Origin: Planctomycetota bacterium
Lineage (GTDB): Bacteria > Planctomycetota > Planctomycetia > Pirellulales > Lacipirellulaceae
Length of the DNA: 64,000 bases
Direction: 5' to 3'
Assembly: GCA_013152205.1 (NCBI GenBank)
Contig: JAADGV010000032.1
Span: forward strand, 1-64,000
Of the stretch, positions 1 to 64,000 are shown piece after piece. Below the pieces are notes generated by a model that saw nothing but the letters and a program-made list of their open reading frames with translations, was not told where the DNA came from and ran no database searches. The position numbers were made by a program, and so were the translations under genes. Position 1 is the stretch's first letter. Each line of letters starts with the position of its first letter.

Positions 1-208
1 TTCCTGTTGTCGCGCTAGCGGCATGGCAGGGTAGCTAAGGTCGGAAAGGATAAACGCTGAAAGCATATAAGCGTGAAGCCCTCTCCAAGATTAGGTTTCG
101 TAGGGCAATGCCCGAAAGTCCCCTGGAAGACTACCAGGTTGATAGGCCGGATGTGTAAGTGCAGCAATGCATTCAGCTAACCGGTACTAATGGACGAACG
201 CTTGGCCA
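1..208 (+). rRNA. 23S ribosomal RNA, 3' end (partial)
   Basis: The sequence matches the conserved 3' terminal domain of bacterial 23S rRNA: the block around GATAGGCCGGATGTGTAAG (about 140-158) and the terminal AGCTAACCGGTACTAATGGA (about 175-194) are near-universal. The gene enters from the left edge, so only about the last 200 nt are present. The exact 3' end is estimated from alignment by eye to the Escherichia coli terminus. A 5S gene follows after a spacer of about 135 nt, the normal 23S-5S linkage. Confidence 0.95.
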
Positions 209-309
209 CATTTATCCAATGCTTTTTTGATCTCGATCAAAGGACAAAGGATCAGCAGCGATGCTATGCATCGCACGGTCACTCTTGCTAATACACACCA
301 AGTCAAACA

Positions 310-340
310 AGTAGGTAGACGGCTACCGCTGCTACCTACT
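310..340 (+). other. 23S-5S spacer hairpin, likely pre-rRNA processing stem
   Basis: AGTAGGTAG (310-318) is the exact reverse complement of CTACCTACT (332-340), giving a 9-bp stem with a 13-nt loop just before the 5S gene. Its position in the 23S-5S spacer suggests an RNase III-type processing stem; that role is inferred from position only. Confidence 0.5.
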
Positions 341-343
341 TCT

Positions 344-451
344 TTTGGCGACCATACCGTAGTGGAAACACCTGTCCCCATTCCGAACACAGTAGTTAAG
401 CACTCCGGGCCGATGATAGTGCGAGCACGCGCGAAAGTAGGTATCGCCAAT
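344..451 (+). rRNA. 5S ribosomal RNA
   Basis: The 5S signature is clear: helix I is TTGGCG (345-350) pairing with CGCCAA (445-450), and the internal block CCCCATTCCGAACACAGTAG and the CCGATGATAGT segment are conserved in bacterial 5S. The length of about 108 nt is slightly short of the usual 115-120. It lies directly downstream of 23S and is followed by a strong intrinsic terminator, so it is the last gene of the rRNA operon. Ends are accurate to a few nucleotides. Confidence 0.95.
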
Positions 452-490
452 TTTTACAAATAAGCCGTTAGCGGCTTAGCAAAAACCAAA

Positions 491-526
491 AAACCCCGCC
501 GGGCCCCAACCCGAGCGGGGTTTTTT
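491..526 (+). terminator. Intrinsic terminator of the rRNA operon
   Basis: AACCCCGC-type left arm (492-499) pairs with GCGGGGTT (515-522) around a GC-rich loop and runs into a T tract (521-526). Stem plus U-run is the classical rho-independent layout, located about 40 nt after the 5S gene. Confidence 0.9.
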
Positions 527-543
527 GTGTTCAGGACAAGTTA

Positions 544-582
544 TAGGCGATCGCAGCGAATATATGTCACTGCGATCGCCTA
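544..582. repeat. 13-bp perfect inverted repeat containing GCGATCGC
   Basis: TAGGCGATCGCAG (544-556) is the exact reverse complement of CTGCGATCGCCTA (570-582), with a 13-nt loop. It lies between the rRNA terminator and the protease gene at 673. Each arm carries the self-complementary core GCGATCGC. There is no T-run after it, so it is not a standard terminator; function unknown. Confidence 0.7.
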
Positions 583-672
583 CAAATCAAATCTATTGAC
601 TACGAAGTCCTAGGAAACTAGCATAAACTGGTTAGTTTCGTCACATGGGCCTCCTCTTCTTCCTTCGAAACG

Positions 673-2043
673 ATGAATCTGATTTTCAAACCATCCTTGT
701 TCGGTATCGCGGTTTTCGCTCCTATCTGCTTCGCATCCGCCCTAGTTGCCGACGACCTCCTACTCACCGACCTCATCAAGCAAGTTGAGCCTTCGGTAGT
801 AAGAATTGACGTCGATGGTAAGCATGGCGAAAGTATTGGCAGTGGCTTTGTTGTCGATTCCACCGGCATCGTTGTCACCAATCATCATGTGATTGCCGGG
901 GCTTCATCAGCAGAGGTCTCTTTTCAGAATAAAAAAACGGCCAAAGTGTTAGGCACGCTTTATCTGGACAAGAGCCGAGATATTGCCGTGCTAAAAATTG
1001 ACGGCAATGCCTATTCCGCTTTGAGACTAGCTGGCGAACTCCCTCTGAAAGGAGCTAGTGTTACGGCCTTTGGCGCTCCTGTTGGCCTATCGTTTTCCGC
1101 TACCGAAGGCATCGTAAGTGCGGTACGGGAAATCGAGGAGCTAAAAGAATACACGTCGAAGATGGCGGGAACTTGGATTCAAACTTCGACGCCGATTTCT
1201 CCAGGGAACAGTGGCGGACCGCTGGTCAATAACAAAGGCGAAGTGGTCGGGGCCAACACGATGGGCATGGTAATTGGACAGAATCTGAATTTTGCCATTT
1301 CCTCGATTGATATCGCTGAAGCAGTTAAGGCTTCCCAACAGCTTTCCCTGGTAAAGTTGGACGCAGGGGCAGCTATGGAAGTGGCCGAATACAGTCTCGA
1401 CCGACTTGGAGGAACAAAATTAGTAAAAGCCATTGATGAGATATCATCTTTACTTTTAGTTGCTGATCTTGATTCTAGGGAAGCTCAAGTGCTTGCTGCT
1501 CAGTTGGTATTGGTCGATCCAGACAAAGTTTCCGATGCAAAGGTCAAGCAGAGGGTAGTCAAAGTTTTTAAACGAATTGCCTATGAAAGCAAATCCAACG
1601 GAGAACTAGGGGTGCGCGGCATGGCTCGTTGGGGTGGAGATGCGGCAATCCCCTACTTCGTTGAGCTACTTGATATGAACGTCTTTCACGGAGAAGAGGC
1701 TATTTACGCAGCGTTATCGGAATCGAAAGATCCTCGTGCTTCTGAAGCCATCGCGCTTCGGCTGGGAAGTTTTTTCGATGGTCAACGAGCTTGGGCTGCA
1801 CTTCGACGCATGGGCCCTGCTGCCGAACCTGGCTTGATACTTGCCGTGTCTTCCTCCGACCTGGATGTTTGCCTAGGTTCGATTAGTCTTCTGGCTAAAC
1901 ATGGGACGGAAGCCAGTCTGAGTATTTTGTCCGAAGCACAACGGAAAGGAACACCAGCCGTGCGTAAGGAGGCCAAGCGTGCTGCCACAAAGATTCGCAC
2001 GCGCGCACGTCGCGCTGCCCGTGAAGCAGAGGAAAAAGAGTAG
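673..2043 (+). CDS. Secreted HtrA/DegP-like serine protease with HEAT-like C-terminal region
   Basis: 456 residues. An N-terminal hydrophobic stretch (about residues 3-25) is a Sec signal peptide, so the protein acts outside the cytoplasm. The trypsin-like S1C fold is shown by GSGFVVDSTG (57-66), catalytic His72 in TNHHVI, Asp103 in SRDIAVLKID and the nucleophile Ser180 in SPGNSGGPLV. There is no recognisable PDZ domain, which HtrA/DegP proteins normally have. Residues about 230-440 are alpha-helical with repeated short segments resembling HEAT repeats, and the tail is Arg/Glu-rich. The ATG at 673 is not preceded by a clear Shine-Dalgarno sequence. The next gene (2126) is also secreted and HEAT-like, so the two may work together. 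Substrate unknown. Confidence 0.85.
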   Translation: MNLIFKPSLFGIAVFAPICFASALVADDLLLTDLIKQVEPSVVRIDVDGKHGESIGSGFVVDSTGIVVTNHHVIAGASSAEVSFQNKKTAKVLGTLYLDKSRDIAVLKIDGNAYSALRLAGELPLKGASVTAFGAPVGLSFSATEGIVSAVREIEELKEYTSKMAGTWIQTSTPISPGNSGGPLVNNKGEVVGANTMGMVIGQNLNFAISSIDIAEAVKASQQLSLVKLDAGAAMEVAEYSLDRLGGTKLVKAIDEISSLLLVADLDSREAQVLAAQLVLVDPDKVSDAKVKQRVVKVFKRIAYESKSNGELGVRGMARWGGDAAIPYFVELLDMNVFHGEEAIYAALSESKDPRASEAIALRLGSFFDGQRAWAALRRMGPAAEPGLILAVSSSDLDVCLGSISLLAKHGTEASLSILSEAQRKGTPAVRKEAKRAATKIRTRARRAAREAEEKE

Positions 2044-2125
2044 CTCAAATATCGCAGACCGAAGACATCAAACGAAAAATGCTCTTGCCGCTTACATTGG
2101 TTTTTCTGGATCGGGAGAAACGAAA

Positions 2126-3511
2126 ATGAGCACTTCTGAACGTTTAGCATGCCCCGTTGCTCAATTTCTACGGCAGGCGTCTGCTCTGTTTGGGCTGATT
2201 GTTATCTTCAGCTTCCTTGCGTCGTCAACATCCAAGGCCGAGCAGCCCAGCGAGGTACATGACGAGACAAATGGAAAAGCCGTCTCCATAAAAGAAATTT
2301 TGCGTCAGATTGAATCGAGAGGGCCCGCAGGAAGGGGAAATTGGAAGACTCACCATTTGGATGAACGACCAAGCGTGACGATCGACGGTCACCGTGGGTA
2401 CCGCTTTGTTTTGCGGCGGACTTGGAAACATTACACAGGCCCGCCGCAGCAACGGGTGTTGCCGAACGCAGACCTAGGTCCATTTGAATGGCACTATGCG
2501 GACTGGGAGTTCGTGCTATTCCCTCTGCAACCCGAAAGAGCACCCGCTGCATGGAAGGATCAAATCAAATGGCAGAAAAGCAACAGTCCTTTCCATACCC
2601 GCAATATTTGGATGGGCGAAGGGTATGGATATTCGTGGTTCACGCACGGCACGATTTTTGGGCAGGAATGGGTTCGCGAAAAACTAGCGCTGGAGGGCGG
2701 AGATGACCGGATTCAATTGGCCATAGATGGCCTTGTCGTCAACGACAAAGGCACCATGACTGCCAATTCGTGCCTTTACATCCCGGCGAAGTTTGGTAAC
2801 CGCGCTTTGCCGTATGTTCGCAAAGCGATTGAGCGTTCGAAGAACGATGATCTTAGGCGAATTGTTGGTTGTCTTGCCTACCTCCGTACGCAGCAGTCGA
2901 CCAAGTTACTTCTAGATTTGTACGATTCCGACAATGACAAACTGAGGCAGGAAGCCGAATACGCATTGACTCGCGAGCCGTTTCGCAAAGAGGCCAAACA
3001 TGCTTACTTCGATATGCTAAAGAGGCAAAGTCGTGTTTATCAGGCGACTAGGGCGTGTATTGAGTTTGGATGGAGAGACTCGTTGCCGATTTTGCAAGAA
3101 GTCATTGCACGGCCGCGCAATTTTCGATGGTTTCAAACGGCAATCAAAGCTCGTCGAACGCTGGAAGGCAACCCGATATCACAGGAAATACTTGATGCCG
3201 AAAATATGTTGCGTTTGACTATGAAACCCAACCCAGATGCGGCGACGAAAAAGAAGATTGAGTCTGCTCGCCAACTCTTGATCCACTCCAATGACATGGA
3301 GGCCGCAAACCTAGCCGCACTCTCATTGGTGTACTTTCGTGCGTTCAAGGCCAACAGCGAGCCCGTGAATGAAGCGGGCATCGAGATTCTTCAATTACGC
3401 CCACGGCAGTCCACCATCGGATTCCTGAAATCGCTGATTGATAGTGTTCAAAACGGACGACCAAAAATTGAAGCGATGCTCCTTGAGGTAGAGAATGCCA
3501 TTGAGCAATAG
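2126..3511 (+). CDS. Secreted HEAT-like protein of unknown function
   Basis: 461 residues. I chose the ATG at 2126 because it follows GGGAGA at good spacing and gives a signal peptide (hydrophobic residues about 20-38, then a likely cleavage before EQPSE). The open frame upstream overlaps the protease and lacks these signs. The middle (about 50-200) is rich in Trp and aromatic residues (WKHYTGPP, FEWHYADWEF) and has no family I recognise. The C-terminal half has repeated helical pairs such as FGNRALPYVRKAIE and DNDKLRQEAEYAL, which fit HEAT repeats. It lies 82 bp after the protease on the same strand, suggesting co-expression. Confidence 0.7.
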   Translation: MSTSERLACPVAQFLRQASALFGLIVIFSFLASSTSKAEQPSEVHDETNGKAVSIKEILRQIESRGPAGRGNWKTHHLDERPSVTIDGHRGYRFVLRRTWKHYTGPPQQRVLPNADLGPFEWHYADWEFVLFPLQPERAPAAWKDQIKWQKSNSPFHTRNIWMGEGYGYSWFTHGTIFGQEWVREKLALEGGDDRIQLAIDGLVVNDKGTMTANSCLYIPAKFGNRALPYVRKAIERSKNDDLRRIVGCLAYLRTQQSTKLLLDLYDSDNDKLRQEAEYALTREPFRKEAKHAYFDMLKRQSRVYQATRACIEFGWRDSLPILQEVIARPRNFRWFQTAIKARRTLEGNPISQEILDAENMLRLTMKPNPDAATKKKIESARQLLIHSNDMEAANLAALSLVYFRAFKANSEPVNEAGIEILQLRPRQSTIGFLKSLIDSVQNGRPKIEAMLLEVENAIEQ

Positions 3512-3513
3512 GA

Positions 3514-3726
3514 ATGACCGGTACGGATTCTCCCAGTGATCTATTGGATATACTACGAGCATGCACAAAAGTAGGCATCCCCATTTTTTTTCAAAGCCGT
3601 TCGCGGCCTGTCTTCGGAAAAGCAGCCTCGGGGGACTTGGCCGAGCTTCAAAGGATTATCGACGAGGATTGCCGAAAAATCGACTATGCCGAGTGGGGGC
3701 TCCCTGATCCGAATGCCCCGTCATAA
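3514..3726 (+). CDS. Small hypothetical ORF built partly on a 5S rRNA remnant
   Basis: 70 residues, starting 2 bp after the preceding gene. Its first half is the translation of a DNA stretch that closely resembles the 3' end and flank of the 5S gene (3555-3609), so this part is unlikely to be ancestral protein sequence. The C-terminal part (SGDLAELQRIIDE onward) looks protein-like and could be the tail of an ankyrin-type or other protein whose front was lost. It may be a gene fragment rather than a working gene. Confidence 0.35.
   Translation: MTGTDSPSDLLDILRACTKVGIPIFFQSRSRPVFGKAASGDLAELQRIIDEDCRKIDYAEWGLPDPNAPS
3555..3609 (+). pseudogene. Remnant of a 5S rRNA 3' end plus downstream flank
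   Basis: Aligning 421-476 with 3555-3609 by eye gives roughly 85% identity with one 2-nt gap. It includes the shared AAAGTAGG, the T-run after the 5S end, and the flank AGCCGTT-GCGGC beyond the mature 5S. Because the match crosses the 5S boundary, it looks like a duplicated DNA segment, not a conserved RNA fold. Upstream of 3550 the similarity fades. Confidence 0.6.
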
Positions 3727-3791
3727 TTCTCGACATCTGGCAGTGCCTGTTGTCGTTTTGATGTGGTGACTGCGGGCAAAGCTTCGCGATT

Positions 3792-5951
3792 CTACGGGCT
3801 AGTGTTGCTCGTTCCCGAAGGGTTTTGATGCAAAGCACTCGCCGCTGATGCCTCGTTTGCCAACCAGACCGCCATCTGGCCTACCTCGCGGTGTGCCCAG
3901 GCGTAATAAGGAATTGCGGTGAGAGTCGTTGGGACGAGTTCGATCGAACCGTCCTTCGTCCGTTTGGCACGCTGAACTTGCCCGGTGACGACCGTCACGC
4001 CACCCAATAGGTCGGTTCGATGCTCGGCGTGCAATTTCGCGCCGGTTGGCAGAACGAGGTCTGCTACCTTCCCGCCGTTATCAATTGCCTCGCTACAGTA
4101 CACGACGGGGCCACGTTCCAAGGCCACACGACCACGGTCTGCGGCAACTTTGTCGTGGGCAACCACCGTGCGGATGTCCATCGGCAAATCCAACTCGACC
4201 GTATCACCGGCATTCCAGTTGCGTTTCAGTTCGGCGTATCCATTAACCACGGAGAGATCCTTCAGCTTCTTGCCGTTCAGGCTGATTGTATAATCATGGT
4301 CTGGCTTCGACGTGTATCGGTATAAATCGCTCGGCAAAGGGCGGCCTGTGACCCAACCTGGAATACGCAACCGCAAAGCAAACTCGGTGGGGTGTGGCAC
4401 ATCGATGTTAAGTTTCACTTTGCCATCCCACGGATAGCGAGTCTCTTGACGCAACGATACTTCTGTATCGGCAACGCTTACGCGACTATTGCCGCCGATA
4501 AAGAGATTTACGTAGAGTGCGTCTTCGGTCGAAGCGTAAACATAGCCCGCGATCGACGGAACGAATCGAACGATATTTACAGGACAACAAGAAGTGTTGA
4601 ACCACGGGCTGCGTCCTAACACGCCTTTATTGAAGCGACTGTGCCCGTTGCAAGCGAGCGGGTTTGGATAAAAGAATCGGTCGCCGCTGATCGACACGCC
4701 CGAGAGGAATCCGTTGTAGATAATCCGTTCGAGGACGTCGACATACTTTGCTTCGCCGGTGAGCAGGAACATACGTTGATTGAAAAACGCCTGGGCGATT
4801 GCTGCGCACGTTTCGTTATAGGCGGTTTCGTTGGGCAGTTCGTAGTTGTCGCCAAATGCCTCGCCGTGGCGCTTCGATCCCACGCTGCCGGTCAGATACA
4901 TTTTCTTCGAGACGATGTTTTCCCAGATGCCTTGGATCGCGTTCAGATAGGCATCGTCTCCGGTCAAAGCAGCTATGTCGGCCATGGCAGCGTAGAGATA
5001 GCCGGCTCGTACGGCGTGGCCGACCGCTTCTTTTTGTTCGACAACGGGCTTGTGATCCTGATATTGGGCCCCAAAAGTCTTCCGTTTTTCGGTTTGTCCT
5101 CGCATGTCGAGAAAGAACTTTGCCTGTTTCAAATACTTCTCGTCGCCGGTGGCACGGTAGAGTTTTATCAAACCGATCTCGATTTCTTGGTGACCGGGCA
5201 CACCGACTCGCTGGTGGTCGCCTGGACCGAAGACTTGGCAGATTAGGTTGGCGTTCTTGATGGCTACGTCCAACAACGATCGCTTTCCTGTAGTTTGCCA
5301 ATGAGCAACGGCAGCTTCATAGAGGTGACCGACGTTGTACAGTTCGTGGCCATCTTTCAGATGCGACCAACGTGCTTGACGACCGACGAAATCATACTTC
5401 GGGTCGCCTATCGTGCGGGCAGTGTAAAGGTAGCCGTCTTTTTCCTGAGCAGCGGCGATCTTTGCGATCAAGTCGTCGAGATACTGTTCCAACTTCGCGT
5501 CCGGGTGGCCAGCCAGACAGTATGATGCGCCCTCGATTACTTTGAACACGTCCGAGTCGTTGAAAAAGATGCCTTCAAAGCCACCCGAGTCGAGCCCGCC
5601 CGCGATGGCAAAGTTGGCGATGCGACCAGTCTCTTCGCACTTATGGAAATCGTACGGGACCGTAACGTCCCGGTTCACGCTGATCCGCGGTGCCCAGAAA
5701 TCATCACGAATGTTCACGTCGGTAAACGACACAGGCCGAATCGGGTAGTCTTGCCCAACTGCAACAAGCTGAAACCCAGTGACAACCATTAGAACGATCA
5801 GAAGTAGTAGCCTTCGACACCGTGTGCTGGGTTGCCCGCCCCGTCCGATCAGCCAGTCGGCTGCCAATGCTAAACACGTCGGTGAAAACGCAAAACCTGC
5901 CTCTACGGCCAGCCCCGATTTATCACGAGTTTCACGACGGGGGATGCACAT
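3792..5951 (-). CDS. GH127 (DUF1680) family glycoside hydrolase, likely beta-L-arabinofuranosidase
   Basis: 719 residues. Residues about 75-700 match the glycoside hydrolase 127 family, whose known members release beta-L-arabinofuranose from plant glycans with a zinc-bound cysteine. The zinc/nucleophile residues are visible: ETC at 380-382 within ELPNETAYNETC, and the Cys pair at 455-456 in NTSCCPVN. A hydrophobic stretch (about 48-66) preceded by RCRR suggests export, with an unusually long N-terminal lead. The start at 5951 is supported by AGGAG 7 nt upstream. It lies next to ThuA and AraC genes on the same strand. The sugar specificity is inferred from the family. Confidence 0.85.
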   Translation of the reverse strand: MCIPRRETRDKSGLAVEAGFAFSPTCLALAADWLIGRGGQPSTRCRRLLLLIVLMVVTGFQLVAVGQDYPIRPVSFTDVNIRDDFWAPRISVNRDVTVPYDFHKCEETGRIANFAIAGGLDSGGFEGIFFNDSDVFKVIEGASYCLAGHPDAKLEQYLDDLIAKIAAAQEKDGYLYTARTIGDPKYDFVGRQARWSHLKDGHELYNVGHLYEAAVAHWQTTGKRSLLDVAIKNANLICQVFGPGDHQRVGVPGHQEIEIGLIKLYRATGDEKYLKQAKFFLDMRGQTEKRKTFGAQYQDHKPVVEQKEAVGHAVRAGYLYAAMADIAALTGDDAYLNAIQGIWENIVSKKMYLTGSVGSKRHGEAFGDNYELPNETAYNETCAAIAQAFFNQRMFLLTGEAKYVDVLERIIYNGFLSGVSISGDRFFYPNPLACNGHSRFNKGVLGRSPWFNTSCCPVNIVRFVPSIAGYVYASTEDALYVNLFIGGNSRVSVADTEVSLRQETRYPWDGKVKLNIDVPHPTEFALRLRIPGWVTGRPLPSDLYRYTSKPDHDYTISLNGKKLKDLSVVNGYAELKRNWNAGDTVELDLPMDIRTVVAHDKVAADRGRVALERGPVVYCSEAIDNGGKVADLVLPTGAKLHAEHRTDLLGGVTVVTGQVQRAKRTKDGSIELVPTTLTAIPYYAWAHREVGQMAVWLANEASAASALHQNPSGTSNTSP

Positions 5952-5994
5952 GGATGATCTCCTGGAATTAGTAACCTTGTGAGGTAAGCGGGAA

Positions 5995-6882
5995 TCAGCT
6001 TCTTAGTTGGCGGGCGTCGGGCGTGACTTTGTCGATGTTCGGCGTTACGTTGGCATCGACTCGACCCAATACCCAAGCGAGGCCGCCCAACACGATCGGT
6101 TGGAACGGCGGTTCGACCCATACATTCTCGCGATGGCCCATTGCTGTGAAAAAGACTCGCCCCTTGCCATGCATTCGTGCCCAAGTGGAAGGGTAGGGGG
6201 GGCGCTGATAACAATCGCCCCGCATGCCAGCCGTCTCTTGCGTGAGAATCACATGCAAATCTTCGTTGAAGTTTTTCAGCGCGTACCACTCTTCCATCAG
6301 GCGGAACGAATCGCCAAAGCCTTCCATGCCAGGAAAGTTCGGCGAACTAACCCGCATCGTGGCCTCTTGCTGTGCTCGATGAGCGATAAACTCGCCCCCA
6401 ATCATGGCAATGTACGGATCAACTTTCTCGCTGTTGGCAACCGACTCCCCAGGCGTTCGCCAACTGGCGCAGCTGGAATGAAACCCGAGGAATCCCTTGC
6501 CGGCAGCCACCGCGTCGAGCAGCCGCTGTTTCCCCGTTTTCGACATCGGAGGCTCGCCGTGCTCGCCTGGCGCTGTCAGGTCGTTGTTCGTGTAGAAGGC
6601 GATCGCATCGTACTGGTCGAGATCATCATCGAACACACGGCCATCTTTGGTACACACAACTTCGACGCCAACCCGCTTGCCCATGTCGACCAGCGCGCGT
6701 TCCGAGTGGCTTAGCGCGTCGCCTTGTCGCTGCACCACGGAATGATAGTAGCCCACATTGCGAGTGAAGTAGAGGATCCGCTGTTGGGGTTTCTCAGCGG
6801 CAGAAACCCAACCGAGGGGAAACGTTGCCGCGCTCAACGCTGCCGCACCGGTGTTTCGTAGCATTTCTCGACGTTGCATCAT
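5995..6882 (-). CDS. ThuA domain protein with Tat-type leader
   Basis: About 295 residues. The N terminus QRREMLRNTGAAALSAATF resembles a twin-arginine leader, so the folded protein is probably exported. The body (ILYFTRNVGYYHS, YDAIAFYTNNDLT, GKGFLGFHSSCAS, GGEFIAHRAQQ, VFFTAMGHRENVW) matches the ThuA/trehalose-utilisation class I amidotransferase-like fold, common in planctomycete sugar gene clusters and of unproven activity. I prefer the ATG at 6882; a GTG at 6894 would add four residues. It ends 43 bp before the GH127 gene and is probably co-transcribed with it. Confidence 0.8.
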   Translation of the reverse strand: MMQRREMLRNTGAAALSAATFPLGWVSAAEKPQQRILYFTRNVGYYHSVVQRQGDALSHSERALVDMGKRVGVEVVCTKDGRVFDDDLDQYDAIAFYTNNDLTAPGEHGEPPMSKTGKQRLLDAVAAGKGFLGFHSSCASWRTPGESVANSEKVDPYIAMIGGEFIAHRAQQEATMRVSSPNFPGMEGFGDSFRLMEEWYALKNFNEDLHVILTQETAGMRGDCYQRPPYPSTWARMHGKGRVFFTAMGHRENVWVEPPFQPIVLGGLAWVLGRVDANVTPNIDKVTPDARQLRS

Positions 6883-6913
6883 TATCGTTCTCACAAGGTT
6901 AAACGTACCACCG

Positions 6914-6936
6914 AGCCGCGACCGTCAGGGAGCGAC
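6914..6936. repeat. Dispersed repeat copy, core GCGACCGTCAGG
   Basis: GCCGCGACCGTCAGGGAGCG here recurs as ACCGCGACCGTCAGGAAGCG at about 11618-11637. The copy overlaps the 3' end of the AraC gene: the TGA stop and the last codons of that gene lie in the repeat. Confidence 0.55.
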
Positions 6937-7947
6937 AATCGCCGTCGCACGAAACTCCCGAGGAGTCTGTCCAAATCGGCGTTGAAACATTGTTGCAAAA
7001 TACTGGCTCGACTTGAAACCGCAGCTCATCGCGATCTGGGTGATCGTTCGCTCTTCCCGATGATGAAGCAGTCGAGCAGCCGTTTCAAGTCGGCATTCGT
7101 TCAAATATCGCATCGGTGTGCTGTTGGTTAGTTCCTTACAGTAGTGAACAAACTGCGTAGTGCCCAAGCCGCACGAAGATGCCATGCCACCGACTGTCCA
7201 CTCCTGCCCCTGCAACGAAGGGCTATGGTGTAAGTCCTGCAAAAAAAGCTCGACGGCCCGTTGTGTGTTCGAGAGAGTTCGGTCGAAGGGAACATTTTGC
7301 GAACGCAACATCTCTAAGACCGAGAGGAGCAACTCGTTTAGCAAGACCGTTAACCGCGAGATCTCACTCCCTGCTCGATCTTTTCCGACCACTAGGGCCA
7401 AGCTCTGAAAACAATGGCGTATCTCTGCCGTCGCATTCCAAACGGGGTGTTCATTGAAGCGGAGGATTTGAGTTAGCTCAGCGATGTCCTGCTTGGTCAA
7501 GACCAACCAAGGGGGCCAATGCCACGCCTGGTTCGGTCGGCGCACCGCAACGTCGAGAATAACCCAATGCAGTCGCCCGGCCGTCACATGCGGCCCGCCC
7601 ACGCGATGCCGCTGCCAGGGGCGGGTTATCGTGAGGTCGTTCGGCCGCAAAGCGTAACTGGCGTCTTCGACGGCAAAGTCGAGATTGCCAGACTCCAGAA
7701 ATGTCAGCTCGATGCCCTCATTCCGGTGCCAGTCTAACCCCCACGCCAGATCGTGCGCCGCATCCCAATAGCCAACAGTCTTGAGGCCTGCCAGGGCGTT
7801 TTCGGGCAGCGCCTTGCCAGGATAATGGCCATGGGCAAGGGCCTCCAGCCGCACTTCCCCCGACGCCACCCCTTCGATCAGCGGCTGGCAAGAGTCGGCG
7901 GCGTAAGTCTCGCCATGTACTTCAAAAATCGGGCCTGGATCGGGCAA
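6925..7947 (-). CDS. AraC family transcriptional regulator
   Basis: 340 residues. The C terminus (about 245-335) holds two helix-turn-helix motifs typical of AraC/XylS regulators: MASSCGLGTTQFVHYCKEL and IAMSCGFKSSQYFATMFQ, followed by GQTPREFRA. The N-terminal part (about 50-150; GLDWHRNEGIELTFLESG, LRPNDLTITRPWQRHRVG) fits a cupin-like sugar-sensing domain. The start is TTG at 7947, supported by GGGAGG just upstream. It is divergent from the isomerase at 8210, and a typical arrangement would be control of the flanking sugar genes by this protein. The ligand is unknown. Confidence 0.88.
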   Translation of the reverse strand: MPDPGPIFEVHGETYAADSCQPLIEGVASGEVRLEALAHGHYPGKALPENALAGLKTVGYWDAAHDLAWGLDWHRNEGIELTFLESGNLDFAVEDASYALRPNDLTITRPWQRHRVGGPHVTAGRLHWVILDVAVRRPNQAWHWPPWLVLTKQDIAELTQILRFNEHPVWNATAEIRHCFQSLALVVGKDRAGSEISRLTVLLNELLLSVLEMLRSQNVPFDRTLSNTQRAVELFLQDLHHSPSLQGQEWTVGGMASSCGLGTTQFVHYCKELTNSTPMRYLNECRLETAARLLHHREERTITQIAMSCGFKSSQYFATMFQRRFGQTPREFRATAIVAP

Positions 7948-8098
7948 AAATCGCCTCCCAAAAAGTGTTCAATTTTCTTCAGTGTACGAATTCAAAAGAC
8001 ACGGGAATGCCGACTTCGTATAGTCTACATGATTCTTCGGGTGTTCACAATCTTTCAGCGAAGTGGAGCAGGAGAACCGCAAAGTCACAGGTTCCATT

Positions 8099-8159
8099 CT
8101 AGCTGCGGGCGGAAGCCGCAGTTTTTTGAGACTCGACCGCAGCTTCCGCCTGCGTCTAG
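8099..8159. repeat. Imperfect inverted repeat in the divergent AraC/isomerase spacer
   Basis: The 23-nt arms 8099-8121 and 8137-8159 are about 18/23 complementary around a core GGCGGAAGC, with a 15-nt loop containing six T. It lies about 50 bp upstream of the isomerase start, so it could be a leader hairpin, or a dispersed repeat. Confidence 0.6.
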
Positions 8160-8209
8160 CAACGACTTTGCAATTCGCCAGCTAGCTGAAAAACAAAGGA
8201 GGTTCGACT

Positions 8210-9034
8210 GTGGGTAAGATTCTACTGGGCATCAATTTAGAGTTCGTACGCCACGACGATAAGCCGTTCGAGTGGGGAGTCGAGAAGGCTGCCGAACTTG
8301 GCTACGACTACGTCGAACCGATGGTCCACTTGGGGCGAGAGCTGCTGAGCGAGGCGGGCTATTTTCATAGCGTCTCGATGTTCGACGATCCTTTGCGGAT
8401 CAAACGGGCGTGCAATAATGCGGGAGTTAAGCTCTCAGGGCTCTCGGCCCATTGCCCGTTGTGCAAACCAGAGATCAGCACCGAATACCTCAAGCAGGCC
8501 ATCCGCTTTGCGGCGGAATGCGGTGCCCCCGTGGTGAATACCGATGAGGGCCCCAAGCCAACCTGGACGACCGAAGAGGAAGACCACGTTTTGATGCGGT
8601 ATGTCCTCTCCGAAGCAGCCGCAGTTGCCGAACCTAGAGAAATCCTGATTGGACTCGAGCCGCATCAACAATACAGCAAATCGGTCGCCGGGCTGGATCG
8701 CATCGAGGGGTTGGTCGACTCTCCGTCCATCGGTATCAACTTCGATACAGGCAACAGCTACCTGGGCGGCGAAGATCCGTACGAGTGGCTCGCACACGTC
8801 AAAGATCGGTTGGTTCACCTACACGCCAAGGATATTTCCGTCGAACAATCCGATGCCGAGCGAGGCAAAATCACGGGCACGCCCGTCGGTTGTGCTTGCG
8901 GCGAAGGGGTGATCGACTGGGCCAAGGTTATCGACATCTGCAAGTCCGCTCCCCGCGATATCGTATTCAGCGTAGAGTGCGGCACCATCGACCAAGCTGA
9001 GCGAAGCATCCAACATCTGAAGTCGTTGCTATAG
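8210..9034 (+). CDS. Sugar phosphate isomerase/epimerase-like TIM barrel protein
   Basis: 274 residues. The start is GTG at 8210, chosen because AAAGGAGG (8195-8202) sits 7 nt upstream. The sequence matches the xylose isomerase-like TIM barrel (AP endonuclease family 2) fold: YDYVEPMVHLGRE, LIGLEPHQQYS, IGINFDTGNSYLGG, LVHLHAKDI and DIVFSVECGT carry the Glu, Asp and His metal ligands expected at the barrel mouth. It has no signal peptide and is cytoplasmic. The oxidoreductase follows after 60 bp on the same strand, a pairing common in planctomycete sugar catabolism. The exact substrate cannot be told from sequence. Confidence 0.82.
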   Translation: MGKILLGINLEFVRHDDKPFEWGVEKAAELGYDYVEPMVHLGRELLSEAGYFHSVSMFDDPLRIKRACNNAGVKLSGLSAHCPLCKPEISTEYLKQAIRFAAECGAPVVNTDEGPKPTWTTEEEDHVLMRYVLSEAAAVAEPREILIGLEPHQQYSKSVAGLDRIEGLVDSPSIGINFDTGNSYLGGEDPYEWLAHVKDRLVHLHAKDISVEQSDAERGKITGTPVGCACGEGVIDWAKVIDICKSAPRDIVFSVECGTIDQAERSIQHLKSLL

Positions 9035-9094
9035 AATTTCATCCATAAAAGAGAAGGCCCTTCCAGGCCTTCCGCAGAACTAAGGAGACAAGCC

Positions 9095-10354
9095 ATGTCA
9101 TCAGACAAACATACGAGCCGACGAAGCTTTCTACGCACTGCGACCGCGACGGGCGCAGCCGCTACGTTGATTTCGCAGCACTCGGTCCTCGCTCAGCCAG
9201 CGAAAGGAGCAAACGATCGGATTGGCGTTGGTTTCATTGGCACCGGCAGCCGCAGTCGGACTCATCAGGATATCGTCCGAAAATTCCAAAAACAGGGAAT
9301 TGCCGAGCCAGTTGCCGTTTGCGACGTGTATCGCCCACGACTGGAAGAAGCTTCCAAACGCTGCGGCGGGGTCAAGATGTACGACGAACACGAAAAGTTG
9401 CTCGAAGACCCCAATGTCGATGTCGTCTGCATTGCCGCCCCTGATCGGCTGCACGCGCCGCTCACGATCGATGCCCTCAATGCCGGCAAAGACGTCTACT
9501 GCGAGAAGCCGCTTACACATTGGAGCCAATTCGATTTGGCAAAAGAAATCAAAGCCGTAGCAACCAAAACAGGGCGGTTGGTACAAGTCGGTACGCAGCA
9601 CATGGCCGACGACAATTACCCGAAAATCATCCAACTCATTCGCGACGGAATCATCGGCAAGCCGGTCCATGTCCAGTGCGGCTATTTCCGACGCGGCGAC
9701 TGGGGAGAACGTATGGCTATCCCTGACCTGAATGCCAAACCGGGGCCAGACCTTAACTGGGAACGGTTTCTCGGTGACGCGCCCAAGGTGCCTTTTTCGG
9801 TCTCCCGATTTTTCCAGTGGCGGATGTTCTGGGACTACGCCGGCGGTCCGGCAACCGACCTGTTGGTCCACACCTTTACGCCGATACTTTGCGTCCTGGA
9901 ACTCGGTTTCCCCGAGCGGGTTTTCGGCGGCGGGGGCACGTTTCAGTTCAACCGCGAAGTACCGGACCAGTGTAATCTGATTGCCGACTACCCCGACGGT
10001 CCGAGTGTCGTCATGTCCAACTCACTTTCCAACCATGTCCCCGAAGACACAATCATTCGCGGCACCGATGGCGTGATTAAGTGGGCGATGCTTCAGGGCG
10101 GTAAAGATTACGGTGTCAGAATAGTCCCGTTTGCAAAAGGCAAGGAGGAAATCCGTATTCCATGGAAAGGGCAGGGCGATACAAGCAAACTTTGGGCCGA
10201 CTTGCTCGATTGCGTTAAAACACGGCAGCAGCCCAAGTGCAACATCGACATGGCCCTACGTGTGCAAGCGCCCCTCTCGATGGCCATCCTCTCTCATCGC
10301 GAGAGCAAGGTCGCAACGATTTCCCCCGAAGATCAATCCTTGGTATTGTCTTAG
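9095..10354 (+). CDS. Gfo/Idh/MocA family oxidoreductase with Tat leader
   Basis: 419 residues. A Tat leader with SRRSFLRT (8-15) and a hydrophobic Ala-rich stretch ends near SVLAQPA, so it is probably exported folded with its cofactor. The Rossmann dinucleotide site is IGVGFIGTGSRSRTH, and DVYCEKPLTHW carries the EKP motif of Gfo/Idh/MocA dehydrogenases. The C-terminal domain (FFQWRMFWDYAGGPATDLLVH) is that family's alpha/beta substrate domain. AAGGAGA sits 8-9 nt before the ATG. It is probably in an operon with the isomerase at 8210. Exported members of this family abound in planctomycetes. Confidence 0.9.
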   Translation: MSSDKHTSRRSFLRTATATGAAATLISQHSVLAQPAKGANDRIGVGFIGTGSRSRTHQDIVRKFQKQGIAEPVAVCDVYRPRLEEASKRCGGVKMYDEHEKLLEDPNVDVVCIAAPDRLHAPLTIDALNAGKDVYCEKPLTHWSQFDLAKEIKAVATKTGRLVQVGTQHMADDNYPKIIQLIRDGIIGKPVHVQCGYFRRGDWGERMAIPDLNAKPGPDLNWERFLGDAPKVPFSVSRFFQWRMFWDYAGGPATDLLVHTFTPILCVLELGFPERVFGGGGTFQFNREVPDQCNLIADYPDGPSVVMSNSLSNHVPEDTIIRGTDGVIKWAMLQGGKDYGVRIVPFAKGKEEIRIPWKGQGDTSKLWADLLDCVKTRQQPKCNIDMALRVQAPLSMAILSHRESKVATISPEDQSLVLS

Positions 10355-10377
10355 AGTGACCCAAAGTGAAAAGAGAA

Positions 10378-10495
10378 TAACCACAGAGCCACGGAGGACA
10401 CTGAGAAAACAGCCTCAAAGTCCAGGTTGAGGTTAGATATGATTCGGCATTCCTTCAATTCAAAATACTCCGTGCTCCCCGCGACTCCGTGGTGA
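10378..10495. repeat. Family A inverted repeat (ACCACRGAG...GGACAC type)
   Basis: Left arm 10379-10405 and right arm 10468-10494 are imperfect reverse complements (about 19/26). The words CCACAGAG, CCACGGAG and GACACTGAG resemble each other, so each arm is itself semi-repetitive. A second copy sits at 24297-24454. A TTCTTGTTTTC motif follows the right arm (10501-10511), as near other repeat families in this window. Confidence 0.75.
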
Positions 10496-10535
10496 AATTC
10501 TTTCTTGTTTTCAGTTTGAGGAGTAAATTTCAACT

Positions 10536-10580
10536 ATGCGTAAACGTGATTTCCTTAGGCTGCTGTTGGAGAAACTGTAA
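10536..10580 (+). pseudogene. 14-codon ORF resembling a truncated Tat leader
   Basis: ATG at 10536, preceded by GAGGAG (10518-10523), reads MRKRDFLRLLLEKL and stops. The RKRDFLR motif resembles the start of exported Tat proteins common in planctomycetes. It could be a gene remnant or a short leader ORF before the DUF6807 gene at 10620. Confidence 0.3.
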
Positions 10581-10619
10581 ATCGCAACCACCTGGGCGCA
10601 CACCTTGCACGAGACCATT

Positions 10620-11591
10620 ATGCGTATCTCTCTATTGATGATTGCAGCCACCGCCTGTTGGGTGGTTGGAGCAGCCTGTTTTCACTTGCCCGTTCGTGCG
10701 GACGACGTCGACCCAAAGATCTCGGCTCGATGGCAGCTAGAGCCGGACGAATCGGTGGCACGGGTTGGACCGAAGGGCATTCTCTGGCAATTCAATTATG
10801 GAAAAAATTTCTCCAAACCCTGTTTTCATCCCGTAGCCTTGTCCAGTGGAGAGGTTCTTACCTGGAACCAGCCGCCCGATCACGCATGGCACCTTGCGTT
10901 ATGGTTTTCGTGGAAGACCATCAACGACATTAACTACTGGGAGGAAAACTCTCAGACAGGCCAATCGGCAGGCGAGACAACTTGGTCGAACGTCGACATC
11001 CAGACGCACGACGATGGTCGGGCAAGCATCTCGATGGATCTCTCCTATCAAGTGCCTGGCGAACAACCGGTTCTGACCGAAAGACGTACGGTCCAAATAT
11101 TCGCCCCGGACGAAAACAACCAACAATACCAAATGGACTGGTCGTCGACATTCACCGCTGGCGCTGTCGACGTGATTCTCGACCGCACCGATCCGGCTGA
11201 CAAGCCGTGGGGCGGGTATGCCGGCCTGTCGATTCGCTTTGCGAAGGACTTGACCGAACGTCAGGCATTTTCCGCCAACGGCCCCGCGAAGTTCAACGAA
11301 CACTCCCGGCATCGTTCGAAGAGTCCGGCATTGGACTACAACGGAAAAATAGGCGAAGCGGTGGGCGGTATCGCCATCCTGGACCATCCCAACAACCCTC
11401 GCTATCCCACACCATGGTACGCAATCCGTTCCGGCATGAGTTACCTAAACGCTGCGTTTCTAACCTACGAACCCTACACGCTCAAAGCAGGGGAGTTTTT
11501 TACGCTCCGCTACCGACTGATTATCCACCCCGACCGACTGGACGCCTCCGCACTCAAAGCTGTAAGCACAGCCTTCGCGAAGCAGCCGTGA
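10620..11591 (+). CDS. DUF6807 (PmoA-like) secreted protein
   Basis: About 323 residues from the ATG at 10620; a TTG at 10605 would add five residues. Residues 1-30 form a clear signal peptide ending near FHLPVRADD. The body (HPVALSSGEVLTWNQPPDH, HLALWFSWKTINDINYWEE, GYAGLSIRFAKDL, ILDHPNNPRYPTPWYA) matches the DUF6807 family, which is often annotated PmoA after a misleading resemblance and is frequent in planctomycete carbohydrate clusters. Activity unknown; there is no reason to think it oxidises methane. It is downstream of the oxidoreductase on the same strand but separated by a repeat, so it may have its own promoter. Confidence 0.75.
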   Translation: MRISLLMIAATACWVVGAACFHLPVRADDVDPKISARWQLEPDESVARVGPKGILWQFNYGKNFSKPCFHPVALSSGEVLTWNQPPDHAWHLALWFSWKTINDINYWEENSQTGQSAGETTWSNVDIQTHDDGRASISMDLSYQVPGEQPVLTERRTVQIFAPDENNQQYQMDWSSTFTAGAVDVILDRTDPADKPWGGYAGLSIRFAKDLTERQAFSANGPAKFNEHSRHRSKSPALDYNGKIGEAVGGIAILDHPNNPRYPTPWYAIRSGMSYLNAAFLTYEPYTLKAGEFFTLRYRLIIHPDRLDASALKAVSTAFAKQP

Positions 11592-11616
11592 TACAGAGTC
11601 CCTAGAGATACACAGA

Positions 11617-11637
11617 ACCGCGACCGTCAGGAAGCGT
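11617..11637. repeat. Dispersed repeat copy, core GCGACCGTCAGG
   Basis: AACCGCGACCGTCAGGAAGCG repeats the element at 6914-6936 with two differences over 18 shared positions. It lies just after the DUF6807 gene. Confidence 0.5.
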
Positions 11638-11675
11638 TCAAGGCGTCCACTTCCCAAAAACGACAAAACATATTC

Positions 11676-11993
11676 TCAAGCGTAACTCGCCTGCGAAAGG
11701 GCCGCGTCGTACATCGCAATCACATTTTCGACCGGCACACCGGCTTGGATGTTATGCACAGGGGCGAAAACATAGCCTCCGCCAGGGGCCAAGGTGCGAA
11801 TGTGTTCGGCGACCTCTTGAGCGACTTCCTCCTCGGTGCCGAACGGCAGCGTTTTTTGGCAGTCGAGCGATCCACCCCAGAAGGCCAAATCCGCGCCGAA
11901 TTCTGCCTTTAGTTCTGCGCCATCCATGTTGTCGGCGCTCGTTTGCACCGGATTAAGGATGTCGACGTCTATCTCGATCAACGACGTCATCAT
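11676..11993 (-). pseudogene. C-terminal fragment of a uroporphyrinogen decarboxylase-family protein
   Basis: 105 residues remain. LIEIDVDILNPVQTSADNM, ADLAFWGGSLDCQKTLPFG and LAPGGGYVFAPVHNIQAGVP are the characteristic last third of URO-D-like proteins (the MtaA/CmuA group; about 340 residues when complete). The reading frame stays open upstream to about 12061, but that sequence no longer looks like the family, so the front of the gene has been lost. It is most likely an inactive remnant of the sugar or one-carbon gene set to its left. Confidence 0.7.
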
Positions 11994-12127
11994 CCAAGCG
12001 GAAAAATGCCTGTCCCAAAACCGTAAAATAGTTCGTATGGTGGTCCGACCTCTCTTTCCTCGGGGCTAGCAGGCGACTAAACTGGCAGCATTGCAATTTC
12101 GTTTGGAACTCTTACTGGCAAGAGAAT

Positions 12128-13033
12128 ATGGCAGCGGGTGGAAAAGAGTTTGTCGGACCGTACCGATTGTTTCATCTCGTCCGAGTTGGAGCGACTTTCG
12201 AGATCTGGGCGATTCAGCCCATTGGCGAAAACGTGGCCTATGCCATGAAGTGGCTGCCGCCAGGCAAGAAACACACGCGGCAAGCAATGGCCGATTTGAA
12301 GCATGAATACCAGGTCGGCAAATCGCTTGAGCATCCATCGGTTATCAAGACAATGGACTTCGGCACAGGCAAGGACGGCACCTATTTGACGATGGAATTG
12401 TTCAAGACGCCAAGTCTCAAGCAGCAGATCAATGAAGGGGTCGAACGGCTACACTATCGTTTAGAGGAAATACTGAGTGGGGCAGCCTTGGCACTAGAGT
12501 ACATGCACAAGCAAGGTTGGACCCATCGCGATATCAAGCCAGACAATTATCTGGTCAATGAAAAAAACGAAGTGCGTCTGATCGACTTTACGCTCGCGAG
12601 AAAAATTCCCAAAGGAATCTCAAAGTTGTTTGGTGGCAAGGCACCCGTGCAGGGAACGTATAGCTACATGTCGCCGGAACAGATTCGCGGCAAAGAAGTT
12701 GATGCGAGGGCCGATATCTACAGCTTTGGATGCATGGTCTACGAGCTGATGGCAGGCAAGTTGCCGTACACAGGCACCACTTCTGCCGACCTGCTCAATA
12801 AGCACCTCAAGGCTCGGCCCCAAGAGTTGAGCGTCGTACAAAAAAATGTGCAGCCCGATTTTGCGAAGCTAGTGCATCGGATGTTGGCAAAAGACCCGGC
12901 AGACCGTCCCGACTCGTTAATGGAATTTTATCGAGAACTGAAAGCAGGGCGGTGCTTCCATATCAAACCCAAGCCACCGCTAACGCCCGAAGAAGAAGCC
13001 AAGCGAAAGGCAACCGAAGACGAGGGCAACTAA
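12128..13033 (+). CDS. Serine/threonine protein kinase with DFT in place of DFG
   Basis: 301 residues, no membrane segment, so a soluble cytoplasmic kinase. Hanks motifs: catalytic Lys41 in YAMKWLP, HRDIKPDN (133-140), metal site DFT (153-155) instead of DFG, YSYMSPEQIRG activation-loop end, and DIYSFGCMVYEL. The glycine-rich loop is degenerate (HLVRVGATFEIW), so ATP binding may be modified or weak. Planctomycetes carry many Hanks-type kinases, usually with an extracellular sensor; this one has none, only a charged tail. Flanking genes give no clear substrate. Confidence 0.88.
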   Translation: MAAGGKEFVGPYRLFHLVRVGATFEIWAIQPIGENVAYAMKWLPPGKKHTRQAMADLKHEYQVGKSLEHPSVIKTMDFGTGKDGTYLTMELFKTPSLKQQINEGVERLHYRLEEILSGAALALEYMHKQGWTHRDIKPDNYLVNEKNEVRLIDFTLARKIPKGISKLFGGKAPVQGTYSYMSPEQIRGKEVDARADIYSFGCMVYELMAGKLPYTGTTSADLLNKHLKARPQELSVVQKNVQPDFAKLVHRMLAKDPADRPDSLMEFYRELKAGRCFHIKPKPPLTPEEEAKRKATEDEGN

Positions 13034-13078
13034 TCGCTTTGGATGGGGCAGGGCGGTAGGGCAAGCACGAATCAACAA

Positions 13079-13260
13079 AAAGTACGGAACCACAGGTGAA
13101 CGCCGATAATTCAGATAACAAGAAAACAAACTTGCATCGTCTCTGCGAAATGCCCCTTTTTCTTGTTCCCTTGGCGTCTTAGCTCCTTTGCGAGAAATTC
13201 CTGCCTTTTTTGGTTGCAGCCAGAGGCCATGCTGGGTTTCATCCGTGTTCAATCCGTGGC
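13079..13260. repeat. Mosaic of half-copies of intergenic repeat families D and E
   Basis: AACCACAGGTGAACGCCGAT (about 13079-13108) resembles family E (34893). The stretch at 13158-13204 closely matches the right arm and flank at 27275-27321, including TTTGCGAGAAATTCCT. ATCCGTGTTCAATCCGTGGCA (13241-13261) recurs at 24382-24402. The 313-bp gap between kinase and accA holds no gene that I can support. Confidence 0.6.
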
Positions 13261-13346
13261 ATAATTCCCTTTCCTCGTAATTCCTTCCAATTTTTTCGCT
13301 TCAATTCGCTGAAGTGTTACCATAAACCCATTTCAGATAGATCCCC

Positions 13347-14321
13347 ATGGCCGGTACCGTTTTTCGTCTGCCTTTCGAGCAGCCTATTTTCGAGCTTAGC
13401 GAGCAAATCAACGAGCTGGAATCCTATCAAACCAAGACGCCTGAGCAGCGAGAGCGTATCCGTGGACTGCGCAAACAACTGACCGAGACGACCAAGTCGA
13501 TCTACAACAACCTCGATCCTTGGGAAACGGTGCGCGTGGCCCGACATCCAGATCGACCCATGTTTACCGACTACCTCGACTTGGTGTTCGACGAGTTCGT
13601 AGAGCTACACGGCGACAAGTTCTTCGGCGACGATCGAGCGCTGCGAACCGGGTTTGCCAAACTCGACGAGTACAAGGTACTCGTGTTGGGTCATCAAAAA
13701 GGAAAAACCCTCAAAGAACGCAATGAGTGTCACTTCGGATGTGCGCATCCCGAAGGCTATCGCAAGGCGATGAAAAAGATGCAGTTGGCGGCCAAGTACG
13801 GCTTGCCAATCATTGCCATGATCGACACACCCGGCGCCTATCCGGGTATTGGCGCGGAAGAACGCGGTCAGGCACAAGTGATTGCCGAGAGCATGTTGGC
13901 GATGTCGCGGTTCGAGACGCCCATCATTTGCATTGTGATTGGCGAAGGCGGTTCAGGCGGCGCATTGGGCATCGGGGTAGGCGACCGTGTAGCGGTTCTT
14001 GAGCATGCCTATTACTCGGTGATTAGCCCGGAAGGCTGCGCTGGCATCTTGTGGAAAAGTCACGATTATGCGGAAGATGCGGCCCGGGCTTTAAGAATCA
14101 CTTCGAAACATCTTCACAAAATGGGAGCCATCGACGACGTAGTCGAGGAGCCGCTCGGGGGCGCCCATCTCGACCATCACCAGATGGCAAGTCGGGTGAA
14201 AATGTATCTCATCAAAACCCTGCGAGAACTGTTGAAGTTGCCGACAGAAAAATTGCTAAGTGAACGCTACGAAAAGTTCCGCCGCATCGGCCCGTACCTA
14301 GAAGAATCGGTCAACGCCTAG
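13347..14321 (+). CDS. accA: Acetyl-CoA carboxylase carboxyltransferase subunit alpha
   Basis: 324 residues, full length for the family (about 315-325). It supplies half of the carboxyltransferase that makes malonyl-CoA for fatty acid synthesis, in the cytoplasm with AccD. Diagnostic segments: PFEQPIFELSEQINELES at the N terminus, ARHPDRPMFTDYLD, FGCAHPEGYRKAMKKMQLA, IDTPGAYPGIGAEERGQAQ, and IGEGGSGGALGIGVGD. No accD is visible in the window, which is normal because the two genes are unlinked in many bacteria. The upstream spacer is packed with repeats. Confidence 0.97.
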   Translation: MAGTVFRLPFEQPIFELSEQINELESYQTKTPEQRERIRGLRKQLTETTKSIYNNLDPWETVRVARHPDRPMFTDYLDLVFDEFVELHGDKFFGDDRALRTGFAKLDEYKVLVLGHQKGKTLKERNECHFGCAHPEGYRKAMKKMQLAAKYGLPIIAMIDTPGAYPGIGAEERGQAQVIAESMLAMSRFETPIICIVIGEGGSGGALGIGVGDRVAVLEHAYYSVISPEGCAGILWKSHDYAEDAARALRITSKHLHKMGAIDDVVEEPLGGAHLDHHQMASRVKMYLIKTLRELLKLPTEKLLSERYEKFRRIGPYLEESVNA

Positions 14322-14515
14322 CGTTGCCGCATTCGCTTTCTCGATTCACGATCGACGTCGGAGACGCCTCCCACAAACAGCAGCGCAGGGCAGGCCCAGC
14401 CTCCCAGCAACGTCCGATAATCGTTGTTATGTTCGTTTTCGAGATGGTTTTACCCGGGATTTAGCCGTTTCTGGCAAATGCCCTGTCACCGATGCAGCGT
14501 GACTCGGATCAATCA

Positions 14516-14794
14516 TCAAAGCTCATCGATCTTGTAATGCCGTTTGACATTCCGGCTGATCTGCCCCCAATCTGACGCCTGAACACGGGCTTGGTGGAAC
14601 TCAAATGCGTTCCTGTTTTCGAACTCCTCATAGACGCTAAATCGGCCCGGCTCAGCAGGGTCTTCTTCCACCTTGAACACCAAGCAACCACTCTCAGCAC
14701 GAGTCATCTCAATGTGTTCAGGCAATGCCTGACGAACAGCGTGTAGATCGGCTGCAGGAACGGAAATATAGCCGGAAAGTACTATTCTTGGCAT
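14516..14794 (-). CDS. Antibiotic biosynthesis monooxygenase (ABM) domain protein
   Basis: 92 residues, the size of single-domain ABM/quinol monooxygenase-like proteins. The pattern of an N-terminal beta strand (IVLSGYISVPA), helix (HAVRQALPEHIEMTRAE), then GCLVFKVEEDP, FSVYEEFENRNAFEFHQ matches the dimeric alpha+beta barrel fold. Members oxidise quinol-like or other small substrates, or have lost activity; the substrate cannot be inferred. No signal peptide. Neighbours are unrelated. Confidence 0.75.
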   Translation of the reverse strand: MPRIVLSGYISVPAADLHAVRQALPEHIEMTRAESGCLVFKVEEDPAEPGRFSVYEEFENRNAFEFHQARVQASDWGQISRNVKRHYKIDEL

Positions 14795-14851
14795 GTGAGA
14801 CGCGTCTCTATGGTGAAGGAGTTCCGAACGACTGTCGGTGCCGCGAGTGAA

Positions 14852-15430
14852 TTACCAGTATCCGGCACGATGGTACGCCGTGCCCGAGTCTCGGTCAAAG
14901 AAATATGTTGCCCCACCGCCATCGCTTTGAATCGGACTATGGTACTCAAGTGCATTCTCAAGTGGAGGCCAATCCAAATCGCCGTATTGATGCTCGAAGG
15001 CGTCCGCTGTTACTTGAACACCCTCCGATAATTCATCGCGGCTGATAGCCGAGTATTCTCCGTGATCATTCCAAAGACGGTTGACGTACGCCATAAAGTT
15101 CGCTTCTGAGATCGAGTATTTTGCACGGTGACCCATCGCGAATTTATCCAGAGTGATGTCTCGCGCGCTCGTCGGGAGATAGCGTTCAATCCGAAAGTCA
15201 TTGACGTCAGCGTACACATCGCATTGAAAGATACCGAATCGCCGTGCGTCAATGATTGCCATGATTCCCGTGCATGAAGGAATAAATGCAACACAAGCGA
15301 GCATCGACGAGATGAGAAAGACCTTCCCACGTTTCCACTTGAATGCGGGCGAGAACGCGGTCACGAGGGTGACCAATCCGGCCAGAGACCAGAATGCGAT
15401 TTTGAACGGCAGGACTATTGGCCAGAACAT
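14852..15430 (-). CDS. Hypothetical membrane protein
   Basis: 192 residues. Two hydrophobic segments near the N terminus (about 5-27 and 37-60) should anchor it, with the remaining 130 residues on one side of the membrane. That part is acidic and has no motif that I recognise (YLPTSARDITLDKF, EANFMAYVNRLWNDHGEYS). ATG start without a strong Shine-Dalgarno. It is on the same strand as the CvpA-like gene upstream, 118 bp away. Function unknown. Confidence 0.55.
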   Translation of the reverse strand: MFWPIVLPFKIAFWSLAGLVTLVTAFSPAFKWKRGKVFLISSMLACVAFIPSCTGIMAIIDARRFGIFQCDVYADVNDFRIERYLPTSARDITLDKFAMGHRAKYSISEANFMAYVNRLWNDHGEYSAISRDELSEGVQVTADAFEHQYGDLDWPPLENALEYHSPIQSDGGGATYFFDRDSGTAYHRAGYW

Positions 15431-15548
15431 CTATCAGCGTGCATAACAAGAATTAGGTTAGTGTTACCTCAGCCTACTTCAATAAAATATCAACTCTTCC
15501 GTTAGATGTAAATCATTTCTTGGCCTAGAGATTCTAAAAAAACAGTTT

Positions 15549-16310
15549 TCAGTACGGAACGCCGCCCTGGCGTTCGGCCGTTTGTGGCGGAAAAGGATTG
15601 TTTTGAGGTGGTTGCGGTGCAGTTGTGGGCCAAGCTGGTTGGGCCGGCGCAGCGGGTTGTTGTTGTTGTTGTTGTGGCTGTTGCGGCCAGCCGTTGTTGG
15701 CGGCGTTTTGGTTGGGTGCGTTTTGTTGGGTTGGCCATTGGACCGGCAGATCAGGCCATTGGGCTTGAAAACCCTGCTCCTCCGAAGGCTGATAGTTTGG
15801 GTTGAGCTGTTGCTCGATTCTTTCGACATAGGGATGAATCACGTCGTGGATTTCGGGAGGGACTATGGCATCGGTTTTGTCTAAGATCCGTACGATGTAC
15901 TCCCCGGCACGCGAGGCGATGATCATGTCCTTCTGAGCTTGTGGCAGAATGGCGACAGCAAAGAACGTGATGGCGATGCAGAGCAAGATGCCTTTGCCGA
16001 GTCCGATGAGTGCGCCCATTTGATGGTCGAAACCGTCGAGTTTAACGCGGTCGATGGCCCCGGAGACCAAACGGAAAATGGTCCAAATAACAAACGAGGC
16101 ACCGATGTAGATGGCCAGCATGGCCACGAATTTATTCCAAGGGGCGCTGTCGCTAATCATTGGCGCGAGCTGGTCGGCAAATCGGAGCGCGGCGAAATAG
16201 CTGACGATCAACGATGCTAGCGAGGCAACTTGCCAGGCCATGCCTTTCCAGAAGCCAAACAAGGTGGCGGCAACGAGTACCAAGGCCATGAGCATGTCGT
16301 AAGTTTGCAT
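15549..16310 (-). CDS. CvpA-like membrane protein
   Basis: 253 residues from the ATG at 16310. The longer open frame upstream reads through repeat-rich intergenic DNA and is rejected. Four hydrophobic segments in residues about 5-125 (LMALVLVAATLFGFWKG, VASLASLIVSYFAAL, AMLAIYIGASFVIWTIF, LGKGILLCIAITFFAVAIL) match the CvpA/colicin V production family, inner-membrane proteins of unclear role. The cytoplasmic or periplasmic tail (about 180-253) is low-complexity Pro/Gln/Asn, including a poly-Gln run from repeated CAA/CAG-like codons. Such tails are variable and probably disordered. Confidence 0.8.
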   Translation of the reverse strand: MQTYDMLMALVLVAATLFGFWKGMAWQVASLASLIVSYFAALRFADQLAPMISDSAPWNKFVAMLAIYIGASFVIWTIFRLVSGAIDRVKLDGFDHQMGALIGLGKGILLCIAITFFAVAILPQAQKDMIIASRAGEYIVRILDKTDAIVPPEIHDVIHPYVERIEQQLNPNYQPSEEQGFQAQWPDLPVQWPTQQNAPNQNAANNGWPQQPQQQQQQPAAPAQPAWPTTAPQPPQNNPFPPQTAERQGGVPY

Positions 16311-16511
16311 TTTAGAAATACTGGGGCTGAAGGCTGATCTTAGGAAAGCTGGGAAAGTATATCGAGGATGGGCAATAGCGGAAAGCGGAAATCGGAAAGC
16401 TGGCATCGCTAGCATGAGATCGGTCGCTCTGGCTTCGTCTACGTTGCTTTTGTAAAGTTCTGACGTTAATCCGGCCCACGGATCTACCAACAAATGAACC
16501 ACAGCAAATTG

Positions 16512-16647
16512 AACCATCGAGGACACGGAGGAGTATAGAGGAAAGTTTTTTAGGCACTCGGTGCTGCTCCCTGTCCGCCATAGTTATCCATATTCTTCTT
16601 CTGCTATTCACCTATCAGCGCGTATTAGCGTTCATTAGCGGTTTTTT
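16512..16647. repeat. Half-copies of repeat families A and B before the YdjM-like gene
   Basis: ACCATCGAGGACACGGAGG (16513-16531) is a partial family A arm. ATTCACCTATCAGCGCGTATTAGCG... (16606-16645) matches the reverse complement of the family B left arm at 28911-28950. The 385-bp gap 16311-16695 holds no supportable gene. Confidence 0.6.
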
Positions 16648-16695
16648 GACTCCCCCCCTGCCCTACTCACCCCAAATCGCACCCTTAAAAGTTTC

Positions 16696-17517
16696 ATGGC
16701 CGGTTTTAAGACGCACATCACCACGAGTAGTGTTTTGGGGATCGGATACACCGGCGCAGGGCTCGCTATGGGCATTCCGGTAGACTCGGCAATGATTGCT
16801 GGTGGGCTGTGCGGTATCGGTGGAATGCTGCCCGACATCGATAGCGATTCGGGTATCCCCTTTCGCGAATCGATGGGATTTGCTGCGGCGATCGTTCCCG
16901 TGTTCATGTTAGAGCGATTTCAGAAGCTGGGGTTTAATCACGAACAAATCGTGCTGGCCACCGGTGCGCTCTATCTCTTTGTGCGTTTCGGTCTCGCTCG
17001 ACTGCTGGCCAAGTACACAGTCCACCGGGGCATGTTTCACAGCTTGCCAGCGGTGGCGATTTTCACAGGCGTGGCGTTTCTGTTGTGCGGCTCAAGCGAT
17101 CTGCAACTAAGGTACTTCAAAGCTGGCGGCGTGCTGCTCGGGGTGATGTCGCACTTAGTACTTGACGAGATCTATGCCATCGAGTGGAAGCGAGGCCGAT
17201 GGCGATTCAAAAAATCATTTGGCACAGCCATCAAGCTTTGGGGGTCGAATGGCTGGAGCAATATTTCTGCTTACGGAAAGCTAGTGCTGGTGGTGCTGAT
17301 GATATTGGGCGAGCCGATGGTGATGGAGCGTTATGGCCAATTGTCGCCTATGGTTATTAGCCGCGACAAATGGGCAGGCCGGTTTGTCAACAACGACCCC
17401 AATGGCGTCACGCCACTCGACGAAAACGGGCAACCTGTCAACGGCCCGAAGCAACCCGCTCGCGATCAAACCGTATACGACACGGCCTATCGCATCTGGC
17501 GCAGCTTTCGAGAATGA
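16696..17517 (+). CDS. YdjM-like membrane-bound metal-dependent hydrolase (DUF457)
   Basis: 273 residues, ATG at 16696. MAGFKTHI at the start, GMLPDIDSDSG (about 43-53) and HRGMFHSLPA (about 114-123), with SHLVLDEIY later, are the His/Asp motifs of the YdjM/LexA-regulated hydrolase family, integral membrane proteins with several helices. The biological substrate of the family is uncertain. The last 80 residues are hydrophilic. It is convergent with the ExbD-like gene at 17667. Confidence 0.8.
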   Translation: MAGFKTHITTSSVLGIGYTGAGLAMGIPVDSAMIAGGLCGIGGMLPDIDSDSGIPFRESMGFAAAIVPVFMLERFQKLGFNHEQIVLATGALYLFVRFGLARLLAKYTVHRGMFHSLPAVAIFTGVAFLLCGSSDLQLRYFKAGGVLLGVMSHLVLDEIYAIEWKRGRWRFKKSFGTAIKLWGSNGWSNISAYGKLVLVVLMILGEPMVMERYGQLSPMVISRDKWAGRFVNNDPNGVTPLDENGQPVNGPKQPARDQTVYDTAYRIWRSFRE

Positions 17518-17666
17518 GAGAGGAAAAGGGCCGAAGTATTCCTCGGGTTTCTGCGGAAAATTCTCAGCCGCCTGAGGGAGAGATCGTTATGACGACAACC
17601 TTCGCCGTCTGATTTGCCACAAACTGAAACGCCCTGCTGCTGGGGTCAGCGCGGACATGCTGATCT

Positions 17667-18821
17667 CTAATCGATTACGTTAACGGGTTTGGATGGCTTG
17701 GGTTTTGGCGGATTGACCGGTTTGGGCTTCGGCTTGGGACGCGGGCCGAAGCGGATCGTGCCGCCGAGATTGGTCGTAAATTTCCAGTCTACCGGCAAGG
17801 GTTCCCAGCCTGCTAGCAAGTCGAGTCGGCTAATGATCCGGCGAGCGGTGACATACACGTCGAAGCTATCCAGGCAGACGTTGAATCGGATGTAGTACGA
17901 CGAGGGGTCCACCGACTTAAGCCGCTTCCGAAAGCTCGATTGAGCTCGATTGATTGTGCGCTCGGTTACCCCCCCACTTTCCAGCGGATGAAACACCAGT
18001 CGAGGATTGCTTCCCGCGGCAACTAGCTCAACATGAAAGTAACGGTTTTTGGGTGAACGTTTTTCAAGTGCAAGTGAACGCCGATTAAATTCACGGATAA
18101 AATGTTCGGGGTCTTTGAGATAAAATATCTTCTGTTTATTATCAACAGGCAGATGGAGTTCCAACTTTTCTGCTTTAATCACCCTCATGCCGAGTGCTTG
18201 CCCATCGGCACGGAATTGATTGATATCGAGGGGATACAATTTATTAGCACTGCAGATGAACAAAATCTGCTTGGCGCCTTTGGGAGCGGGCCTGGGGTTG
18301 GGCAAAGTGACTTCGACCGAGGGCAATTCCTTTCGAGGCGGTGTCTCTTCCAAGTTCGCCTTCAATTGGGCCTCTTCGTCTTGTGCGGCAAGTATTTGCT
18401 TCCGTAGTTTGTCCAGCAACTCTTCCTTTTCCTGAATTTGTTCTTCGGTCTCCTCCATCCGTTTCTTGTCGCCGGCGACTTTTTCTTGCTCGGCCAGTAG
18501 TTTGTCAAGTTCTTTTTGACGCAAGGCGTTCTTTCGAAGGACGTCTTTTAGCCTCTTAGCAATTTCCTGCTGGTCGACCTGTTGCAGGTCTTGAGCCGAC
18601 GCTTTTAGTTGGTCGCGTTGCTTTTCGATGGAAGCGAGTTCTTGTTCCGTCTTCTTTAGAGTGGCTGGATCCACCGCGAGGGTCTCGCCGATACGCTTCA
18701 CGGCGTCCCCTACGCCAAGTTGCGTCACGACTAAAACGATAATCAAGATGCCCACCACATTCATCATGGTGTCGAGAAGGGCATCCATACTTTCGTCGTC
18801 TTCGGTGGGAGCACGTCTCAT
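17667..18821 (-). CDS. ExbD/TolR-like stator protein with long coiled coil (Asp retained)
   Basis: About 384 residues; ATG at 18821 chosen over an upstream TTG (18845). One N-terminal membrane helix carries an acidic residue at its start: MDALLDTMMNVVGILIIVL, as in ExbD/TolR/MotB proteins where this Asp conducts protons. A coiled coil follows (about 50-165; QKELDKLLAEQEKVAGDKK), then a globular domain (ILFICSANKLYPLDINQF, VFHPLESGGVTERTINRAQ) and a Pro/Lys tail (PRPKPKPKPVNPPKPKP). It is the last gene of a three-gene operon with an ExbB-like channel. I do not recognise the outer domain; it may reach through the periplasm. Confidence 0.7.
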   Translation of the reverse strand: MRRAPTEDDESMDALLDTMMNVVGILIIVLVVTQLGVGDAVKRIGETLAVDPATLKKTEQELASIEKQRDQLKASAQDLQQVDQQEIAKRLKDVLRKNALRQKELDKLLAEQEKVAGDKKRMEETEEQIQEKEELLDKLRKQILAAQDEEAQLKANLEETPPRKELPSVEVTLPNPRPAPKGAKQILFICSANKLYPLDINQFRADGQALGMRVIKAEKLELHLPVDNKQKIFYLKDPEHFIREFNRRSLALEKRSPKNRYFHVELVAAGSNPRLVFHPLESGGVTERTINRAQSSFRKRLKSVDPSSYYIRFNVCLDSFDVYVTARRIISRLDLLAGWEPLPVDWKFTTNLGGTIRFGPRPKPKPKPVNPPKPKPSKPVNVID

Positions 18822-18958
18822 CGTAGCGACAACCTGTCTTTCCAAAGGGCTGAAGTTTTGCAGCCGGTTTCAAAACCAACTTTCGGCGTATCGTTCTAGG
18901 GCCGCAGGGTGCATTCGCAGTGTTTTGAAGCCGCTGCTAGGCCAATTCTATCCTGCGG

Positions 18959-19759
18959 TTACTTCTTCTTATTAAAATAACTCAGGTCAATTTCTCCCTG
19001 GCCGACCACCGGTAGCTTTCCGTTGCGTGCCTCTCTTCGGTTTGCTAGGTTGCGCGCATGGTGATACGTGGCCAGTCCGTCGTCGCGGACCAGGAAGACA
19101 ATCGTCTGCGTCTTGGAAGACTTTGTTTTGCCAAGCAATTGGGCGAATGTCTTGTCCTGGGCCAGATCCTGTTTTCGGATTCGCAGTGGAGGGGTGACTG
19201 AATGGATCACCACCGATCCGACTGCGCACTCTACAAAAACAGGATCGAGTCCGCTGCCGCTACCGCTAGGCAAGATCGTCACCTCAGACTCGATGGCCGG
19301 CTTTTTCCGCTCTTCCAACTCTTTTACTAGTTGGGCTACGTGGTCTTGTATTTCTTTCAGCTCTAGTTGTACTTGATCGATCTCTTGCCGCTTAGTTACT
19401 AGCTCGTCTTGCGGAATCTCAACGGCCTGCTGTTGGTCATTCAACTGGCGACTCTGATCGATTTGATTTTCAAGTTCTTCGAGTTGCTCACGAGCGCTAG
19501 CTAGTTGTTTTTGCTTCTCCCCGGCACGGCTCGCGCCGTCGGCAATCCGCCCTTGAAGATCCTTGATCTCTTGTTCTCGCTCTTCGATTTTTTTCCGAAG
19601 TTTTTCATACTGCTCAGCCCTTACTACCGTATCGTTGTCCATCTGCGCCAGCGCTACTGCCGAGATCAATAGTGTGAGCACTCCAATGATGCTGGCCAGA
19701 ACACTCAAAAAAGGAAAGAGCGATACATCATCGGAATCCGATCTTTTTCGCCTTACCAT
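18959..19759 (-). CDS. ExbD/TolR-like stator protein with coiled coil (Asp replaced)
   Basis: About 266 residues, ATG at 19759 just after the stop of the ExbB-like gene. Layout mirrors the next gene: basic N terminus, one membrane helix (PFLSVLASIIGVLTLLISAV), coiled coil (about 45-150), and a C-terminal domain with TIVFLVRDDGLATYHHAR and GKLPVVGQGEIDLS, which is the ExbD-like outer fold. The position where ExbD has Asp at the head of the helix is Ser here (PFLSV), so this subunit may be structural and not proton-conducting. Exported end faces the periplasm by analogy. Confidence 0.7.
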   Translation of the reverse strand: MVRRKRSDSDDVSLFPFLSVLASIIGVLTLLISAVALAQMDNDTVVRAEQYEKLRKKIEEREQEIKDLQGRIADGASRAGEKQKQLASAREQLEELENQIDQSRQLNDQQQAVEIPQDELVTKRQEIDQVQLELKEIQDHVAQLVKELEERKKPAIESEVTILPSGSGSGLDPVFVECAVGSVVIHSVTPPLRIRKQDLAQDKTFAQLLGKTKSSKTQTIVFLVRDDGLATYHHARNLANRREARNGKLPVVGQGEIDLSYFNKKK

Positions 19760-19761
19760 GG

Positions 19762-21135
19762 TCAATCACCCTCGCCCCGACGACGAAACCAACTTCGCTT
19801 GGGTTTTTCGACTTGCTGCACCAAAACTTGCTTCTCTCCCAGACGTTCCAAGACATCGCTCAAGCTCGTCAGGCCTTTTTCTAGCCCGGTGTAGTGAGAA
19901 AGAAAGGCCTTGCTGCTCCCATGAACGGAGTTCAACATATCGCTTTGATTTGTGAGCGCCTGCTGACCTAATTCTTCCATGGTTCCCTGGAATTGGGCCA
20001 CCAGGTTTTCCATTTCGCCTTGGTGCGTAGACATCATCGCTCCGAGTTCTTTCCGGAGGAGGACAGTATCGACTTGGCCATTGCTCTGAGCGCTGCTTGC
20101 TCCGCCATCGTTCAGCCGTTTTAGTAGGTTTTCGTTGCAGTATTCGTCGACCCAGGTGACCAAATCTTCTTCGCTTTTCTGCAAGGCGGAGGCGGGCAAT
20201 TTGACCATGAGGCTCATCACCAGAGCCAGCAGCGTCGTATCGAAAGCAGTTCCCAACCCTGCAAACACCGAGTTGAGCGAGTCCTTCACCACCGAAATAT
20301 CGCTAGCATCTTCGAGACTGCCGCCCAAGCTGGCCACCGCCGCACTCACGCCGATCACCGTACCGATGAAACCCATGATAGGAAGCGCCCAAATGAAAAC
20401 CTTGGTGATCGCATAGCTGGAGGTGACCGTGTTCGCATCAATCGCCGATTGCGATTCCAACATAGCTGCTGTTTCAGAAGCGTTCCGACGAACGCGAAAA
20501 TACTCGAGCCCACGCTGAACACGATTGACCAGAAAACTCTCTCCGGGCTCAACGGGGAGACTACGGATGTGTTGCTCGAATGCGTCTATCGAATCGAGTG
20601 AAATATCCTCGGACAAATCCAACGGAAGGACGTCCAACAACATCGAGGTTTGCTGTCGAGAAAACTTCCGCCACTTCAGCATAAGGATCGTCCACGACCA
20701 GAACAGCAACAAAGTACACACGAACGGCACCCAACCTCGATCCCAAAATATTGGGATAATTCCGAAATCGCGAAGGGGATAGAGGAGCAACAGAAACGTG
20801 GCAGAAAGCCCGAAACCTATCAGCCCGCTCTTGCCAAGACCGACGTTACTGCTGTCGGTCCAAGTGCCGTTCTGGGCTGCGGTATCCTTCGCTGGGGTTT
20901 GCTTGGGAGTACTCTGCTTCGGAGAAGATAGGGGATCGAGTTCACCACGGCTTCCACTGGAGGCAGACTTTGTATCGATCTTAGGAAGAGAACTTTTTTC
21001 GCGCCGTTCCGGCTCAATGTGTCGGGGTATATTCACTGTCCCCTTACAATATGGGCAAGAGCAACTACGCCCTGCTAGTTCTTCGCGAACTTTCAGGGAC
21101 TTTTCGCAATGGGGACATTTTATTTTGGAATACAT
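19762..21135 (-). CDS. MotA/TolQ/ExbB proton channel protein with N-terminal zinc ribbon
   Basis: 457 residues from the ATG at 21135, which gives the compact start MYSKIKCPHCEKSL. Residues 7-32 form a zinc ribbon (CPHC...CPYC) typical of planctomycete proteins, then a Ser/Lys/Pro linker, two membrane helices (about 105-155), and the MotA/ExbB core (about 255-350): LPIMGFIGTVIGVSAAV and FAGLGTAFDTTLLALVMSL are the conserved channel helices. A helical tail (MSTHQGEMENLVAQFQGTMEE) follows. It should form a pentameric channel around the dimeric ExbD-like partners encoded next and use ion flow to do mechanical work. Confidence 0.85.
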   Translation of the reverse strand: MYSKIKCPHCEKSLKVREELAGRSCSCPYCKGTVNIPRHIEPERREKSSLPKIDTKSASSGSRGELDPLSSPKQSTPKQTPAKDTAAQNGTWTDSSNVGLGKSGLIGFGLSATFLLLLYPLRDFGIIPIFWDRGWVPFVCTLLLFWSWTILMLKWRKFSRQQTSMLLDVLPLDLSEDISLDSIDAFEQHIRSLPVEPGESFLVNRVQRGLEYFRVRRNASETAAMLESQSAIDANTVTSSYAITKVFIWALPIMGFIGTVIGVSAAVASLGGSLEDASDISVVKDSLNSVFAGLGTAFDTTLLALVMSLMVKLPASALQKSEEDLVTWVDEYCNENLLKRLNDGGASSAQSNGQVDTVLLRKELGAMMSTHQGEMENLVAQFQGTMEELGQQALTNQSDMLNSVHGSSKAFLSHYTGLEKGLTSLSDVLERLGEKQVLVQQVEKPKRSWFRRRGEGD

Positions 21136-21726
21136 GATCGCTACGAGGCTAGCTCCCCCCGTGACGCCCGTAGCAAATGCAATGGGCAACAAAAAGATGG
21201 GGGAGAAATGAAAGACATAGGCACGTTGACCTCGAATTGAATCAGCCTATTTCATGCAAGTTGCACATCCATAAGCCGGCATTTAATTTCGCTAAGACAT
21301 GTTTTTCCAAAAAAATACGGCTTGAGGAAAAGCAAAAGCAGCCTAGGAAATCGCTCGCGGCGATCTTGTCGATAGCGAGTTTACTTAGCTGATAACATGA
21401 TACATGATAACAACAATTCCCGAGGCCGTGGCAACTTTGCGAAAAGTACTTTGCACTCCTGGAAAATCCTTATTATTGATGCTGTTTTTTTGGAAAAATG
21501 ACGACCGCTTCGCCAATGCTGCCTGGGGTAAACGATCTTTCAGTCGTTCCAAGTTCGAGACGTCCAGACCGACGGCATGTTGACTGACTACCCGCTAGAA
21601 TGCCGAGCTTTGTGGCGAAACATGGAACATTGATCCACATGCTACAATGGGGGCACCTCGAAGAACGGATCAATTAGGCTCAATCCAAATAGAAAATAGC
21701 GGCCCATTGTCTCTGAAAGGAATGGC
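21136..21726. other. Intergenic region without supportable gene
   Basis: About 590 bp between the ExbB-like gene and the PqaA remnant. I see AT-rich patches, a small direct repeat (ATGATACATGATAAC near 21397-21410) and no ORF with protein-like composition. It should contain the promoter of the minus-strand ExbB/ExbD-like operon. Confidence 0.4.
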
Positions 21727-22220
21727 AGCCATGAAGTCAACGAATCCAGTGATGTCTGTCGTGGCTCTTGCGGTGCTGCTGGCGGGATGGATAGCTGCTC
21801 CGGCTTGGTGCATCGCGCACTGGTCTAATAACGGTCAATCTGCCAACCGTTCCCAATCAGCCTCTGCAGTTTGCTGGCGAAGCATTCATCCTCATGGGCG
21901 CCTCAAAACGGGGTTGGACCACTTGGTTGACGGCCGCCGTCGAGTCCTTTCCCGGCGCTGGTAACCGTGTCTCGGCGATAGTACCGGCAGTGATCGCCTG
22001 GACATGCCGAAGTACCTAGTCAATTCGACGGGCGATCAATTTTTTGCCCCCGACTCGTCCCAATTCTATTTCGACGATTTGCTCGGCCAGAACTATCTTC
22101 GCTACGTTCCCAATACGGGTCATAGTTTGAATTCCGACGCCCTAGAAGTCAACAATGCCGTGGCCCAGGGGCTTACGTTGCCTGAATTCTCTTGGACCGT
22201 TTCTGCTGTTGTTCGTAGGG
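21727..22220 (+). pseudogene. Decayed PhoPQ-activated pathogenicity-related (PqaA) family gene
   Basis: Three fragments in different frames match one protein family. An N-terminal signal peptide (MKSTNPVMSVVALAVLLAGW, from 21733) runs out of frame; at about 21849-21935 another frame reads GEAFILMGASKRGWTTWLTA, the nucleophile-Ser region of PqaA-like alpha/beta hydrolases; at 22004-22200 a third piece reads PKYLVNSTGDQFFAPDSSQF and LRYVPNTGHSLN, the C-terminal catalytic Asp/His part. Large internal segments are missing. The gene is clearly inactive through frameshifts and deletions. Confidence 0.75.
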
Positions 22221-22297
22221 ATGTTTTTCGTTTCTTGCTTGCGGATGCATACGCGTGTTCCTTTGGTAGTACGGAGCTAGGGCGATAAGCGTAGGAT

Positions 22298-22432
22298 TGC
22301 AAAGTCCAAAAATATAACCGCCAAGACGCCAAGAGCGCCAAGTTGGTAAAGCAAGTCCCCAAATTCTTCTTGTTTTGCAAGAGTTTTTCTTGGCGGCCTT
22401 GGCGTCTTGGCGGTTCAAAAAAGGGCTTTGCA
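22298..22432. repeat. Family C inverted repeat (AACCGCCAAGACGCCAAG type)
   Basis: The 27-nt arms 22316-22342 and 22389-22415 are 25/27 complementary. Outer flanks TTGCAAAGTCC and GGGCTTTGCA extend the symmetry. The internal words CGCCAAG recur three times per arm. TTCTTGTTTTGCAAG is near the right arm. Confidence 0.85.
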
Positions 22433-22553
22433 GTTGCCTTAGGCGATATGGTAGGAGTGTTGCGTCGGGTGTGGTGTGGGGTTAGAATTCCTTCCGATAT
22501 ACTACTCGCGCCGTAAAGTTGACCTCTAACTACTCCTGGCGTTACTTCGTGCC

Positions 22554-24236
22554 ATGCCCGACTTTTCTACTGCCGACCCTACGCAGGCGTTAGACGCCGC
22601 CGTTGCTGATCTGGGCGCGGGTGCCCAACAACTGGCAGCAATGACGCTTGATAAACGTTGCGAGTTGGTCGATGCTTGCATCCCTGCTGTGGCTCGCAAT
22701 GCGAGCGACTGGGTCGCGGAGGCTTGCCGTGCCAAGCGGATCGCTCCGGATCGTGCCATCGCAGCGGAAGAGATCCTCGCTGGGCCGGCGAATCTGTTGC
22801 GTTATCTTCGCTTGCTATCGAGTGTCTTTCGCGATGTTCAACAGAAAGGCACGCCGACGCTTCCCGGTCGGCCACACAAAAATTCACTGGGCCGCACTTG
22901 TGTTCCAATTCTTCCGATTTCAGATCTCTACGACAGCATGGTCTTCATGGGGCTGAAGGCAGAAGTCTGGTTGCAGCCGGATGCTGACGACCAATCGCTT
23001 TTCTCGGATTGCTTACAACCGGCGACCGCCACCACGGCGAAGGTTGCTGGTGTTCTTGGCGCTGGGAACGTCAGTGCGATTCCGGTGACCGATACGCTTT
23101 ACAAAATTTTTCACGAAAGCGAAGCCGTTCTGCTGAAGCTGAACCCGGTTAACGAGTATCTAGAACCGGTTTTCAATGATGCGTTGCGTCCGTTGATTGA
23201 TGCCAACCTGCTGCGCATCGTTCGAGGCGGTCGTGAGGTGGGGGACGCAATGGTCCGGCATTCCGCCATCGATACGCTGCATTTGACCGGATCGCATCTG
23301 ACCCACGACACCATTGTTTGGGGATCCGATCACGACGAACGGACAAAACGCCAACAAGAAGGGCAGCCACTGGTCACCAAGCCGGTCACTAGCGAGCTTG
23401 GCAATGTCACGCCCTGGATTGTCGTGCCGGGCAACTACACGAAGAAGCAACTCAGGGCGCAGGCCGAGCATGTTGTGGCGTCGATCGTTAACAACGGTTC
23501 ATTTAACTGCATCGCCACGAAGATGATTGTCACATCGCGGGGTTGGCCGCAGCGAGAAGATTTTCTTGATCTTATCGATATGTTTTTCAAAGCAATCCCG
23601 CCGAGATTTGCTTACTATCCGGGAGCCCTCGATCGATTTAAGCGAGCGACGGGTCGATCCAGCGTCAAAACCGATGATGGATCGTTGCCTTGGACGCTGA
23701 TTCGCGACGCGCGGCCGGACGAGTCGCCTCATTTGTTTGTTGAAGAGTCGTTCGTGTGCGTTTGTGCCGAGACGGCGCTTGACGAATCGTCGCCAACGGC
23801 ATTTCTCGACAAGGCGGTTGAGTTTGTGAACGATCGATTGTTCGGTACCTTGAGTGCGACCTTAACATTACCGAACGATTTTCGTGCGACTCATGCCGCG
23901 GCCCTCGATCGCGCGATTGGGCAGTTGCGGTACGGTTCGGTTTGTATCAATCAGTGGTCAGGAATTGTTTACGGTATGATGACTCCGCCGTGGGGCGGTT
24001 TTCCTGGAACCTCGCTGGCTGATCCGCAGAGCGGGATCGGTAGCGTGCATAATACGTTTTTCCTTGATCAGGTGGAAAAAACGGTTCTGTACGGACCGCT
24101 GTGCAACCTGATGAAACCTGCGTGGTTCGCGTCGCATCGGACGGCTCACAAGGTTGCGTGGAACCTCGTTGACTTATACCGACAGCCCAAGCTTGCCAAA
24201 TTGTTGCCAGTATCTTTCAATGCGATGCGCGGTTGA
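22554..24236 (+). CDS. Aldehyde dehydrogenase family protein
   Basis: 560 residues, longer than typical aldehyde dehydrogenases (about 480-500). Family marks: GVLGAGNVSAIPVTD (167-181, nucleotide-binding loop), KLNPVNEY, SELGNVTPWIVVPG (Glu281 as the general base) and NNGSFNCIATKMIV with the probable catalytic Cys319. Several loops differ from classical enzymes and the CoA-acylating type cannot be excluded. No signal peptide, so cytoplasmic. The C-terminal NTFFLDQVEKTVLYGPL and following helix are unusual. It heads the plus-strand cluster with the beta-helix and cytochrome genes, from which it is separated by a repeat. Confidence 0.82.
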   Translation: MPDFSTADPTQALDAAVADLGAGAQQLAAMTLDKRCELVDACIPAVARNASDWVAEACRAKRIAPDRAIAAEEILAGPANLLRYLRLLSSVFRDVQQKGTPTLPGRPHKNSLGRTCVPILPISDLYDSMVFMGLKAEVWLQPDADDQSLFSDCLQPATATTAKVAGVLGAGNVSAIPVTDTLYKIFHESEAVLLKLNPVNEYLEPVFNDALRPLIDANLLRIVRGGREVGDAMVRHSAIDTLHLTGSHLTHDTIVWGSDHDERTKRQQEGQPLVTKPVTSELGNVTPWIVVPGNYTKKQLRAQAEHVVASIVNNGSFNCIATKMIVTSRGWPQREDFLDLIDMFFKAIPPRFAYYPGALDRFKRATGRSSVKTDDGSLPWTLIRDARPDESPHLFVEESFVCVCAETALDESSPTAFLDKAVEFVNDRLFGTLSATLTLPNDFRATHAAALDRAIGQLRYGSVCINQWSGIVYGMMTPPWGGFPGTSLADPQSGIGSVHNTFFLDQVEKTVLYGPLCNLMKPAWFASHRTAHKVAWNLVDLYRQPKLAKLLPVSFNAMRG

Positions 24237-24296
24237 TTTGTCTCTTTTGGAAATACTCTAGGAACTGCTCCATAACAACTTCTTCATTTTTGAATT

Positions 24297-24454
24297 CACC
24301 ACGGAGGCACAGAGGACACGGAGTAAACAGAAAAAATTAGCTGCGGATCTAGTAGCATGCTTGGTTATTTCTCTATCCGAATATCCGTGTCCAATCCGTG
24401 GCAAAAAATGGTACTTTCTCCGTGGCCTCCGTGCCTCCGTGGTAATAACTCCAG
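24297..24454. repeat. Family A inverted repeat, second copy
   Basis: Left arm 24298-24330 (CACCACGGAGGCACAGAGGAC...) pairs with right arm 24415-24454 (...CCTCCGTGCCTCCGTGGTAA). Between them ATCCGTGTCCAATCCGTGGCA (24382-24402) is a second repeat also present at 13241. The right arm ends 16 bp before the start of the beta-helix gene. Confidence 0.8.
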
Positions 24455-24470
24455 AATACGGATCTTTGCT

Positions 24471-25841
24471 ATGTCACTACAAAAACGAACACCTAGTTGC
24501 AGTCGGCGGCCAGAGATGTGGGGCTGGAAATCGGTTACCCGTTGTGCGTTGATGATCTTGCCGATGTTGCTTGTCGGGTGTGGAAAAGGCGAGCCTGAAA
24601 CTTCTGGGGCTGCTGGCAAGCAGGAAGCGGCCGAAGGCGGACAGGCCGACGTTATCTCTTTCAAGCCTGGGCCTGATGTTCAAACGGCTTTGCAGGAAGA
24701 GCTTATTCTTGCCGAGCCTGGCAGCGTCATCCAGCTTGAAGAAGGCGTTTTTGAGTTCACCGGGGGGCTTTCTCTTGACGTGGACAACGTCACCATTCGC
24801 GGCGCTGGTATGGAGAAGACGATCCTGTCTTTTAAGAATCAGCAGGCTGGTGCCGAGGGGCTTTATGTTACCAGCGATGGCGTACTTATCGAAGACCTTG
24901 CGATCGTCGATACGAAGGGCAACGGGCTGAAATCGCATACGGCTAACGACATCGTCATTCGCCGCGTACGTGTCGAATGGACGGGTGGCCCCAAGACGAC
25001 CAACGGTGCTTACGGCATCTATCCGGTGAATTCGACCAACGTGCTTGTAGAAGATTGCGTTGCTATTGGCGCCTCTGATGCGGGCATCTACGTCGGGCAG
25101 TCGAAAAATATCATGATCCGAAATTGCACGGCTCGGTTGAATGTTGCTGGCATTGAGATCGAAAACTGCTACGGAGGCGAGGTGTACAACAACACGGCGA
25201 CAAAAAACACTGGAGGCCTGTTGGTCTTTGATTTACCTGACCTCCCGATGCAGCGGGGGCACGATATTAGCGTTCATCACAACCGAATCTTCGACAACAA
25301 CACGCCCAACTTTGCCCCCAAAGGCAACATCGTGGGCACCGTGCCGGCGGGAACCGGCGTGATGATTATGGCCAACGAAAACATTGAGGTCTTTGAGAAT
25401 GAGATTCGCGATCACGGCACGCTGAATCTCATGATCATCAGCTATCTCCTTACGGGGATTGCAATCAACGACCCGAAGTACAATCCGTATCCCGAAAAAA
25501 TCCACGTTCACCACAACACTTTCGGCAACGGCGGGGAGAAACCGGCTGGCGACAGTGGGACATTTATGGCTGGGGTTCTTGGCACTCCGCTGCCTGATAT
25601 TTTGTGGGACGGGGTCGTTGATCCTAAAAAGTACGATGGCAAGAAAATAAATCCAGGCCTGTTGATCTGCATCCACGACAACAAAAAAGAGGACGGTGGA
25701 GAACTTACTTTTGCCAATCTCCTCGGAGCCGCCGCCTCGCTGATCAACCCGAGTAAGGCAAATGTCATGCGAGACTTGGCCCCTTACGCCGGAGAGATGC
25801 CGCCGGTCGAGCCGATCGTTCTCGAAGGAGTCGACAAGTGA
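24471..25841 (+). CDS. Parallel beta-helix repeat lipoprotein (TIGR03805-like)
   Basis: 456 residues from ATG 24471 (an ATG at 24516 is also possible). The lipobox LLVGC followed by GKGEPETSG marks an exported lipoprotein. Residues about 90-330 consist of short repeats rich in Val/Ile/Asn (NVTIRGAGMEKTILSF, GVLIEDLAIVDTKGNGL, NDIVIRRVRVEWTGG, KNIMIRNCTARLNVAGIEIE), a right-handed parallel beta-helix of the pectate-lyase type. Established knowledge: this family occurs in two-gene pairs with the SO2930/HNE_0200-type protein, as here, where the next gene overlaps by 4 bp. The function of the pair is unknown; polysaccharide binding or lysis is plausible. Confidence 0.85.
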   Translation: MSLQKRTPSCSRRPEMWGWKSVTRCALMILPMLLVGCGKGEPETSGAAGKQEAAEGGQADVISFKPGPDVQTALQEELILAEPGSVIQLEEGVFEFTGGLSLDVDNVTIRGAGMEKTILSFKNQQAGAEGLYVTSDGVLIEDLAIVDTKGNGLKSHTANDIVIRRVRVEWTGGPKTTNGAYGIYPVNSTNVLVEDCVAIGASDAGIYVGQSKNIMIRNCTARLNVAGIEIENCYGGEVYNNTATKNTGGLLVFDLPDLPMQRGHDISVHHNRIFDNNTPNFAPKGNIVGTVPAGTGVMIMANENIEVFENEIRDHGTLNLMIISYLLTGIAINDPKYNPYPEKIHVHHNTFGNGGEKPAGDSGTFMAGVLGTPLPDILWDGVVDPKKYDGKKINPGLLICIHDNKKEDGGELTFANLLGAAASLINPSKANVMRDLAPYAGEMPPVEPIVLEGVDK

Positions 25842-27040
25842 GCGGGCGACCTCTAGCCATGCCATCGCCGTGGTTTATTCTGTTATGCCTTCCGGTTGTG
25901 GCATGCGGCCCGTGCTTTGCGGCGGAGATTCCTCCGGCTTACCTCGACCCCGCGAGCGAGCCGGCTGCAATGCTCGGCGACTATCATTTCTTTCTGGATG
26001 CGAAGAAACAAATTCCCAATACGCGGGTCGTTCCGTTCGATTTAAATACTCCGCACTTTGCCGACTATGCTCATCTCCGACGGTTTCTTTGGTTGCCTGA
26101 AGGTACAAGCATCGTTTATCACGAAAAGGAAGATCTTGAGTATCCCGTTGGTGCGGTTTTGATTATCACCATCAGTTACCTTCACGACCTTCGCGATCCG
26201 GCCTTGGGCGAAGACATTATCGAGACGCGACTGTTCATTCACCGGAAGCAGGGTTGGCAGGGCGCCCAGTACAATTGGAACAAGGAGACGACCGAGGCTA
26301 GGCTCTCGGTCACCGGCACAAGTGCCGAGGTCTCTTGGGTTCATTACGATGGTTCGAATCGCAGCCACACATTTCTCGCCCCCAACAGCAATCAGTGTAA
26401 ACAGTGCCATGAGTTCGGCGGGAAGCAGGTGCCCCTTGGGCCGACGAAAGCAGATCGGATCAACCGCGTGTTTCACTACGCGGATGGAGCGGAAAACCAG
26501 CTTTCTCGCTGGTCGAAAATTGGCTACCTGACAGGCTCGCCGAAAAACCCTGACGACGCGCCGAGAATGCCCGTCTGGGACGATCCTTCGACCGGGTCGG
26601 TTCACGAGCGAGCCCGAGCGTACCTGGAAATGAACTGTTCGAGCTGCCATCGGCCTGAAGGAATCGCCTACACGTCGGGACTCGATTTGACGTTCGCTCA
26701 GCAAACGCCCGTCCGCTATGGCGTCTTCAAGGCGCCGGTCGCTGCTGGTCGGGGAGTTGGCAACGGGAGATTTGCGATCGAGCCAGGAAGGCCCGATCGA
26801 TCGTTTCTTGTTCACCGATTGCGTTCGACCGATCCTGGCGTCCGTATGCCAATTGTGGGGCGAGGGCTACAGCACGAAGAAGGGGTAGCGCTCATCGAAC
26901 AGTGGATCGCCCAGATGCAGTTTACGGAGATGGCCCAAGCCCAAGTCCAGGCCGATCGGCAAGGCTTCTTTCGGATTTTCGGTTCCAACGATTCGCCGGA
27001 GAACGAATCTCGGCCCATCGCACTGGAGTCAAAAGAATGA
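25838..27040 (+). CDS. SO2930/HNE_0200-family secreted protein with two c-type heme sites
   Basis: 400 residues, GTG start overlapping the stop of the previous gene, a sign of translational coupling. Residues about 8-30 form a signal peptide. Two heme-binding CxxCH motifs: CKQCH (187-191) and CSSCH (267-271). The N-terminal domain (ADYAHLRRFLWLPEGT, EYPVGAVLIITISYL, RLFIHRKQGW) and the C-terminal HRLRSTDPGVRMPIVGRG match the HNE_0200-type family, which pairs with beta-helix proteins. It should act in the periplasm as an electron carrier or oxidoreductase; the substrate is unknown. A longer paralogue follows at 27306. Confidence 0.85.
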   Translation: MSGRPLAMPSPWFILLCLPVVACGPCFAAEIPPAYLDPASEPAAMLGDYHFFLDAKKQIPNTRVVPFDLNTPHFADYAHLRRFLWLPEGTSIVYHEKEDLEYPVGAVLIITISYLHDLRDPALGEDIIETRLFIHRKQGWQGAQYNWNKETTEARLSVTGTSAEVSWVHYDGSNRSHTFLAPNSNQCKQCHEFGGKQVPLGPTKADRINRVFHYADGAENQLSRWSKIGYLTGSPKNPDDAPRMPVWDDPSTGSVHERARAYLEMNCSSCHRPEGIAYTSGLDLTFAQQTPVRYGVFKAPVAAGRGVGNGRFAIEPGRPDRSFLVHRLRSTDPGVRMPIVGRGLQHEEGVALIEQWIAQMQFTEMAQAQVQADRQGFFRIFGSNDSPENESRPIALESKE

Positions 27041-27126
27041 GTCGGTGGCGGTGCCCCTGTGCTACTAACGATTAAAATTTACGCAACGAGCAAGAATTTT
27101 GGACGATTGGACTTACAAATTTGACT

Positions 27127-27312
27127 CTCGCAAAGGCGCAAAGAGCCGTGAAAATCATCCTCACAAGCTCTCGCCCGAGGCACCGAAAGGAAATTGATCT
27201 CGCAGAGGCGCGGAGACAGCAGAGAAAACGGGGATCCGTAGCTCTGCTGTCTCCGCGCCTCTGCGAGATAACCCTCTTTCTTGTTTCCTTTGCGACTTAG
27301 CGCCTTTGCGAG
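27127..27312. repeat. Family D nested inverted repeat (CTCGCAAAGGCGCAAAGAGC type)
   Basis: Inner arms 27197-27224 and 27242-27269 are perfect 28-bp reverse complements with a 17-nt loop. Outer arms 27127-27150 and 27289-27312 are also complementary (CTCGCAAAGGCGC with GCGCCTTTGCGAG). The outer right arm reaches into the TTG start region of the following cytochrome gene. Confidence 0.9.
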
Positions 27313-28895
27313 AAATTCCTACCTACTTGGCTACGGCTTTGCCACGCTGGGTTGCGCTGCTTTCGCTAGCGCTGTCGGGCTGTGGATCGGACGCACCGAC
27401 CGAGCAGCAATCGTCTGATTCGTCAGTAGGTGGCAATGCGGTACATGTCGACGTTGAGGCCCGCCGTCCGGCGAGCATGCTTTCGGAATACAATCTTTTT
27501 GCTGATTTGAAAAATCAGGTGCCTAACGAGGGCGTTATCCCGTATGTGCTGCGGTCGTCTCATTTTGTCGACTACGCGGTTTCGCACCACTATCTCTATC
27601 TGCCCGCTGGCGCGCGGGCGACCTACCACGAGAATGACGTGTTTGCGTTCCCCGTTGGTACGGTGCTGATTCAGTCGCTCGGATTTCCCAACGACCTACG
27701 CTACCCGCTGCAAGGAGAACACATTGTTGAAACCCGTCTACTGATTCACCAGAGAAAGGGTTGGGTTGCTGTGCCTTACCTTTGGAACGATGAGGGGACC
27801 GATGCGCGGCGGGCGGTCATTGGCGGGAAGACGACCGTCCATTGGATTCACCATGACGGGGAAGAACGCTCGCACCAGTTTATTACGCCAGACATGAACC
27901 AGTGTAAGCGTTGCCACAAAAACCAGGATATCGTTCGACCGATCGGAGTCCGCGCGCGGAATCTCAATTGCCAACTTGCAGATGGCAATCAACTGGCACG
28001 CTGGGCCGAAACGGGTTTGCTTGACGGGGTTCCTGACGCAAGCAGCGAAATCCCTCAAGCGGTTGTCTGGAGCGACCCGACGACTGGCTCGGTCGAAGAG
28101 CGGGCGAGGGCTTGGCTTGATGTGAATTGCTCGCATTGTCACAATCCCCACGGAACGGCCAGTGTCTCGGGACTTGATCTTTCGTTGCACCAGAAGATGC
28201 CGGTGCGGTTTGGAGTTTACAAACCGCCGGTCGCGGCTGGGCGAGGTTCGAGCGGTTTCCAGTTTAGCATCACCCCCGGAAGCCCTCAGACTTCTTTTCT
28301 ATTGCACCGCATTCGCTCGACCGACCCTGGTGCGATGATGCCGACGGTTGGTCGTAGTCTTGTCGACGAAGAAGGAACGGCGCTGATCGAGCAATGGATC
28401 AACGAGATGCATGGCGACGAGCAGCTTGCCGAACGTGCTTTGAATCCTGTCAAAGCCTACCGTGCCGCGCTCGAAGGGGGCGACGCCTCGCGCGGCAAGA
28501 AGCTTTTTTACTCGACCGCAAAATGTAGTTCTTGCCATCAGGCAAACCAGAACGATCCTGGCAATGTCGGCCCCTCGTTGGCCGACGTGGCATCTCGCAC
28601 CAAGCGCGAGTATCTTTTGGAATCGATCGTTGCACCCAGTGCAAAGATTGTTGAGAAATACGCTGCCACGATTGTTGAACTCGACGATGGCAAAGTTCAT
28701 TCTGGCATTGTCGCGTCGGAGGATGCCAATGAACTGGTTCTCCGAATGGCCGATGCAACTCAGATCAAACTGTCGAAAGAAAGCATTGACGATCGGCTTC
28801 TCTCGCCCGTTTCGCTCATGCCTTCGATGGCAAACATTCTTTCAACCCAGGACGTTGCTGATCTGATTGAGTTTCTCTCGACACTCAAGGATTGA
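27306..28895 (+). CDS. SO2930/HNE_0200-family lipoprotein with three CxxCH heme sites
   Basis: 529 residues as drawn; the TTG at 27306 lies inside the preceding repeat, and TTG codons at 27327 or 27336 are alternatives that keep the lipobox (LALSGC, Cys26). Hemes: CKRCH (200-204), CSHCH (275-279), and CSSCH (407-411) in an added C-terminal domain. Residues about 45-370 parallel the 25838 protein along the whole length (NDLRYPLQGEHIVETRL, DPTTGSVEERARAWLDVNCSHCH). The extra domain (GKKLFYSTAKCSSCHQAN, SLADVASRTKREYLLESI, LVLRMADATQIKLSKESI) is the planctomycete cytochrome c/putative heme-binding type often found with membrane-bound dehydrogenases. Confidence 0.85.
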   Translation: MREIPTYLATALPRWVALLSLALSGCGSDAPTEQQSSDSSVGGNAVHVDVEARRPASMLSEYNLFADLKNQVPNEGVIPYVLRSSHFVDYAVSHHYLYLPAGARATYHENDVFAFPVGTVLIQSLGFPNDLRYPLQGEHIVETRLLIHQRKGWVAVPYLWNDEGTDARRAVIGGKTTVHWIHHDGEERSHQFITPDMNQCKRCHKNQDIVRPIGVRARNLNCQLADGNQLARWAETGLLDGVPDASSEIPQAVVWSDPTTGSVEERARAWLDVNCSHCHNPHGTASVSGLDLSLHQKMPVRFGVYKPPVAAGRGSSGFQFSITPGSPQTSFLLHRIRSTDPGAMMPTVGRSLVDEEGTALIEQWINEMHGDEQLAERALNPVKAYRAALEGGDASRGKKLFYSTAKCSSCHQANQNDPGNVGPSLADVASRTKREYLLESIVAPSAKIVEKYAATIVELDDGKVHSGIVASEDANELVLRMADATQIKLSKESIDDRLLSPVSLMPSMANILSTQDVADLIEFLSTLKD

Positions 28896-28910
28896 TGGTC
28901 GAAACAAAAA

Positions 28911-29010
28911 AAGAGAACCGCTAATCAGCGCTAATGCACGCTAATAGGTGAACGAAATGCAAAAAAACAGACATGCGATTAGCGATTATCCGCGTTGATT
29001 AGCGGTTTCT
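28911..29010. repeat. Family B inverted repeat (ACCGCTAATCAGCGCTAAT type)
   Basis: Left arm 28911-28946 and right arm 28975-29010 are imperfect complements centred on GAACCGCTAATCA / TGATTAGCGGTTTC. Related half-copies: 16606-16645, 31110-31146, 56311-56355. It follows the stop of the cytochrome gene at 28895. The rest of the gap to 29263 has no supportable gene. Confidence 0.8.
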
Positions 29011-29263
29011 TCTTTCAGAAAATTGTGTCAAGAAAGCAAGCTTTACGGGTTTGTCTTACAGGTGCGCTGGACACGGAGGGGTCGAATGCTGTTACAATAC
29101 CCGGCGTTGCATGGCTGGAAGCGCCGAAAGGTGGGTGGACCTGTCGCCCTACTAATCTGTTTGCAAGAGATGGTCTTTGGGAGGAGATGTCGTGGCCGAC
29201 ACCGCTAACGAATCTACTTTAGGCTTTAATGACTCTTGGGAACGTGAATTGGTGAGTTGCTCT

Positions 29264-31087
29264 ATGAATCGAACCCTCTGGCGTGTTTGCGCTGCGGTCT
29301 TTTTGCTGATCTTTCTCTCTCCTGGCTGCTCGAAGCCGCTGGAGCCAACGAGCGTCCTTGATACCGAGGTGGCACTGCCACTGTTGGGAGAGAAGGTTTC
29401 AAGATTTTCGTTCGTCGATTTGCGGTACTTGTCGCGGACACTGGACGAGTTTGGCGAGAACAAGGCGTATGTGATCGTGTTTACGAATCTCGATTGCCCG
29501 ATTGTGAAACGTTTTCTGCCTCGGCTGAAAGCACTCGACGAACAGTATCGTGAGCAAGGCGTGCAGTTTCTATCGCTCAACGTGGGGCCTGAGGATTCGG
29601 TGGTCGATGCGGCTGCGCAGGCGGTGAAAGCGGATATTGCGTTTCCTTTCTGCAAAGACTTTGACGGCGAGGCGGCGAAGGCGTTGGGAGTGACTCGAAC
29701 GCCGGAGGTCGTGGTGCTCGACGCGGATCAACGGTTGGTTTATCGAGGGCGGATCGATGGCAGCATTCGCTTTGCCGGGGTAAGCCCCAAGAAGGTTCGC
29801 GAAGATCTGAAGGAGGCGATCGAAGATGTATTGGCCGGCGAGGAAGTTCGCGTAGAAGAAACGCCCGTGGATGGTTGTCTGATTACGTTTCCCAAGGACC
29901 AAGGGCCTTCGGATCGAGAGGTGACGTTTAGCGAGCACATTGCCCCGCTGTTGCAAGAGCATTGCCAGAATTGTCATCGACCGGATACCGAAGCCCCGTT
30001 TTCGCTGCTTACGTACGACGACGCGGCGACTCATGCCGAAATGGTCGGCGAAGTAGTTTTGCAACAGCGGATGCCGCCTTGGTTTGCGTGTGAGCAGGAT
30101 GGCGAAATTGTGAATCGCCGCACCATGGACGCTGACGAACGACAGTTGATCGCCGATTGGATTGCGGCGGGCACACCCGAGGGCGACCGAGCGAAGTTGC
30201 CTGAGCCGAAGGAGTTTTCTGATCTGGACTGGCAGATTGGCAAGCCCGACCTGCTCATCAAGATGGCTACCGAGCAGAAGATTCCTGCCGATGGGTACAT
30301 TCCGTATCGCTACGTTACTTTGCCCTATGTGTTTCTCCGCGATACTTGGGTACAGCAGATCGAAATCCATCCTGGCAATCGAAACGTCGTGCATCATTGC
30401 AATATGGCGTATGTCACGATGGAAAATGGAAAGCCAAAGGAACATTTCATCACGGGGTTCGTGCCGGGGGGGACGGCGATGTTCTTGGACGAGGGGACTG
30501 CATTTAAGATTCCAGCGAAGTCGATTTTGGTTTTGCAACTTCACTATGTTTCGCTGGGCGAGGAGGCAAGCGACCAAACCTCGGTGGGTTTTGTTTTTCC
30601 GAAGAGTGCTGTTAACAAGCAGATCAAGCACATGCAGGTGAAAAATCTGGATTTTGAAATTCCGCCGGGGGCGCCCCACCATGCGGTCGTTGGCGAGCGC
30701 ACGCTCGAACACGATTCGACTGGCATCGCCATGTTCTCTCACATGCACCTCCGGGGTAAAGACATGACATTTTTGGCACACTACCCCGATGGCACCCAGG
30801 AGACGCTGTTGACAATTCCCAACTACAGCTTCGACTGGCAGATGTCATACCGTTGGGAAGTCGGCAAGAAGAAGTTTCCGCAGGGGACACGGATCGAGTG
30901 CATCGCCCATTTCGATAATACCGAGTTTAATCCGTATAATCCTGCTCCCGACGAGGCAGTTCGGTATGGCCCGCAGACGTATCACGAGATGATGTTTGGT
31001 TTTTTCTTTTTCCTGGAAGACGACGAGAACTTGAATCTGGCCATCGATCCGAATACGGGGCATGTCTTAATAACTCAAAGTGAATAA
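29264..31087 (+). CDS. Redoxin / c-type heme / copper type II monooxygenase-like lipoprotein
   Basis: 607 residues from ATG 29264 (the upstream open frame lacks a signal). Lipobox LSPGC (Cys22). Domain 1 (about 40-195) is a thioredoxin-like redoxin with NLDCPIVKRF, keeping only one cysteine (Cys78) of the usual pair. Domain 2 carries a CQNCH heme site (234-238). Domain 3 (about 330-600) resembles the copper type II ascorbate-dependent monooxygenases: VVHHCNMAYV (His377/378), LQLHYVS (His427), FSHMHLRGKD (His493/495) and a Met at 527 that could be the sixth ligand. It probably sits on the outer face of a membrane; substrate unknown. No neighbour identifies the electron donor. Confidence 0.8.
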   Translation: MNRTLWRVCAAVFLLIFLSPGCSKPLEPTSVLDTEVALPLLGEKVSRFSFVDLRYLSRTLDEFGENKAYVIVFTNLDCPIVKRFLPRLKALDEQYREQGVQFLSLNVGPEDSVVDAAAQAVKADIAFPFCKDFDGEAAKALGVTRTPEVVVLDADQRLVYRGRIDGSIRFAGVSPKKVREDLKEAIEDVLAGEEVRVEETPVDGCLITFPKDQGPSDREVTFSEHIAPLLQEHCQNCHRPDTEAPFSLLTYDDAATHAEMVGEVVLQQRMPPWFACEQDGEIVNRRTMDADERQLIADWIAAGTPEGDRAKLPEPKEFSDLDWQIGKPDLLIKMATEQKIPADGYIPYRYVTLPYVFLRDTWVQQIEIHPGNRNVVHHCNMAYVTMENGKPKEHFITGFVPGGTAMFLDEGTAFKIPAKSILVLQLHYVSLGEEASDQTSVGFVFPKSAVNKQIKHMQVKNLDFEIPPGAPHHAVVGERTLEHDSTGIAMFSHMHLRGKDMTFLAHYPDGTQETLLTIPNYSFDWQMSYRWEVGKKKFPQGTRIECIAHFDNTEFNPYNPAPDEAVRYGPQTYHEMMFGFFFFLEDDENLNLAIDPNTGHVLITQSE

Positions 31088-31109
31088 CCCCAGCGCGGCC
31101 TTTGGCCGC

Positions 31110-31146
31110 AAACAAAAAAAGAGAACCGCTAATACGCGCTGATTTT
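31110..31146. repeat. Family B half-copy
   Basis: AAACAAAAAAAGAGAACCGC followed by TAATACGCGCTGAT matches the left arm and preceding A-run at 28903-28935. Like that copy it lies just after a cytochrome-cluster gene. The remaining gap to 31424 shows no supportable gene. Confidence 0.65.
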
Positions 31147-31424
31147 AAGCCTCTATAGTTTCAAAAACGCATCGAGGGGTGGCTGGGGTAAGGGCATTTT
31201 ACCTTTTCTTGCGATGGCCAGCTTTCGCTATTTGCAATGGCGTGGCCGCCACCGCTAACACCTGTCGCTTGAGGCAGCGCGGCTGCCGTACGCATTTGCT
31301 GGAAATTTACTCAAGACGTAAGTGGTTAGTAAGTAAGGAGATACATCGAGTTCAATAGCGTTATTCCCCGAAAAATAGGTGAAATGATAGACAAATCGAG
31401 ACGGAACGCGCATCGTTATAGTTA

Positions 31425-31991
31425 ATGGAACGGTCTCACACTTTTGCCGAGAAGGTAGCGGTCTGCGTCGAGCGTCTGACGGAGAGTGGGGTTGCTGCGC
31501 TCGGTGGGCTGTTCGATCTTACGTCGCAACGGCTCGTCCGTTATGCCACGACGATTACGTGCAACCAGCACGATGCCGAGGATGCGGTGCAGGCGAGCTT
31601 GGTTCAGGTCGCTAAGAGTTTGCGAAAGTTCTGTCAGGTCGATCAACCGTGGCCCTATCTTTTGCGAGTGGTTCGGAACGAAGCTTTGCTTATTGCTCGG
31701 CGCAAGAAGCGGTGGACCCTGTCGGGTAATCTGGCCGATCTTTTTACGCGGCGGCTGGTTGACGAAGTCGAGATGGAAGAGACCTACCGAGCCGTTTGGA
31801 GTGCTCTGCGTTCGTTGCCCACCGAACAGGCCGAAGTTGTGGTGTTGAAAATTTGGGAAGAGATGACGTTTGCCCAAATTGCGGAGATCCTAGAGATTTC
31901 GCCGGGCACTGTTGCCAGTCGCTACCGTTACGCGATGCAAAAGCTGGCGCAGAAACTTGATCCTGCGGAGGGCAAGGTTCCGAATGTCTGA
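31425..31991 (+). CDS. ECF-type RNA polymerase sigma factor
   Basis: 188 residues. Region 2 (about 30-90; LVRYATTITCNQHDAEDAVQ, SLVQVAKSLRKF, PWPYLLRVVRNEALLIAR) and region 4 (about 125-180; ALRSLPTEQAEVVVLKIWEE, TFAQIAEILEISPGTVASRY) are a standard extracytoplasmic-function sigma factor. It leads a plus-strand operon of GspF-like and pseudopilin genes and overlaps the next gene by 8 bp. It may be devoted to that operon, which is inference from layout. Start ATG at 31425, with no obvious Shine-Dalgarno. Confidence 0.9.
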   Translation: MERSHTFAEKVAVCVERLTESGVAALGGLFDLTSQRLVRYATTITCNQHDAEDAVQASLVQVAKSLRKFCQVDQPWPYLLRVVRNEALLIARRKKRWTLSGNLADLFTRRLVDEVEMEETYRAVWSALRSLPTEQAEVVVLKIWEEMTFAQIAEILEISPGTVASRYRYAMQKLAQKLDPAEGKVPNV

Positions 31992-32364
31992 ATTCAGCCA
32001 AGAATACGAACAACCGGCTATCGAGCAGTTGGAATCGATCGTTCGCTCTGCAAGCGGATATCTCCAGCCCACCGACGACTTGCGGCCAAATGCCCTCGAA
32101 GCGGCACGCGACGCTTGTCGGCAACGGCGCACGAACCGACGTCTGGGTGGCTTGGCGATTCTTGTTCTGTTGGTTGCCGCGACGGGGTTTCCCGACTTTT
32201 TGCTTTCGTCGTATCCAGGGGTCGCTGCTGTGCAGAGCAGCGAATTGCATCGCCGCGCTGCGCGGAGTGTTGCCGAGAATGGCACCGAGACCAATTGGGC
32301 CCTGTACGAAGCGTTTACCGAGTTGCGCCGCGAACACTCTGCGTTGCTCAATCCTTCGGATTGA
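31984..32364 (+). CDS. Small membrane protein overlapping the ECF sigma factor, possible anti-sigma factor
   Basis: 126 residues; ATG at 31984 lies inside the last codons of the sigma factor gene. A single hydrophobic helix (about 57-72; LAILVLLVAATGF) separates a cytoplasmic acidic N terminus from a short outer tail. The position (overlapping, downstream of an ECF sigma) and topology fit an anti-sigma factor, but I see no zinc-binding HxxxCxxC motif. It could instead be an unrelated membrane protein of the pseudopilin operon. Confidence 0.55.
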   Translation: MSEFSQEYEQPAIEQLESIVRSASGYLQPTDDLRPNALEAARDACRQRRTNRRLGGLAILVLLVAATGFPDFLLSSYPGVAAVQSSELHRRAARSVAENGTETNWALYEAFTELRREHSALLNPSD

Positions 32365-32451
32365 TTGTTTTTCGCACTTTTCTAAACAAACCGCTCTGCG
32401 ACGCGCATCAGTAGGTTAGTGGTTTGTCAGGCTTGCATCGAGGGGTCTGGC

Positions 32452-32532
<81 letters not shown>

Positions 32533-32581
32533 ACATAGCAATCCTGCATTGAACTTCCGCTTCTCTTTGCTTTTTCGGAAC

Positions 32582-33595
32582 ATGAGCAAAATAGCCCTAG
32601 AAAATGTTTTGGCGCTCAACGAAGAGTTAGCCGCCTTGGCCGAAGCGGGGATTCCCTCGAATCTTGCTCCTGGGGCTTCGCCAGATGCGCTGGCTGGAGT
32701 GCTTGAGCAAATCAATAGTAGTCTCTCGTTGCGGTCGAATTTAGGGCAAACGCTGGTCTCGGCAACGTCGGAGAATCCAGAGCTTCCATCGGTTTATCGG
32801 AGCGCTTTGGAGGCGGGTGTACGTAGTGATTGCCTCTCGGCCACGCTCGATGGGATTAGTCGGCAAGCAACCGCAGAGAACGAGCTGCGTAGCATTGTGG
32901 GTCGGTCGTTGATTCCTCCGTTAATTGTTTCGATGTTGGCGTACGTGGGCTTTGTTGTCTTGTGTCTGAACTTCTCGCCGACGATCGAAGGCATGTACAC
33001 GCAAGTTGGCCAAACGCCGAGTCGGTCTGCCAGCTTTTTGATCGCCATGCGTGGATGGTTGCCCTACTGGGCGACCATTTTTCCGCTACTGATACTCGGG
33101 GCTGTGATCCTCTGGCTACGTGGGTGGGGAAGCTGGCAACGTCTGGTTCCGGGTGCGCGACGCTACACGGCAGCCGTTCGGAACGCGAACTTTGCTCGCC
33201 AACTGACATTGTTGGTAGAAAACGGTCTCTCGCTCGAAGAAAGCTTGCCAGTTGCGGCAGCGGTGACCGGCGACAAAGGACTGATCGCGGCATGTGCGAC
33301 CTTGTTGGAAGCAGACGCAAAGAACAAAACATCGGCTGCCGATTCCAAGGCACTGCTCGCTTTGCCGCCGATCTTGCGTTGGGCACTCACCGGCAATCTG
33401 GGAAATCAGTCGTTGCCCGAAATTTTACGGTTCGCAGAAAAAAATTACCGGCACCGGGCGGAACGCCGTGCCGCCACTTGGCGTGTTGCCCTTCCGGCGA
33501 CGCTCGGGGCGTTGCTGAGTGGGTTTGTTGTGTTGGCCTATGGTTTGAGTCTGTTTGGGCCGTTTGTTCAGTTGCTCGAAGACATTGCGCGTTAA
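32582..33595 (+). CDS. GspF/PilC-like inner-membrane protein (first of three)
   Basis: 337 residues from ATG 32582; the longer upstream frame runs back into the repeat and is rejected. It has membrane helices near 113-135 (PPLIVSMLAYVGFVVLCLNF), 163-185 (TIFPLLILGAVILWL) and 305-330 (GALLSGFVVLAYGLSLFGPF), with a GspF-type cytoplasmic part ARQLTLLVENGLSLEESLPV before the last helix. The canonical N-terminal GspF domain is replaced by a shorter, divergent segment. Such proteins anchor the assembly platform of type II secretion or type IV pili. No ATPase gene is present nearby. Confidence 0.8.
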   Translation: MSKIALENVLALNEELAALAEAGIPSNLAPGASPDALAGVLEQINSSLSLRSNLGQTLVSATSENPELPSVYRSALEAGVRSDCLSATLDGISRQATAENELRSIVGRSLIPPLIVSMLAYVGFVVLCLNFSPTIEGMYTQVGQTPSRSASFLIAMRGWLPYWATIFPLLILGAVILWLRGWGSWQRLVPGARRYTAAVRNANFARQLTLLVENGLSLEESLPVAAAVTGDKGLIAACATLLEADAKNKTSAADSKALLALPPILRWALTGNLGNQSLPEILRFAEKNYRHRAERRAATWRVALPATLGALLSGFVVLAYGLSLFGPFVQLLEDIAR

Positions 33596-33624
33596 CGATA
33601 TCTAACGCTCTGGTGATCCAAAAA

Positions 33625-34830
33625 ATGCCTGAATTTATTTACGAAGCTTTGAACGAAGACGAGTCTGTGACCGGCGGGCGAATTTCTGCTGAGAGCGTCT
33701 CCGTGGCAGTGGTTCAGCTTGAATCGCAAGGGCTGCAAATTATTTCGATCCAGAACGCAATGTTGGTAACCGACGTAACCCAGGCAGCCGACGACAGCCC
33801 GGCAGATCCTGAAGTCTCGACCGTCAACGACCAGCAAGCGTTGCAGCAACGCCTTGTCGAGGTGCTTGAACAGCGCGACATTCTGGCCCCTGCCCTGGCG
33901 GCGTTTGCCGAAGAATTGCCATCGGGGCGTTCGCGTCGCGAATTGAGCGATCTTGTCGCGCGGATGCAATCAGGCGCCACGGCTGAAGATTTTTGCAGCA
34001 CGGACGACCGGGCAGCCTCGTGGTTGTTGCTACTCGGTCGCGGAACAGGTTCGCACCGGCTGCTGAGCGACCTGTTTGACGAAGCGATGCACGAAAACGA
34101 AAGCCAAACGCTATGGAATCGAGCGTTCATTTACCCAACATTTGTTTCCCTGGGGGCTTTTGGAGTACTTATTTTCTTGTGCATCGCAGTGGTCCCCACT
34201 TTTACGAGCATCTTCGACGATTTCGATCTTAGATTGCCCGTCATGACCACTTTGGTGGTGACTATATCGAACACGGTCCTGCGAAATCCAGTCGGTTTTG
34301 CGTTGGGAACTCTCGCTGCCTTGGTGGGAGTTTACACCGTATTTCGTTTGATTCGCACTTGGGGGCTACCTGGCCGAATTGGAAATATGTTGCTCACTGG
34401 GAATTCATTGCAAGTGACGACTATGGCGAGGTTCACCCGTCGGCTAGCCGAAGCGCTCGACGCGGGGCTTGAGCTGCCTACCGCGCTGCGACTTGTTGGT
34501 AGGGCCGAAGGACGGGGCAGCACGCGACGCATGGCGTTGCAACTCGCAGACGACACGGAACAGAAAAACTTTGACCTGCAAAGCTTGGCCTCAGCCCGTC
34601 GGTTTCCGACCACCGTGGTCCACGCGCTGCAGGCAGGTTCAGACAATAGCCCAAGCATCCCCTTGCTGCGGCAGTTGGCCGAGCTTTATACCACGCGCGT
34701 TCGTGACCGGTATAGCTGGTCGACTGGTTTCGTTGCCCAATTCGTAATTGTCGGAGTTGGACTCACCGTCGGATTGGTTGTACTGGCGCTGTTTCTACCG
34801 TTGGTAAGTTTGATCGAGGGGCTCGCGTGA
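33625..34830 (+). CDS. GspF/PilC-like inner-membrane protein (second, most canonical)
   Basis: 401 residues from ATG 33625. MPEFIYEALNEDESVTGGRI and LESQGLQIISIQ match the classical GspF N-terminal domain. Membrane helices around 173-195 (FVSLGAFGVLIFLCIAVVPTF) and near the C terminus (FVAQFVIVGVGLTVGLVVLALF). The two GspF-like helical segments carry TTMARFTRRLAEALDAGLEL. It follows the first GspF-like gene by 29 bp and is likely in the same operon. Platform role inferred from the family. Confidence 0.85.
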   Translation: MPEFIYEALNEDESVTGGRISAESVSVAVVQLESQGLQIISIQNAMLVTDVTQAADDSPADPEVSTVNDQQALQQRLVEVLEQRDILAPALAAFAEELPSGRSRRELSDLVARMQSGATAEDFCSTDDRAASWLLLLGRGTGSHRLLSDLFDEAMHENESQTLWNRAFIYPTFVSLGAFGVLIFLCIAVVPTFTSIFDDFDLRLPVMTTLVVTISNTVLRNPVGFALGTLAALVGVYTVFRLIRTWGLPGRIGNMLLTGNSLQVTTMARFTRRLAEALDAGLELPTALRLVGRAEGRGSTRRMALQLADDTEQKNFDLQSLASARRFPTTVVHALQAGSDNSPSIPLLRQLAELYTTRVRDRYSWSTGFVAQFVIVGVGLTVGLVVLALFLPLVSLIEGLA

Positions 34831-34892
34831 TTACCCTAATTTACCATCCAGTAAGGAAAAACTTAACACTTCAGCCGAGCAAAACTGGAATA

Positions 34893-35046
34893 GAACACAG
34901 ATGAACGCTGATATAGCAGATTTTCGCAGATCACAAGACGGTTCTGTTCAACCGTCTGTTTCGATCCATAGCCCCATGGCTTCGGAAATTGCTTCCCTTC
35001 GTATCCGTAAAATCCGTCTGATCGGTGTTCATCCGCGTTCTATTAC
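34893..35046. repeat. Family E inverted repeat (GAACACAGATGAACGCTGAT type)
   Basis: Left arm 34893-34932 and right arm 34999-35046 are extended imperfect complements (ACACAGATGAACGCTGAT against ATCGGTGTTCATCCGCGTTC). An inner 7-bp hairpin GACGGTT/AACCGTC lies at 34937-34956. It separates the second and third GspF-like genes. Confidence 0.8.
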
Positions 35047-35095
35047 TTTAGATGATTGAAGTGTTACGAAAACAACCAACACAAGGATCTAGGCT

Positions 35096-36211
35096 TTGAG
35101 TGAATTGTTTCCCACCTTTGCTCGATTTGCACGGCGCCCTTGGCTCCCGGTTTGGCCGTTGCCTCTGTGGGTGGGCACGCCTTGGTGGCCGGCGGATACG
35201 CTTGCTTCAAAGCAACATGCGTTGTTGCTGGTGTTGTCTGTGGCGATTTCCGAACGGTTGGACGTTGTGCCGCTTGTAGAGAGTTTGGCCAAAGAACATC
35301 GGGGACGCTACCGGCGTCGACTCTACCGATTGGCACGGCGAATGACCTCGGGGACCTCGCTACCTGATGCTTTGGAACAAACGACCGGGGTGCTTTCCGA
35401 CGAGCAGATGCTCGCTATCCGGTTCGGAATTCAGTCGGGAACACTCCCTGAGGTATTGCAATCTTTGATCGACCAGCGTGATCAATCGCTAAACCCGATC
35501 GGCCACCGACTGCGTCAGATTGGTTTTTATGGAACATTTGTGAGTGTGCTTTTTCTGCTGGTGTTGTCGTTCATCATGGTCAGTATTATCCCAAGTTTTA
35601 ACGCGATTATGGAAGATTTCTCGCTCGATACGACCGCCCCACTCAGGCTGCTAACGAAAATTGCTGATGCGATGGCTGAAATGTGGCTACTAATTTTTCT
35701 GGCGCTGTTGTTTTGTGCATGGCTGATCAAGTCGGAATTTTCGCAGCGGTTTTTTCGTCGGCGCGTTTTCTCTCGACTCTTCAAGCCGATTGCCCAACTA
35801 CGCTCGGCCAATTTACTGAACCTGCTGGCGGTGGCGCAACAGGCAGGTCGGCCGTTGCCGGGGGTGCTTTCGACTTTGGCCCGGTATCACTACGACTCGC
35901 TGATTCGCCACAAGCTGTTGTTTGTCCGCAACGAAGTCGAGCAGGGCGCCGATCTCTGGAAGAGCCTTACAAAAACTCGGCTGCTTTCGTCGGCGGAATC
36001 GCGAGCATTGGAAAGCTCGGCCTCCACGGATTCTACGGTTTGGACATTGCAACACCTTGCCAATTGGAAACGCAGCCGCGTCGCACGTCGTTTCGATGTT
36101 TATGTCGACTTTTTGCTGCCGATGGTGATCGTGTTGATGGCCTCTGCCGTACTTCTTGTCGCATTGGCAACGCTAACGCCGCTGTTCGAAATGATCAACG
36201 CATTGAGTTAA
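35096..36211 (+). CDS. GspF/PilC-like inner-membrane protein (third)
   Basis: 371 residues; TTG start at 35096 with AAGGAT 7 nt upstream. The segment LARRMTSGTSLPDALEQTTG with AIRFGIQSGTLPEVLQSLID matches the GspF repeat; membrane helices near 142-165, 197-212 and 340-362. The second repeat LLNLLAVAQQAGRPLPGVLS is complete. The N terminus is short and lacks the canonical GspF domain. Pseudopilin-like genes follow within 6 bp, so it is probably their platform protein. Confidence 0.82.
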   Translation: MSELFPTFARFARRPWLPVWPLPLWVGTPWWPADTLASKQHALLLVLSVAISERLDVVPLVESLAKEHRGRYRRRLYRLARRMTSGTSLPDALEQTTGVLSDEQMLAIRFGIQSGTLPEVLQSLIDQRDQSLNPIGHRLRQIGFYGTFVSVLFLLVLSFIMVSIIPSFNAIMEDFSLDTTAPLRLLTKIADAMAEMWLLIFLALLFCAWLIKSEFSQRFFRRRVFSRLFKPIAQLRSANLLNLLAVAQQAGRPLPGVLSTLARYHYDSLIRHKLLFVRNEVEQGADLWKSLTKTRLLSSAESRALESSASTDSTVWTLQHLANWKRSRVARRFDVYVDFLLPMVIVLMASAVLLVALATLTPLFEMINALS

Positions 36212-36216
36212 TAACC

Positions 36217-36687
36217 ATGAATGTTCTTCCCAAACCAAAACGAACGAAAGGCACTGACGGCGTGTTCCGCAGGAGCACTCGTCGTTGCGGCTTTACCGTA
36301 ACCGAATTAGTGGTTGCCGCTTCGCTGCTAGTTGTTGTTATGTCGGTGGTTGCTTCTTTGACCGTGCGTAGCGGTCGACTTTGGCAAGATTCTCGCCACT
36401 ATCGGCTGGCAATCGACGAGCTATCCAATCAATTGGAGCGATTGACCTCTCTTGACGAAACCCGCCTTGCAATGGCAATCGCAGAGTTGTCGCCCTCTCA
36501 GCAAGTTCGCGACGCGCTGCCCAACCCGGTACTTTCTGCGGAGACCCTCGCCGACGAAGACGGCACCCGGCTTCTCTTGCATTTGGCTTGGGACCGTCTT
36601 GGCAAGAGCGTTCCTGTGACGCTGGTTGGTTGGGTTGATCCGTTGCCATCGTCCGCAGCATCTGCTGCAAGTGAGGAGACGCCATGA
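36217..36687 (+). CDS. Pseudopilin-like protein with prepilin leader
   Basis: 156 residues from ATG 36217; the long frame upstream is a shadow of the GspF-like gene. A basic lead ends in CGFTVTELVVAASLLVVVMS: Gly before Phe and Glu at +5 of the mature protein are the prepilin peptidase signature, followed by the membrane helix. The rest is hydrophilic (RHYRLAIDELSNQLERL). It should be cleaved by a prepilin peptidase, which is not in the window, and built into a short pseudopilus. It overlaps the next gene by 4 bp. Confidence 0.8.
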   Translation: MNVLPKPKRTKGTDGVFRRSTRRCGFTVTELVVAASLLVVVMSVVASLTVRSGRLWQDSRHYRLAIDELSNQLERLTSLDETRLAMAIAELSPSQQVRDALPNPVLSAETLADEDGTRLLLHLAWDRLGKSVPVTLVGWVDPLPSSAASAASEETP

Positions 36688-37202
36688 ATAATCGTCGAGC
36701 GTTCACTTTGGTCGAGATGTCTGTTTCAATCGCTGTCGGAAGTGTGTTGATGGGGTTGGCCCTGGGTATGGTGCATCGCACGATGCGAGCCGAGTCGACT
36801 GCTCGCATCAACGCCCAGGTCGAGCGCACCGCTGCACGTTTGTCTCGACAATTTCGCCACGACCTCCACCAAGCCCAGAGCATTTCGCTCGACAACCAGC
36901 AGAACGACACGCCCAGCTTGCGGCTGGTGCTTTCTGATCAACGTCCGATCACGTACCAAATCGATAAAAGCAGCATCCTCCGTGAACAACAACAAAGTGA
37001 CGAGCAAACCCATCGCGAGATTTTTTTGTTTCCTGATGACTACTCCCTGCTATTCGGTGAGTTGGGCGAGCCGTCTCGCGTTGTGCTGACGGTCGAGCAC
37101 GACACAAAACTGGTTGGCATCTCGCCGCAAGTCAGGCTCCACGTCGAAGCCGTCGTTGGCCAATTCCTACGGCTCAGTCAAACCGAAGGGGCTTCCCAAT
37201 GA
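36684..37202 (+). CDS. Pseudopilin-like protein with prepilin leader
   Basis: 172 residues. Short leader NNRRAFTLVEMSVSIAVGSV: Phe-Thr-Leu-Val-Glu is the classical type IV pilin cleavage site, although the residue before Phe is Ala in place of Gly. One membrane helix, then RLSRQFRHDLHQAQSISLDN and a beta-rich C-terminal region typical of GspJ-type minor pseudopilins. It overlaps both neighbours by 4 bp, indicating one coupled transcript. Confidence 0.8.
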   Translation: MNNRRAFTLVEMSVSIAVGSVLMGLALGMVHRTMRAESTARINAQVERTAARLSRQFRHDLHQAQSISLDNQQNDTPSLRLVLSDQRPITYQIDKSSILREQQQSDEQTHREIFLFPDDYSLLFGELGEPSRVVLTVEHDTKLVGISPQVRLHVEAVVGQFLRLSQTEGASQ

Positions 37203-37615
37203 AGTCACGCATGACATTCGCGAATCAACGCCGAACCTCACGCCAAGCCTCGGTGCTTGTCTGTGTGTTGGTTTGTCTGGCAATTGCCACGGCACTCGTT
37301 TCTTCAACAGTTCGCACCGCATTGGACGCGAGGCGAGCAATGCGCACGCAGCACCAGTTGCGACAAACCGAGCTACTGCTCGCCGCGGGCATCCAGAGAG
37401 CTACGCGGCAATTGAAGGCGTCTGCCGACTACACCGGTGAGACCTGGGACTTGTTGTTGCCGATGATTCCCAACATCGAATCCGCACAGGTAAAAATCGA
37501 CCTCCCCCCGGTAGCCGAGGATTCGTCGCGCAAGGTTCGCGTGACGGCTCGGCTATCGGTTTCGGCAAACAGGGCGATCCAACGTTCGTACAGTTTTTCT
37601 GTTGATCCTAACTAA
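37199..37615 (+). CDS. PilX/GspK-like membrane protein of pseudopilin operon
   Basis: 138 residues. A membrane helix near residues 18-38 (VLVCVLVCLAIATALVSS) is followed by a helical segment (ALDARRAMRTQHQLRQTELL) and a short soluble domain. There is no FTLVE cleavage motif, so it resembles minor PilX/GspK-type components where the helix is preceded by a basic lead (RTSRQAS). It overlaps the preceding gene by 4 bp. Confidence 0.6.
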   Translation: MKSRMTFANQRRTSRQASVLVCVLVCLAIATALVSSTVRTALDARRAMRTQHQLRQTELLLAAGIQRATRQLKASADYTGETWDLLLPMIPNIESAQVKIDLPPVAEDSSRKVRVTARLSVSANRAIQRSYSFSVDPN

Positions 37616-37636
37616 CTCTCAGCAAGGAGTAATCTT

Positions 37637-38530
37637 ATGACGATGGTACCTATCACTCGTTGGCATACCGAACGCGAACCCAAACGATTCGCTTTTACGC
37701 TCGTGGAACTTTTAGTCGTGATCGCGATTATCGGCTTGCTGGTGGCACTGTTGTTGCCGGCCGTTCAGGCAGCCCGCGAGGCGGCACGACGTACTTCATG
37801 CTTGAACAACATTTCCCAATTGGCACTGGCGATACACAACTATGAATTCAGCACGGAGCATTTGCCGTCTGGCTCGATCAACCCTGAAGGCCCCATTCGT
37901 AGCGAGCCTGAGGGCCAGCATGTGAGTTGGCTGGTTCAGATTTTGCCCTACGCTGAGCAGAATAACGCCTATCAACTCTTCGACCAAGAGGCCGGCGCCT
38001 ACGCTCGCGTCAATGGCGAAATCCGCTCGCTGAAGGTGCAACTTTTCACCTGCCCGTCGTATCCAGGTGATGAAACCAACGAGAATGAGACCGTGGCTCG
38101 AACGACTTACGCCGGTTGTTATAATGATCGGGAAGCGCCAATTGATGCCGACAACAATGGCCTGCTCTTTTTGAATAGTAAGATCCGCTACACCGACATT
38201 TTGGACGGCAGTTCTCAAACGATTTTGCTCGGAGAGTTTCGACCTGACGAAGATGAACTTGGCTGGGTGAGCGGTACGCGGGCCACGCTACGAAATACCG
38301 ATCGGTTTGATAAAAATGATTTTCGTCGCGTGAATCGTCGGCAGCCAGAAAATTCGCTCCCGCCTGCTGGGCCTCTGGATGTGGGTGGATTCGGAAGTTC
38401 CCACCCTGGCGGCTCGCAATTCGCCTTTGCCGATGGTTCTTGTAGGATGGTCAATGAGTCTATCGAACCGGAGGTGCTGCAACAACTGGGGCACCGTGCC
38501 GATGGTAAGCTGCTGAAGGCGGATTATTGA
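37637..38530 (+). CDS. DUF1559 domain pseudopilin-like protein
   Basis: 297 residues. AAGGAG sits just upstream of the ATG. Prepilin leader RFAFTLVELLVVIAIIGLLV with the hallmark ALLLPAVQAAREAARRTSCLNN, then the planctomycete DUF1559 (H-X9-DG) domain, ending HPGGSQFAFADGSCRM. These proteins are numerous in planctomycetes and probably form surface fibres or pseudopili; function unproven. It ends the operon that begins at the sigma factor. Confidence 0.9.
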   Translation: MTMVPITRWHTEREPKRFAFTLVELLVVIAIIGLLVALLLPAVQAAREAARRTSCLNNISQLALAIHNYEFSTEHLPSGSINPEGPIRSEPEGQHVSWLVQILPYAEQNNAYQLFDQEAGAYARVNGEIRSLKVQLFTCPSYPGDETNENETVARTTYAGCYNDREAPIDADNNGLLFLNSKIRYTDILDGSSQTILLGEFRPDEDELGWVSGTRATLRNTDRFDKNDFRRVNRRQPENSLPPAGPLDVGGFGSSHPGGSQFAFADGSCRMVNESIEPEVLQQLGHRADGKLLKADY

Positions 38531-38715
38531 TATCAGAGAAAGATCGCCGGGCCGTATGAATGTCGAGTCTTACGAAAGATCTGACGTTCGCAAGGAGGCC
38601 CAGCGATGGCATGTCATCTCACCTTTCAAGAACGAGAAGCCCGATACCGATTGAAAAACTGACGAAAGAGCGGTCGCTCGAACAGATTATCGGACGGATT
38701 CGCAAAGGCGCAAGC

Positions 38716-39555
38716 TCACTCTTTCACCGCACCGAGGGTCATTCCAGAAACCAGGTACTTGCTGAGCACGAGAAAAACGATTACCACCGGAAGGCTGACA
38801 AGAATCGAGGCCGCGGCGTAGAGGCCCCATTGGGTGGACATGCTTGCTTGAAAGTTTTTTATGCCTAGTGGCAACGTGAATAGATCAGATTCCTGGAGCA
38901 CTTGAGCGGCAACAATGTATTCGCTCCAAGCGGTCATGAAGCTAAACAGAGCGGTGATTACCAGTCCAGGTGCGGCGAGAGGTAAAATTACGCGAGTAAA
39001 AGCGCTCATTTGACTACAGCCATCAATGCGGGCAGCTTCTTCTAACGACGTGGGAATGGTGTCGTAGAACCCTTTCATCTGCCAGATACAAAATGGCAGG
39101 GCCGTCGATACGTAGAAGATCATCAGCCCAAAAAAAGTATTCACGAGATGAAGCTTGGCAATCAAAATGTACAACGGCAACAACAGCATAGTTGCGGGAA
39201 ACATCTGTGTCGTGAGGATTGCCAGCATCGTAGTCTGGCGACCGATGAATTTGAATCGGCTCAATGCGTAGCCACCGATCGCTGCCATCGCGACCCCAGT
39301 CAGCGTGACCAATAGCGACACCAACAGAGAGTTACCGAGCCAGCGCAGAAACGGTTCTTCGTAAATCAGTTGCGAGTAGCTGGCGAAGCTCCAATTTTCG
39401 GGAATGATCGAGAGGTCGGTCGATTGAAGTTGGTTGCCAGGGCGCAACGAGATGGTAACTACCGTGAGTACGGGATAGATGCTGATGGCAGCAAACAACA
39501 GCAGCACCGTGTGCCGCAATAACGTGATCCAACGGCTTTCGGCGAGCTTATCCAT
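38716..39555 (-). CDS. MalG-like carbohydrate ABC transporter permease
   Basis: 279 residues. I prefer ATG 39555 over 39561 because of spacing to ACGGAG; the start overlaps the end of the upstream fused gene by 8 bp, so they are translationally coupled. Six membrane helices, and the EAA loop is visible: EEAARIDGCSQMSAFTRVIL. It belongs to the CUT1 group that imports oligosaccharides. With the fused binding-protein/MalF gene it should form the membrane part of a maltodextrin-type importer; the ATPase is not encoded in the window. Confidence 0.9.
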   Translation of the reverse strand: MDKLAESRWITLLRHTVLLLFAAISIYPVLTVVTISLRPGNQLQSTDLSIIPENWSFASYSQLIYEEPFLRWLGNSLLVSLLVTLTGVAMAAIGGYALSRFKFIGRQTTMLAILTTQMFPATMLLLPLYILIAKLHLVNTFFGLMIFYVSTALPFCIWQMKGFYDTIPTSLEEAARIDGCSQMSAFTRVILPLAAPGLVITALFSFMTAWSEYIVAAQVLQESDLFTLPLGIKNFQASMSTQWGLYAAASILVSLPVVIVFLVLSKYLVSGMTLGAVKE

Positions 39556-41884
39556 AGACATTCTCCGTAGCCTTGCTCCGATGTAATGAAACGAGACTGG
39601 TAACCAGCAGCATGGCGAAGATGACCATCGACAGCGCGGCTCCGTAGCCATAGCGGTACAAATTGAACACCGCTTTGTAGACGTACGAAACGAGGATGTG
39701 GGTTTGATCGGATGGTTCTCCACCATTGGACACTAGCCACACCACATTGAGATTGTTAAAAGTCCAAATGGCTCCCAGGGTAATGGCGGGGGCCAATACG
39801 GGCTTCAAAAGGGGGAGCGTCACGTTGCGAAATTGTTGCAAGCGATTTGCTCCATCAATGCGAGCTGCTTCGTAAAGCTCGTGCGGAATACCTTGTAAGC
39901 CACCCAAAGCAATCACCATCATAAATGGATAACCGAGCCAGACATTGGCCACGATGCAGGCGGCAAATGCAGGCCCAGGCTCGCCAAGCCAATTGAAAGG
40001 GGGGCTGCCAAAGAACTCGACAAACCAGGAGTTCGTCGTCACCAGATTGATTGGCCATGAACTGGCTAATAAATTGATCGCACCATAGTCGTAATGGAAC
40101 ATGCTCCGCCAAGTCAGCGCGGTGATATAGGCAGGTACGGCCCAGGGGATAATCAAAAAGATTCGGTAGATTGCTTTGCCGCGAATGGGGCCGTTAATTG
40201 CGATCGCTAGCATCACGCCAATGGCAACATGAAAGAAGACATTCACCACCGTCCAGATGAGAGTTTTGAATAGGATGGTAAAGAATTTTGCTTCGGAAAA
40301 CACTTCCAGGTAATTCGCCAGTCCGATGATCTTCCAATCTTGAAAGTTGGTCAGCGACATATCAGACAGCGACAACATCAAGTTGTAGAAGAACGGAAAG
40401 ACAATCGTGAGAAAGATGGTAGCCAACGCGGGAGCGATTAGCAGGTAGGCGAAAGGCTGGCGACGGAAGTCTGGCAAAAAGTCGAGCAGGCTCTTTCGCT
40501 GCCAGACGACTAATGCACCACAAATAAGAATACCCGCCAGTTGCCATGCCCAGACGGCCGTTTCTTTGTCGGTTTTTCGATTCATCAATTGAATCGCACG
40601 AAGTGCGTCTTTTTGCATGCTTTGAGCCGCTTCTTGCGGCGAGACGCTTCCACCTAACAACGCTTGGTAGTGCGGGCGCATGGCATCCCAAACCGCACGC
40701 AACTCGGTATCGACGGGCATCATCCGGCCATTGGCGAACTGTTGCTTTGAGGCCAATAGTGTCGGGTCGGTGGTTAGTAGCGGGTCGTCATGAAGGGCCT
40801 TGCGCGAGGGCAAGATCTTCAGTTTTTGCATCAGCTCTCGCTGTGCCGATTCGCTGGTGGCAAACGTGACAAATTTCATCGCCGCCGCAGCCGATTCGGG
40901 CGTGGCGTAGGCGTTGAGCGAGTAACCTTTGGGCGACACCATCGGCGCCATCGGCAATCCGGTCGCGCTCACGATCGGCAACGGAGCCACTACCGCATCG
41001 ATGCCTTCTGTATTTAAGTAGTCGGCCCAACTCCAATCGCCGTTGATAATCATGGCCGCCTTGCCACTTTTGAACAGCGAGTCAGCCGTCTCGTAGTCGC
41101 AGTTGCGAGGTACGATGCCGTATTTATCTTGCAGCGATAAAATTAGTTCGTAGGCAGCGACGCACTCGGGCGTATCTAAAGCGGGAACCGGATCGCCTGA
41201 GTCGTCGAACACCCAGGCTCCGTAGCCGGTTAGAAACGGGATCGCAAAAAACGGCTCGACAAAATTCCAAACCAGGCCGTAAGATTCGTTGCGACCGTCC
41301 TTGTTTTCGTCGAGCGTGTTTTTGACTCCCAGCTCGATTAGCTCGTCGGTGGTGGTTGGCGGGGAGGCTATCAAATTGCGGTTGTAGACCAAGGCGAGGT
41401 GGTTGCCGAGCCGGTCGGGTATCTGGAGCAAAGCAAGTTGTTTTGGATTGTCGTGCGATGGTAGATACGTTAGCGAATCGTCTACGAAATCGGCGGGATC
41501 TAGGGCGGGTGCTAACACACTCATATCTTGGACGATGCCCATCGTATGAAAGGCTCCGAGCACGTCGGATGGCCCGTAAATTAGCTCGGGGCCGATGCCA
41601 GCCAGCGCCGCAGCCTGAAAGCCGCTGCGAAGTTCCTCGGTTTCTTTGTAGAGTGCTCGGATTCGATACTGAGGGTTTTCATCTTCGAACTTGGCGATTC
41701 GTTCGTTCAGTATTACTCGCTCGGCAGGCACCATCTGATGCCAGAGAGTCAAAACTTTTCGATCGTCCTGCTGCTGGCAGCCTGATAGAGAGCCCAACAT
41801 CGCAAGCAGCAGCGAGCATTTTGCATGAACGAAAAAGCGAGAACGCCGCCCTGCTCTGCTGAGTTTGAAAGGAGCATTTGCCAT
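39548..41884 (-). CDS. Fused sugar-binding lipoprotein and MalF-like permease
   Basis: 778 residues. Lipobox LSGC with Cys36, then a family 1 solute-binding domain (about 45-430; VLTLWHQMVPAERVI, GKAAMIINGDWSWADYL, LPSRKALHDDPLL). A membrane helix (about 443-460; AWQLAGILICGALVVWQ) links it to a complete MalF-type permease (about 475-775) with the EAA loop YEAARIDGANRLQQF. Normally these are two separate proteins, so this is a genuine fusion or the binding domain is tethered to its channel. ATG at 41884 lies 8 bp after the amylase stop; the MalG gene overlaps its end. Substrate inferred as maltodextrin from the amylases. Confidence 0.9.
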   Translation of the reverse strand: MANAPFKLSRAGRRSRFFVHAKCSLLLAMLGSLSGCQQQDDRKVLTLWHQMVPAERVILNERIAKFEDENPQYRIRALYKETEELRSGFQAAALAGIGPELIYGPSDVLGAFHTMGIVQDMSVLAPALDPADFVDDSLTYLPSHDNPKQLALLQIPDRLGNHLALVYNRNLIASPPTTTDELIELGVKNTLDENKDGRNESYGLVWNFVEPFFAIPFLTGYGAWVFDDSGDPVPALDTPECVAAYELILSLQDKYGIVPRNCDYETADSLFKSGKAAMIINGDWSWADYLNTEGIDAVVAPLPIVSATGLPMAPMVSPKGYSLNAYATPESAAAAMKFVTFATSESAQRELMQKLKILPSRKALHDDPLLTTDPTLLASKQQFANGRMMPVDTELRAVWDAMRPHYQALLGGSVSPQEAAQSMQKDALRAIQLMNRKTDKETAVWAWQLAGILICGALVVWQRKSLLDFLPDFRRQPFAYLLIAPALATIFLTIVFPFFYNLMLSLSDMSLTNFQDWKIIGLANYLEVFSEAKFFTILFKTLIWTVVNVFFHVAIGVMLAIAINGPIRGKAIYRIFLIIPWAVPAYITALTWRSMFHYDYGAINLLASSWPINLVTTNSWFVEFFGSPPFNWLGEPGPAFAACIVANVWLGYPFMMVIALGGLQGIPHELYEAARIDGANRLQQFRNVTLPLLKPVLAPAITLGAIWTFNNLNVVWLVSNGGEPSDQTHILVSYVYKAVFNLYRYGYGAALSMVIFAMLLVTSLVSLHRSKATENVYG

Positions 41885-41892
41885 GATAGGCG

Positions 41893-43920
41893 TTACTCCC
41901 CGGCTGCTTGCTCAGCGAGAACAACGCCATTGAGAGCGGGTATGGTGATTACCAAAGAATTGTCTTCCTTGCGTACTTTGATCGTGCCCGCGTCAACGGA
42001 CGTAGCAAAGACCGGACGAAGCCGCTGTCCGTAGTTTTTAGGGACTTTCCATTGAAATGGTTTCTCTCCGCGATTGATCGCGACCAGCAGCACTTCGCCT
42101 TTGTACGATCGCTGAAAAGCAAAGAACATTGCTGCGTCGTCGCAGGCGGTAAGTTCAAATGCGCCATGACTCAAAGCCGGAGAATCTCTTCGCAGATGAA
42201 TCACTTGGCGATAAAAGTCGAACAGTTCCCTGTTGAACTCAACTGAATCAGACTCTCGCGGTCGGCCCAGGGGGTCCTGTGATTGATCTTGGTAGGTAAG
42301 GTCATCCCAAACCATGGGCATGCGATCGCAGGGGTCGTCTCCGCCCCACATCCCCGATTCGGTTCCGTAGTAGACCATTGGCGCGCCAACGTAGGCCATC
42401 TGCATCAGCGCCACTAATCGCTGAAGTTTACGATCTTTGTTGTTTGGCGCTCGAACATTGTACTGATTGTTGTTGCGAGGGCTGACTTTCTCGGATACGT
42501 CAAAATCGAACCGCTCGGGCTGTTTGTAATCTTGCGGGTTTGCATTAACAATCATCGAGGCCAAGCGATCGGTGTCGTGTGAGTCGATCAGGTTTTGTAG
42601 CGCAAATTGCATTGCCCTGGGATAGGTTTCCCGACGCTGCTCAATCTGTAGTCCGAAATCGTTGGGCGTAAGCACCCCATCGATGAGATATCCTTTGACA
42701 AGATAGGCAAAGCCATGATAGTTCATCGTCCCTGAGAATCGCCCATCGACAAGGTATCCCAGAGCTTCTCCCCAGAATTCACCCACCGTATAGGCCTCAG
42801 GGTTTATTTCCCGAACCAGCGTATTCCAATCTCGCCAAAATCGCATTGGCACTTCGTTGGCAACATCAAGTCGCCAGCCATCGATTCCATCCGACGGGTC
42901 GCCATCGTTGTTCGGGTCCATCCAACGGCGAGTAATATCGAAAACGTATTGTTTCGGCCCATGATGAAGGTCGTCGCCCGCGGGGTTGTCGGCAAATTCG
43001 GGCAAGGTCTCGAAGCCCCACCAGCTTTTGTATCGAAACTCGTTTTTGTCGGTCGCGAGATCGTCGAACGATTGAACGATGTACCAATCTTGATACTCCG
43101 ACTTTTCCTGTTTTTCGACGATATCGGCAAACGCGAAAAAGTCGCGACCCGTGTGATTAAAAACACCATCGATGATGAGTCGGATGCCGCGATCGTGTGC
43201 TTGTCGAATCAACTCAAGAAAGAGCTTGTCGGCAGCCGTCCAATGCCATGTTTTTGGATTGGCCGATTCTTTTTGGATTAACTCGAAATCACCTTGTGGA
43301 TCGGGCCCGAAGTAGGGGTCGATATGGTGCATCGACGAGGCGTCGTATTTGTGTAGCGATCGCGCATAGAAAACCGGATTCAGATAGATCGCGTTGATCC
43401 CCAAGTCTTGCAGGTAATCGAGCTTGTCGATGATCCCTTGCAGGTCGCCGCCATAGCGACGGTTGAAGACACCATTCTCGTAGAAGTTGTCTCCCTCCTG
43501 GAGTTCCCAATCGGCACGCGCATACCAGTCGCCGGTCCACGAAGAAATCGCCCAAGTCTCGGGCACCGAGATCGGGGACTCTAGAGAATCGCGAGTGGGA
43601 TCGTTGTTCAGGTCGCCGTTTCGGAATCGCGACGGAAAAATTTGATAGAAGACGGCCTCCGTTACCCAATCGGGGATAAACTGGGCGACCGCCTGATCGG
43701 CGGAGTGCGAGCCGGCTGTCGGCGATGCGGAGGTGGCAGCATTTACCAGGCCGGGCGACTTTGGCTCGACTTTGGCTGCGATTCGGTCTCCTGATTGGAC
43801 TTCGCTTAATTCGCATCCCAATGTTGCCGCCAATAGCAGCACGGCAGAGAAACAAAGCGCAAGATTGAGCACCGGCATCGGGGGTATTTCAGAATTTTCC
43901 GTGTCGGCACGAGTTCTCAT
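41893..43920 (-). CDS. GH13 alpha-amylase family lipoprotein, neopullulanase/cyclomaltodextrinase-like
   Basis: About 675 residues; ATG 43920 chosen (a TTG at 43932 is possible). The lipobox LLAATLGCEL suggests a membrane-anchored secreted enzyme. The four GH13 regions are present: LIIDGVFNHTG, GWRLDVANEV with the nucleophile Asp, YTVGEFWGEA with the acid Glu, and IDSHDTDRLA. GGDLQGIIDKLDYLQDLGI is typical of cyclomaltodextrinase/neopullulanase types. It ends 8 bp before the transporter gene, so degradation and uptake are co-expressed. Exact linkage specificity cannot be told. Confidence 0.92.
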   Translation of the reverse strand: MRTRADTENSEIPPMPVLNLALCFSAVLLLAATLGCELSEVQSGDRIAAKVEPKSPGLVNAATSASPTAGSHSADQAVAQFIPDWVTEAVFYQIFPSRFRNGDLNNDPTRDSLESPISVPETWAISSWTGDWYARADWELQEGDNFYENGVFNRRYGGDLQGIIDKLDYLQDLGINAIYLNPVFYARSLHKYDASSMHHIDPYFGPDPQGDFELIQKESANPKTWHWTAADKLFLELIRQAHDRGIRLIIDGVFNHTGRDFFAFADIVEKQEKSEYQDWYIVQSFDDLATDKNEFRYKSWWGFETLPEFADNPAGDDLHHGPKQYVFDITRRWMDPNNDGDPSDGIDGWRLDVANEVPMRFWRDWNTLVREINPEAYTVGEFWGEALGYLVDGRFSGTMNYHGFAYLVKGYLIDGVLTPNDFGLQIEQRRETYPRAMQFALQNLIDSHDTDRLASMIVNANPQDYKQPERFDFDVSEKVSPRNNNQYNVRAPNNKDRKLQRLVALMQMAYVGAPMVYYGTESGMWGGDDPCDRMPMVWDDLTYQDQSQDPLGRPRESDSVEFNRELFDFYRQVIHLRRDSPALSHGAFELTACDDAAMFFAFQRSYKGEVLLVAINRGEKPFQWKVPKNYGQRLRPVFATSVDAGTIKVRKEDNSLVITIPALNGVVLAEQAAGE

Positions 43921-43961
43921 GATTAGTAACAAACCTTCTCTGCAACGACAACACTAAGGAA

Positions 43962-44003
43962 AAAAATAGGCTGGTCCCGGTTGCGGCCATCCGGAACCAG
44001 CCT
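43962..44003 (-). terminator. Intrinsic terminator downstream of a PEP-CTERM gene
   Basis: Reading the minus strand, AGGCTGGTTCCGG (44003-43991) pairs with CCGGGACCAGCCT (43980-43968; 12/13) and is followed by ATTTTTT (43967-43961). It lies 38 bp after the stop of the 44041 gene, separating it from the amylase gene. Confidence 0.8.
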
Positions 44004-44040
44004 GTGAGATCTCTCGCAGGCCACTACGAGAGAGATGATG

Positions 44041-45513
44041 CTACGAACGGCGTCTGCGACCGACGAGACCGGCAATCGTTCCCAAGCAAATCAATGCCAA
44101 GGACGAAGGCTCGGGGACAGCAGCAACAGCAGGCCCTGGTACACCAATCGAAACGAACTGGTTGCCTGCGATAAGCCCCAAATCTAGTCCGTTCGAGGCA
44201 GGATTTCCGAGATTGCCAAGCAAAATTCCGTCACCAGCAAACTGGTTGGCTAGAAAATCACGGCTGCCATTGTTGATAAATGCTGAAATCTGAATGACAT
44301 CGCCGGCTCCGGGGTTGCCGATCTGGGACAGCGGAATCGAGAATTCGATACCCGTGGTGACCAAGGAGGGATCAAACGGGGTAGCGATCGTGTAGTTACC
44401 ACCATTTGCAGCACCACCGTCAACACCATCCACGTTGCTGTTATCAAAAGCCATTTGCAGGTCGATGGTATTTTCCATGTTGCGATGGCTAAACGTATTG
44501 CCAGGGTCGTTTATCAGTTCGACATCAAGAGCGAACTCCAGTTCTTTCGCGATACAATCGGCGCCCGAGTTATCTGCATTGCATCCCCCGGCACCAAGGG
44601 CGTAGTTCTTATCGATCAAATCGCCTTGGCTGAGGCCGGGAAGTGTCGGCCCTAACAGGGCTTCGGAGTTATCAATGCCGGTAGACTGTGGGGCGAACGG
44701 ATAGTCGGCCAAGGTGGAATTGGCCACATCGTAGCCAAAATTCGATTCCCAGGTAGCGTAGTCACCATCGTCTACACTGCCATTTCCCGAGGCGTCGCCT
44801 TCATTTCTTGTGACACCTGTGGCACCGTAATTACTCTGCCATGTGAGGAATTCACCACCATCCACGTTGCCATCGGTGTCGAAGTCAGCCGTCGTACCTC
44901 GCAATACTTGTGGCAAGCCACGCTGGGCCAATTGCATGCCAGGAACTACAACTGCGCCAGTGGTGCCTTGGGTCAAGTCCGCGAAATGAACCGTCGCAGC
45001 GTAAAACTGAAGCTCAGAGGGCAAAGTGGGTCTTAATTTTTCAAAACCCTGGGCAAATGACAAAAAGTAGTCCGCGGTAAAACCTGCGTCGAAGGTCAAG
45101 CCGTTTGAGCCTTCAAACGCACCCCCAGAAAAGGGATCGACGCCCGCAGGTACATTATTCATGGCCCCACCAGCCCCATCTTGGATGATCTGATTGACAC
45201 CACCGGCCGTGGAATCGATGTAGAGGTCGAGCTTATTAAAGTTGGTTTCGAGATTACCGGCAATCACCATGTAGAGTCGGCCATTTTCAATTTTCGCGAA
45301 AACTTGATCGATCTCAGACCCGCCACCACCGTTGATCGGATCGCCTGTGGTGGCGTCTCCAAACTGTGTGTCTGTATTCTGCACTGAGAGCGAAGCATAG
45401 CCATCCGCAACGCTTGCGTTGCCATCGATCACCGTGACTGCCCACGCTGGGCCACACATGGCCGTTGTCGTGATTGCGACAACACAAACCACTAACCATT
45501 TTAAGGAACTCAT
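44041..45513 (-). CDS. PEP-CTERM secreted protein with internal dockerin-like repeats
   Basis: 490 residues from ATG 45513, chosen because GGGAGA is 8 nt upstream (45519 is closer than usual). Signal peptide LKWLVVCVVAITTTAMCG. A central calcium-loop pair (DFDTDGNVDGGEFLTWQSN and DASGNGSVDDGDYATWESN) matches the planctomycete dockerin-like repeats. The C terminus VPEPSSLALICLGTIAGL then GRRRRS is a PEP-CTERM sorting signal cleaved by an exosortase, which is not in the window. The bulk (about 40-450) is a beta-rich surface domain of unknown role. It lies between two amylase genes. Confidence 0.85.
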   Translation of the reverse strand: MSSLKWLVVCVVAITTTAMCGPAWAVTVIDGNASVADGYASLSVQNTDTQFGDATTGDPINGGGGSEIDQVFAKIENGRLYMVIAGNLETNFNKLDLYIDSTAGGVNQIIQDGAGGAMNNVPAGVDPFSGGAFEGSNGLTFDAGFTADYFLSFAQGFEKLRPTLPSELQFYAATVHFADLTQGTTGAVVVPGMQLAQRGLPQVLRGTTADFDTDGNVDGGEFLTWQSNYGATGVTRNEGDASGNGSVDDGDYATWESNFGYDVANSTLADYPFAPQSTGIDNSEALLGPTLPGLSQGDLIDKNYALGAGGCNADNSGADCIAKELEFALDVELINDPGNTFSHRNMENTIDLQMAFDNSNVDGVDGGAANGGNYTIATPFDPSLVTTGIEFSIPLSQIGNPGAGDVIQISAFINNGSRDFLANQFAGDGILLGNLGNPASNGLDLGLIAGNQFVSIGVPGPAVAAVPEPSSLALICLGTIAGLVGRRRRS

Positions 45514-45617
45514 TTTCATTTCTCCCTCGCTTAAGTGATGAGATGACTGTTGAAAGAGGATCATCTCGAAAAACTAGACTTCAAAAAACACCCATCTTCA
45601 AAAACAACCGACGACAC

Positions 45618-48600
45618 TCAGTCGCGACGTCGAAAACGTCTACCTACCCCCAGGCCTAATACGGCAATCATTGCCAAAGCCGCCGATGTCGGCTCAGGAA
45701 CGGAGGCCGCGACAGCCGGGGCTACTAGCCCACTTGCTACAAAACCAAAGTTTGCCGACCAGATATCGATATCGGCCTGATCGATCACTCCATCCAAACT
45801 GGCATCGCCATTGATATACAAAGCGCTGCTAAGTGTGCCCATCCCCTGCTGAAGTAGCAAGAAATCGCTACCATCCACGTCCCCATCAAGATCGAAATCA
45901 CCGGGCAACGAGCGAGCGATCTCGGTAATCATCGTTGTGACATCATTGATATCGATCACGCCATCGACATTGAGATCCAGCGTCCAAAAATCAGGGTCGG
46001 TATCTGGCAGGCCAAAGCCGTTGTAGATATCAACCACATCCGCACTGTTCGTGAAAGTATCTCCATTAAGATCGCCCCGACGGGTAAGCACTTCGATATA
46101 CTCGTCCAAGGCAGGCTGGCTAGCTCCGCTTGCCAACAACTCGGTATCGAGTTGGAACAAGTCAAGGTTGTCGACCAGGCCGTCGGCATTGGTGTCGGCG
46201 GTTGCTTCGAAATTCTGATTCTGGCTGTTCAACACCGCCTCGAAACCCACCATGTCGGCTGGGCCGATGAAACCATTTTGATCGGTGTCGCCAAAACCGG
46301 CGCCGAAACCCGTGTTGGGTGAAAGGCCGACAAAGCGTCGCACGGTGTAATTTCCGGTCGGCTCGATCATGACAATCGTGGCTACGTTATTTCCCTCAGG
46401 AACATTGTTTACGCCAAACTTGAACTGACCGCCTCCTATGGCCGACGATTCATTACCTGCATTGACCATCGAGAGAATTTGCGCCTCGCTGAGGGCCGCC
46501 CCGACGTTCATCAACACATGCACCTCATCAGCCGTGTTGTCGATGCTGCCAACCACTAGGTCCAAATCCTCGGGGGCGCCGCCAAACGGATCGAAGCTGA
46601 CGATCTCAGACTCTGGAGCGACCAGATCGATGTAGACTACTCGTTTGAAATCGGTGAAGACCGCAGGGCCGCCATCTCCGCCCGTGCTTGCATCACGCTG
46701 GCGGAACGAACGTACGGTGATGAAATTCCGTCCTTCGTTTAGCTGCGTGGCATCGATGGTTTGCGAGTACGACCCTGAACCCGTGCCGACATTGGCACCG
46801 CCGCTCCAGATATAGCCGGGTACGCGAGTGTCGGTGAAATCTTCAAACCCATAAGCGACGCCCCCAGGCGTGGGATTGTCGTAACCGGCGACGTTGTTTA
46901 AGTCCAAACCCTCGTTGATCTTGATCAAAGCCGTATCGCCGTCGGCGTTGTAATCACGCACCGGAAGCATGGTGTCGGGGTCGATCAAACTGACGGGCGT
47001 CGTGTTCAACTGCACTTCAAACGAGTTGGCCGTGATCACGTCGATGTCGCCCAAACGGGCTGTTCCGTTGTTGGCGGCCGAAGGGACGGCACCGGCAAGG
47101 GTTGATGTGACATTGGTTAGCGAGAGCGCGCCTTGGGGGGTGGCTAAGCCATAAATGACGTAGCCTCGACCGTGTAATCCATTTCCGGGGATGCTGATAT
47201 CGATTTGTCCGGCTCCATTGACTTTCACCGTTTCGGGGATGACTCCGCCGGGATCAACGGCAGGATCTGCCGCGTTGCCGGTGAGTTCTACGAGGATCAA
47301 GCCCGGGTCGAAGTCGGTTTGCACTCCGGTGCGAGTTTCGACAACGGCGTCTGTGCGGCTGCTGAGTCCAACAACCGCCGATTTCGATCGTTCGTAAACG
47401 TAGATGTTAGAAAAAGCATCGGGATTAGGATTAAAGGCGTCGTCGACCCATCGTTCATTGAAGTTACCTCGCCCATACGCGTTGCGAATGTCCACCAACT
47501 TGGTGATCGTATCGCCATAGAATCCGCCCAGCGCGTCGACCTTGCCGTCTTCAGGAAATGGGCGACCTTCGCCAAACTCTTTGGCGTTGAGATAAACGAT
47601 TGCTTCGCCCGGTCGCATCAGCGTGTAAGCGTAGGCAACATTCTGCAAGAACGGCGTACCGCCAGGAATATCGTCGTGGTTCTGCACAAACGACACGCCT
47701 TGGCTTCCATTGCGCAGGCCATCGTCCTGAAGGTCTTGGCTAGCATTACGGATGTTGAGCCAATTGTTGTTGCCCGTCGTACCGGTGAGATTGTCTCGCA
47801 TGGCAAAGAACAGCGGGAAATCCAACGCGTCGCGGTTGCCGCCAACCGTGGTGTTCGCCGGGTTGATAGCTTGCGAATTGGGCAAATCTCGTCGGATATA
47901 TCCTTGCAGAGTGCCTGTGCTGCCATCGAAAATTTCGGAAAACGAATACACGGGCTGATAGCTACCATCAAGCTGCAGGCGTGGGTTAGCCCGAAACACG
48001 GCCTGATCGAGTTGGTCGAGCACGCCTTCGGCGAAATGTTTCGCTGCGTCGATCCGAAAACCATCGACGCCGATGACTTGCACCATCCATTGGGCATTTC
48101 GCTTCAACAGGTCGACCGAATTTTCCAAAACCGCGTCGCCGCCCATCGGATTGGCCGGGTTGAAGCTGCTGCGTGGGACGGTGACCCCCAATTCAGGATC
48201 GTTGAGAATAATGTCGTTCCAACCCTGGTCGGGATAGAACCTCGCGTTGTTCGGATCGGGAATGTTGTAGACGCTGCCTGCAGGAATGTTGTCGGGATTG
48301 ACGAAATCGACCGGCTGGCGAATGAACTGATAATTTTTTTCATGGGCAATATCGACCAAGCCCGAGATCCGTCCATTGAACGGATCGGTGTTGAAGTCGA
48401 TCGCCGGATCGCGGAAATCGCCAAAGGGATCGCCGGGAAGCGTAAGAACAAATCCTGGATACCCCCCCAAGGCCACAAACTGCGGATCGAGCGAATTGCC
48501 AAAGCCGTTGTGATTCGGAACCAAATCGGTATAGACATTCACGTTAGCCCGGTCGGCCACCGCTGTGAGCGTTTTGAGCCCTGCTTCGGTGCCATACAGC

Positions 48601-48929
48601 GTTGGGCTACTGGGCGACCCCAAATCAAAGCGGTCGAACACATCGTAGCCGACCGAAAAACCGCCACTATCTGCTTTCGAGGGCGGCGGCAACCACATCG
48701 ACCCATACCCCGAGTAAAACAGATCGACCTGCCGGTCTTCGATCGTCTGCCACTTGGCTTCATACATTTGGAGTATGGCGGGCGCCGAAACGTCCTGGGC
48801 ATGCGATTGCTTCCCTAGCATAGCCACGACAAGAATCAGCAAACCAAGTAGAACATTCGCAGCATTCCACACCCTGCTATGCACGGCTTCGGCTTGGTCT
48901 CGATTAGTAGGAGGTTGTTGGTTCATCAT
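45618..48929 (-). CDS. Large GH13 alpha-amylase-like protein with dockerin repeats and PEP-CTERM
   Basis: About 1103 residues from ATG 48929. Signal peptide NVLLGLLILVVAMLGKQSHA. GH13 regions: VYTDLVPNHNG, GFRIDAAKHF (nucleophile Asp), YSFSEIFDGS (acid Glu), FVQNHDDIPG. After the catalytic part come beta-rich domains (about 560-860) and three dockerin-like blocks: DTDQNGFIGPADMVGFE, DLNGDTFTNSADVVDIYN and DFDLDGDVDGSDFLLLQ, then DASLDGVIDQADIDIWSAN. It ends with VPEPTSAALAMIAVLG and RRFRRRD, a PEP-CTERM anchor. This suggests an outer-surface starch-degrading enzyme. The start is uncertain (no clear Shine-Dalgarno). Confidence 0.88.
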   Translation of the reverse strand: MMNQQPPTNRDQAEAVHSRVWNAANVLLGLLILVVAMLGKQSHAQDVSAPAILQMYEAKWQTIEDRQVDLFYSGYGSMWLPPPSKADSGGFSVGYDVFDRFDLGSPSSPTLYGTEAGLKTLTAVADRANVNVYTDLVPNHNGFGNSLDPQFVALGGYPGFVLTLPGDPFGDFRDPAIDFNTDPFNGRISGLVDIAHEKNYQFIRQPVDFVNPDNIPAGSVYNIPDPNNARFYPDQGWNDIILNDPELGVTVPRSSFNPANPMGGDAVLENSVDLLKRNAQWMVQVIGVDGFRIDAAKHFAEGVLDQLDQAVFRANPRLQLDGSYQPVYSFSEIFDGSTGTLQGYIRRDLPNSQAINPANTTVGGNRDALDFPLFFAMRDNLTGTTGNNNWLNIRNASQDLQDDGLRNGSQGVSFVQNHDDIPGGTPFLQNVAYAYTLMRPGEAIVYLNAKEFGEGRPFPEDGKVDALGGFYGDTITKLVDIRNAYGRGNFNERWVDDAFNPNPDAFSNIYVYERSKSAVVGLSSRTDAVVETRTGVQTDFDPGLILVELTGNAADPAVDPGGVIPETVKVNGAGQIDISIPGNGLHGRGYVIYGLATPQGALSLTNVTSTLAGAVPSAANNGTARLGDIDVITANSFEVQLNTTPVSLIDPDTMLPVRDYNADGDTALIKINEGLDLNNVAGYDNPTPGGVAYGFEDFTDTRVPGYIWSGGANVGTGSGSYSQTIDATQLNEGRNFITVRSFRQRDASTGGDGGPAVFTDFKRVVYIDLVAPESEIVSFDPFGGAPEDLDLVVGSIDNTADEVHVLMNVGAALSEAQILSMVNAGNESSAIGGGQFKFGVNNVPEGNNVATIVMIEPTGNYTVRRFVGLSPNTGFGAGFGDTDQNGFIGPADMVGFEAVLNSQNQNFEATADTNADGLVDNLDLFQLDTELLASGASQPALDEYIEVLTRRGDLNGDTFTNSADVVDIYNGFGLPDTDPDFWTLDLNVDGVIDINDVTTMITEIARSLPGDFDLDGDVDGSDFLLLQQGMGTLSSALYINGDASLDGVIDQADIDIWSANFGFVASGLVAPAVAASVPEPTSAALAMIAVLGLGVGRRFRRRD

Positions 48930-49025
48930 TCGGTGTAATTTTCGGTAAACTGAGACTGTGTTGCTTATGGTCGAAATCAAATCGACCAAGGTCTATGAGT
49001 GATTTGGTATCCTTTCCACTCGTAA

Positions 49026-49478
49026 TTAACGACGACGTCTTCTTCTTTTCTTCGGATCTACCCAATCGGACGGCGGTTCGGAGGTGAGTTCTAGGTTGAT
49101 GTCGTTGCTTCCCGATTCGACAGCTATTTTTAGAGGGGAGGTTTTGGCTGATCGATACCACAGGGGCGTGATCGGTTTGCCGGGAGTTGGCAGGGCTCCC
49201 TCTTCTTTCGACACGGACGGTTCGTTGACGACTACGGCCACGACATATTCGCCTGGAGGAAGGCCCGATTCGCGTCCAGTTTTGAGTGTGTAGGAACCAT
49301 CATCTGAAATTAAACCGTAGGCTGTAGGACCAGGCTGCATCGGCTTGAAAGAGATGGTGCCACGAGGAAGTGGCTCGCTATCAAGCGTAGCTACCCCCTT
49401 GACGTAGGAGTCGTAAGTTCCACCGCAGCCGACCATCAGCAAAACAGCAACCATCGAAAAACATAACCTCACACTCAT
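49026..49478 (-). CDS. Lipoprotein with transthyretin-like domain and poly-Arg tail
   Basis: 150 residues. Lipobox LLMVGCGG. The body (YVKGVATLDSEPLPRGTIS, GPTAYGLISDDGSYTLKTG, LPPGEYVVAVVVNEP) matches the small carboxypeptidase-regulatory/transthyretin-like lipoproteins often beside planctomycete DUF1559 genes. The extreme C terminus is KKRRRRRR, unusually basic for an exported protein. It overlaps the next upstream lipoprotein gene by 4 bp. Role unknown. Confidence 0.75.
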   Translation of the reverse strand: MSVRLCFSMVAVLLMVGCGGTYDSYVKGVATLDSEPLPRGTISFKPMQPGPTAYGLISDDGSYTLKTGRESGLPPGEYVVAVVVNEPSVSKEEGALPTPGKPITPLWYRSAKTSPLKIAVESGSNDINLELTSEPPSDWVDPKKRRRRRR

Positions 49479-50101
49479 TGAGCTGGCTCCTCCTTTGCTG
49501 GCTCGGAGCTAGGCTCCTCATTCGCTGGTGGTTGCTCTTGGGGACTATCAGCGACTTCCGTCTCTTGCTGAGCAGTAGGAGCTTGCTCTTCATTCTCGAC
49601 AGCGGATTCTTCTGACTCTGCTTCTTCAGTTTCGGCCCCTTCCGGTGGCTGCGCACGATCGACGGAGATGTTTATGATGTTGCGACCAGACTCCACTTCG
49701 TACTTCAACACCGAGGTAGACTTATCGCTGAATTTTGCGTCGGTGAGACGAGGGCCCGGTTTGGGTAGGCCTCCTTCGTCGTCTTGTGAAGCAGGAGACG
49801 ATACGGTTACTGCTACGGTTGCCGTATATTTACCGGGATAGATTTTGTTGGCTCGATCATTTTTCTTTCCTCGTCCAACACGCAAGGCATAAGTACCATC
49901 CTTGAGTATCGTGCCATAGGCAACTGGCCCCGTGCCCTCAGGATGAAAAGTTACGATTCCTTGACTAACAAGCTCGCCGTCGATTGTCACCGTGCCTTGA
50001 ACAACAGCATCCTGTTTGGCCGAGTCATTGCAGCCCAGCACCGCAGACAAAGCGATCGCAGCATAGGCGTAGTACTGATTTGAAATAGTTGCAGATGTCA
50101 T
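49475..50101 (-). CDS. Lipoprotein with transthyretin-like domain and acidic tail
   Basis: 208 residues. Lipobox SAVLGC. The same family as the neighbour (VVQGTVTIDGELVSQGIVT, GPVAYGTILKDGTYALRVG, YPGKYTATVAVTV), followed by a long acidic, Glu/Pro/Gln-rich tail (about 140-208) that is probably disordered. ATG at 50101 with AGGAAT 10 nt upstream. It lies between DUF1559 and its own paralogue. Confidence 0.75.
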   Translation of the reverse strand: MTSATISNQYYAYAAIALSAVLGCNDSAKQDAVVQGTVTIDGELVSQGIVTFHPEGTGPVAYGTILKDGTYALRVGRGKKNDRANKIYPGKYTATVAVTVSSPASQDDEGGLPKPGPRLTDAKFSDKSTSVLKYEVESGRNIINISVDRAQPPEGAETEEAESEESAVENEEQAPTAQQETEVADSPQEQPPANEEPSSEPAKEEPAQ

Positions 50102-50132
50102 GTCATATAATTCCTAAACGGCCATAAACTCT

Positions 50133-51227
50133 TTAATTTTCAAGCGAAACAACTTCTTCGCCGTTTCGTGTCGCCAAGCCTCGGTAGATCGAGTGGTCAA
50201 TTCCTTCGACCATGAAATGGACAGAAGCGTCGGCCATCACGAATTGCGCACCCCCCGGGTGAAGGCTACGAAATCCGCGTTGCTCGTACCATTGAAGAAA
50301 GAGAATGGTTGGGTCATCTTCGATGTTGAAAAAATTGAGCGGTGAATTACAACTGGCCCAATCGCCATCAGAAAAGTAAGCAGCGTCATGAAGATCTTGA
50401 GACGATACCGCCTCGCCAACCATAAACGTGTTACTCATACCGTCCGTAATTTGCCTCAATTTAATGGGCTTAAAATACGCAGTCCGCCAAAACAGGCCAT
50501 TGCAACCAATAACATTGTTGTGGCAATCAAATGGATTGCCATCCAAGTGTGAAGTCGATTGAGGCCAGATTACATGATCTCCCAAGACTCCCTTGTAGCT
50601 AGTAACTGCAACAGTGGCACCGTGGCCTATCTGCTCGTTAAGCACCTGCCCTTGTTTTGGTACGGCTGAGGCGTCCGAGGGACACGTGATCACCGGCAAT
50701 TGCTGCCCCATGATTTCCCTCAAAGAAGGTCTGCCCATTCCACTCCCAAACGGTCCATTTACACCAAAATCCCCTGGGAAGTCAGCGAGGGTTTGGGTGA
50801 TTTGATCGTACATCGCTTGCTGCTCTAGCTGAGGCAGGATATCGACGAGCCAGCCTTTGCCGTTGTAACCAGTCTTGCCTCTGCTAGGGTCCAAGGCGCC
50901 AGGTACACCAGGTCCCCATATCCAATCACCGTTTTCGTCAACGTCCTCCGGCTTGTAAGAATGGCTGTACGGCAAATTGCCCTGAGCGCTCTCAAAGTTG
51001 ATGATTCCCAGGCCGATGTTTTTTAGGTTGTTCGAGCAGCTCATTCGTCGGGCTGCTTCTCGGGCTGCTTGGATGGCGGGTAGGAGTAGTGCTACTAGGA
51101 CACCGATGATTGCGATGACGACTAGCAACTCGACGAGTGTGAAACCCGTGTGTCGACGTGGTCGTCGTGCAGCCGGAGCGGATAGGCGAGACGCTCGACG
51201 GTTAATGAGTTGGTATCTGGCGGTCAT
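50133..51227 (-). CDS. DUF1559 domain pseudopilin-like protein
   Basis: 364 residues from ATG 51227; an upstream Met would lengthen it by 20. Prepilin leader HTGFTLVELLVVIAIIGVLV, ALLLPAIQAAREAARRMSC, and the H-X9-DG end HPGGAQFVMADASVHFM. It is followed on the same strand by two small lipoproteins and preceded by a PEP-CTERM protein, an order that recurs near 62-64 kb. Confidence 0.9.
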   Translation of the reverse strand: MTARYQLINRRASRLSAPAARRPRRHTGFTLVELLVVIAIIGVLVALLLPAIQAAREAARRMSCSNNLKNIGLGIINFESAQGNLPYSHSYKPEDVDENGDWIWGPGVPGALDPSRGKTGYNGKGWLVDILPQLEQQAMYDQITQTLADFPGDFGVNGPFGSGMGRPSLREIMGQQLPVITCPSDASAVPKQGQVLNEQIGHGATVAVTSYKGVLGDHVIWPQSTSHLDGNPFDCHNNVIGCNGLFWRTAYFKPIKLRQITDGMSNTFMVGEAVSSQDLHDAAYFSDGDWASCNSPLNFFNIEDDPTILFLQWYEQRGFRSLHPGGAQFVMADASVHFMVEGIDHSIYRGLATRNGEEVVSLEN

Positions 51228-51376
51228 GGCTAAAACATCCTCACGTAAGCAGCGTAAATTTGGTGTGTACGTTCCCGCTCGCAGCAATCGCCGCCTGCTC
51301 GCTCGGCTCGGAGAAGCCTAGCGAGCAAAGCAGCGATTACCAACTAGCAAAGTCTCTTTCTAAACTCATATAGTGC

Positions 51377-51444
51377 GTGTTCCGCACTCCCGACCCGGAG
51401 GGCCGGGCTAGGTAGCCCGGCCGCTTCCGGTGGGGGTGGAACAC
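51377..51444. repeat. Large imperfect inverted repeat between PEP-CTERM and DUF1559 genes
   Basis: Left arm 51377-51409 and right arm 51414-51444 are imperfect complements (GTGTTCCGC... with ...GTGGAACAC; GGCCGGGCT with AGCCCGGCC) around a 4-nt loop. It lies 18 bp after the PEP-CTERM stop on the minus strand and may act as a terminator, although there is no U-run. Confidence 0.75.
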
Positions 51445-51461
51445 TCAACGGATAAATTGCT

Positions 51462-52151
51462 TCAGACGAGACGGCGTCTTCGGCAAGCTACCCCAACAAG
51501 GGCCAATCCGGCCAACGCCAAAGACGAAGGCTCGGGAATGGCTGCTGCACTCCAGCGACCATTCGGCAAATCAAGCTGGAAGAGCCAATCGCCGTCGGCG
51601 GCGACAACTGCCGTGTTATTGGCAGCCGAATTACCGAAGTTGTCGCCAATGGCGATATCCCAACTGCCGGCTTCGCGGAACTTCCAGTCGTAACTTCCGG
51701 CGACCAGATTGACCTGGATGGAGTACAAACCTCCGCCTAGGTCAGCCATGGCAGCACCAGACCAGCCGTTCATCGCACCGATCAGTTCCCAGCCGAATTG
51801 GCCTGGATCTTGGTAACCAACTCGCATTTCGGTGGAAGGTTCCCAACCATCGCCCCAGGAGGTGCTTTCCCAGAAGTTGTAATTAATCTCGCCCGCTGCG
51901 TCGGCAATGACTCTACCATCGCTGCCGGGGGCGCTGACCGAGAAATCCCCGTTAGCGATTTTGTAGTTGAATCGGTCACCTGGGTTCAATCCAGAGATGG
52001 TCCCAGTGAAGTAACCCCCACCTTGGTCTGTCAACTGGGCAGACAAGTCCCAACCATTAAAATCTCCTCGCGCATACCAAGGATTGGCAGATGCGCTGCC
52101 TCCCATTTGGGCCACAAGCCCAAGAATAGCTAAACACACAAAACGTTTCAT
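51462..52151 (-). CDS. PEP-CTERM protein with two carbohydrate-binding-like domains
   Basis: 229 residues from ATG 52151, chosen because GGAGGT is just upstream. Signal peptide KRFVCLAILGLVAQMGGSASA. Two similar beta-sandwich segments, WYARGDFNGWDLSAQL and WELIGAMNGWSGAAMADL, followed by YDWKFREAG, resemble the CBM48/E-set starch-binding type of amylase-linked domains. IPEPSSLALAGLALVGVACR then RRRLV is a PEP-CTERM end. It probably binds alpha-glucan at the cell surface beside the amylases; that is inferred from the fold and neighbours. Confidence 0.82.
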   Translation of the reverse strand: MKRFVCLAILGLVAQMGGSASANPWYARGDFNGWDLSAQLTDQGGGYFTGTISGLNPGDRFNYKIANGDFSVSAPGSDGRVIADAAGEINYNFWESTSWGDGWEPSTEMRVGYQDPGQFGWELIGAMNGWSGAAMADLGGGLYSIQVNLVAGSYDWKFREAGSWDIAIGDNFGNSAANNTAVVAADGDWLFQLDLPNGRWSAAAIPEPSSLALAGLALVGVACRRRRLV

Positions 52152-52355
52152 TTTCCTACCTCCGGGTTTCCCCTCAAAAACAAAAATCCAGTCCAACTAC
52201 GCAGCTTCGCCATTGCACTTGTACACCGTGCTGGCCGATCCATCGCTCGCTGCTACATCAACCTCATCCCTACTTCCATCTAACCACTCGTTCCGGTCAA
52301 CAAAGTGTTGAACGGTACCACTTCAACATAAGTGCCCAATCTCTTGTGCAAAAAA

Positions 52356-54206
52356 TTATTCCAGCCCCATTCGAAACCAACTCGCCTGGACCAATCCCAG
52401 CAACGGTCGGTTAAATTGCTTCGTTGGATTTGGTAGCTGAGCCAAACGTCGTGGCAAGCGGCTACTTTCGCCGCCCCAGCGACCTGTTACGGCCAAGAAA
52501 TGTGTGCCTACTCGGATTTCATCGACTTCGTGAATCTTTAGGCCATGAAAATTGCCCATGCTGATCCGGTCGAACGCAAAATTGCCTTTCAAGACGGCAT
52601 CCACCTGACACGCTTTTTCGTCCTGAATCGATTCGGGGTTGCGGTAGACCTCTAAGGTGTCTTGATTGTCGACCCCGTAAGAAATCTTAATGACAAACAG
52701 ATTTGCGTCCGTATTTTCTTCTCCAAGCGAAGGGAAGTTTTCGAGACCGTAGTTGTTGTAGTTCGAAGTAACACCGTACCGGGTGCCTTCGGCACCGTTG
52801 CCAATCGAGAGTACCCGATTGGAGTTGCCATCGCCCCGATGCAGCTCTAAGCCGTAAAAGTCGTCTTCGACCTGCGAGACTTTTTGCAGAAAGCTGAGGT
52901 ACACCTGATTGCCATCTTGGCCGACAAGTCGAACGCCGTCCTGGTTTTCAACCAAGCCCGCCACGTCGAACACGGCTCCAACCGAAGTGGCAAGCGTGCG
53001 ACGAATACGGTTTTGGTGGCCTGTCTGTACTGAGCGATTGCCAAGCGGCGGAACACCTTTGATTGTGAGACTACCGGTACTCACTGAATTCGAAGTAGGC
53101 CCCTCTTCGCCGTCGGCAGCAATGTCGAACCAAGGGCCGGCCCAACCGAAACCACCATTTTGTGCCGACAAGGGCCCTTCGGGGTATTCAAAACCTTCGT
53201 ATGCTAATAAGCCATCTCTCGGGCCCAGCGAGGGCATGATGCTGCGGGCAAAAGCAGCTTCGTCAGCGGGGAATTCTAAGACGGTGGTTGAGACCGAGTT
53301 TACACTGGCGGCTTCTCTTGAGTTCAGCACAAGCTGCCGTAGCGTCCGGCCTGATGAGTCGAGAACATTCGCTTTTACCAGGCCGTTGAAGACGTGAACT
53401 TCGGTGGCACCCGATTGCCTGGCAAGCAAGCCAAATTCAGTGCCGACCTCATACACATCCAACGACTTGGTGTGGATACGAAAGCCGCGGGACTCCAACG
53501 GAACCACAGCTGCCAAGCGTCCCACATGCAAAGCCATCTTGTCCGCCGATTCGGCAATGAAAGTTGCAGGGCTTTCCAGCAACACCGTCGCACCATTATC
53601 GAAGGTGATTTCTGCTAAGCCTTCTTGTAGTTCCAGTTTTTGACCTTCGACCAACTCTGCCCCAAACCCGATTGGCTGAGAGCCCATTTGCACAGAGCTT
53701 TGACGCCAGAGGCAATTTTGGGTACCCGTGATCCTGGCAACGACGGGTCGGGCCGGCGAGTCGATGGTTGCTTCAGAAGACGCAAGGAGGGACGACGTTT
53801 CTTCTCCGGTTAAGAAGATGGCATACGTCACCAAGCTGGAGACTAGGGCAACTCCGACCAGTGAAGCAGCCATCAGAAACGTGCTTTTTCGGATCGCCGA
53901 CGAGAACGAACGCAGGCCGCTTGGCGTTGGGCTATTTGCGTTGGGCTGAAGGCGAGCGGTTTCTAGTGATACCGTCTCTTTGCCTGCGAAGCCGCAATCT
54001 TGATGCTCCGACGAAGCTCCTTCCTCATGGAGCTTTTCGACGTGAAGGCAGGCATGCATGCCCATGTAATCGACGTAGAGTGCCTGTACCTGAGCACTAG
54101 AAACCAAAAGCTCTTCAATCCACTCCCGATCTTCGGCAGAGATGGTTTCGTTGCAAAGGTCGCCAAGGACTCTTAATACTCGATTTTCTAACTGTTGCTG
54201 GCTCAC
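52356..54206 (-). CDS. FecR-like anti-sigma protein with C-terminal LamG-type domain
   Basis: 616 residues. A cytoplasmic N terminus (about 1-110, probably sigma-binding), a single membrane helix (about 112-132; FLMAASLVGVALVSSLVTYA), then a FecR domain (about 190-310; ITFDNGATVLLESPATFIA, GTEFGLLARQSGATEVHVFN). The C-terminal half (about 330-600; YEGFEYPEGPLSAQNGGFGW, VLSIGNGAEGTRYGV) looks like a LamG-type lectin domain. It overlaps the ECF sigma gene upstream by 4 bp, so they form a coupled signalling pair. The outer signal is unknown, but a lectin domain suggests a glycan cue. Confidence 0.82.
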   Translation of the reverse strand: MSQQQLENRVLRVLGDLCNETISAEDREWIEELLVSSAQVQALYVDYMGMHACLHVEKLHEEGASSEHQDCGFAGKETVSLETARLQPNANSPTPSGLRSFSSAIRKSTFLMAASLVGVALVSSLVTYAIFLTGEETSSLLASSEATIDSPARPVVARITGTQNCLWRQSSVQMGSQPIGFGAELVEGQKLELQEGLAEITFDNGATVLLESPATFIAESADKMALHVGRLAAVVPLESRGFRIHTKSLDVYEVGTEFGLLARQSGATEVHVFNGLVKANVLDSSGRTLRQLVLNSREAASVNSVSTTVLEFPADEAAFARSIMPSLGPRDGLLAYEGFEYPEGPLSAQNGGFGWAGPWFDIAADGEEGPTSNSVSTGSLTIKGVPPLGNRSVQTGHQNRIRRTLATSVGAVFDVAGLVENQDGVRLVGQDGNQVYLSFLQKVSQVEDDFYGLELHRGDGNSNRVLSIGNGAEGTRYGVTSNYNNYGLENFPSLGEENTDANLFVIKISYGVDNQDTLEVYRNPESIQDEKACQVDAVLKGNFAFDRISMGNFHGLKIHEVDEIRVGTHFLAVTGRWGGESSRLPRRLAQLPNPTKQFNRPLLGLVQASWFRMGLE

Positions 54207-54778
54207 ACTAAACCCTCCGTAGCTAAAGTGCGATCAATACATTGGTACAGAACTCGACGAATTCTATTGAGCGCTTTGTAGACTGTGTTCACTGGCCTTC
54301 CCATTCGAATGGCCGTTGCTTTGATGCTTGAAGTGTCTTCGTCGTAGCAAAGCTGGACGAGTTGGCGATCTTCAGGTGAAAGCTTGCCAAGGCAATTCCC
54401 TAGTGCTTCGCGGCGATACTCGAACAAGTTCGCTCGCTCAATCGCGACGGCTGCGATACGCTCACATGCTTCGTCACTAAGCTGGTGAGCACTTCGCTTG
54501 TGCTGACGGCGATACTTTCTGACTTGGTTATGCGCGATGACGGCAACCCATTTCACAAAATCGGTGCCAATCTCGAAGGTTTCATATTCTCGCCACAAAA
54601 CAACGCACACTTCCTGAAAAACCTCTTCGGCCTTGCTCGGGCTGCCGAGCAAAGTGACTAGATACGAAAATAGCCAGCGATCGTGCTTGGCAAAGAGCCT
54701 AGCAAAGGCGTCTCGACGGCCTTCGCCCGTCGGCACCTTGTCCGGTTCCTCGTCAGATTGCAAGTTGTTCGCAGGCAT
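54203..54778 (-). CDS. ECF-type RNA polymerase sigma factor (planctomycete FecR-paired group)
   Basis: 191 residues. Region 2 (DRWLFSYLVTLLGSPSKAEE, VFQEVCVVLWREYETFE, DFVKWVAVIAHNQVRKYRR) and region 4 (GKLSPEDRQLVQLCYDEDTS, ATAIRMGRPVNTVYKALNRI) are standard. It overlaps the FecR-like gene by 4 bp, so the partner probably controls it. It may govern nearby PEP-CTERM/DUF1559 genes, an inference from position. Confidence 0.9.
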   Translation of the reverse strand: MPANNLQSDEEPDKVPTGEGRRDAFARLFAKHDRWLFSYLVTLLGSPSKAEEVFQEVCVVLWREYETFEIGTDFVKWVAVIAHNQVRKYRRQHKRSAHQLSDEACERIAAVAIERANLFEYRREALGNCLGKLSPEDRQLVQLCYDEDTSSIKATAIRMGRPVNTVYKALNRIRRVLYQCIDRTLATEGLV

Positions 54779-55139
54779 AACTCGGCCCCGCTAGATAGAA
54801 GTCAGGAAAGACGCGCCCCTATACACATTCTAGTAAGGCGCCGGCGGGGCCATTTTGGTATCAGAAAAACCCAAATAGGTTTCCTAACCGGCCAGGAAGA
54901 AAGATCGAGCGAGGGCACATAACCCGTTATTGAAAAACACGTTACGGGACGTAAGTGCGGCGATCTGTTGCGGAAAAAAAATATCGAAAAAATGCCCTGG
55001 CAAGGTCACCAAGCCGTTTGCTGGAGAATCACGACCACATATTCCTGCTCGGCTCTCCCAGGCGGGCTACCGTAAGATAGAGTCGAACGCTTTAGCGATC
55101 TGTCTCGACTAAAGCGTTCGGCAACTTGGCTCAGGGGGT
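54779..55139. other. Intergenic region with a hairpin, no supportable gene
   Basis: A perfect 12-bp stem CGAACGCTTTAG (55083-55094) / CTAAAGCGTTCG (55108-55119) lies 21 bp past the stop of the 55140 minus-strand gene and may be its terminator, though without a strong U-run. The rest of the 361 bp should hold the promoter of the sigma/FecR pair; I see no ORF. Confidence 0.5.
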
Positions 55140-55787
55140 TCACTGCCCGATTTCAAAGCTGGCAGAGTATTTGCCAAATACCGTCACAACCAGAGAAGAC
55201 TCTTCGTCGGTCGTGTCCGCATCGATAGCAAGGGGCCCTTCCGACTCGGCGAACGATTCGCCAAACTTTGAATCGACCAACGGTTTGGCGTCTTTACCGT
55301 AGGCGTATAAACGCCAATCGTCGCCAGCGATGTTTCGGATTGCCAAAATCAAGCAGGTCGCCTTTTTTTCTTCACCATCGCCATCTGAGTACGAGATCGT
55401 GTGCAACTTGTCTTGGGCAATCGGTTTGCCCTCGATAACAGGATTGAACCGTGGCGACATGAACAGCAAGGCCAAGCCGGCCCCTTTTTCGGTGTGAACC
55501 TCAGGATTTTCTTCGCCTTCCTTAAAGCCCTCGGCTGGAACCAAGATCACCCCCTCGCCATCAGCACCAAGACCTTGGGCCAAGGTGGGGTCGGCAACCA
55601 CCTTGACCTGTTGTCCCTCGACATCGGCCATTTTCTCGACGAGGTGTTGAGCGTATGTCTGGGCGGTGGAGGCATCCAAGCCGCTAAGATTTTCAGCAAC
55701 GGCCACCGGGGAACACGCCAGCAAGACGAGTGAAGCGAGGGCGGCTTTTATCGAATTTTTCCAAAGTGCGTTTTGCGAGAATTTCAT
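55140..55787 (-). CDS. Secreted protein of unknown function
   Basis: 215 residues; AGGAG lies 8 nt before the ATG at 55787. Signal peptide KAALASLVLLACSPVAVA (cleavage near AENLSG). The mature part (VKVVADPTLAQGLGADGEGV, SPRFNPVIEGKPIAQDKL, KATCLILAIRNIAGDDWRLY, VVTVFGKYSASFEIG) has alternating strands, with no family I recognise. It is isolated between the sigma factor and a repeat-rich gap. Exported, role unknown. Confidence 0.65.
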   Translation of the reverse strand: MKFSQNALWKNSIKAALASLVLLACSPVAVAENLSGLDASTAQTYAQHLVEKMADVEGQQVKVVADPTLAQGLGADGEGVILVPAEGFKEGEENPEVHTEKGAGLALLFMSPRFNPVIEGKPIAQDKLHTISYSDGDGEEKKATCLILAIRNIAGDDWRLYAYGKDAKPLVDSKFGESFAESEGPLAIDADTTDEESSLVVTVFGKYSASFEIGQ

Positions 55788-56541
55788 TACTTGTTCTCCT
55801 GGGGACGGAAAGTCAGGATGAGGTAGAACGGCTTACGCAGCGCGCTCCATGGTAGTTCCAGCATACACATTTTGCGGTCGGAGCGGTTATCGAATTATCT
55901 CATCACCAGAATTTGCAATATAAAAAACTGGTCCCGTTTTGGTCCCCGGCTGGATTTGCGAACGATCGGGTTGCAGCGGATGTTTGATTTTTGATTTAAG
56001 ATTTGGCTAAGCCGCGAGCGGCTGGGTGACTTTATTGGACAAAATTGTGTTGGTTGGTGCTTCTATATCAGCGTATGGTGGGTTAGTTTTGGCACGAATT
56101 GCGGGTGAGCCCCATTGAGGTGGACAATATTGTGTTCGGAATGCGGAAGGGGATAATATTGTCCATTTGGGCGCGGTAAATGACGAAATCTGAATGACGA
56201 ATGACGAAAAGCTGATCGCTAACGGCTAAAAGCTAATCGCTATTGTCTCAGATGTGGTGGCACAATTTCAACGGTAAAATTTGGCGGGGGGCGCAGAGAT
56301 TCTTTGGAAGAGGGAACCGCTGATGAACACTGATACGCGTTCATAGGTGAGCAAGCGAAAAGATAGGTTTTATGGTCGTGTGCATCAGAACCTTTACTTG
56401 GCCTGAGCATTTCACTCATTCGGGGTTCCCTTTTTTTGGGTAGCGGCCAATAAAATGCTGTTGACGCAGAGCTGGTACAGAACGACGGCTTCACCCGCGA
56501 TTGCCAGAGCGATGTGAAATAGCCTATTATACGGGCCTTAG
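55788..56541. repeat. Repeat-rich gap upstream of the tRNA
   Basis: TGGACAAAATTGTGTT (about 56037-56052) and TGGACAATATTGTGTT (56121-56136) are near-identical direct repeats; TGGACAATATT (56121-56131) also pairs with AATATTGTCCA (56155-56165). A family B half-copy (GGGAACCGCTGATGAACACTG..., 56311-56355) follows, then short words of the type GCTAATCGCTA. No supportable gene in about 750 bp. Confidence 0.6.
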
Positions 56542-56615
<74 letters not shown>

Positions 56616-56950
56616 TTAAAAAACAGTGGTTTTTGTTCGCGAGCATCGATTCCTCGACTTCGACCTATCAGATACCTACCACGAACCAAATTTCGGCGGT
56701 GGTTGGGTGCGTTTGCCAACGCCCATCTGCGATAGCCCAGGACTTCCGGCCCCCGACGCTGTCCGAAAGTCCTGAGCTATCGCAATAGCTGTGAAATCGA
56801 TTTGCTGCTGACTCAAGTAAGGTAATTTTGTTAGATTTCGATTCGCAACGTGACTCTGTGTAGATTCCGCAAGTTTTTGGTGAAGAGATTTTATGCACAC
56901 TACGGCACAAACACTTTTCAGCTTGAAAGAGTGCATCGGTCTAGGAACAT
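56616..56950. repeat. Intergenic region with a long hairpin
   Basis: Arms 56728-56749 (TGCGATAGCCCAGGACTTCC) and 56763-56784 are about 20/22 complementary with a 13-nt loop. It lies downstream of the tRNA and past the end of the minus-strand aminotransferase gene. No supportable gene in this 335-bp gap. Confidence 0.65.
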
Positions 56951-58267
56951 TCATGCAAGCCGAGCAAATCCACTGTGGCGAACATGGCCATCAATTCGCT
57001 TCATTGCATCACCCTCGTTGATGGCTTGGGCCAGTTCACCGAAGATGTCGTCAGCGGCAGCCAGATACTGCTGCACATGTTGCTCGGTGTGTGCCAAGCT
57101 GGCATAAAAAGACCCGCCGGCCAGAATGCCTCGATCAAGCATGCGATGGGTAAGGAGTGTTTGCAACGCGAGCGTTTCGGGATGGTCGAAACCAATCGAG
57201 GTTAAGGCCGGATGGCCGCTTAAGGTGAGCGGGACTTGGTATTTCTGAGCGATTTCGGCCAGGCCCTCGCGCAATTGATTTCCAACTTTTTGGGCGGGTA
57301 AGTCGATCGTTTGCATCTTCCGGAGAGTCGCCAACGCGGCGACTGGTCCGACACGTTCGGTCCAGTAGGTACTCGAAATGAACGACTCTTGAGCCGCTTG
57401 CATCACCTTGGCACGGCCTATAATCGCTGCCATGGGATGGCCGTTGCTGATCGATTTGGCGAATACGGCGATATCGGGCTCAAGACCGTATTGCAAATGA
57501 ACGCCGCCGAAATGGAGTCGCCAGCCGGTTGTAATTTCGTCGATGATCCACACAGCTCCCGACTTGTCGGCCAACTGGCGAACTTCTTCAAGGAACCCGG
57601 GTGCCGGATGCGAATGTCGTGTCGGCTCCATGACGATTGCCGCGAGATTGTTTCCGTGGCGACTGACAATCTCGGCCAGCTCTTCAATCTTGTTGTAAGA
57701 AAACGGTAGTGCGGTGCCGGCCAGTTGCGTGGGAACACCACAAGGTTCTAAGCCCGGAAGCAAATGCCCTTGCAGTTGGTCCTTGTTTTCCTCGGATTTG
57801 CAATTGGCCGCCAAGTACCAATCGTGCCATCCATGATAGCCACAGAATGCGACCAGATCGCGGCCCGTGTGGGCGCGTGCTACCCGCACGGCCGCGGCCA
57901 TTGCTTCTCCGCCCGTCCGGGTATATCGAACGTTTTCTGCCCAGGGGTGAATCTGCAAAAGCAGCTCGGCCAACTCGACTTCTTCGGGCGCATTGAGCGT
58001 ACACATCGAGCCTGACTGAACGCATCGAACCACGGCATCGGTTACGTCTGGATCACTATAGCCCAGCAGGCACGCCCCGATGCCCATAAAGCTCATGTCG
58101 AGGTAACGACGACCATCCAAATCAACCACCTCGCAGCCATTGGCCTGACGGTAGTAAGCGGGCCATCGCTCGGGGGCGAACATTTCAGGCCGTTTGCTTA
58201 AGAGCTGAGTGCCACCGGGAATCAGTTCTTTGGCGCGGCGGTAGAGATCTTGTGTTTTCGTATTCAT
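56951..58267 (-). CDS. Class III (PLP-dependent) aminotransferase, glutamate-1-semialdehyde aminomutase-like
   Basis: 438 residues from ATG 58267. Class III marks: GGTQLLSKRPEMFAPERWP, YLDMSFMGIGACLLGYSDP, TGGEAMAAAVRVARAHTGRD, WIIDEITTGWRLHFGGVHL with the PLP Asp, and the Schiff-base Lys in FAKSISNGHPMAAIIG. It resembles glutamate-1-semialdehyde 2,1-aminomutases, but members act on many amino sugars and amino acids. Followed on the same strand by an amidohydrolase, so the pair may process a sugar-linked amine. Substrate not determinable. Confidence 0.88.
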   Translation of the reverse strand: MNTKTQDLYRRAKELIPGGTQLLSKRPEMFAPERWPAYYRQANGCEVVDLDGRRYLDMSFMGIGACLLGYSDPDVTDAVVRCVQSGSMCTLNAPEEVELAELLLQIHPWAENVRYTRTGGEAMAAAVRVARAHTGRDLVAFCGYHGWHDWYLAANCKSEENKDQLQGHLLPGLEPCGVPTQLAGTALPFSYNKIEELAEIVSRHGNNLAAIVMEPTRHSHPAPGFLEEVRQLADKSGAVWIIDEITTGWRLHFGGVHLQYGLEPDIAVFAKSISNGHPMAAIIGRAKVMQAAQESFISSTYWTERVGPVAALATLRKMQTIDLPAQKVGNQLREGLAEIAQKYQVPLTLSGHPALTSIGFDHPETLALQTLLTHRMLDRGILAGGSFYASLAHTEQHVQQYLAAADDIFGELAQAINEGDAMKRIDGHVRHSGFARLA

Positions 58268-58324
58268 GTGTGTTTTAATTTTGTTCGGTAGCATTCTGAA
58301 ACAACGCATAGACTATTGGATCGT

Positions 58325-59296
58325 TCATAGACCAAACAGCTTGGCGGCGTTGTTGTAGAAAATATCTTCGACGGCGCTGTCGCTTAGTCGCTCAGACCAA
58401 CATGCCCACTTCAGCGATCTAAGATGCTCCAATCCGACGAGGACCGCGGGAATCTTGCCAAAGGCAGTATCCCATACGGCATTGCCCTCGTGAAGCCAAA
58501 CAAACGAATCGGCCACGGCCAGCGAGCGGCCGCGCAAGTGGGAGATCGGAAAATCGCTGCCGTACATTAGCTTCTCGTGGCCCAGGTGGCGAATGATAGC
58601 TTGGTGAGCCATCGGTTCGCAGTTGGCACTAGTATCGAAGTACAGGTTGTCGAGTCCGGTGAGCTGTGGAAGACCTTCGAGATTGTGTGCTGGTTGAAAT
58701 CCTCGCGCTGAATGGGCAAGGATCAGTTTCATGTCGGGATAAGACTGGCAGTAATGACGAATCCAATGGAGGTTGCTAGGATCGGCCACACCGCGCGACT
58801 TGACCATGTGCAGCGTGATTACCAAGCCTTCTTCGTGGGCCACTTTCACGATCGATTCGGGTAAATAGTCGGGGATGTCCGCTTCCCACGTCGGCTTGGT
58901 CTCTGAAAACGTGTGGTAACACTTGATGCCATGTAAGCCCAATCGGAGAACTTCCTGACGAACCCACTCAGGATCGTCGTCTGGCGAGATGAAAAAGTCG
59001 CCAAAGTAAGAGGCGTGCCCGCCTATCTGCTGCGAGACAAATTGGTTCGCTCGCGCAGTACCATCGGCAATCGTTGGCTGGGTGTAGGGGATCAGCAGAG
59101 CCCCAGCCAACCGCCCTGGATGGAGGTCTTCGATGAAGCTTTGGTATTCAGCAAGACCGACTTCCTCGGGCATGCCCTCAAACGACCATCCCGAATGGTC
59201 TCGCTGGTAGATATGTGCGTGGGCATCAAAGACCCGATCGGGTATGAACGATTCCAATTCGCGCGAGAAGAACTCAATATCTTCGTCAGAGGCCAT
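58325..59296 (-). CDS. Amidohydrolase family metal-dependent hydrolase
   Basis: 323 residues. FDAHAHIYQRDHSGW near residue 24 gives the HxH metal site; GLHGIKCYHTF, EGLVITLHMVK, LILAHSARGF and KLMYGSDFPIS carry the later metal ligands of the TIM-barrel amidohydrolase family (2-pyrone-4,6-dicarboxylate lactonase group). Cytoplasmic, no signal. It lies between the aminotransferase and the large sialidase-like gene on the same strand and may act in the same catabolic route. Substrate unknown. Confidence 0.8.
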   Translation of the reverse strand: MASDEDIEFFSRELESFIPDRVFDAHAHIYQRDHSGWSFEGMPEEVGLAEYQSFIEDLHPGRLAGALLIPYTQPTIADGTARANQFVSQQIGGHASYFGDFFISPDDDPEWVRQEVLRLGLHGIKCYHTFSETKPTWEADIPDYLPESIVKVAHEEGLVITLHMVKSRGVADPSNLHWIRHYCQSYPDMKLILAHSARGFQPAHNLEGLPQLTGLDNLYFDTSANCEPMAHQAIIRHLGHEKLMYGSDFPISHLRGRSLAVADSFVWLHEGNAVWDTAFGKIPAVLVGLEHLRSLKWACWSERLSDSAVEDIFYNNAAKLFGL

Positions 59297-59331
59297 GAAA
59301 TGCTCGTCCCTTCGTCCCTGTTAGGAAATAG

Positions 59332-61797
59332 TTATTCGACAGGTCGCGTGTCCGTCGGTATTGTTGCTTCCATCAGGCCAATTCGCTGGGCAGGGTATCT
59401 GGGGCTCCGCTCGTCGGTACTACTCTCGGCAAAATACCACACCTGTACTCGGTCGTTCTGAAAGATCATTTTGGTGGGATGTGCCGTGTGGTTCGCTGTG
59501 CCCACTCCGTCTGCATTCCCAAAATTTCCCTTCGGAGCCGGGCCTAGTAGAGGTCCACCCTCAAAAGCCGGTTGCCACTGGATTCCGTCCTGACTGGTGG
59601 CCGCGAAGTTTTTCCAGTAGGTGCCATCTTCCTGTACGAGGCAACTATAGATCATCAGGTATTGCTCTCCGTCGAAGTAAACCGACGGTCCACATTGTTG
59701 TGATCCTTGCAGGCCGAAAACGGGGCTGCCCTCGTTACCCTTGGTCCAATGAATTCCGTCGGGACTAGTGGCGATGGCGATCGTATGTACGCCATCGTAG
59801 GCTCCGTACCACATGACAAACTGATCATCGGTTTTTATCACGTGCATGCCCGTGGCCTGGATAGAGTCGACCGTTCCGGCCAGACCGATGTCTAGCACCG
59901 GCTTGCCGGCGTTCTCGCGTTGCCAATGGATTCCGTCGGTGCTGGTCGCCAGACAGATGCGTTCAATTCGTACGTTGCCGGGGCTCAACCCCAGGTGACT
60001 GGCTCGCGACCCGTCGATCGCACCGTACCACATCATATATTTTTCGCCAACCTTCAGGACGTAAGGATGCGTAACGCCCTTACTGTCGACGCTACCCGTT
60101 GGCCCTAGGTCCAGGACTGGGTTTCCATCGTTGGCCATATCCCAGTGGACACCGTCTTTGCTAGTCGCTAGTCCGATGCGTTCATAAAAACCATAGGGAA
60201 CCCCCGAATCTTTGGTCGAAGCGCCCCCCACAAACCACATGCGATACTGCTCCCCATCGAAATGCACGGTAGGCATAACAACATAATCGCTGTTCCAGCT
60301 TTCTGCATTACCCGTATCCAATACCGACTCGCCAGCAGACGGTCCCTGAACCCGCTCGAATCGCGATTTGAGGATCGCGCTGACAGAAACTAAATTTTGA
60401 TCGCTTGTATCCTTTGCGCTCGTATCGGCAGCGTTCGTCGAGAGCTTTGGCAGACGCCAGCGGATGACCTGTGCGCCGGCCTTGCCGTTAACACTATTGC
60501 CGGTGACCGTTAAGATCGTACCGTCATCCAAGACCGTGTTTCCCGAGAAACCGAAGCCGGCGCTCAGACGGTATTCATCATGCGACCATGTGGCGCCATT
60601 ATCGTTACTGACCCGTGCAATCAGTTGCCACTCTCCAAAACGCCGTTGGTGAACGAGCACCAGTCGACCGTCAGGCAGCGGCACAAGCTGACCGTTGGAT
60701 TCCAGCTGCACGATTACAGACTTGCCGTTGGCGTCTGCGAACGGTCGCATGGAATCCCAGGTCTGCCCTCCGTCCGGCGAGCTGCTAAACATGACCTGCT
60801 TGAAAATCCGACCATGCGAGTCAGGTGCTTTTCCACCCCACGCTTTGGTAAACTTCTTGTGCCAGTACCACGGAGGGCCAGAAAATCGCAGTGCGGCTAC
60901 AACACGGCCAGAACGGTCTTGTGCCAGTCCAGTTTCGTAACAGCCGGGAAACGTGCCGCCTGGAACCCGCGAGTCTGGTCCGGTCGGAGATACCATCAGT
61001 TTGGCGTCGATGATCGCTTTCCAAACTTTGGGGTCGGGACCTCCCTGCCATGTCTTGCCGCCATCGGTCGAACGCACCAGATACTGCATACTGAGGTCCT
61101 GCGAAAGGCCTCCATCCGCTGGTCCCTCGACTTTGAAATGCAACACACTGAGGATCGTGCCATCCCGAAGCTCCAGAAGGTTTCCATCGAGGTACATAAT
61201 GTTGAAGGGGGCCGCGGACAACTCGGAAAGAAGTTTCCAGGTTCGCCCTCGATCGATCGAGCGATAGTAGCAGACGCGATCGTCGGTCGGTTCGGTCGTC
61301 GCGGCGAGAAAACTATCGTCGCGAAGTACAGTAAACGCACCGATAATCCGCTGCTTGGGCAGATCGACGTTCCAGCTCGTCCAGGTACGCCCTTGATCTT
61401 CAGAAGCAAACATGACGTTCTGACACGTTTTGACTACCCAGTATCCGCCGTAGGCGCCGCCGACCTGAGCATAGATATTCCCGTCGGATGTTTGGCCGGG
61501 TATACCACGAATATAATGATAACCGCTCGGGCCTACTCCCCAGCGGCCCTTGCCATCGAGCGGAATTCGCTCGCATGGCAGCGTTCGGATCACCTCGCCG
61601 CCCCGTGTGACAACCAGCTCATCAGTCTTCTGGTGAAACGGATACTCGGCAGCCTCGATAGGACCTACGATGCGAGTCGACAGTAGGCTGATCAGCACAA
61701 AAACTACTTGGCAATAACTTAGTTTCTTACTTCTAATTGCATTCAACGTAGTGACCCCTAATGTAAAGATATCGCAGCACTGTCTCGATCTATGCAT
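59332..61797 (-). CDS. Large secreted sialidase-like and GH43/32-like double-domain protein
   Basis: 821 residues as drawn; a TTG at 61746 with AGGGGT upstream and a better signal peptide (LSYCQVVFVLISLLSTRIVG) is an equally good start. The N-terminal half (about 60-470) carries repeated Asp-box-like motifs (SEDQGRTWTSW, STDGGKTWQGG, SSPDGGQTWDS, SNDNGATWSHD) of the six-bladed sialidase/BNR propeller. The C-terminal half (about 500-815) has five-bladed-propeller repeats with MWFVGGAST, MMWYGAIDGSR, MWYGAYDGVHTIA and ATSKDGVHWD, as in GH32/43/130 types. Such a pair in one protein suggests a secreted glycan-degrading enzyme or binder; residue-level catalytic assignment is not possible here. Confidence 0.78.
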   Translation of the reverse strand: MHRSRQCCDIFTLGVTTLNAIRSKKLSYCQVVFVLISLLSTRIVGPIEAAEYPFHQKTDELVVTRGGEVIRTLPCERIPLDGKGRWGVGPSGYHYIRGIPGQTSDGNIYAQVGGAYGGYWVVKTCQNVMFASEDQGRTWTSWNVDLPKQRIIGAFTVLRDDSFLAATTEPTDDRVCYYRSIDRGRTWKLLSELSAAPFNIMYLDGNLLELRDGTILSVLHFKVEGPADGGLSQDLSMQYLVRSTDGGKTWQGGPDPKVWKAIIDAKLMVSPTGPDSRVPGGTFPGCYETGLAQDRSGRVVAALRFSGPPWYWHKKFTKAWGGKAPDSHGRIFKQVMFSSSPDGGQTWDSMRPFADANGKSVIVQLESNGQLVPLPDGRLVLVHQRRFGEWQLIARVSNDNGATWSHDEYRLSAGFGFSGNTVLDDGTILTVTGNSVNGKAGAQVIRWRLPKLSTNAADTSAKDTSDQNLVSVSAILKSRFERVQGPSAGESVLDTGNAESWNSDYVVMPTVHFDGEQYRMWFVGGASTKDSGVPYGFYERIGLATSKDGVHWDMANDGNPVLDLGPTGSVDSKGVTHPYVLKVGEKYMMWYGAIDGSRASHLGLSPGNVRIERICLATSTDGIHWQRENAGKPVLDIGLAGTVDSIQATGMHVIKTDDQFVMWYGAYDGVHTIAIATSPDGIHWTKGNEGSPVFGLQGSQQCGPSVYFDGEQYLMIYSCLVQEDGTYWKNFAATSQDGIQWQPAFEGGPLLGPAPKGNFGNADGVGTANHTAHPTKMIFQNDRVQVWYFAESSTDERSPRYPAQRIGLMEATIPTDTRPVE

Positions 61798-61808
61798 ACT
61801 AGCAGCAG

Positions 61809-61925
61809 ATTCAAAACCCCTTTCCCTCGAATTGAGAGGCTCGTAGAGAGGCGGAACAACGGGGAATATTCCTGCCCTCTACTATCGACAACTAGTCCAA
61901 TGCAACAAGGGAAGGGGTTTTGAAT
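61809..61925. repeat. Inverted repeat with 18-bp arms around a GC-poor centre
   Basis: ATTCAAAACCCCTTTCCCT (61809-61827) pairs with AGGGAAGGGGTTTTGAAT (61908-61925), one extra T in the left arm; the enclosed 80 bp has no gene. It lies between the sialidase-like gene and the lipoprotein upstream. Confidence 0.75.
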
Positions 61926-61980
61926 TTGCGGCTAGAATTTTTGTCGCAAGAACACAAATCGTGCCCAAAGGGACGGGGTG

Positions 61981-62406
61981 CTACTGCAGTTCGAAGTCAC
62001 GGGTTTGCTGTCCTGTCGAGTCGATAGTGACCGTTAGCTCAGACTGATGGTTGTACTTTTTCGGCAGATATTGTTCGCGACCCCCAGGGCGTACTGCCAC
62101 ATCGGGACCTTCGCCCTGCGGTACGCCGTCATGTTTTCGGAAACCTCGAATCTCCACTCGTAGCTTGCCTAGCGGCACTCCGCCAATCGCCTTGGCTGTG
62201 TAGGTGCCGTCCTTGATGATAGCGCCAGACACAGGCCCCTTGGTGCCTTCGATCGGAACGAAGCGGAGCATCCCATCTTGAACAGGTTTTCCCTGATAGG
62301 AAACTTTTCCTGTGACGACGACCTTTTCGAGGCCCGGATCGCCACAGCCGGATAGCAGCGCCAGCCCAATAGGCAAGATAAAATGAAATCGAGTGATCTG
62401 GTTCAT
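61981..62406 (-). CDS. Small lipoprotein with transthyretin-like domain
   Basis: 141 residues. Lipobox LALLSGCGD. VVVTGKVSYQGKPVQDGML, GPVSGAIIKDGTYTAKAIG and VPLGKLRVEIRGFRKH match the carboxypeptidase-regulatory/transthyretin-like small lipoproteins seen at 49.0-50.1 kb. It starts 26 bp after the DUF1559 gene's stop on the same strand, repeating that pairing. Confidence 0.8.
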   Translation of the reverse strand: MNQITRFHFILPIGLALLSGCGDPGLEKVVVTGKVSYQGKPVQDGMLRFVPIEGTKGPVSGAIIKDGTYTAKAIGGVPLGKLRVEIRGFRKHDGVPQGEGPDVAVRPGGREQYLPKKYNHQSELTVTIDSTGQQTRDFELQ

Positions 62407-62431
62407 ACTTCCTCGCTAAATCCTTGCCCTA

Positions 62432-63391
62432 CTAATATCCATCAACTGTGACCGCTTCACCGCCGGCACGAGTGGTAAGCGCGCTCAGTACCGCAGCGTC
62501 GATATTTTCCAAAATCAAGCGCGCACTGCCATCAACCATCAAGAAGTGGCACCCGCCTGGGTGGTAACTGGAAAAGGCATCGTCGCCAGTCTTGCGAAAT
62601 ACGCCCTCGCCGGGAATGGTGCCTGGCCCATTGATACCGAATTGGCTGCTGAACGTTGGCCCAGCGGGCCAGTACCATCCCGGAATCTCACCGCTTGCCT
62701 CGTCGGAAATTCCGGCGGCTCCGGTGATCTCGCCCACGAATAGCGTGTTGCTAGTCCCGTCTTCTACCTCGGCGATCCGGATAGGATTTGCATTCATCAG
62801 CATCCCATCACCGTAGGTAATTGAGTAGTTAAGGGTAACGGTCCAAGCGCTCTGGCTGTCACTCACTCCGGCGGCATTCGAACTCCACCAATAGAATGGA
62901 ATCCCATTATCAGTTCCCACGAATGCCAACTGGTCTTCTGGAGCGCCAGGACAGGAATAGGCGACAATTTGAACTGCGCCCGCCTTCGTGTTGGTTCCTG
63001 AAAAAATCTGATACGGTCCGATCGAGAGATCGAACGAGTCGTGAACCTGTGTGTTCTCCAGATAGTCCAGGATCACACCACTCCAACCTAGCCCAAAAAA
63101 AAGCCCCCCATTGGGAGTATCCGGGTTTGAGGGCTCTATCCACTCTGTTCCCGTAGGGAACTCACCTAGTGCTGCGTGATAGTTGTGCATTGCCACGCCG
63201 ATTTGCTTAAAGTTATTTAGACAGTGCATCCGTCGTGCCGCTTCCCGCGCCGCTTGTATTGCCGGCAGTAGCAGCGCCACTAAAACGCCAATAATGGCAA
63301 TCACAACCAATAACTCAACGAGGGTAAAACCGCGTAAAATAACGCCTCGTCGACCTTCGATTCTTGTGAGATTTGTGTTACACACGCCCAC
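62432..63391 (-). CDS. DUF1559 domain pseudopilin-like protein
   Basis: 319 residues. Leader RGFTLVELLVVIAIIGVLV, ALLLPAIQAAREAARRMHC, and end HPGGCHFLMVDGSARLILE with the H-X9-DG motif. The first 20 residues before the leader are hydrophilic (NTNLTRIEGRRG); a start nearer RRGVILRG is possible. It is followed by a lipoprotein and preceded by a PEP-CTERM gene, as at 50-52 kb. Confidence 0.9.
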   Translation of the reverse strand: MGVCNTNLTRIEGRRGVILRGFTLVELLVVIAIIGVLVALLLPAIQAAREAARRMHCLNNFKQIGVAMHNYHAALGEFPTGTEWIEPSNPDTPNGGLFFGLGWSGVILDYLENTQVHDSFDLSIGPYQIFSGTNTKAGAVQIVAYSCPGAPEDQLAFVGTDNGIPFYWWSSNAAGVSDSQSAWTVTLNYSITYGDGMLMNANPIRIAEVEDGTSNTLFVGEITGAAGISDEASGEIPGWYWPAGPTFSSQFGINGPGTIPGEGVFRKTGDDAFSSYHPGGCHFLMVDGSARLILENIDAAVLSALTTRAGGEAVTVDGY

Positions 63392-63484
63392 GTCCTTTAG
63401 ACTTCCGACAGTCTTTGACCATTTGACATTTTTTTAAGATGCCCTAGGAGCCTGCCCTATGCTCCCAAGGCATTGAAAATCTTG

Positions 63485-64000
63485 CTACTTTTGCGAGTTT
63501 CTCCTCGTAGCGATAACGCCCAACAGGGCAACCGCGAGCAAGGCAATACTGGTCGGCTCGGGTACCGTGGCCGCCGAAGCACTGCCCGCAGAGAGCGCCG
63601 CCGACGTGCCAAAGTTCGATTCCCAAGCGGCCAGACTCGTAGCGTCACCCAAGTCTCGCTGCCACTCCAGGAAGTCAAACCCATCAACATCGCCATCGAC
63701 ATTAAAATCGCCGCCGGTGGCAGTTATGAAATTTGTCGTATTATACTTGAAGAGGTCGCCTGTACCTCCTGGAAGAGTGAAGTTCAATGCGTTACCTGTC
63801 AGGGTGATGAGTTCCTGCAAGCCAGTTTCTCGGTTCAATCGCAATATCTCAGTGACTGTGGTGTCAAACTGAATCGTAAAACCCAAGCTTGTAGCGGCTG
63901 AAGATTCGCCCGCTCCTTGATTGAGATTTGTCAGCATAAAGAAATCTTCACCGAGGTCGTCGGTAAAGAAGCCAATCATACCGTCTTCGCCTAGGGCATT
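63485..64000 (-). CDS. PEP-CTERM protein with dockerin-like repeat (5' end beyond window)
   Basis: At least 172 residues; the frame is open to the right edge, so the N terminus is missing. Near the C terminus a single dockerin-like loop DFNVDGDVDGFDFLEWQRD precedes VPEPTSIALLAVALLGVIAT and RRNSQK, a PEP-CTERM end. The preceding part is beta-rich (FTIQFDTTVTEILRLNRETG). It is 93 bp upstream of the DUF1559 gene on the same strand, which copies the order at 51-52 kb. Confidence 0.85.
   Translation of the reverse strand, partial: NALGEDGMIGFFTDDLGEDFFMLTNLNQGAGESSAATSLGFTIQFDTTVTEILRLNRETGLQELITLTGNALNFTLPGGTGDLFKYNTTNFITATGGDFNVDGDVDGFDFLEWQRDLGDATSLAAWESNFGTSAALSAGSASAATVPEPTSIALLAVALLGVIATRRNSQK

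Follow-up and report, generated by a model that had tools for sequence, protein, structure and literature searches.

Parallel beta-helix proteins of family TIGR03805 (beta_helix_1) and their partners of family TIGR03806 (SO2930 family diheme c-type cytochrome, alias HNE_0200) form a widespread pair that bears family names but no function; a search of the open-access literature returned no functional study of TIGR03805/TIGR03806. SO_2930, the namesake of the diheme family, is listed among outer-membrane/extracellular cytochromes by a Shewanella network paper (PMC4837345), and two further papers (PMC10986466 and PMC5829830) mention SO_2931.

We analysed a 64,000-nucleotide stretch of a Planctomycetota contig (JAADGV010000032.1; hereafter the window) in which such a pair stands among three further genes. 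Our tentative reading, to which we give somewhat less than an even chance, is that of a secreted, membrane-anchored oxidation system in which the beta-helix and diheme proteins act as one enzyme.

Gene organization

The first-pass annotation described five plus-strand genes, on which open reading frames and profile matches agree (Table 1), and the redox nature that it ascribed to the cluster is supported. The beta-helix gene is present as described but its start, placed at 24357, is likely to be 24516, shortly before the lipobox-like LVGC (residue 72 when the longest frame is counted). The beta-helix and diheme genes overlap by 4 bases and are the sole overlapping pair in the window; the remaining intergenic gaps are 120–370 bases, so that spacing here carries no claim of a single transcript. 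A promoter and terminator scan of the window gave nothing above chance (2 promoters versus 5.9 expected; 18 terminators versus 14.5 expected).

Table 1. Genes of the cluster in the window; CXXCH counts are from a motif scan
Feature	Coordinates	Strand	Evidence
Divergent aldehyde dehydrogenase (ALDH)	22554..24236	+	PF00171 match; invariant Glu/Cys
Parallel beta-helix lipoprotein (TIGR03805)	24357..25841, likely start 24516	+	TIGR03805 score; lipobox LVGC
Diheme c-type cytochrome (TIGR03806), beta-helix partner	25838..27040	+	TIGR03806 score; 2 CXXCH
Triheme paralogue, TIGR03806 + TIGR02603 heme domain, lipobox LSGC	27306..28895	+	Profile scores; 3 CXXCH
Redoxin – CXXCH heme – PHM/DBH-like copper domain protein	29177..31087, likely start 29264	+	Redoxin match; 1 CXXCH; PHM fold

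Beta-helix protein

The profile searches suggested in the first-pass annotation placed both families of the pair above their curated cut-offs, and the beta-helix protein scores 422.2 bits with TIGR03805 over model positions 1–314 (cut-off 141.5). In the PDB its profile gave only weak matches, to phage appendages and a pectinesterase, and no solved sequence relative. By fold, the beta-helix part of the relative L145 is best matched by the mannuronan C-5 epimerase AlgE4 (Z 34.5). In an alignment of 82 rows (best piece per locus, as in all alignments used for counting; locus L131 is left out), K192, E207, W208, N216, Y219, Y222, D241, Y245, Q248, E267, E269 and N270 are kept in at least 80 rows, and the three tyrosines in all 82, while none of the positions conserved at 93% or above is a His, Cys or Met. 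No cofactor is visible and oxidation in the beta-helix would therefore require novel chemistry.

These data bear on the suggestion that the protein handles copper in the manner of NosD and serves to mature the copper enzyme encoded nearby. PF05048 does match weakly (34.8 bits) and NosD (7o0y) is among the fold matches (Z 28.6); however, AlgE4 is the better fit, the NosD profile TIGR04247 gives 32.4 bits against a cut-off of 300, the alignment has no conserved His, Cys or Met, and the pair is mostly found without a copper protein. We consider this reading very improbable.

Diheme and triheme cytochromes

Both cytochromes belong to TIGR03806 (diheme 354.2 bits, triheme 356.8 bits; curated cut-off 313.3), and the triheme protein additionally matches TIGR02603 (108.9 bits; cut-off 68.15). 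Their divergence reflects an older duplication. The expansion of the pair by a three-heme paralogue, pointed out in the first-pass annotation, recurs in gene order in three relatives (L139, G300 and G446). The CXXCH motifs lie at residues 187 and 267 of the diheme protein, where both are retained in 74/74 relatives, and at residues 200, 275 and 407 of the triheme protein. Outside these motifs M337 is the only invariant Met or His of the diheme protein (74/74), so that one heme may be open. Searched against the PDB by sequence, the diheme protein gave nothing useful (best E 0.28), and a fold search with a beta-helix–diheme fusion, which returned beta-helix matches, covers the beta-helix part.

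An open heme would suit a modifying enzyme of the MauG/MbnH kind, which would oxidise residues of the beta-helix into a protein-derived cofactor and so make the mature beta-helix the oxidase. The genome G030 indeed fuses a TIGR03805 beta-helix to a MauG/MbnH-type diheme domain (PF03150, 183.7 bits; TIGR03791 and TIGR04039 below cut-off), a fusion of similar appearance is found in G344 and a similar-looking neighbour in G256, and Tyr219, Tyr222 and Tyr245 are shared by the 82 rows and by 4/4 MauG-type proteins. Trp208, in contrast, is missing from 4/4 MauG-type proteins, and the TIGR03806 proteins of the window have no MauG/CCP match (CCP_MauG, TIGR03791, TIGR04039) at E ≤ 1; on balance we find such a modifying role distinctly unlikely. 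A Trp-based cofactor in the beta-helix, also considered, is weakened by the same absence of Trp208 from MauG-type proteins.

Lipobox-like motifs (LVGC in the beta-helix protein; LSGC in the triheme protein; VVAC, doubtful, in the diheme protein) and the location given for SO_2930 would also fit a module for extracellular electron transfer or a terminal electron sink, in which the beta-helix would be a mere scaffold. However, the polar groove residues are conserved beyond what a scaffold needs and the recurrent neighbours, ALDH and PQQ dehydrogenase, point to substrate oxidation, which leaves this alternative highly unlikely. Five proteins from other planctomycetes were scanned, and all five have a TIGR03806-like C-terminus behind a domain resembling PQQ glucose/sorbosone dehydrogenases (both below curated cut-offs).

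Conservation of the pair and of its neighbours

The beta-helix and diheme genes are the core of the cluster. At least 558 relatives were confirmed; the two genes are adjacent or fused in 70/80 GTDB loci, and 9 of the 10 genomes lacking this adjacency carry TIGR03806 elsewhere. The view of the first-pass annotation that they form a unit is borne out by their occurrence as a single polypeptide in 13 of the 30 planctomycete genomes inspected (6/11 in the phylum sample and 7/19 in the order, own genome not counted). One such fusion was modelled with confidence (pLDDT 91.2, pTM 0.90). No lyase, sulfatase or TonB receptor gene is conserved beside the pair across lineages.

ALDH was identified by a PF00171 match of 37.6 bits restricted to residues 215–328 (cut-off 23), and its Glu281 and Cys319 are invariant in 29/29 aligned relatives. 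No signal peptide or lipobox was seen in its sequence, and the enzyme is presumably cytoplasmic. Its association with the pair, also proposed at first pass, was recovered in all 12 sampled carriers of two families, where it adjoins the pair (6/6 in the family of the window and 6/6 in the second). Co-occurrence of ALDH and pair stands at 8/12 versus 22/294 (P = 1e-7, kinship not corrected for; 6 of the 8 genomes with both are of one family). ALDH is absent from the pair regions of 14/14 genomes from other families of the order, is not adjacent in 5/5 pair genomes of the phylum sample outside the two families, and is found in 14/294 genomes without an above-cut-off pair.

Conservation of the whole neighbourhood in related genomes, on which the first-pass annotation had staked its proposal, holds narrowly: among the genomes inspected all five genes occur together only in the genus-mate G300, and elsewhere the set breaks up. 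In G300 they keep order and strand at 70–75% identity (ALDH 71%, copper-protein orthologue 75%). Its first four genes are tightly packed, with gaps of 14 bases or overlaps of 4 bases, and two opposite-strand genes lie between the triheme and copper protein genes. Over the 14.7 kb compared, nothing in G300 beyond the five genes matches the window and the flanks are unshared.

Redoxin–heme–copper protein

Peptidylglycine alpha-hydroxylating monooxygenase (PHM) and dopamine beta-hydroxylase (DBH) are copper enzymes of animal hormone processing, whose copper sites consist of HH and H (CuH) and of HxH and M (CuM). In the fifth protein, Pfam found Redoxin/AhpC-TSA (Redoxin 50.7 bits), neither Pfam nor NCBIfam found a copper domain, and the Cu2_monooxygen search that had been advised came back empty at E ≤ 1, as did that for Cu2_monoox_C. 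The copper type II monooxygenase-like domain proposed at first pass was nevertheless picked up by a profile match to human DBH (4zel, E = 0.0035) and by fold: Foldseek ranks 1–26 are all PHM (E 6e-11), with the PHM-type double beta-sandwich, and VIA-align superposes residues 329–590 on 1opm (Z 16.4) and gives Z 15.7 for 4zel. The model has a pLDDT of 56.2 overall and about 60–84 over most of 330–570. Ligand-like HH377/378, H427, H493, H495 and M576 are invariant in 41/41 aligned rows; Met576 completes the five histidines named at first pass as a putative sixth conserved ligand position. Titles of PDB entries for H107A, H108A, H172A and M314I mutants partly echo these ligand roles in PHM/DBH. 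Model and alignment together indicate that the protein ends in a PHM/DBH-type copper domain with six putative copper-ligand positions. Nine rows of the alignment are gammaproteobacterial, L160 not among them, and L178 is represented by a fragment that lacks the heme motif, its gene being interrupted by a stop codon. Read from 29264, the protein of the window has an SPGC, seen by eye, which is a non-canonical lipobox.

The copper protein is the weakest link of the cluster. The link is weaker than the first-pass annotation had it: the protein is absent from 11/11 pair regions of the phylum sample, and some copy of the family occurs in only 4 of the 20 order regions compared, that of G300 alone being an orthologue. 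It is quite possible, if short of probable, that the functional unit is ALDH, beta-helix and diheme (with or without triheme), the copper protein being one of a large family that came to lie nearby in one genus as a bystander. The family is highly multi-copy (10–25 matches per gammaproteobacterial genome; in the planctomycete genomes searched, 5–19 each, counting redoxin-only pieces), the orthologues of the window copy found in G216, G179, G044, G181, G207 and G238 sit in regions without the pair or the ALDH family, the neighbouring copy in L155 is a different paralogue, and the two opposite-strand genes in G300 fit the same account. Yet the G300 neighbour is the orthologue although the flank beyond is unshared, and the same copy (mutually 68–87% similar) clusters with the pair in nine Pseudomonadales genomes. 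The Pseudomonadales cluster holds a heme-copper protein, a PQQ dehydrogenase and a diheme cytochrome divergent from the pair. Overall 10/80 GTDB loci carry the copper protein, mostly from one clade, and therefore count for close to one event.

Proposed mechanism

In the oxidation system that we favour, the beta-helix would bind its substrate, saccharide-like and perhaps a uronate, in a groove probably lined with the conserved Tyr, Asp, Glu and Lys, and act on it there. The diheme protein, placed where other planctomycetes have a diheme domain behind a PQQ sugar dehydrogenase, would accept the electrons and pass them via the triheme paralogue to the respiratory chain; the resulting aldehyde would be imported and oxidised by ALDH. 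The redoxin–heme–copper protein could serve as a PHM/DBH-like accessory hydroxylase in which heme replaces ascorbate as the electron source.

A bolder reading, which we hold to be unlikely, is a new class of polysaccharide/uronate oxidoreductases whose substrate would be oxidised via the attached heme pair, directly or through a tyrosine-derived cofactor installed by the heme partner. On this reading bacteria have joined one beta-helix family to diheme proteins of two unrelated kinds, those of TIGR03806 and those of the MauG type, and some lineages have added a copper hydroxylase of the PHM type that would draw its electrons from heme rather than from ascorbate.

The fusions, the association with ALDH and the existence of two types of heme partner make this orphan pair an enzyme candidate open to testing. 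Should the copper protein prove to be part of the system, it would represent a PHM-like enzyme from bacteria that carries its own heme donor.

Comparison with known systems

MauG/MbnH are likewise diheme partners of a target protein, and in G030 the beta-helix carries a real MauG-type domain, whereas the window dihemes lack a MauG match. AlgE4/AlgE6 and other carbohydrate-active beta-helices share the right-handed beta-helix (for L145, Z 34 across some 295 residues) and are likened by fold only; unlike them, the beta-helix here, which has no sequence match to them, has a diheme cytochrome as its partner or as part of the same polypeptide. The planctomycete PQQ dehydrogenase fusions end in the same diheme-type domain, but at their N-terminus a PQQ dehydrogenase-like propeller takes the place of the beta-helix. 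With PHM and DBH (copper type II) the fifth protein shares the fold and six ligand-like positions, although it is bacterial, has redoxin and CXXCH heme domains in front and, at about 15% identity, lies below Pfam detection. The closest system is the TIGR03805/TIGR03806 pair itself, to which the window, with both members adjacent and overlapping, adds a three-heme paralogue with TIGR02603, ALDH and the copper protein, and which in related planctomycetes is one polypeptide.

The five-gene set and its conservation

The redox cluster is real and partly conserved, and is built around a pair (beta-helix protein plus diheme cytochrome) that is known but has no assigned function. The first-pass annotation had placed five plus-strand genes here, among them a TIGR03805-type beta-helix protein, a 2-heme protein and its 3-heme paralogue; all five genes are present, and curated models assign the beta-helix protein to TIGR03805 and both heme proteins to TIGR03806 (see table). 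The aldehyde dehydrogenase (ALDH) is divergent in sequence, yet all 29 relatives compared share its Glu281 and Cys319. The neighbourhood was likewise found, in the same order and on the same strand, in a second genome of the genus (G300), with identities of 71% (ALDH), 74% (beta-helix), 71% (diheme), 70% (triheme) and 75% (copper protein). Neighbours among the first four G300 genes are separated by 14 bases or overlap by 4, and two opposite-strand genes, one encoding an alpha/beta hydrolase, precede the copper gene. Besides the five genes, no match was found between the 14.7 kb fetched from G300, where the contig extends just 272 bases 5' of ALDH, and the 64 kb window; the 3' flank holds GDPD and RtcB genes in G300 and an ECF sigma factor gene in the window. 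Within the genus, 3 of 14 genomes (the window's own among them) carry the pair, so the five-gene island is patchy.

Coordinates and content of the features discussed
Feature	Sequence	Position	Strand	Remarks
ALDH	window	22554-24236	+	
Beta-helix	window	24357-25841	+	TIGR03805, 422.2 bits
Diheme	window	25838-27040	+	TIGR03806, 354.2 bits; two CXXCH
Triheme	window	27306-28895	+	TIGR03806, 356.8 bits; TIGR02603 heme domain; three CXXCH
Copper protein	window	29177-31087	+	one CXXCH
ECF sigma factor	window	31425-31991	+	3' of copper gene; not found in G300 region
Pseudomonadales cluster and equivalents	L164	663-13952		TRAP DctM, NMT1-like binding proteins, unknown 330-aa protein, heme-copper protein, PQQ dehydrogenase, cytochrome c, cupin, pair, peptidase M15
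Beta-helix/MauG-type fusion	L130 (G030)	5310-7622		scanned against families
DUF2147-containing family	L188	12769-13260		domain scanned here
DUF2147-containing family	L204	12181-12621		just past diheme

The beta-helix and heme proteins

Above the cut-offs, TIGR03805 occurs in 13 and TIGR03806 in 12 of 294 genomes sampled across the phylum, and TIGR03806 in 33 of 196 from the order. Leaving aside the window's own genome, gene neighbourhoods were retrieved from the 11 remaining phylum carriers and from 19 of the 32 remaining order carriers (20 regions); the pair is a single polypeptide in 6 of the 11 and 7 of the 19. Among the best 80 of at least 558 confirmed GTDB relatives, the diheme protein adjoins or is fused to the beta-helix in 70 (fused in 3); nine of the ten other genomes have an above-cut-off TIGR03806 elsewhere, and none was found in the tenth (G495, 2.1 Mb). 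One contig with the pair (L187) is labelled as a Klebsiella pneumoniae MAG, probably a binning error because in the tree its diheme groups with those of environmental MAGs from gammaproteobacteria. In SAR86 a DUF2147-containing family sits just past the diheme, and relatives of it occur in sphingomonad loci.

In the predicted fold of a beta-helix-diheme fusion (L145; pLDDT 91.2, pTM 0.90) the beta-helix most resembles alginate epimerases (Z 34.5 for AlgE4), with NosD at Z 28.6. Across 82 rows the conserved beta-helix positions are Tyr, Asp, Glu, Lys, Asn and Trp, and none is His, Cys or Met; in the diheme, M337 and K298 are present in 74/74 rows and H346 in 61/74.

The order diheme-triheme recurs in L139, G300 and G446. 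In L140 (Hydrogenedentota) the second TIGR03806 copy lacks the extra domain and the first has three CXXCH. The copies of the window, L139 and L140 split between two supported clades; the duplication therefore predates the window's lineage. Triheme-like proteins also occur in L263, L264 and L265 (G369:C65, G382 and G385), where no beta-helix was seen in the stretch fetched.

Association with ALDH and the copper protein

Within the window's family, ALDH adjoins the pair in all 6 carriers sampled (own, G300, G302, G307, G327, G457), on the upstream side in two of them and on the downstream side in four. It also does so in 6/6 of a second family, and in L145, L168 and L194 among the best 80 GTDB loci. 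In the order's other families, none of 14 carriers had it in the fetched region, and it was not found in the pair regions of the five remaining phylum carriers, one of which (G065) has it on another contig. Co-occurrence (8/12 carriers vs 22/294 genomes) gives a hypergeometric value of 1e-7, uncorrected for kinship.

The copper protein was found near the pair in 0/11 phylum regions and 4/20 order regions: an orthologue in G300, copies of 35% in G340 and 40% in G361 (opposite strand), and a piece at the region's edge in G327. It lies within the flanks of ten of the best 80 GTDB loci (L155, L156, L160, L164, L165, L170, L173, L174, L178, L184), eight of them with a PQQ dehydrogenase. Nine share one orthologue (68–87% to the L164 copy) in a cluster that also holds cytochrome c, TRAP transporter and binding-protein genes and usually a PQQ dehydrogenase gene, and that runs divergently from the cupin-beta-helix-diheme genes; these nine amount to close to one event. 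The copy in L155 is a different paralogue. As genomes of the ten loci hold 10–25 family matches and planctomycetes 5–19, chance adjacency is not negligible. Elsewhere, in L129 (G125:C121), a distance of 1.3 kb separates relatives of the copper protein (49%) and ALDH (31%), which lie on opposite strands; no beta-helix was noted at this locus.

The copper domain that had been claimed was not detected by a Pfam search of the protein, but its profile matched human dopamine beta-hydroxylase (E=0.0035) and a modest model (pLDDT 56.2, 10 sequences) points to a PHM fold, with PHM at Foldseek ranks 1–26 and a VIA-align Z of 16.4 for residues 329–590 (next fold 9.3). In 41 family sequences (32 planctomycete, including the window's and two paralogues from its genome, and 9 gammaproteobacterial) H377, H378, H427, H493, H495 and M576 are invariant, and CXXCH is kept in 40.

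Possible function

No functional description of the TIGR03805/TIGR03806 pair was found in open-licence PMC papers; SO_2930 appears as outer-membrane/extracellular in a listing in PMC4837345. Heme-driven maturation is the boldest rival explanation. Here an alternative arrangement is relevant, in which the TIGR03805 beta-helix is fused to a MauG/MbnH-type diheme protein (G030), with partners of that type, by appearance, fused in G344 (L228) and neighbouring in G256 (L131). It keeps Y219, Y222, D241, Y245, E267 and E269 in 4/4 and lacks Trp208. We tentatively favour substrate oxidation with heme as acceptor, for which we infer substrate, direction and location. In 5/5 scanned planctomycete proteins (L016, L018, L019, L020, L025) a C-terminal TIGR03806-like domain stands behind a PQQ glucose/sorbosone dehydrogenase-like domain (matches below curated cut-offs), so the diheme recurs after oxidising domains, as a module that would accept electrons. 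On the pattern of these fusions, the beta-helix would occupy the substrate slot and the diheme would accept the electrons.
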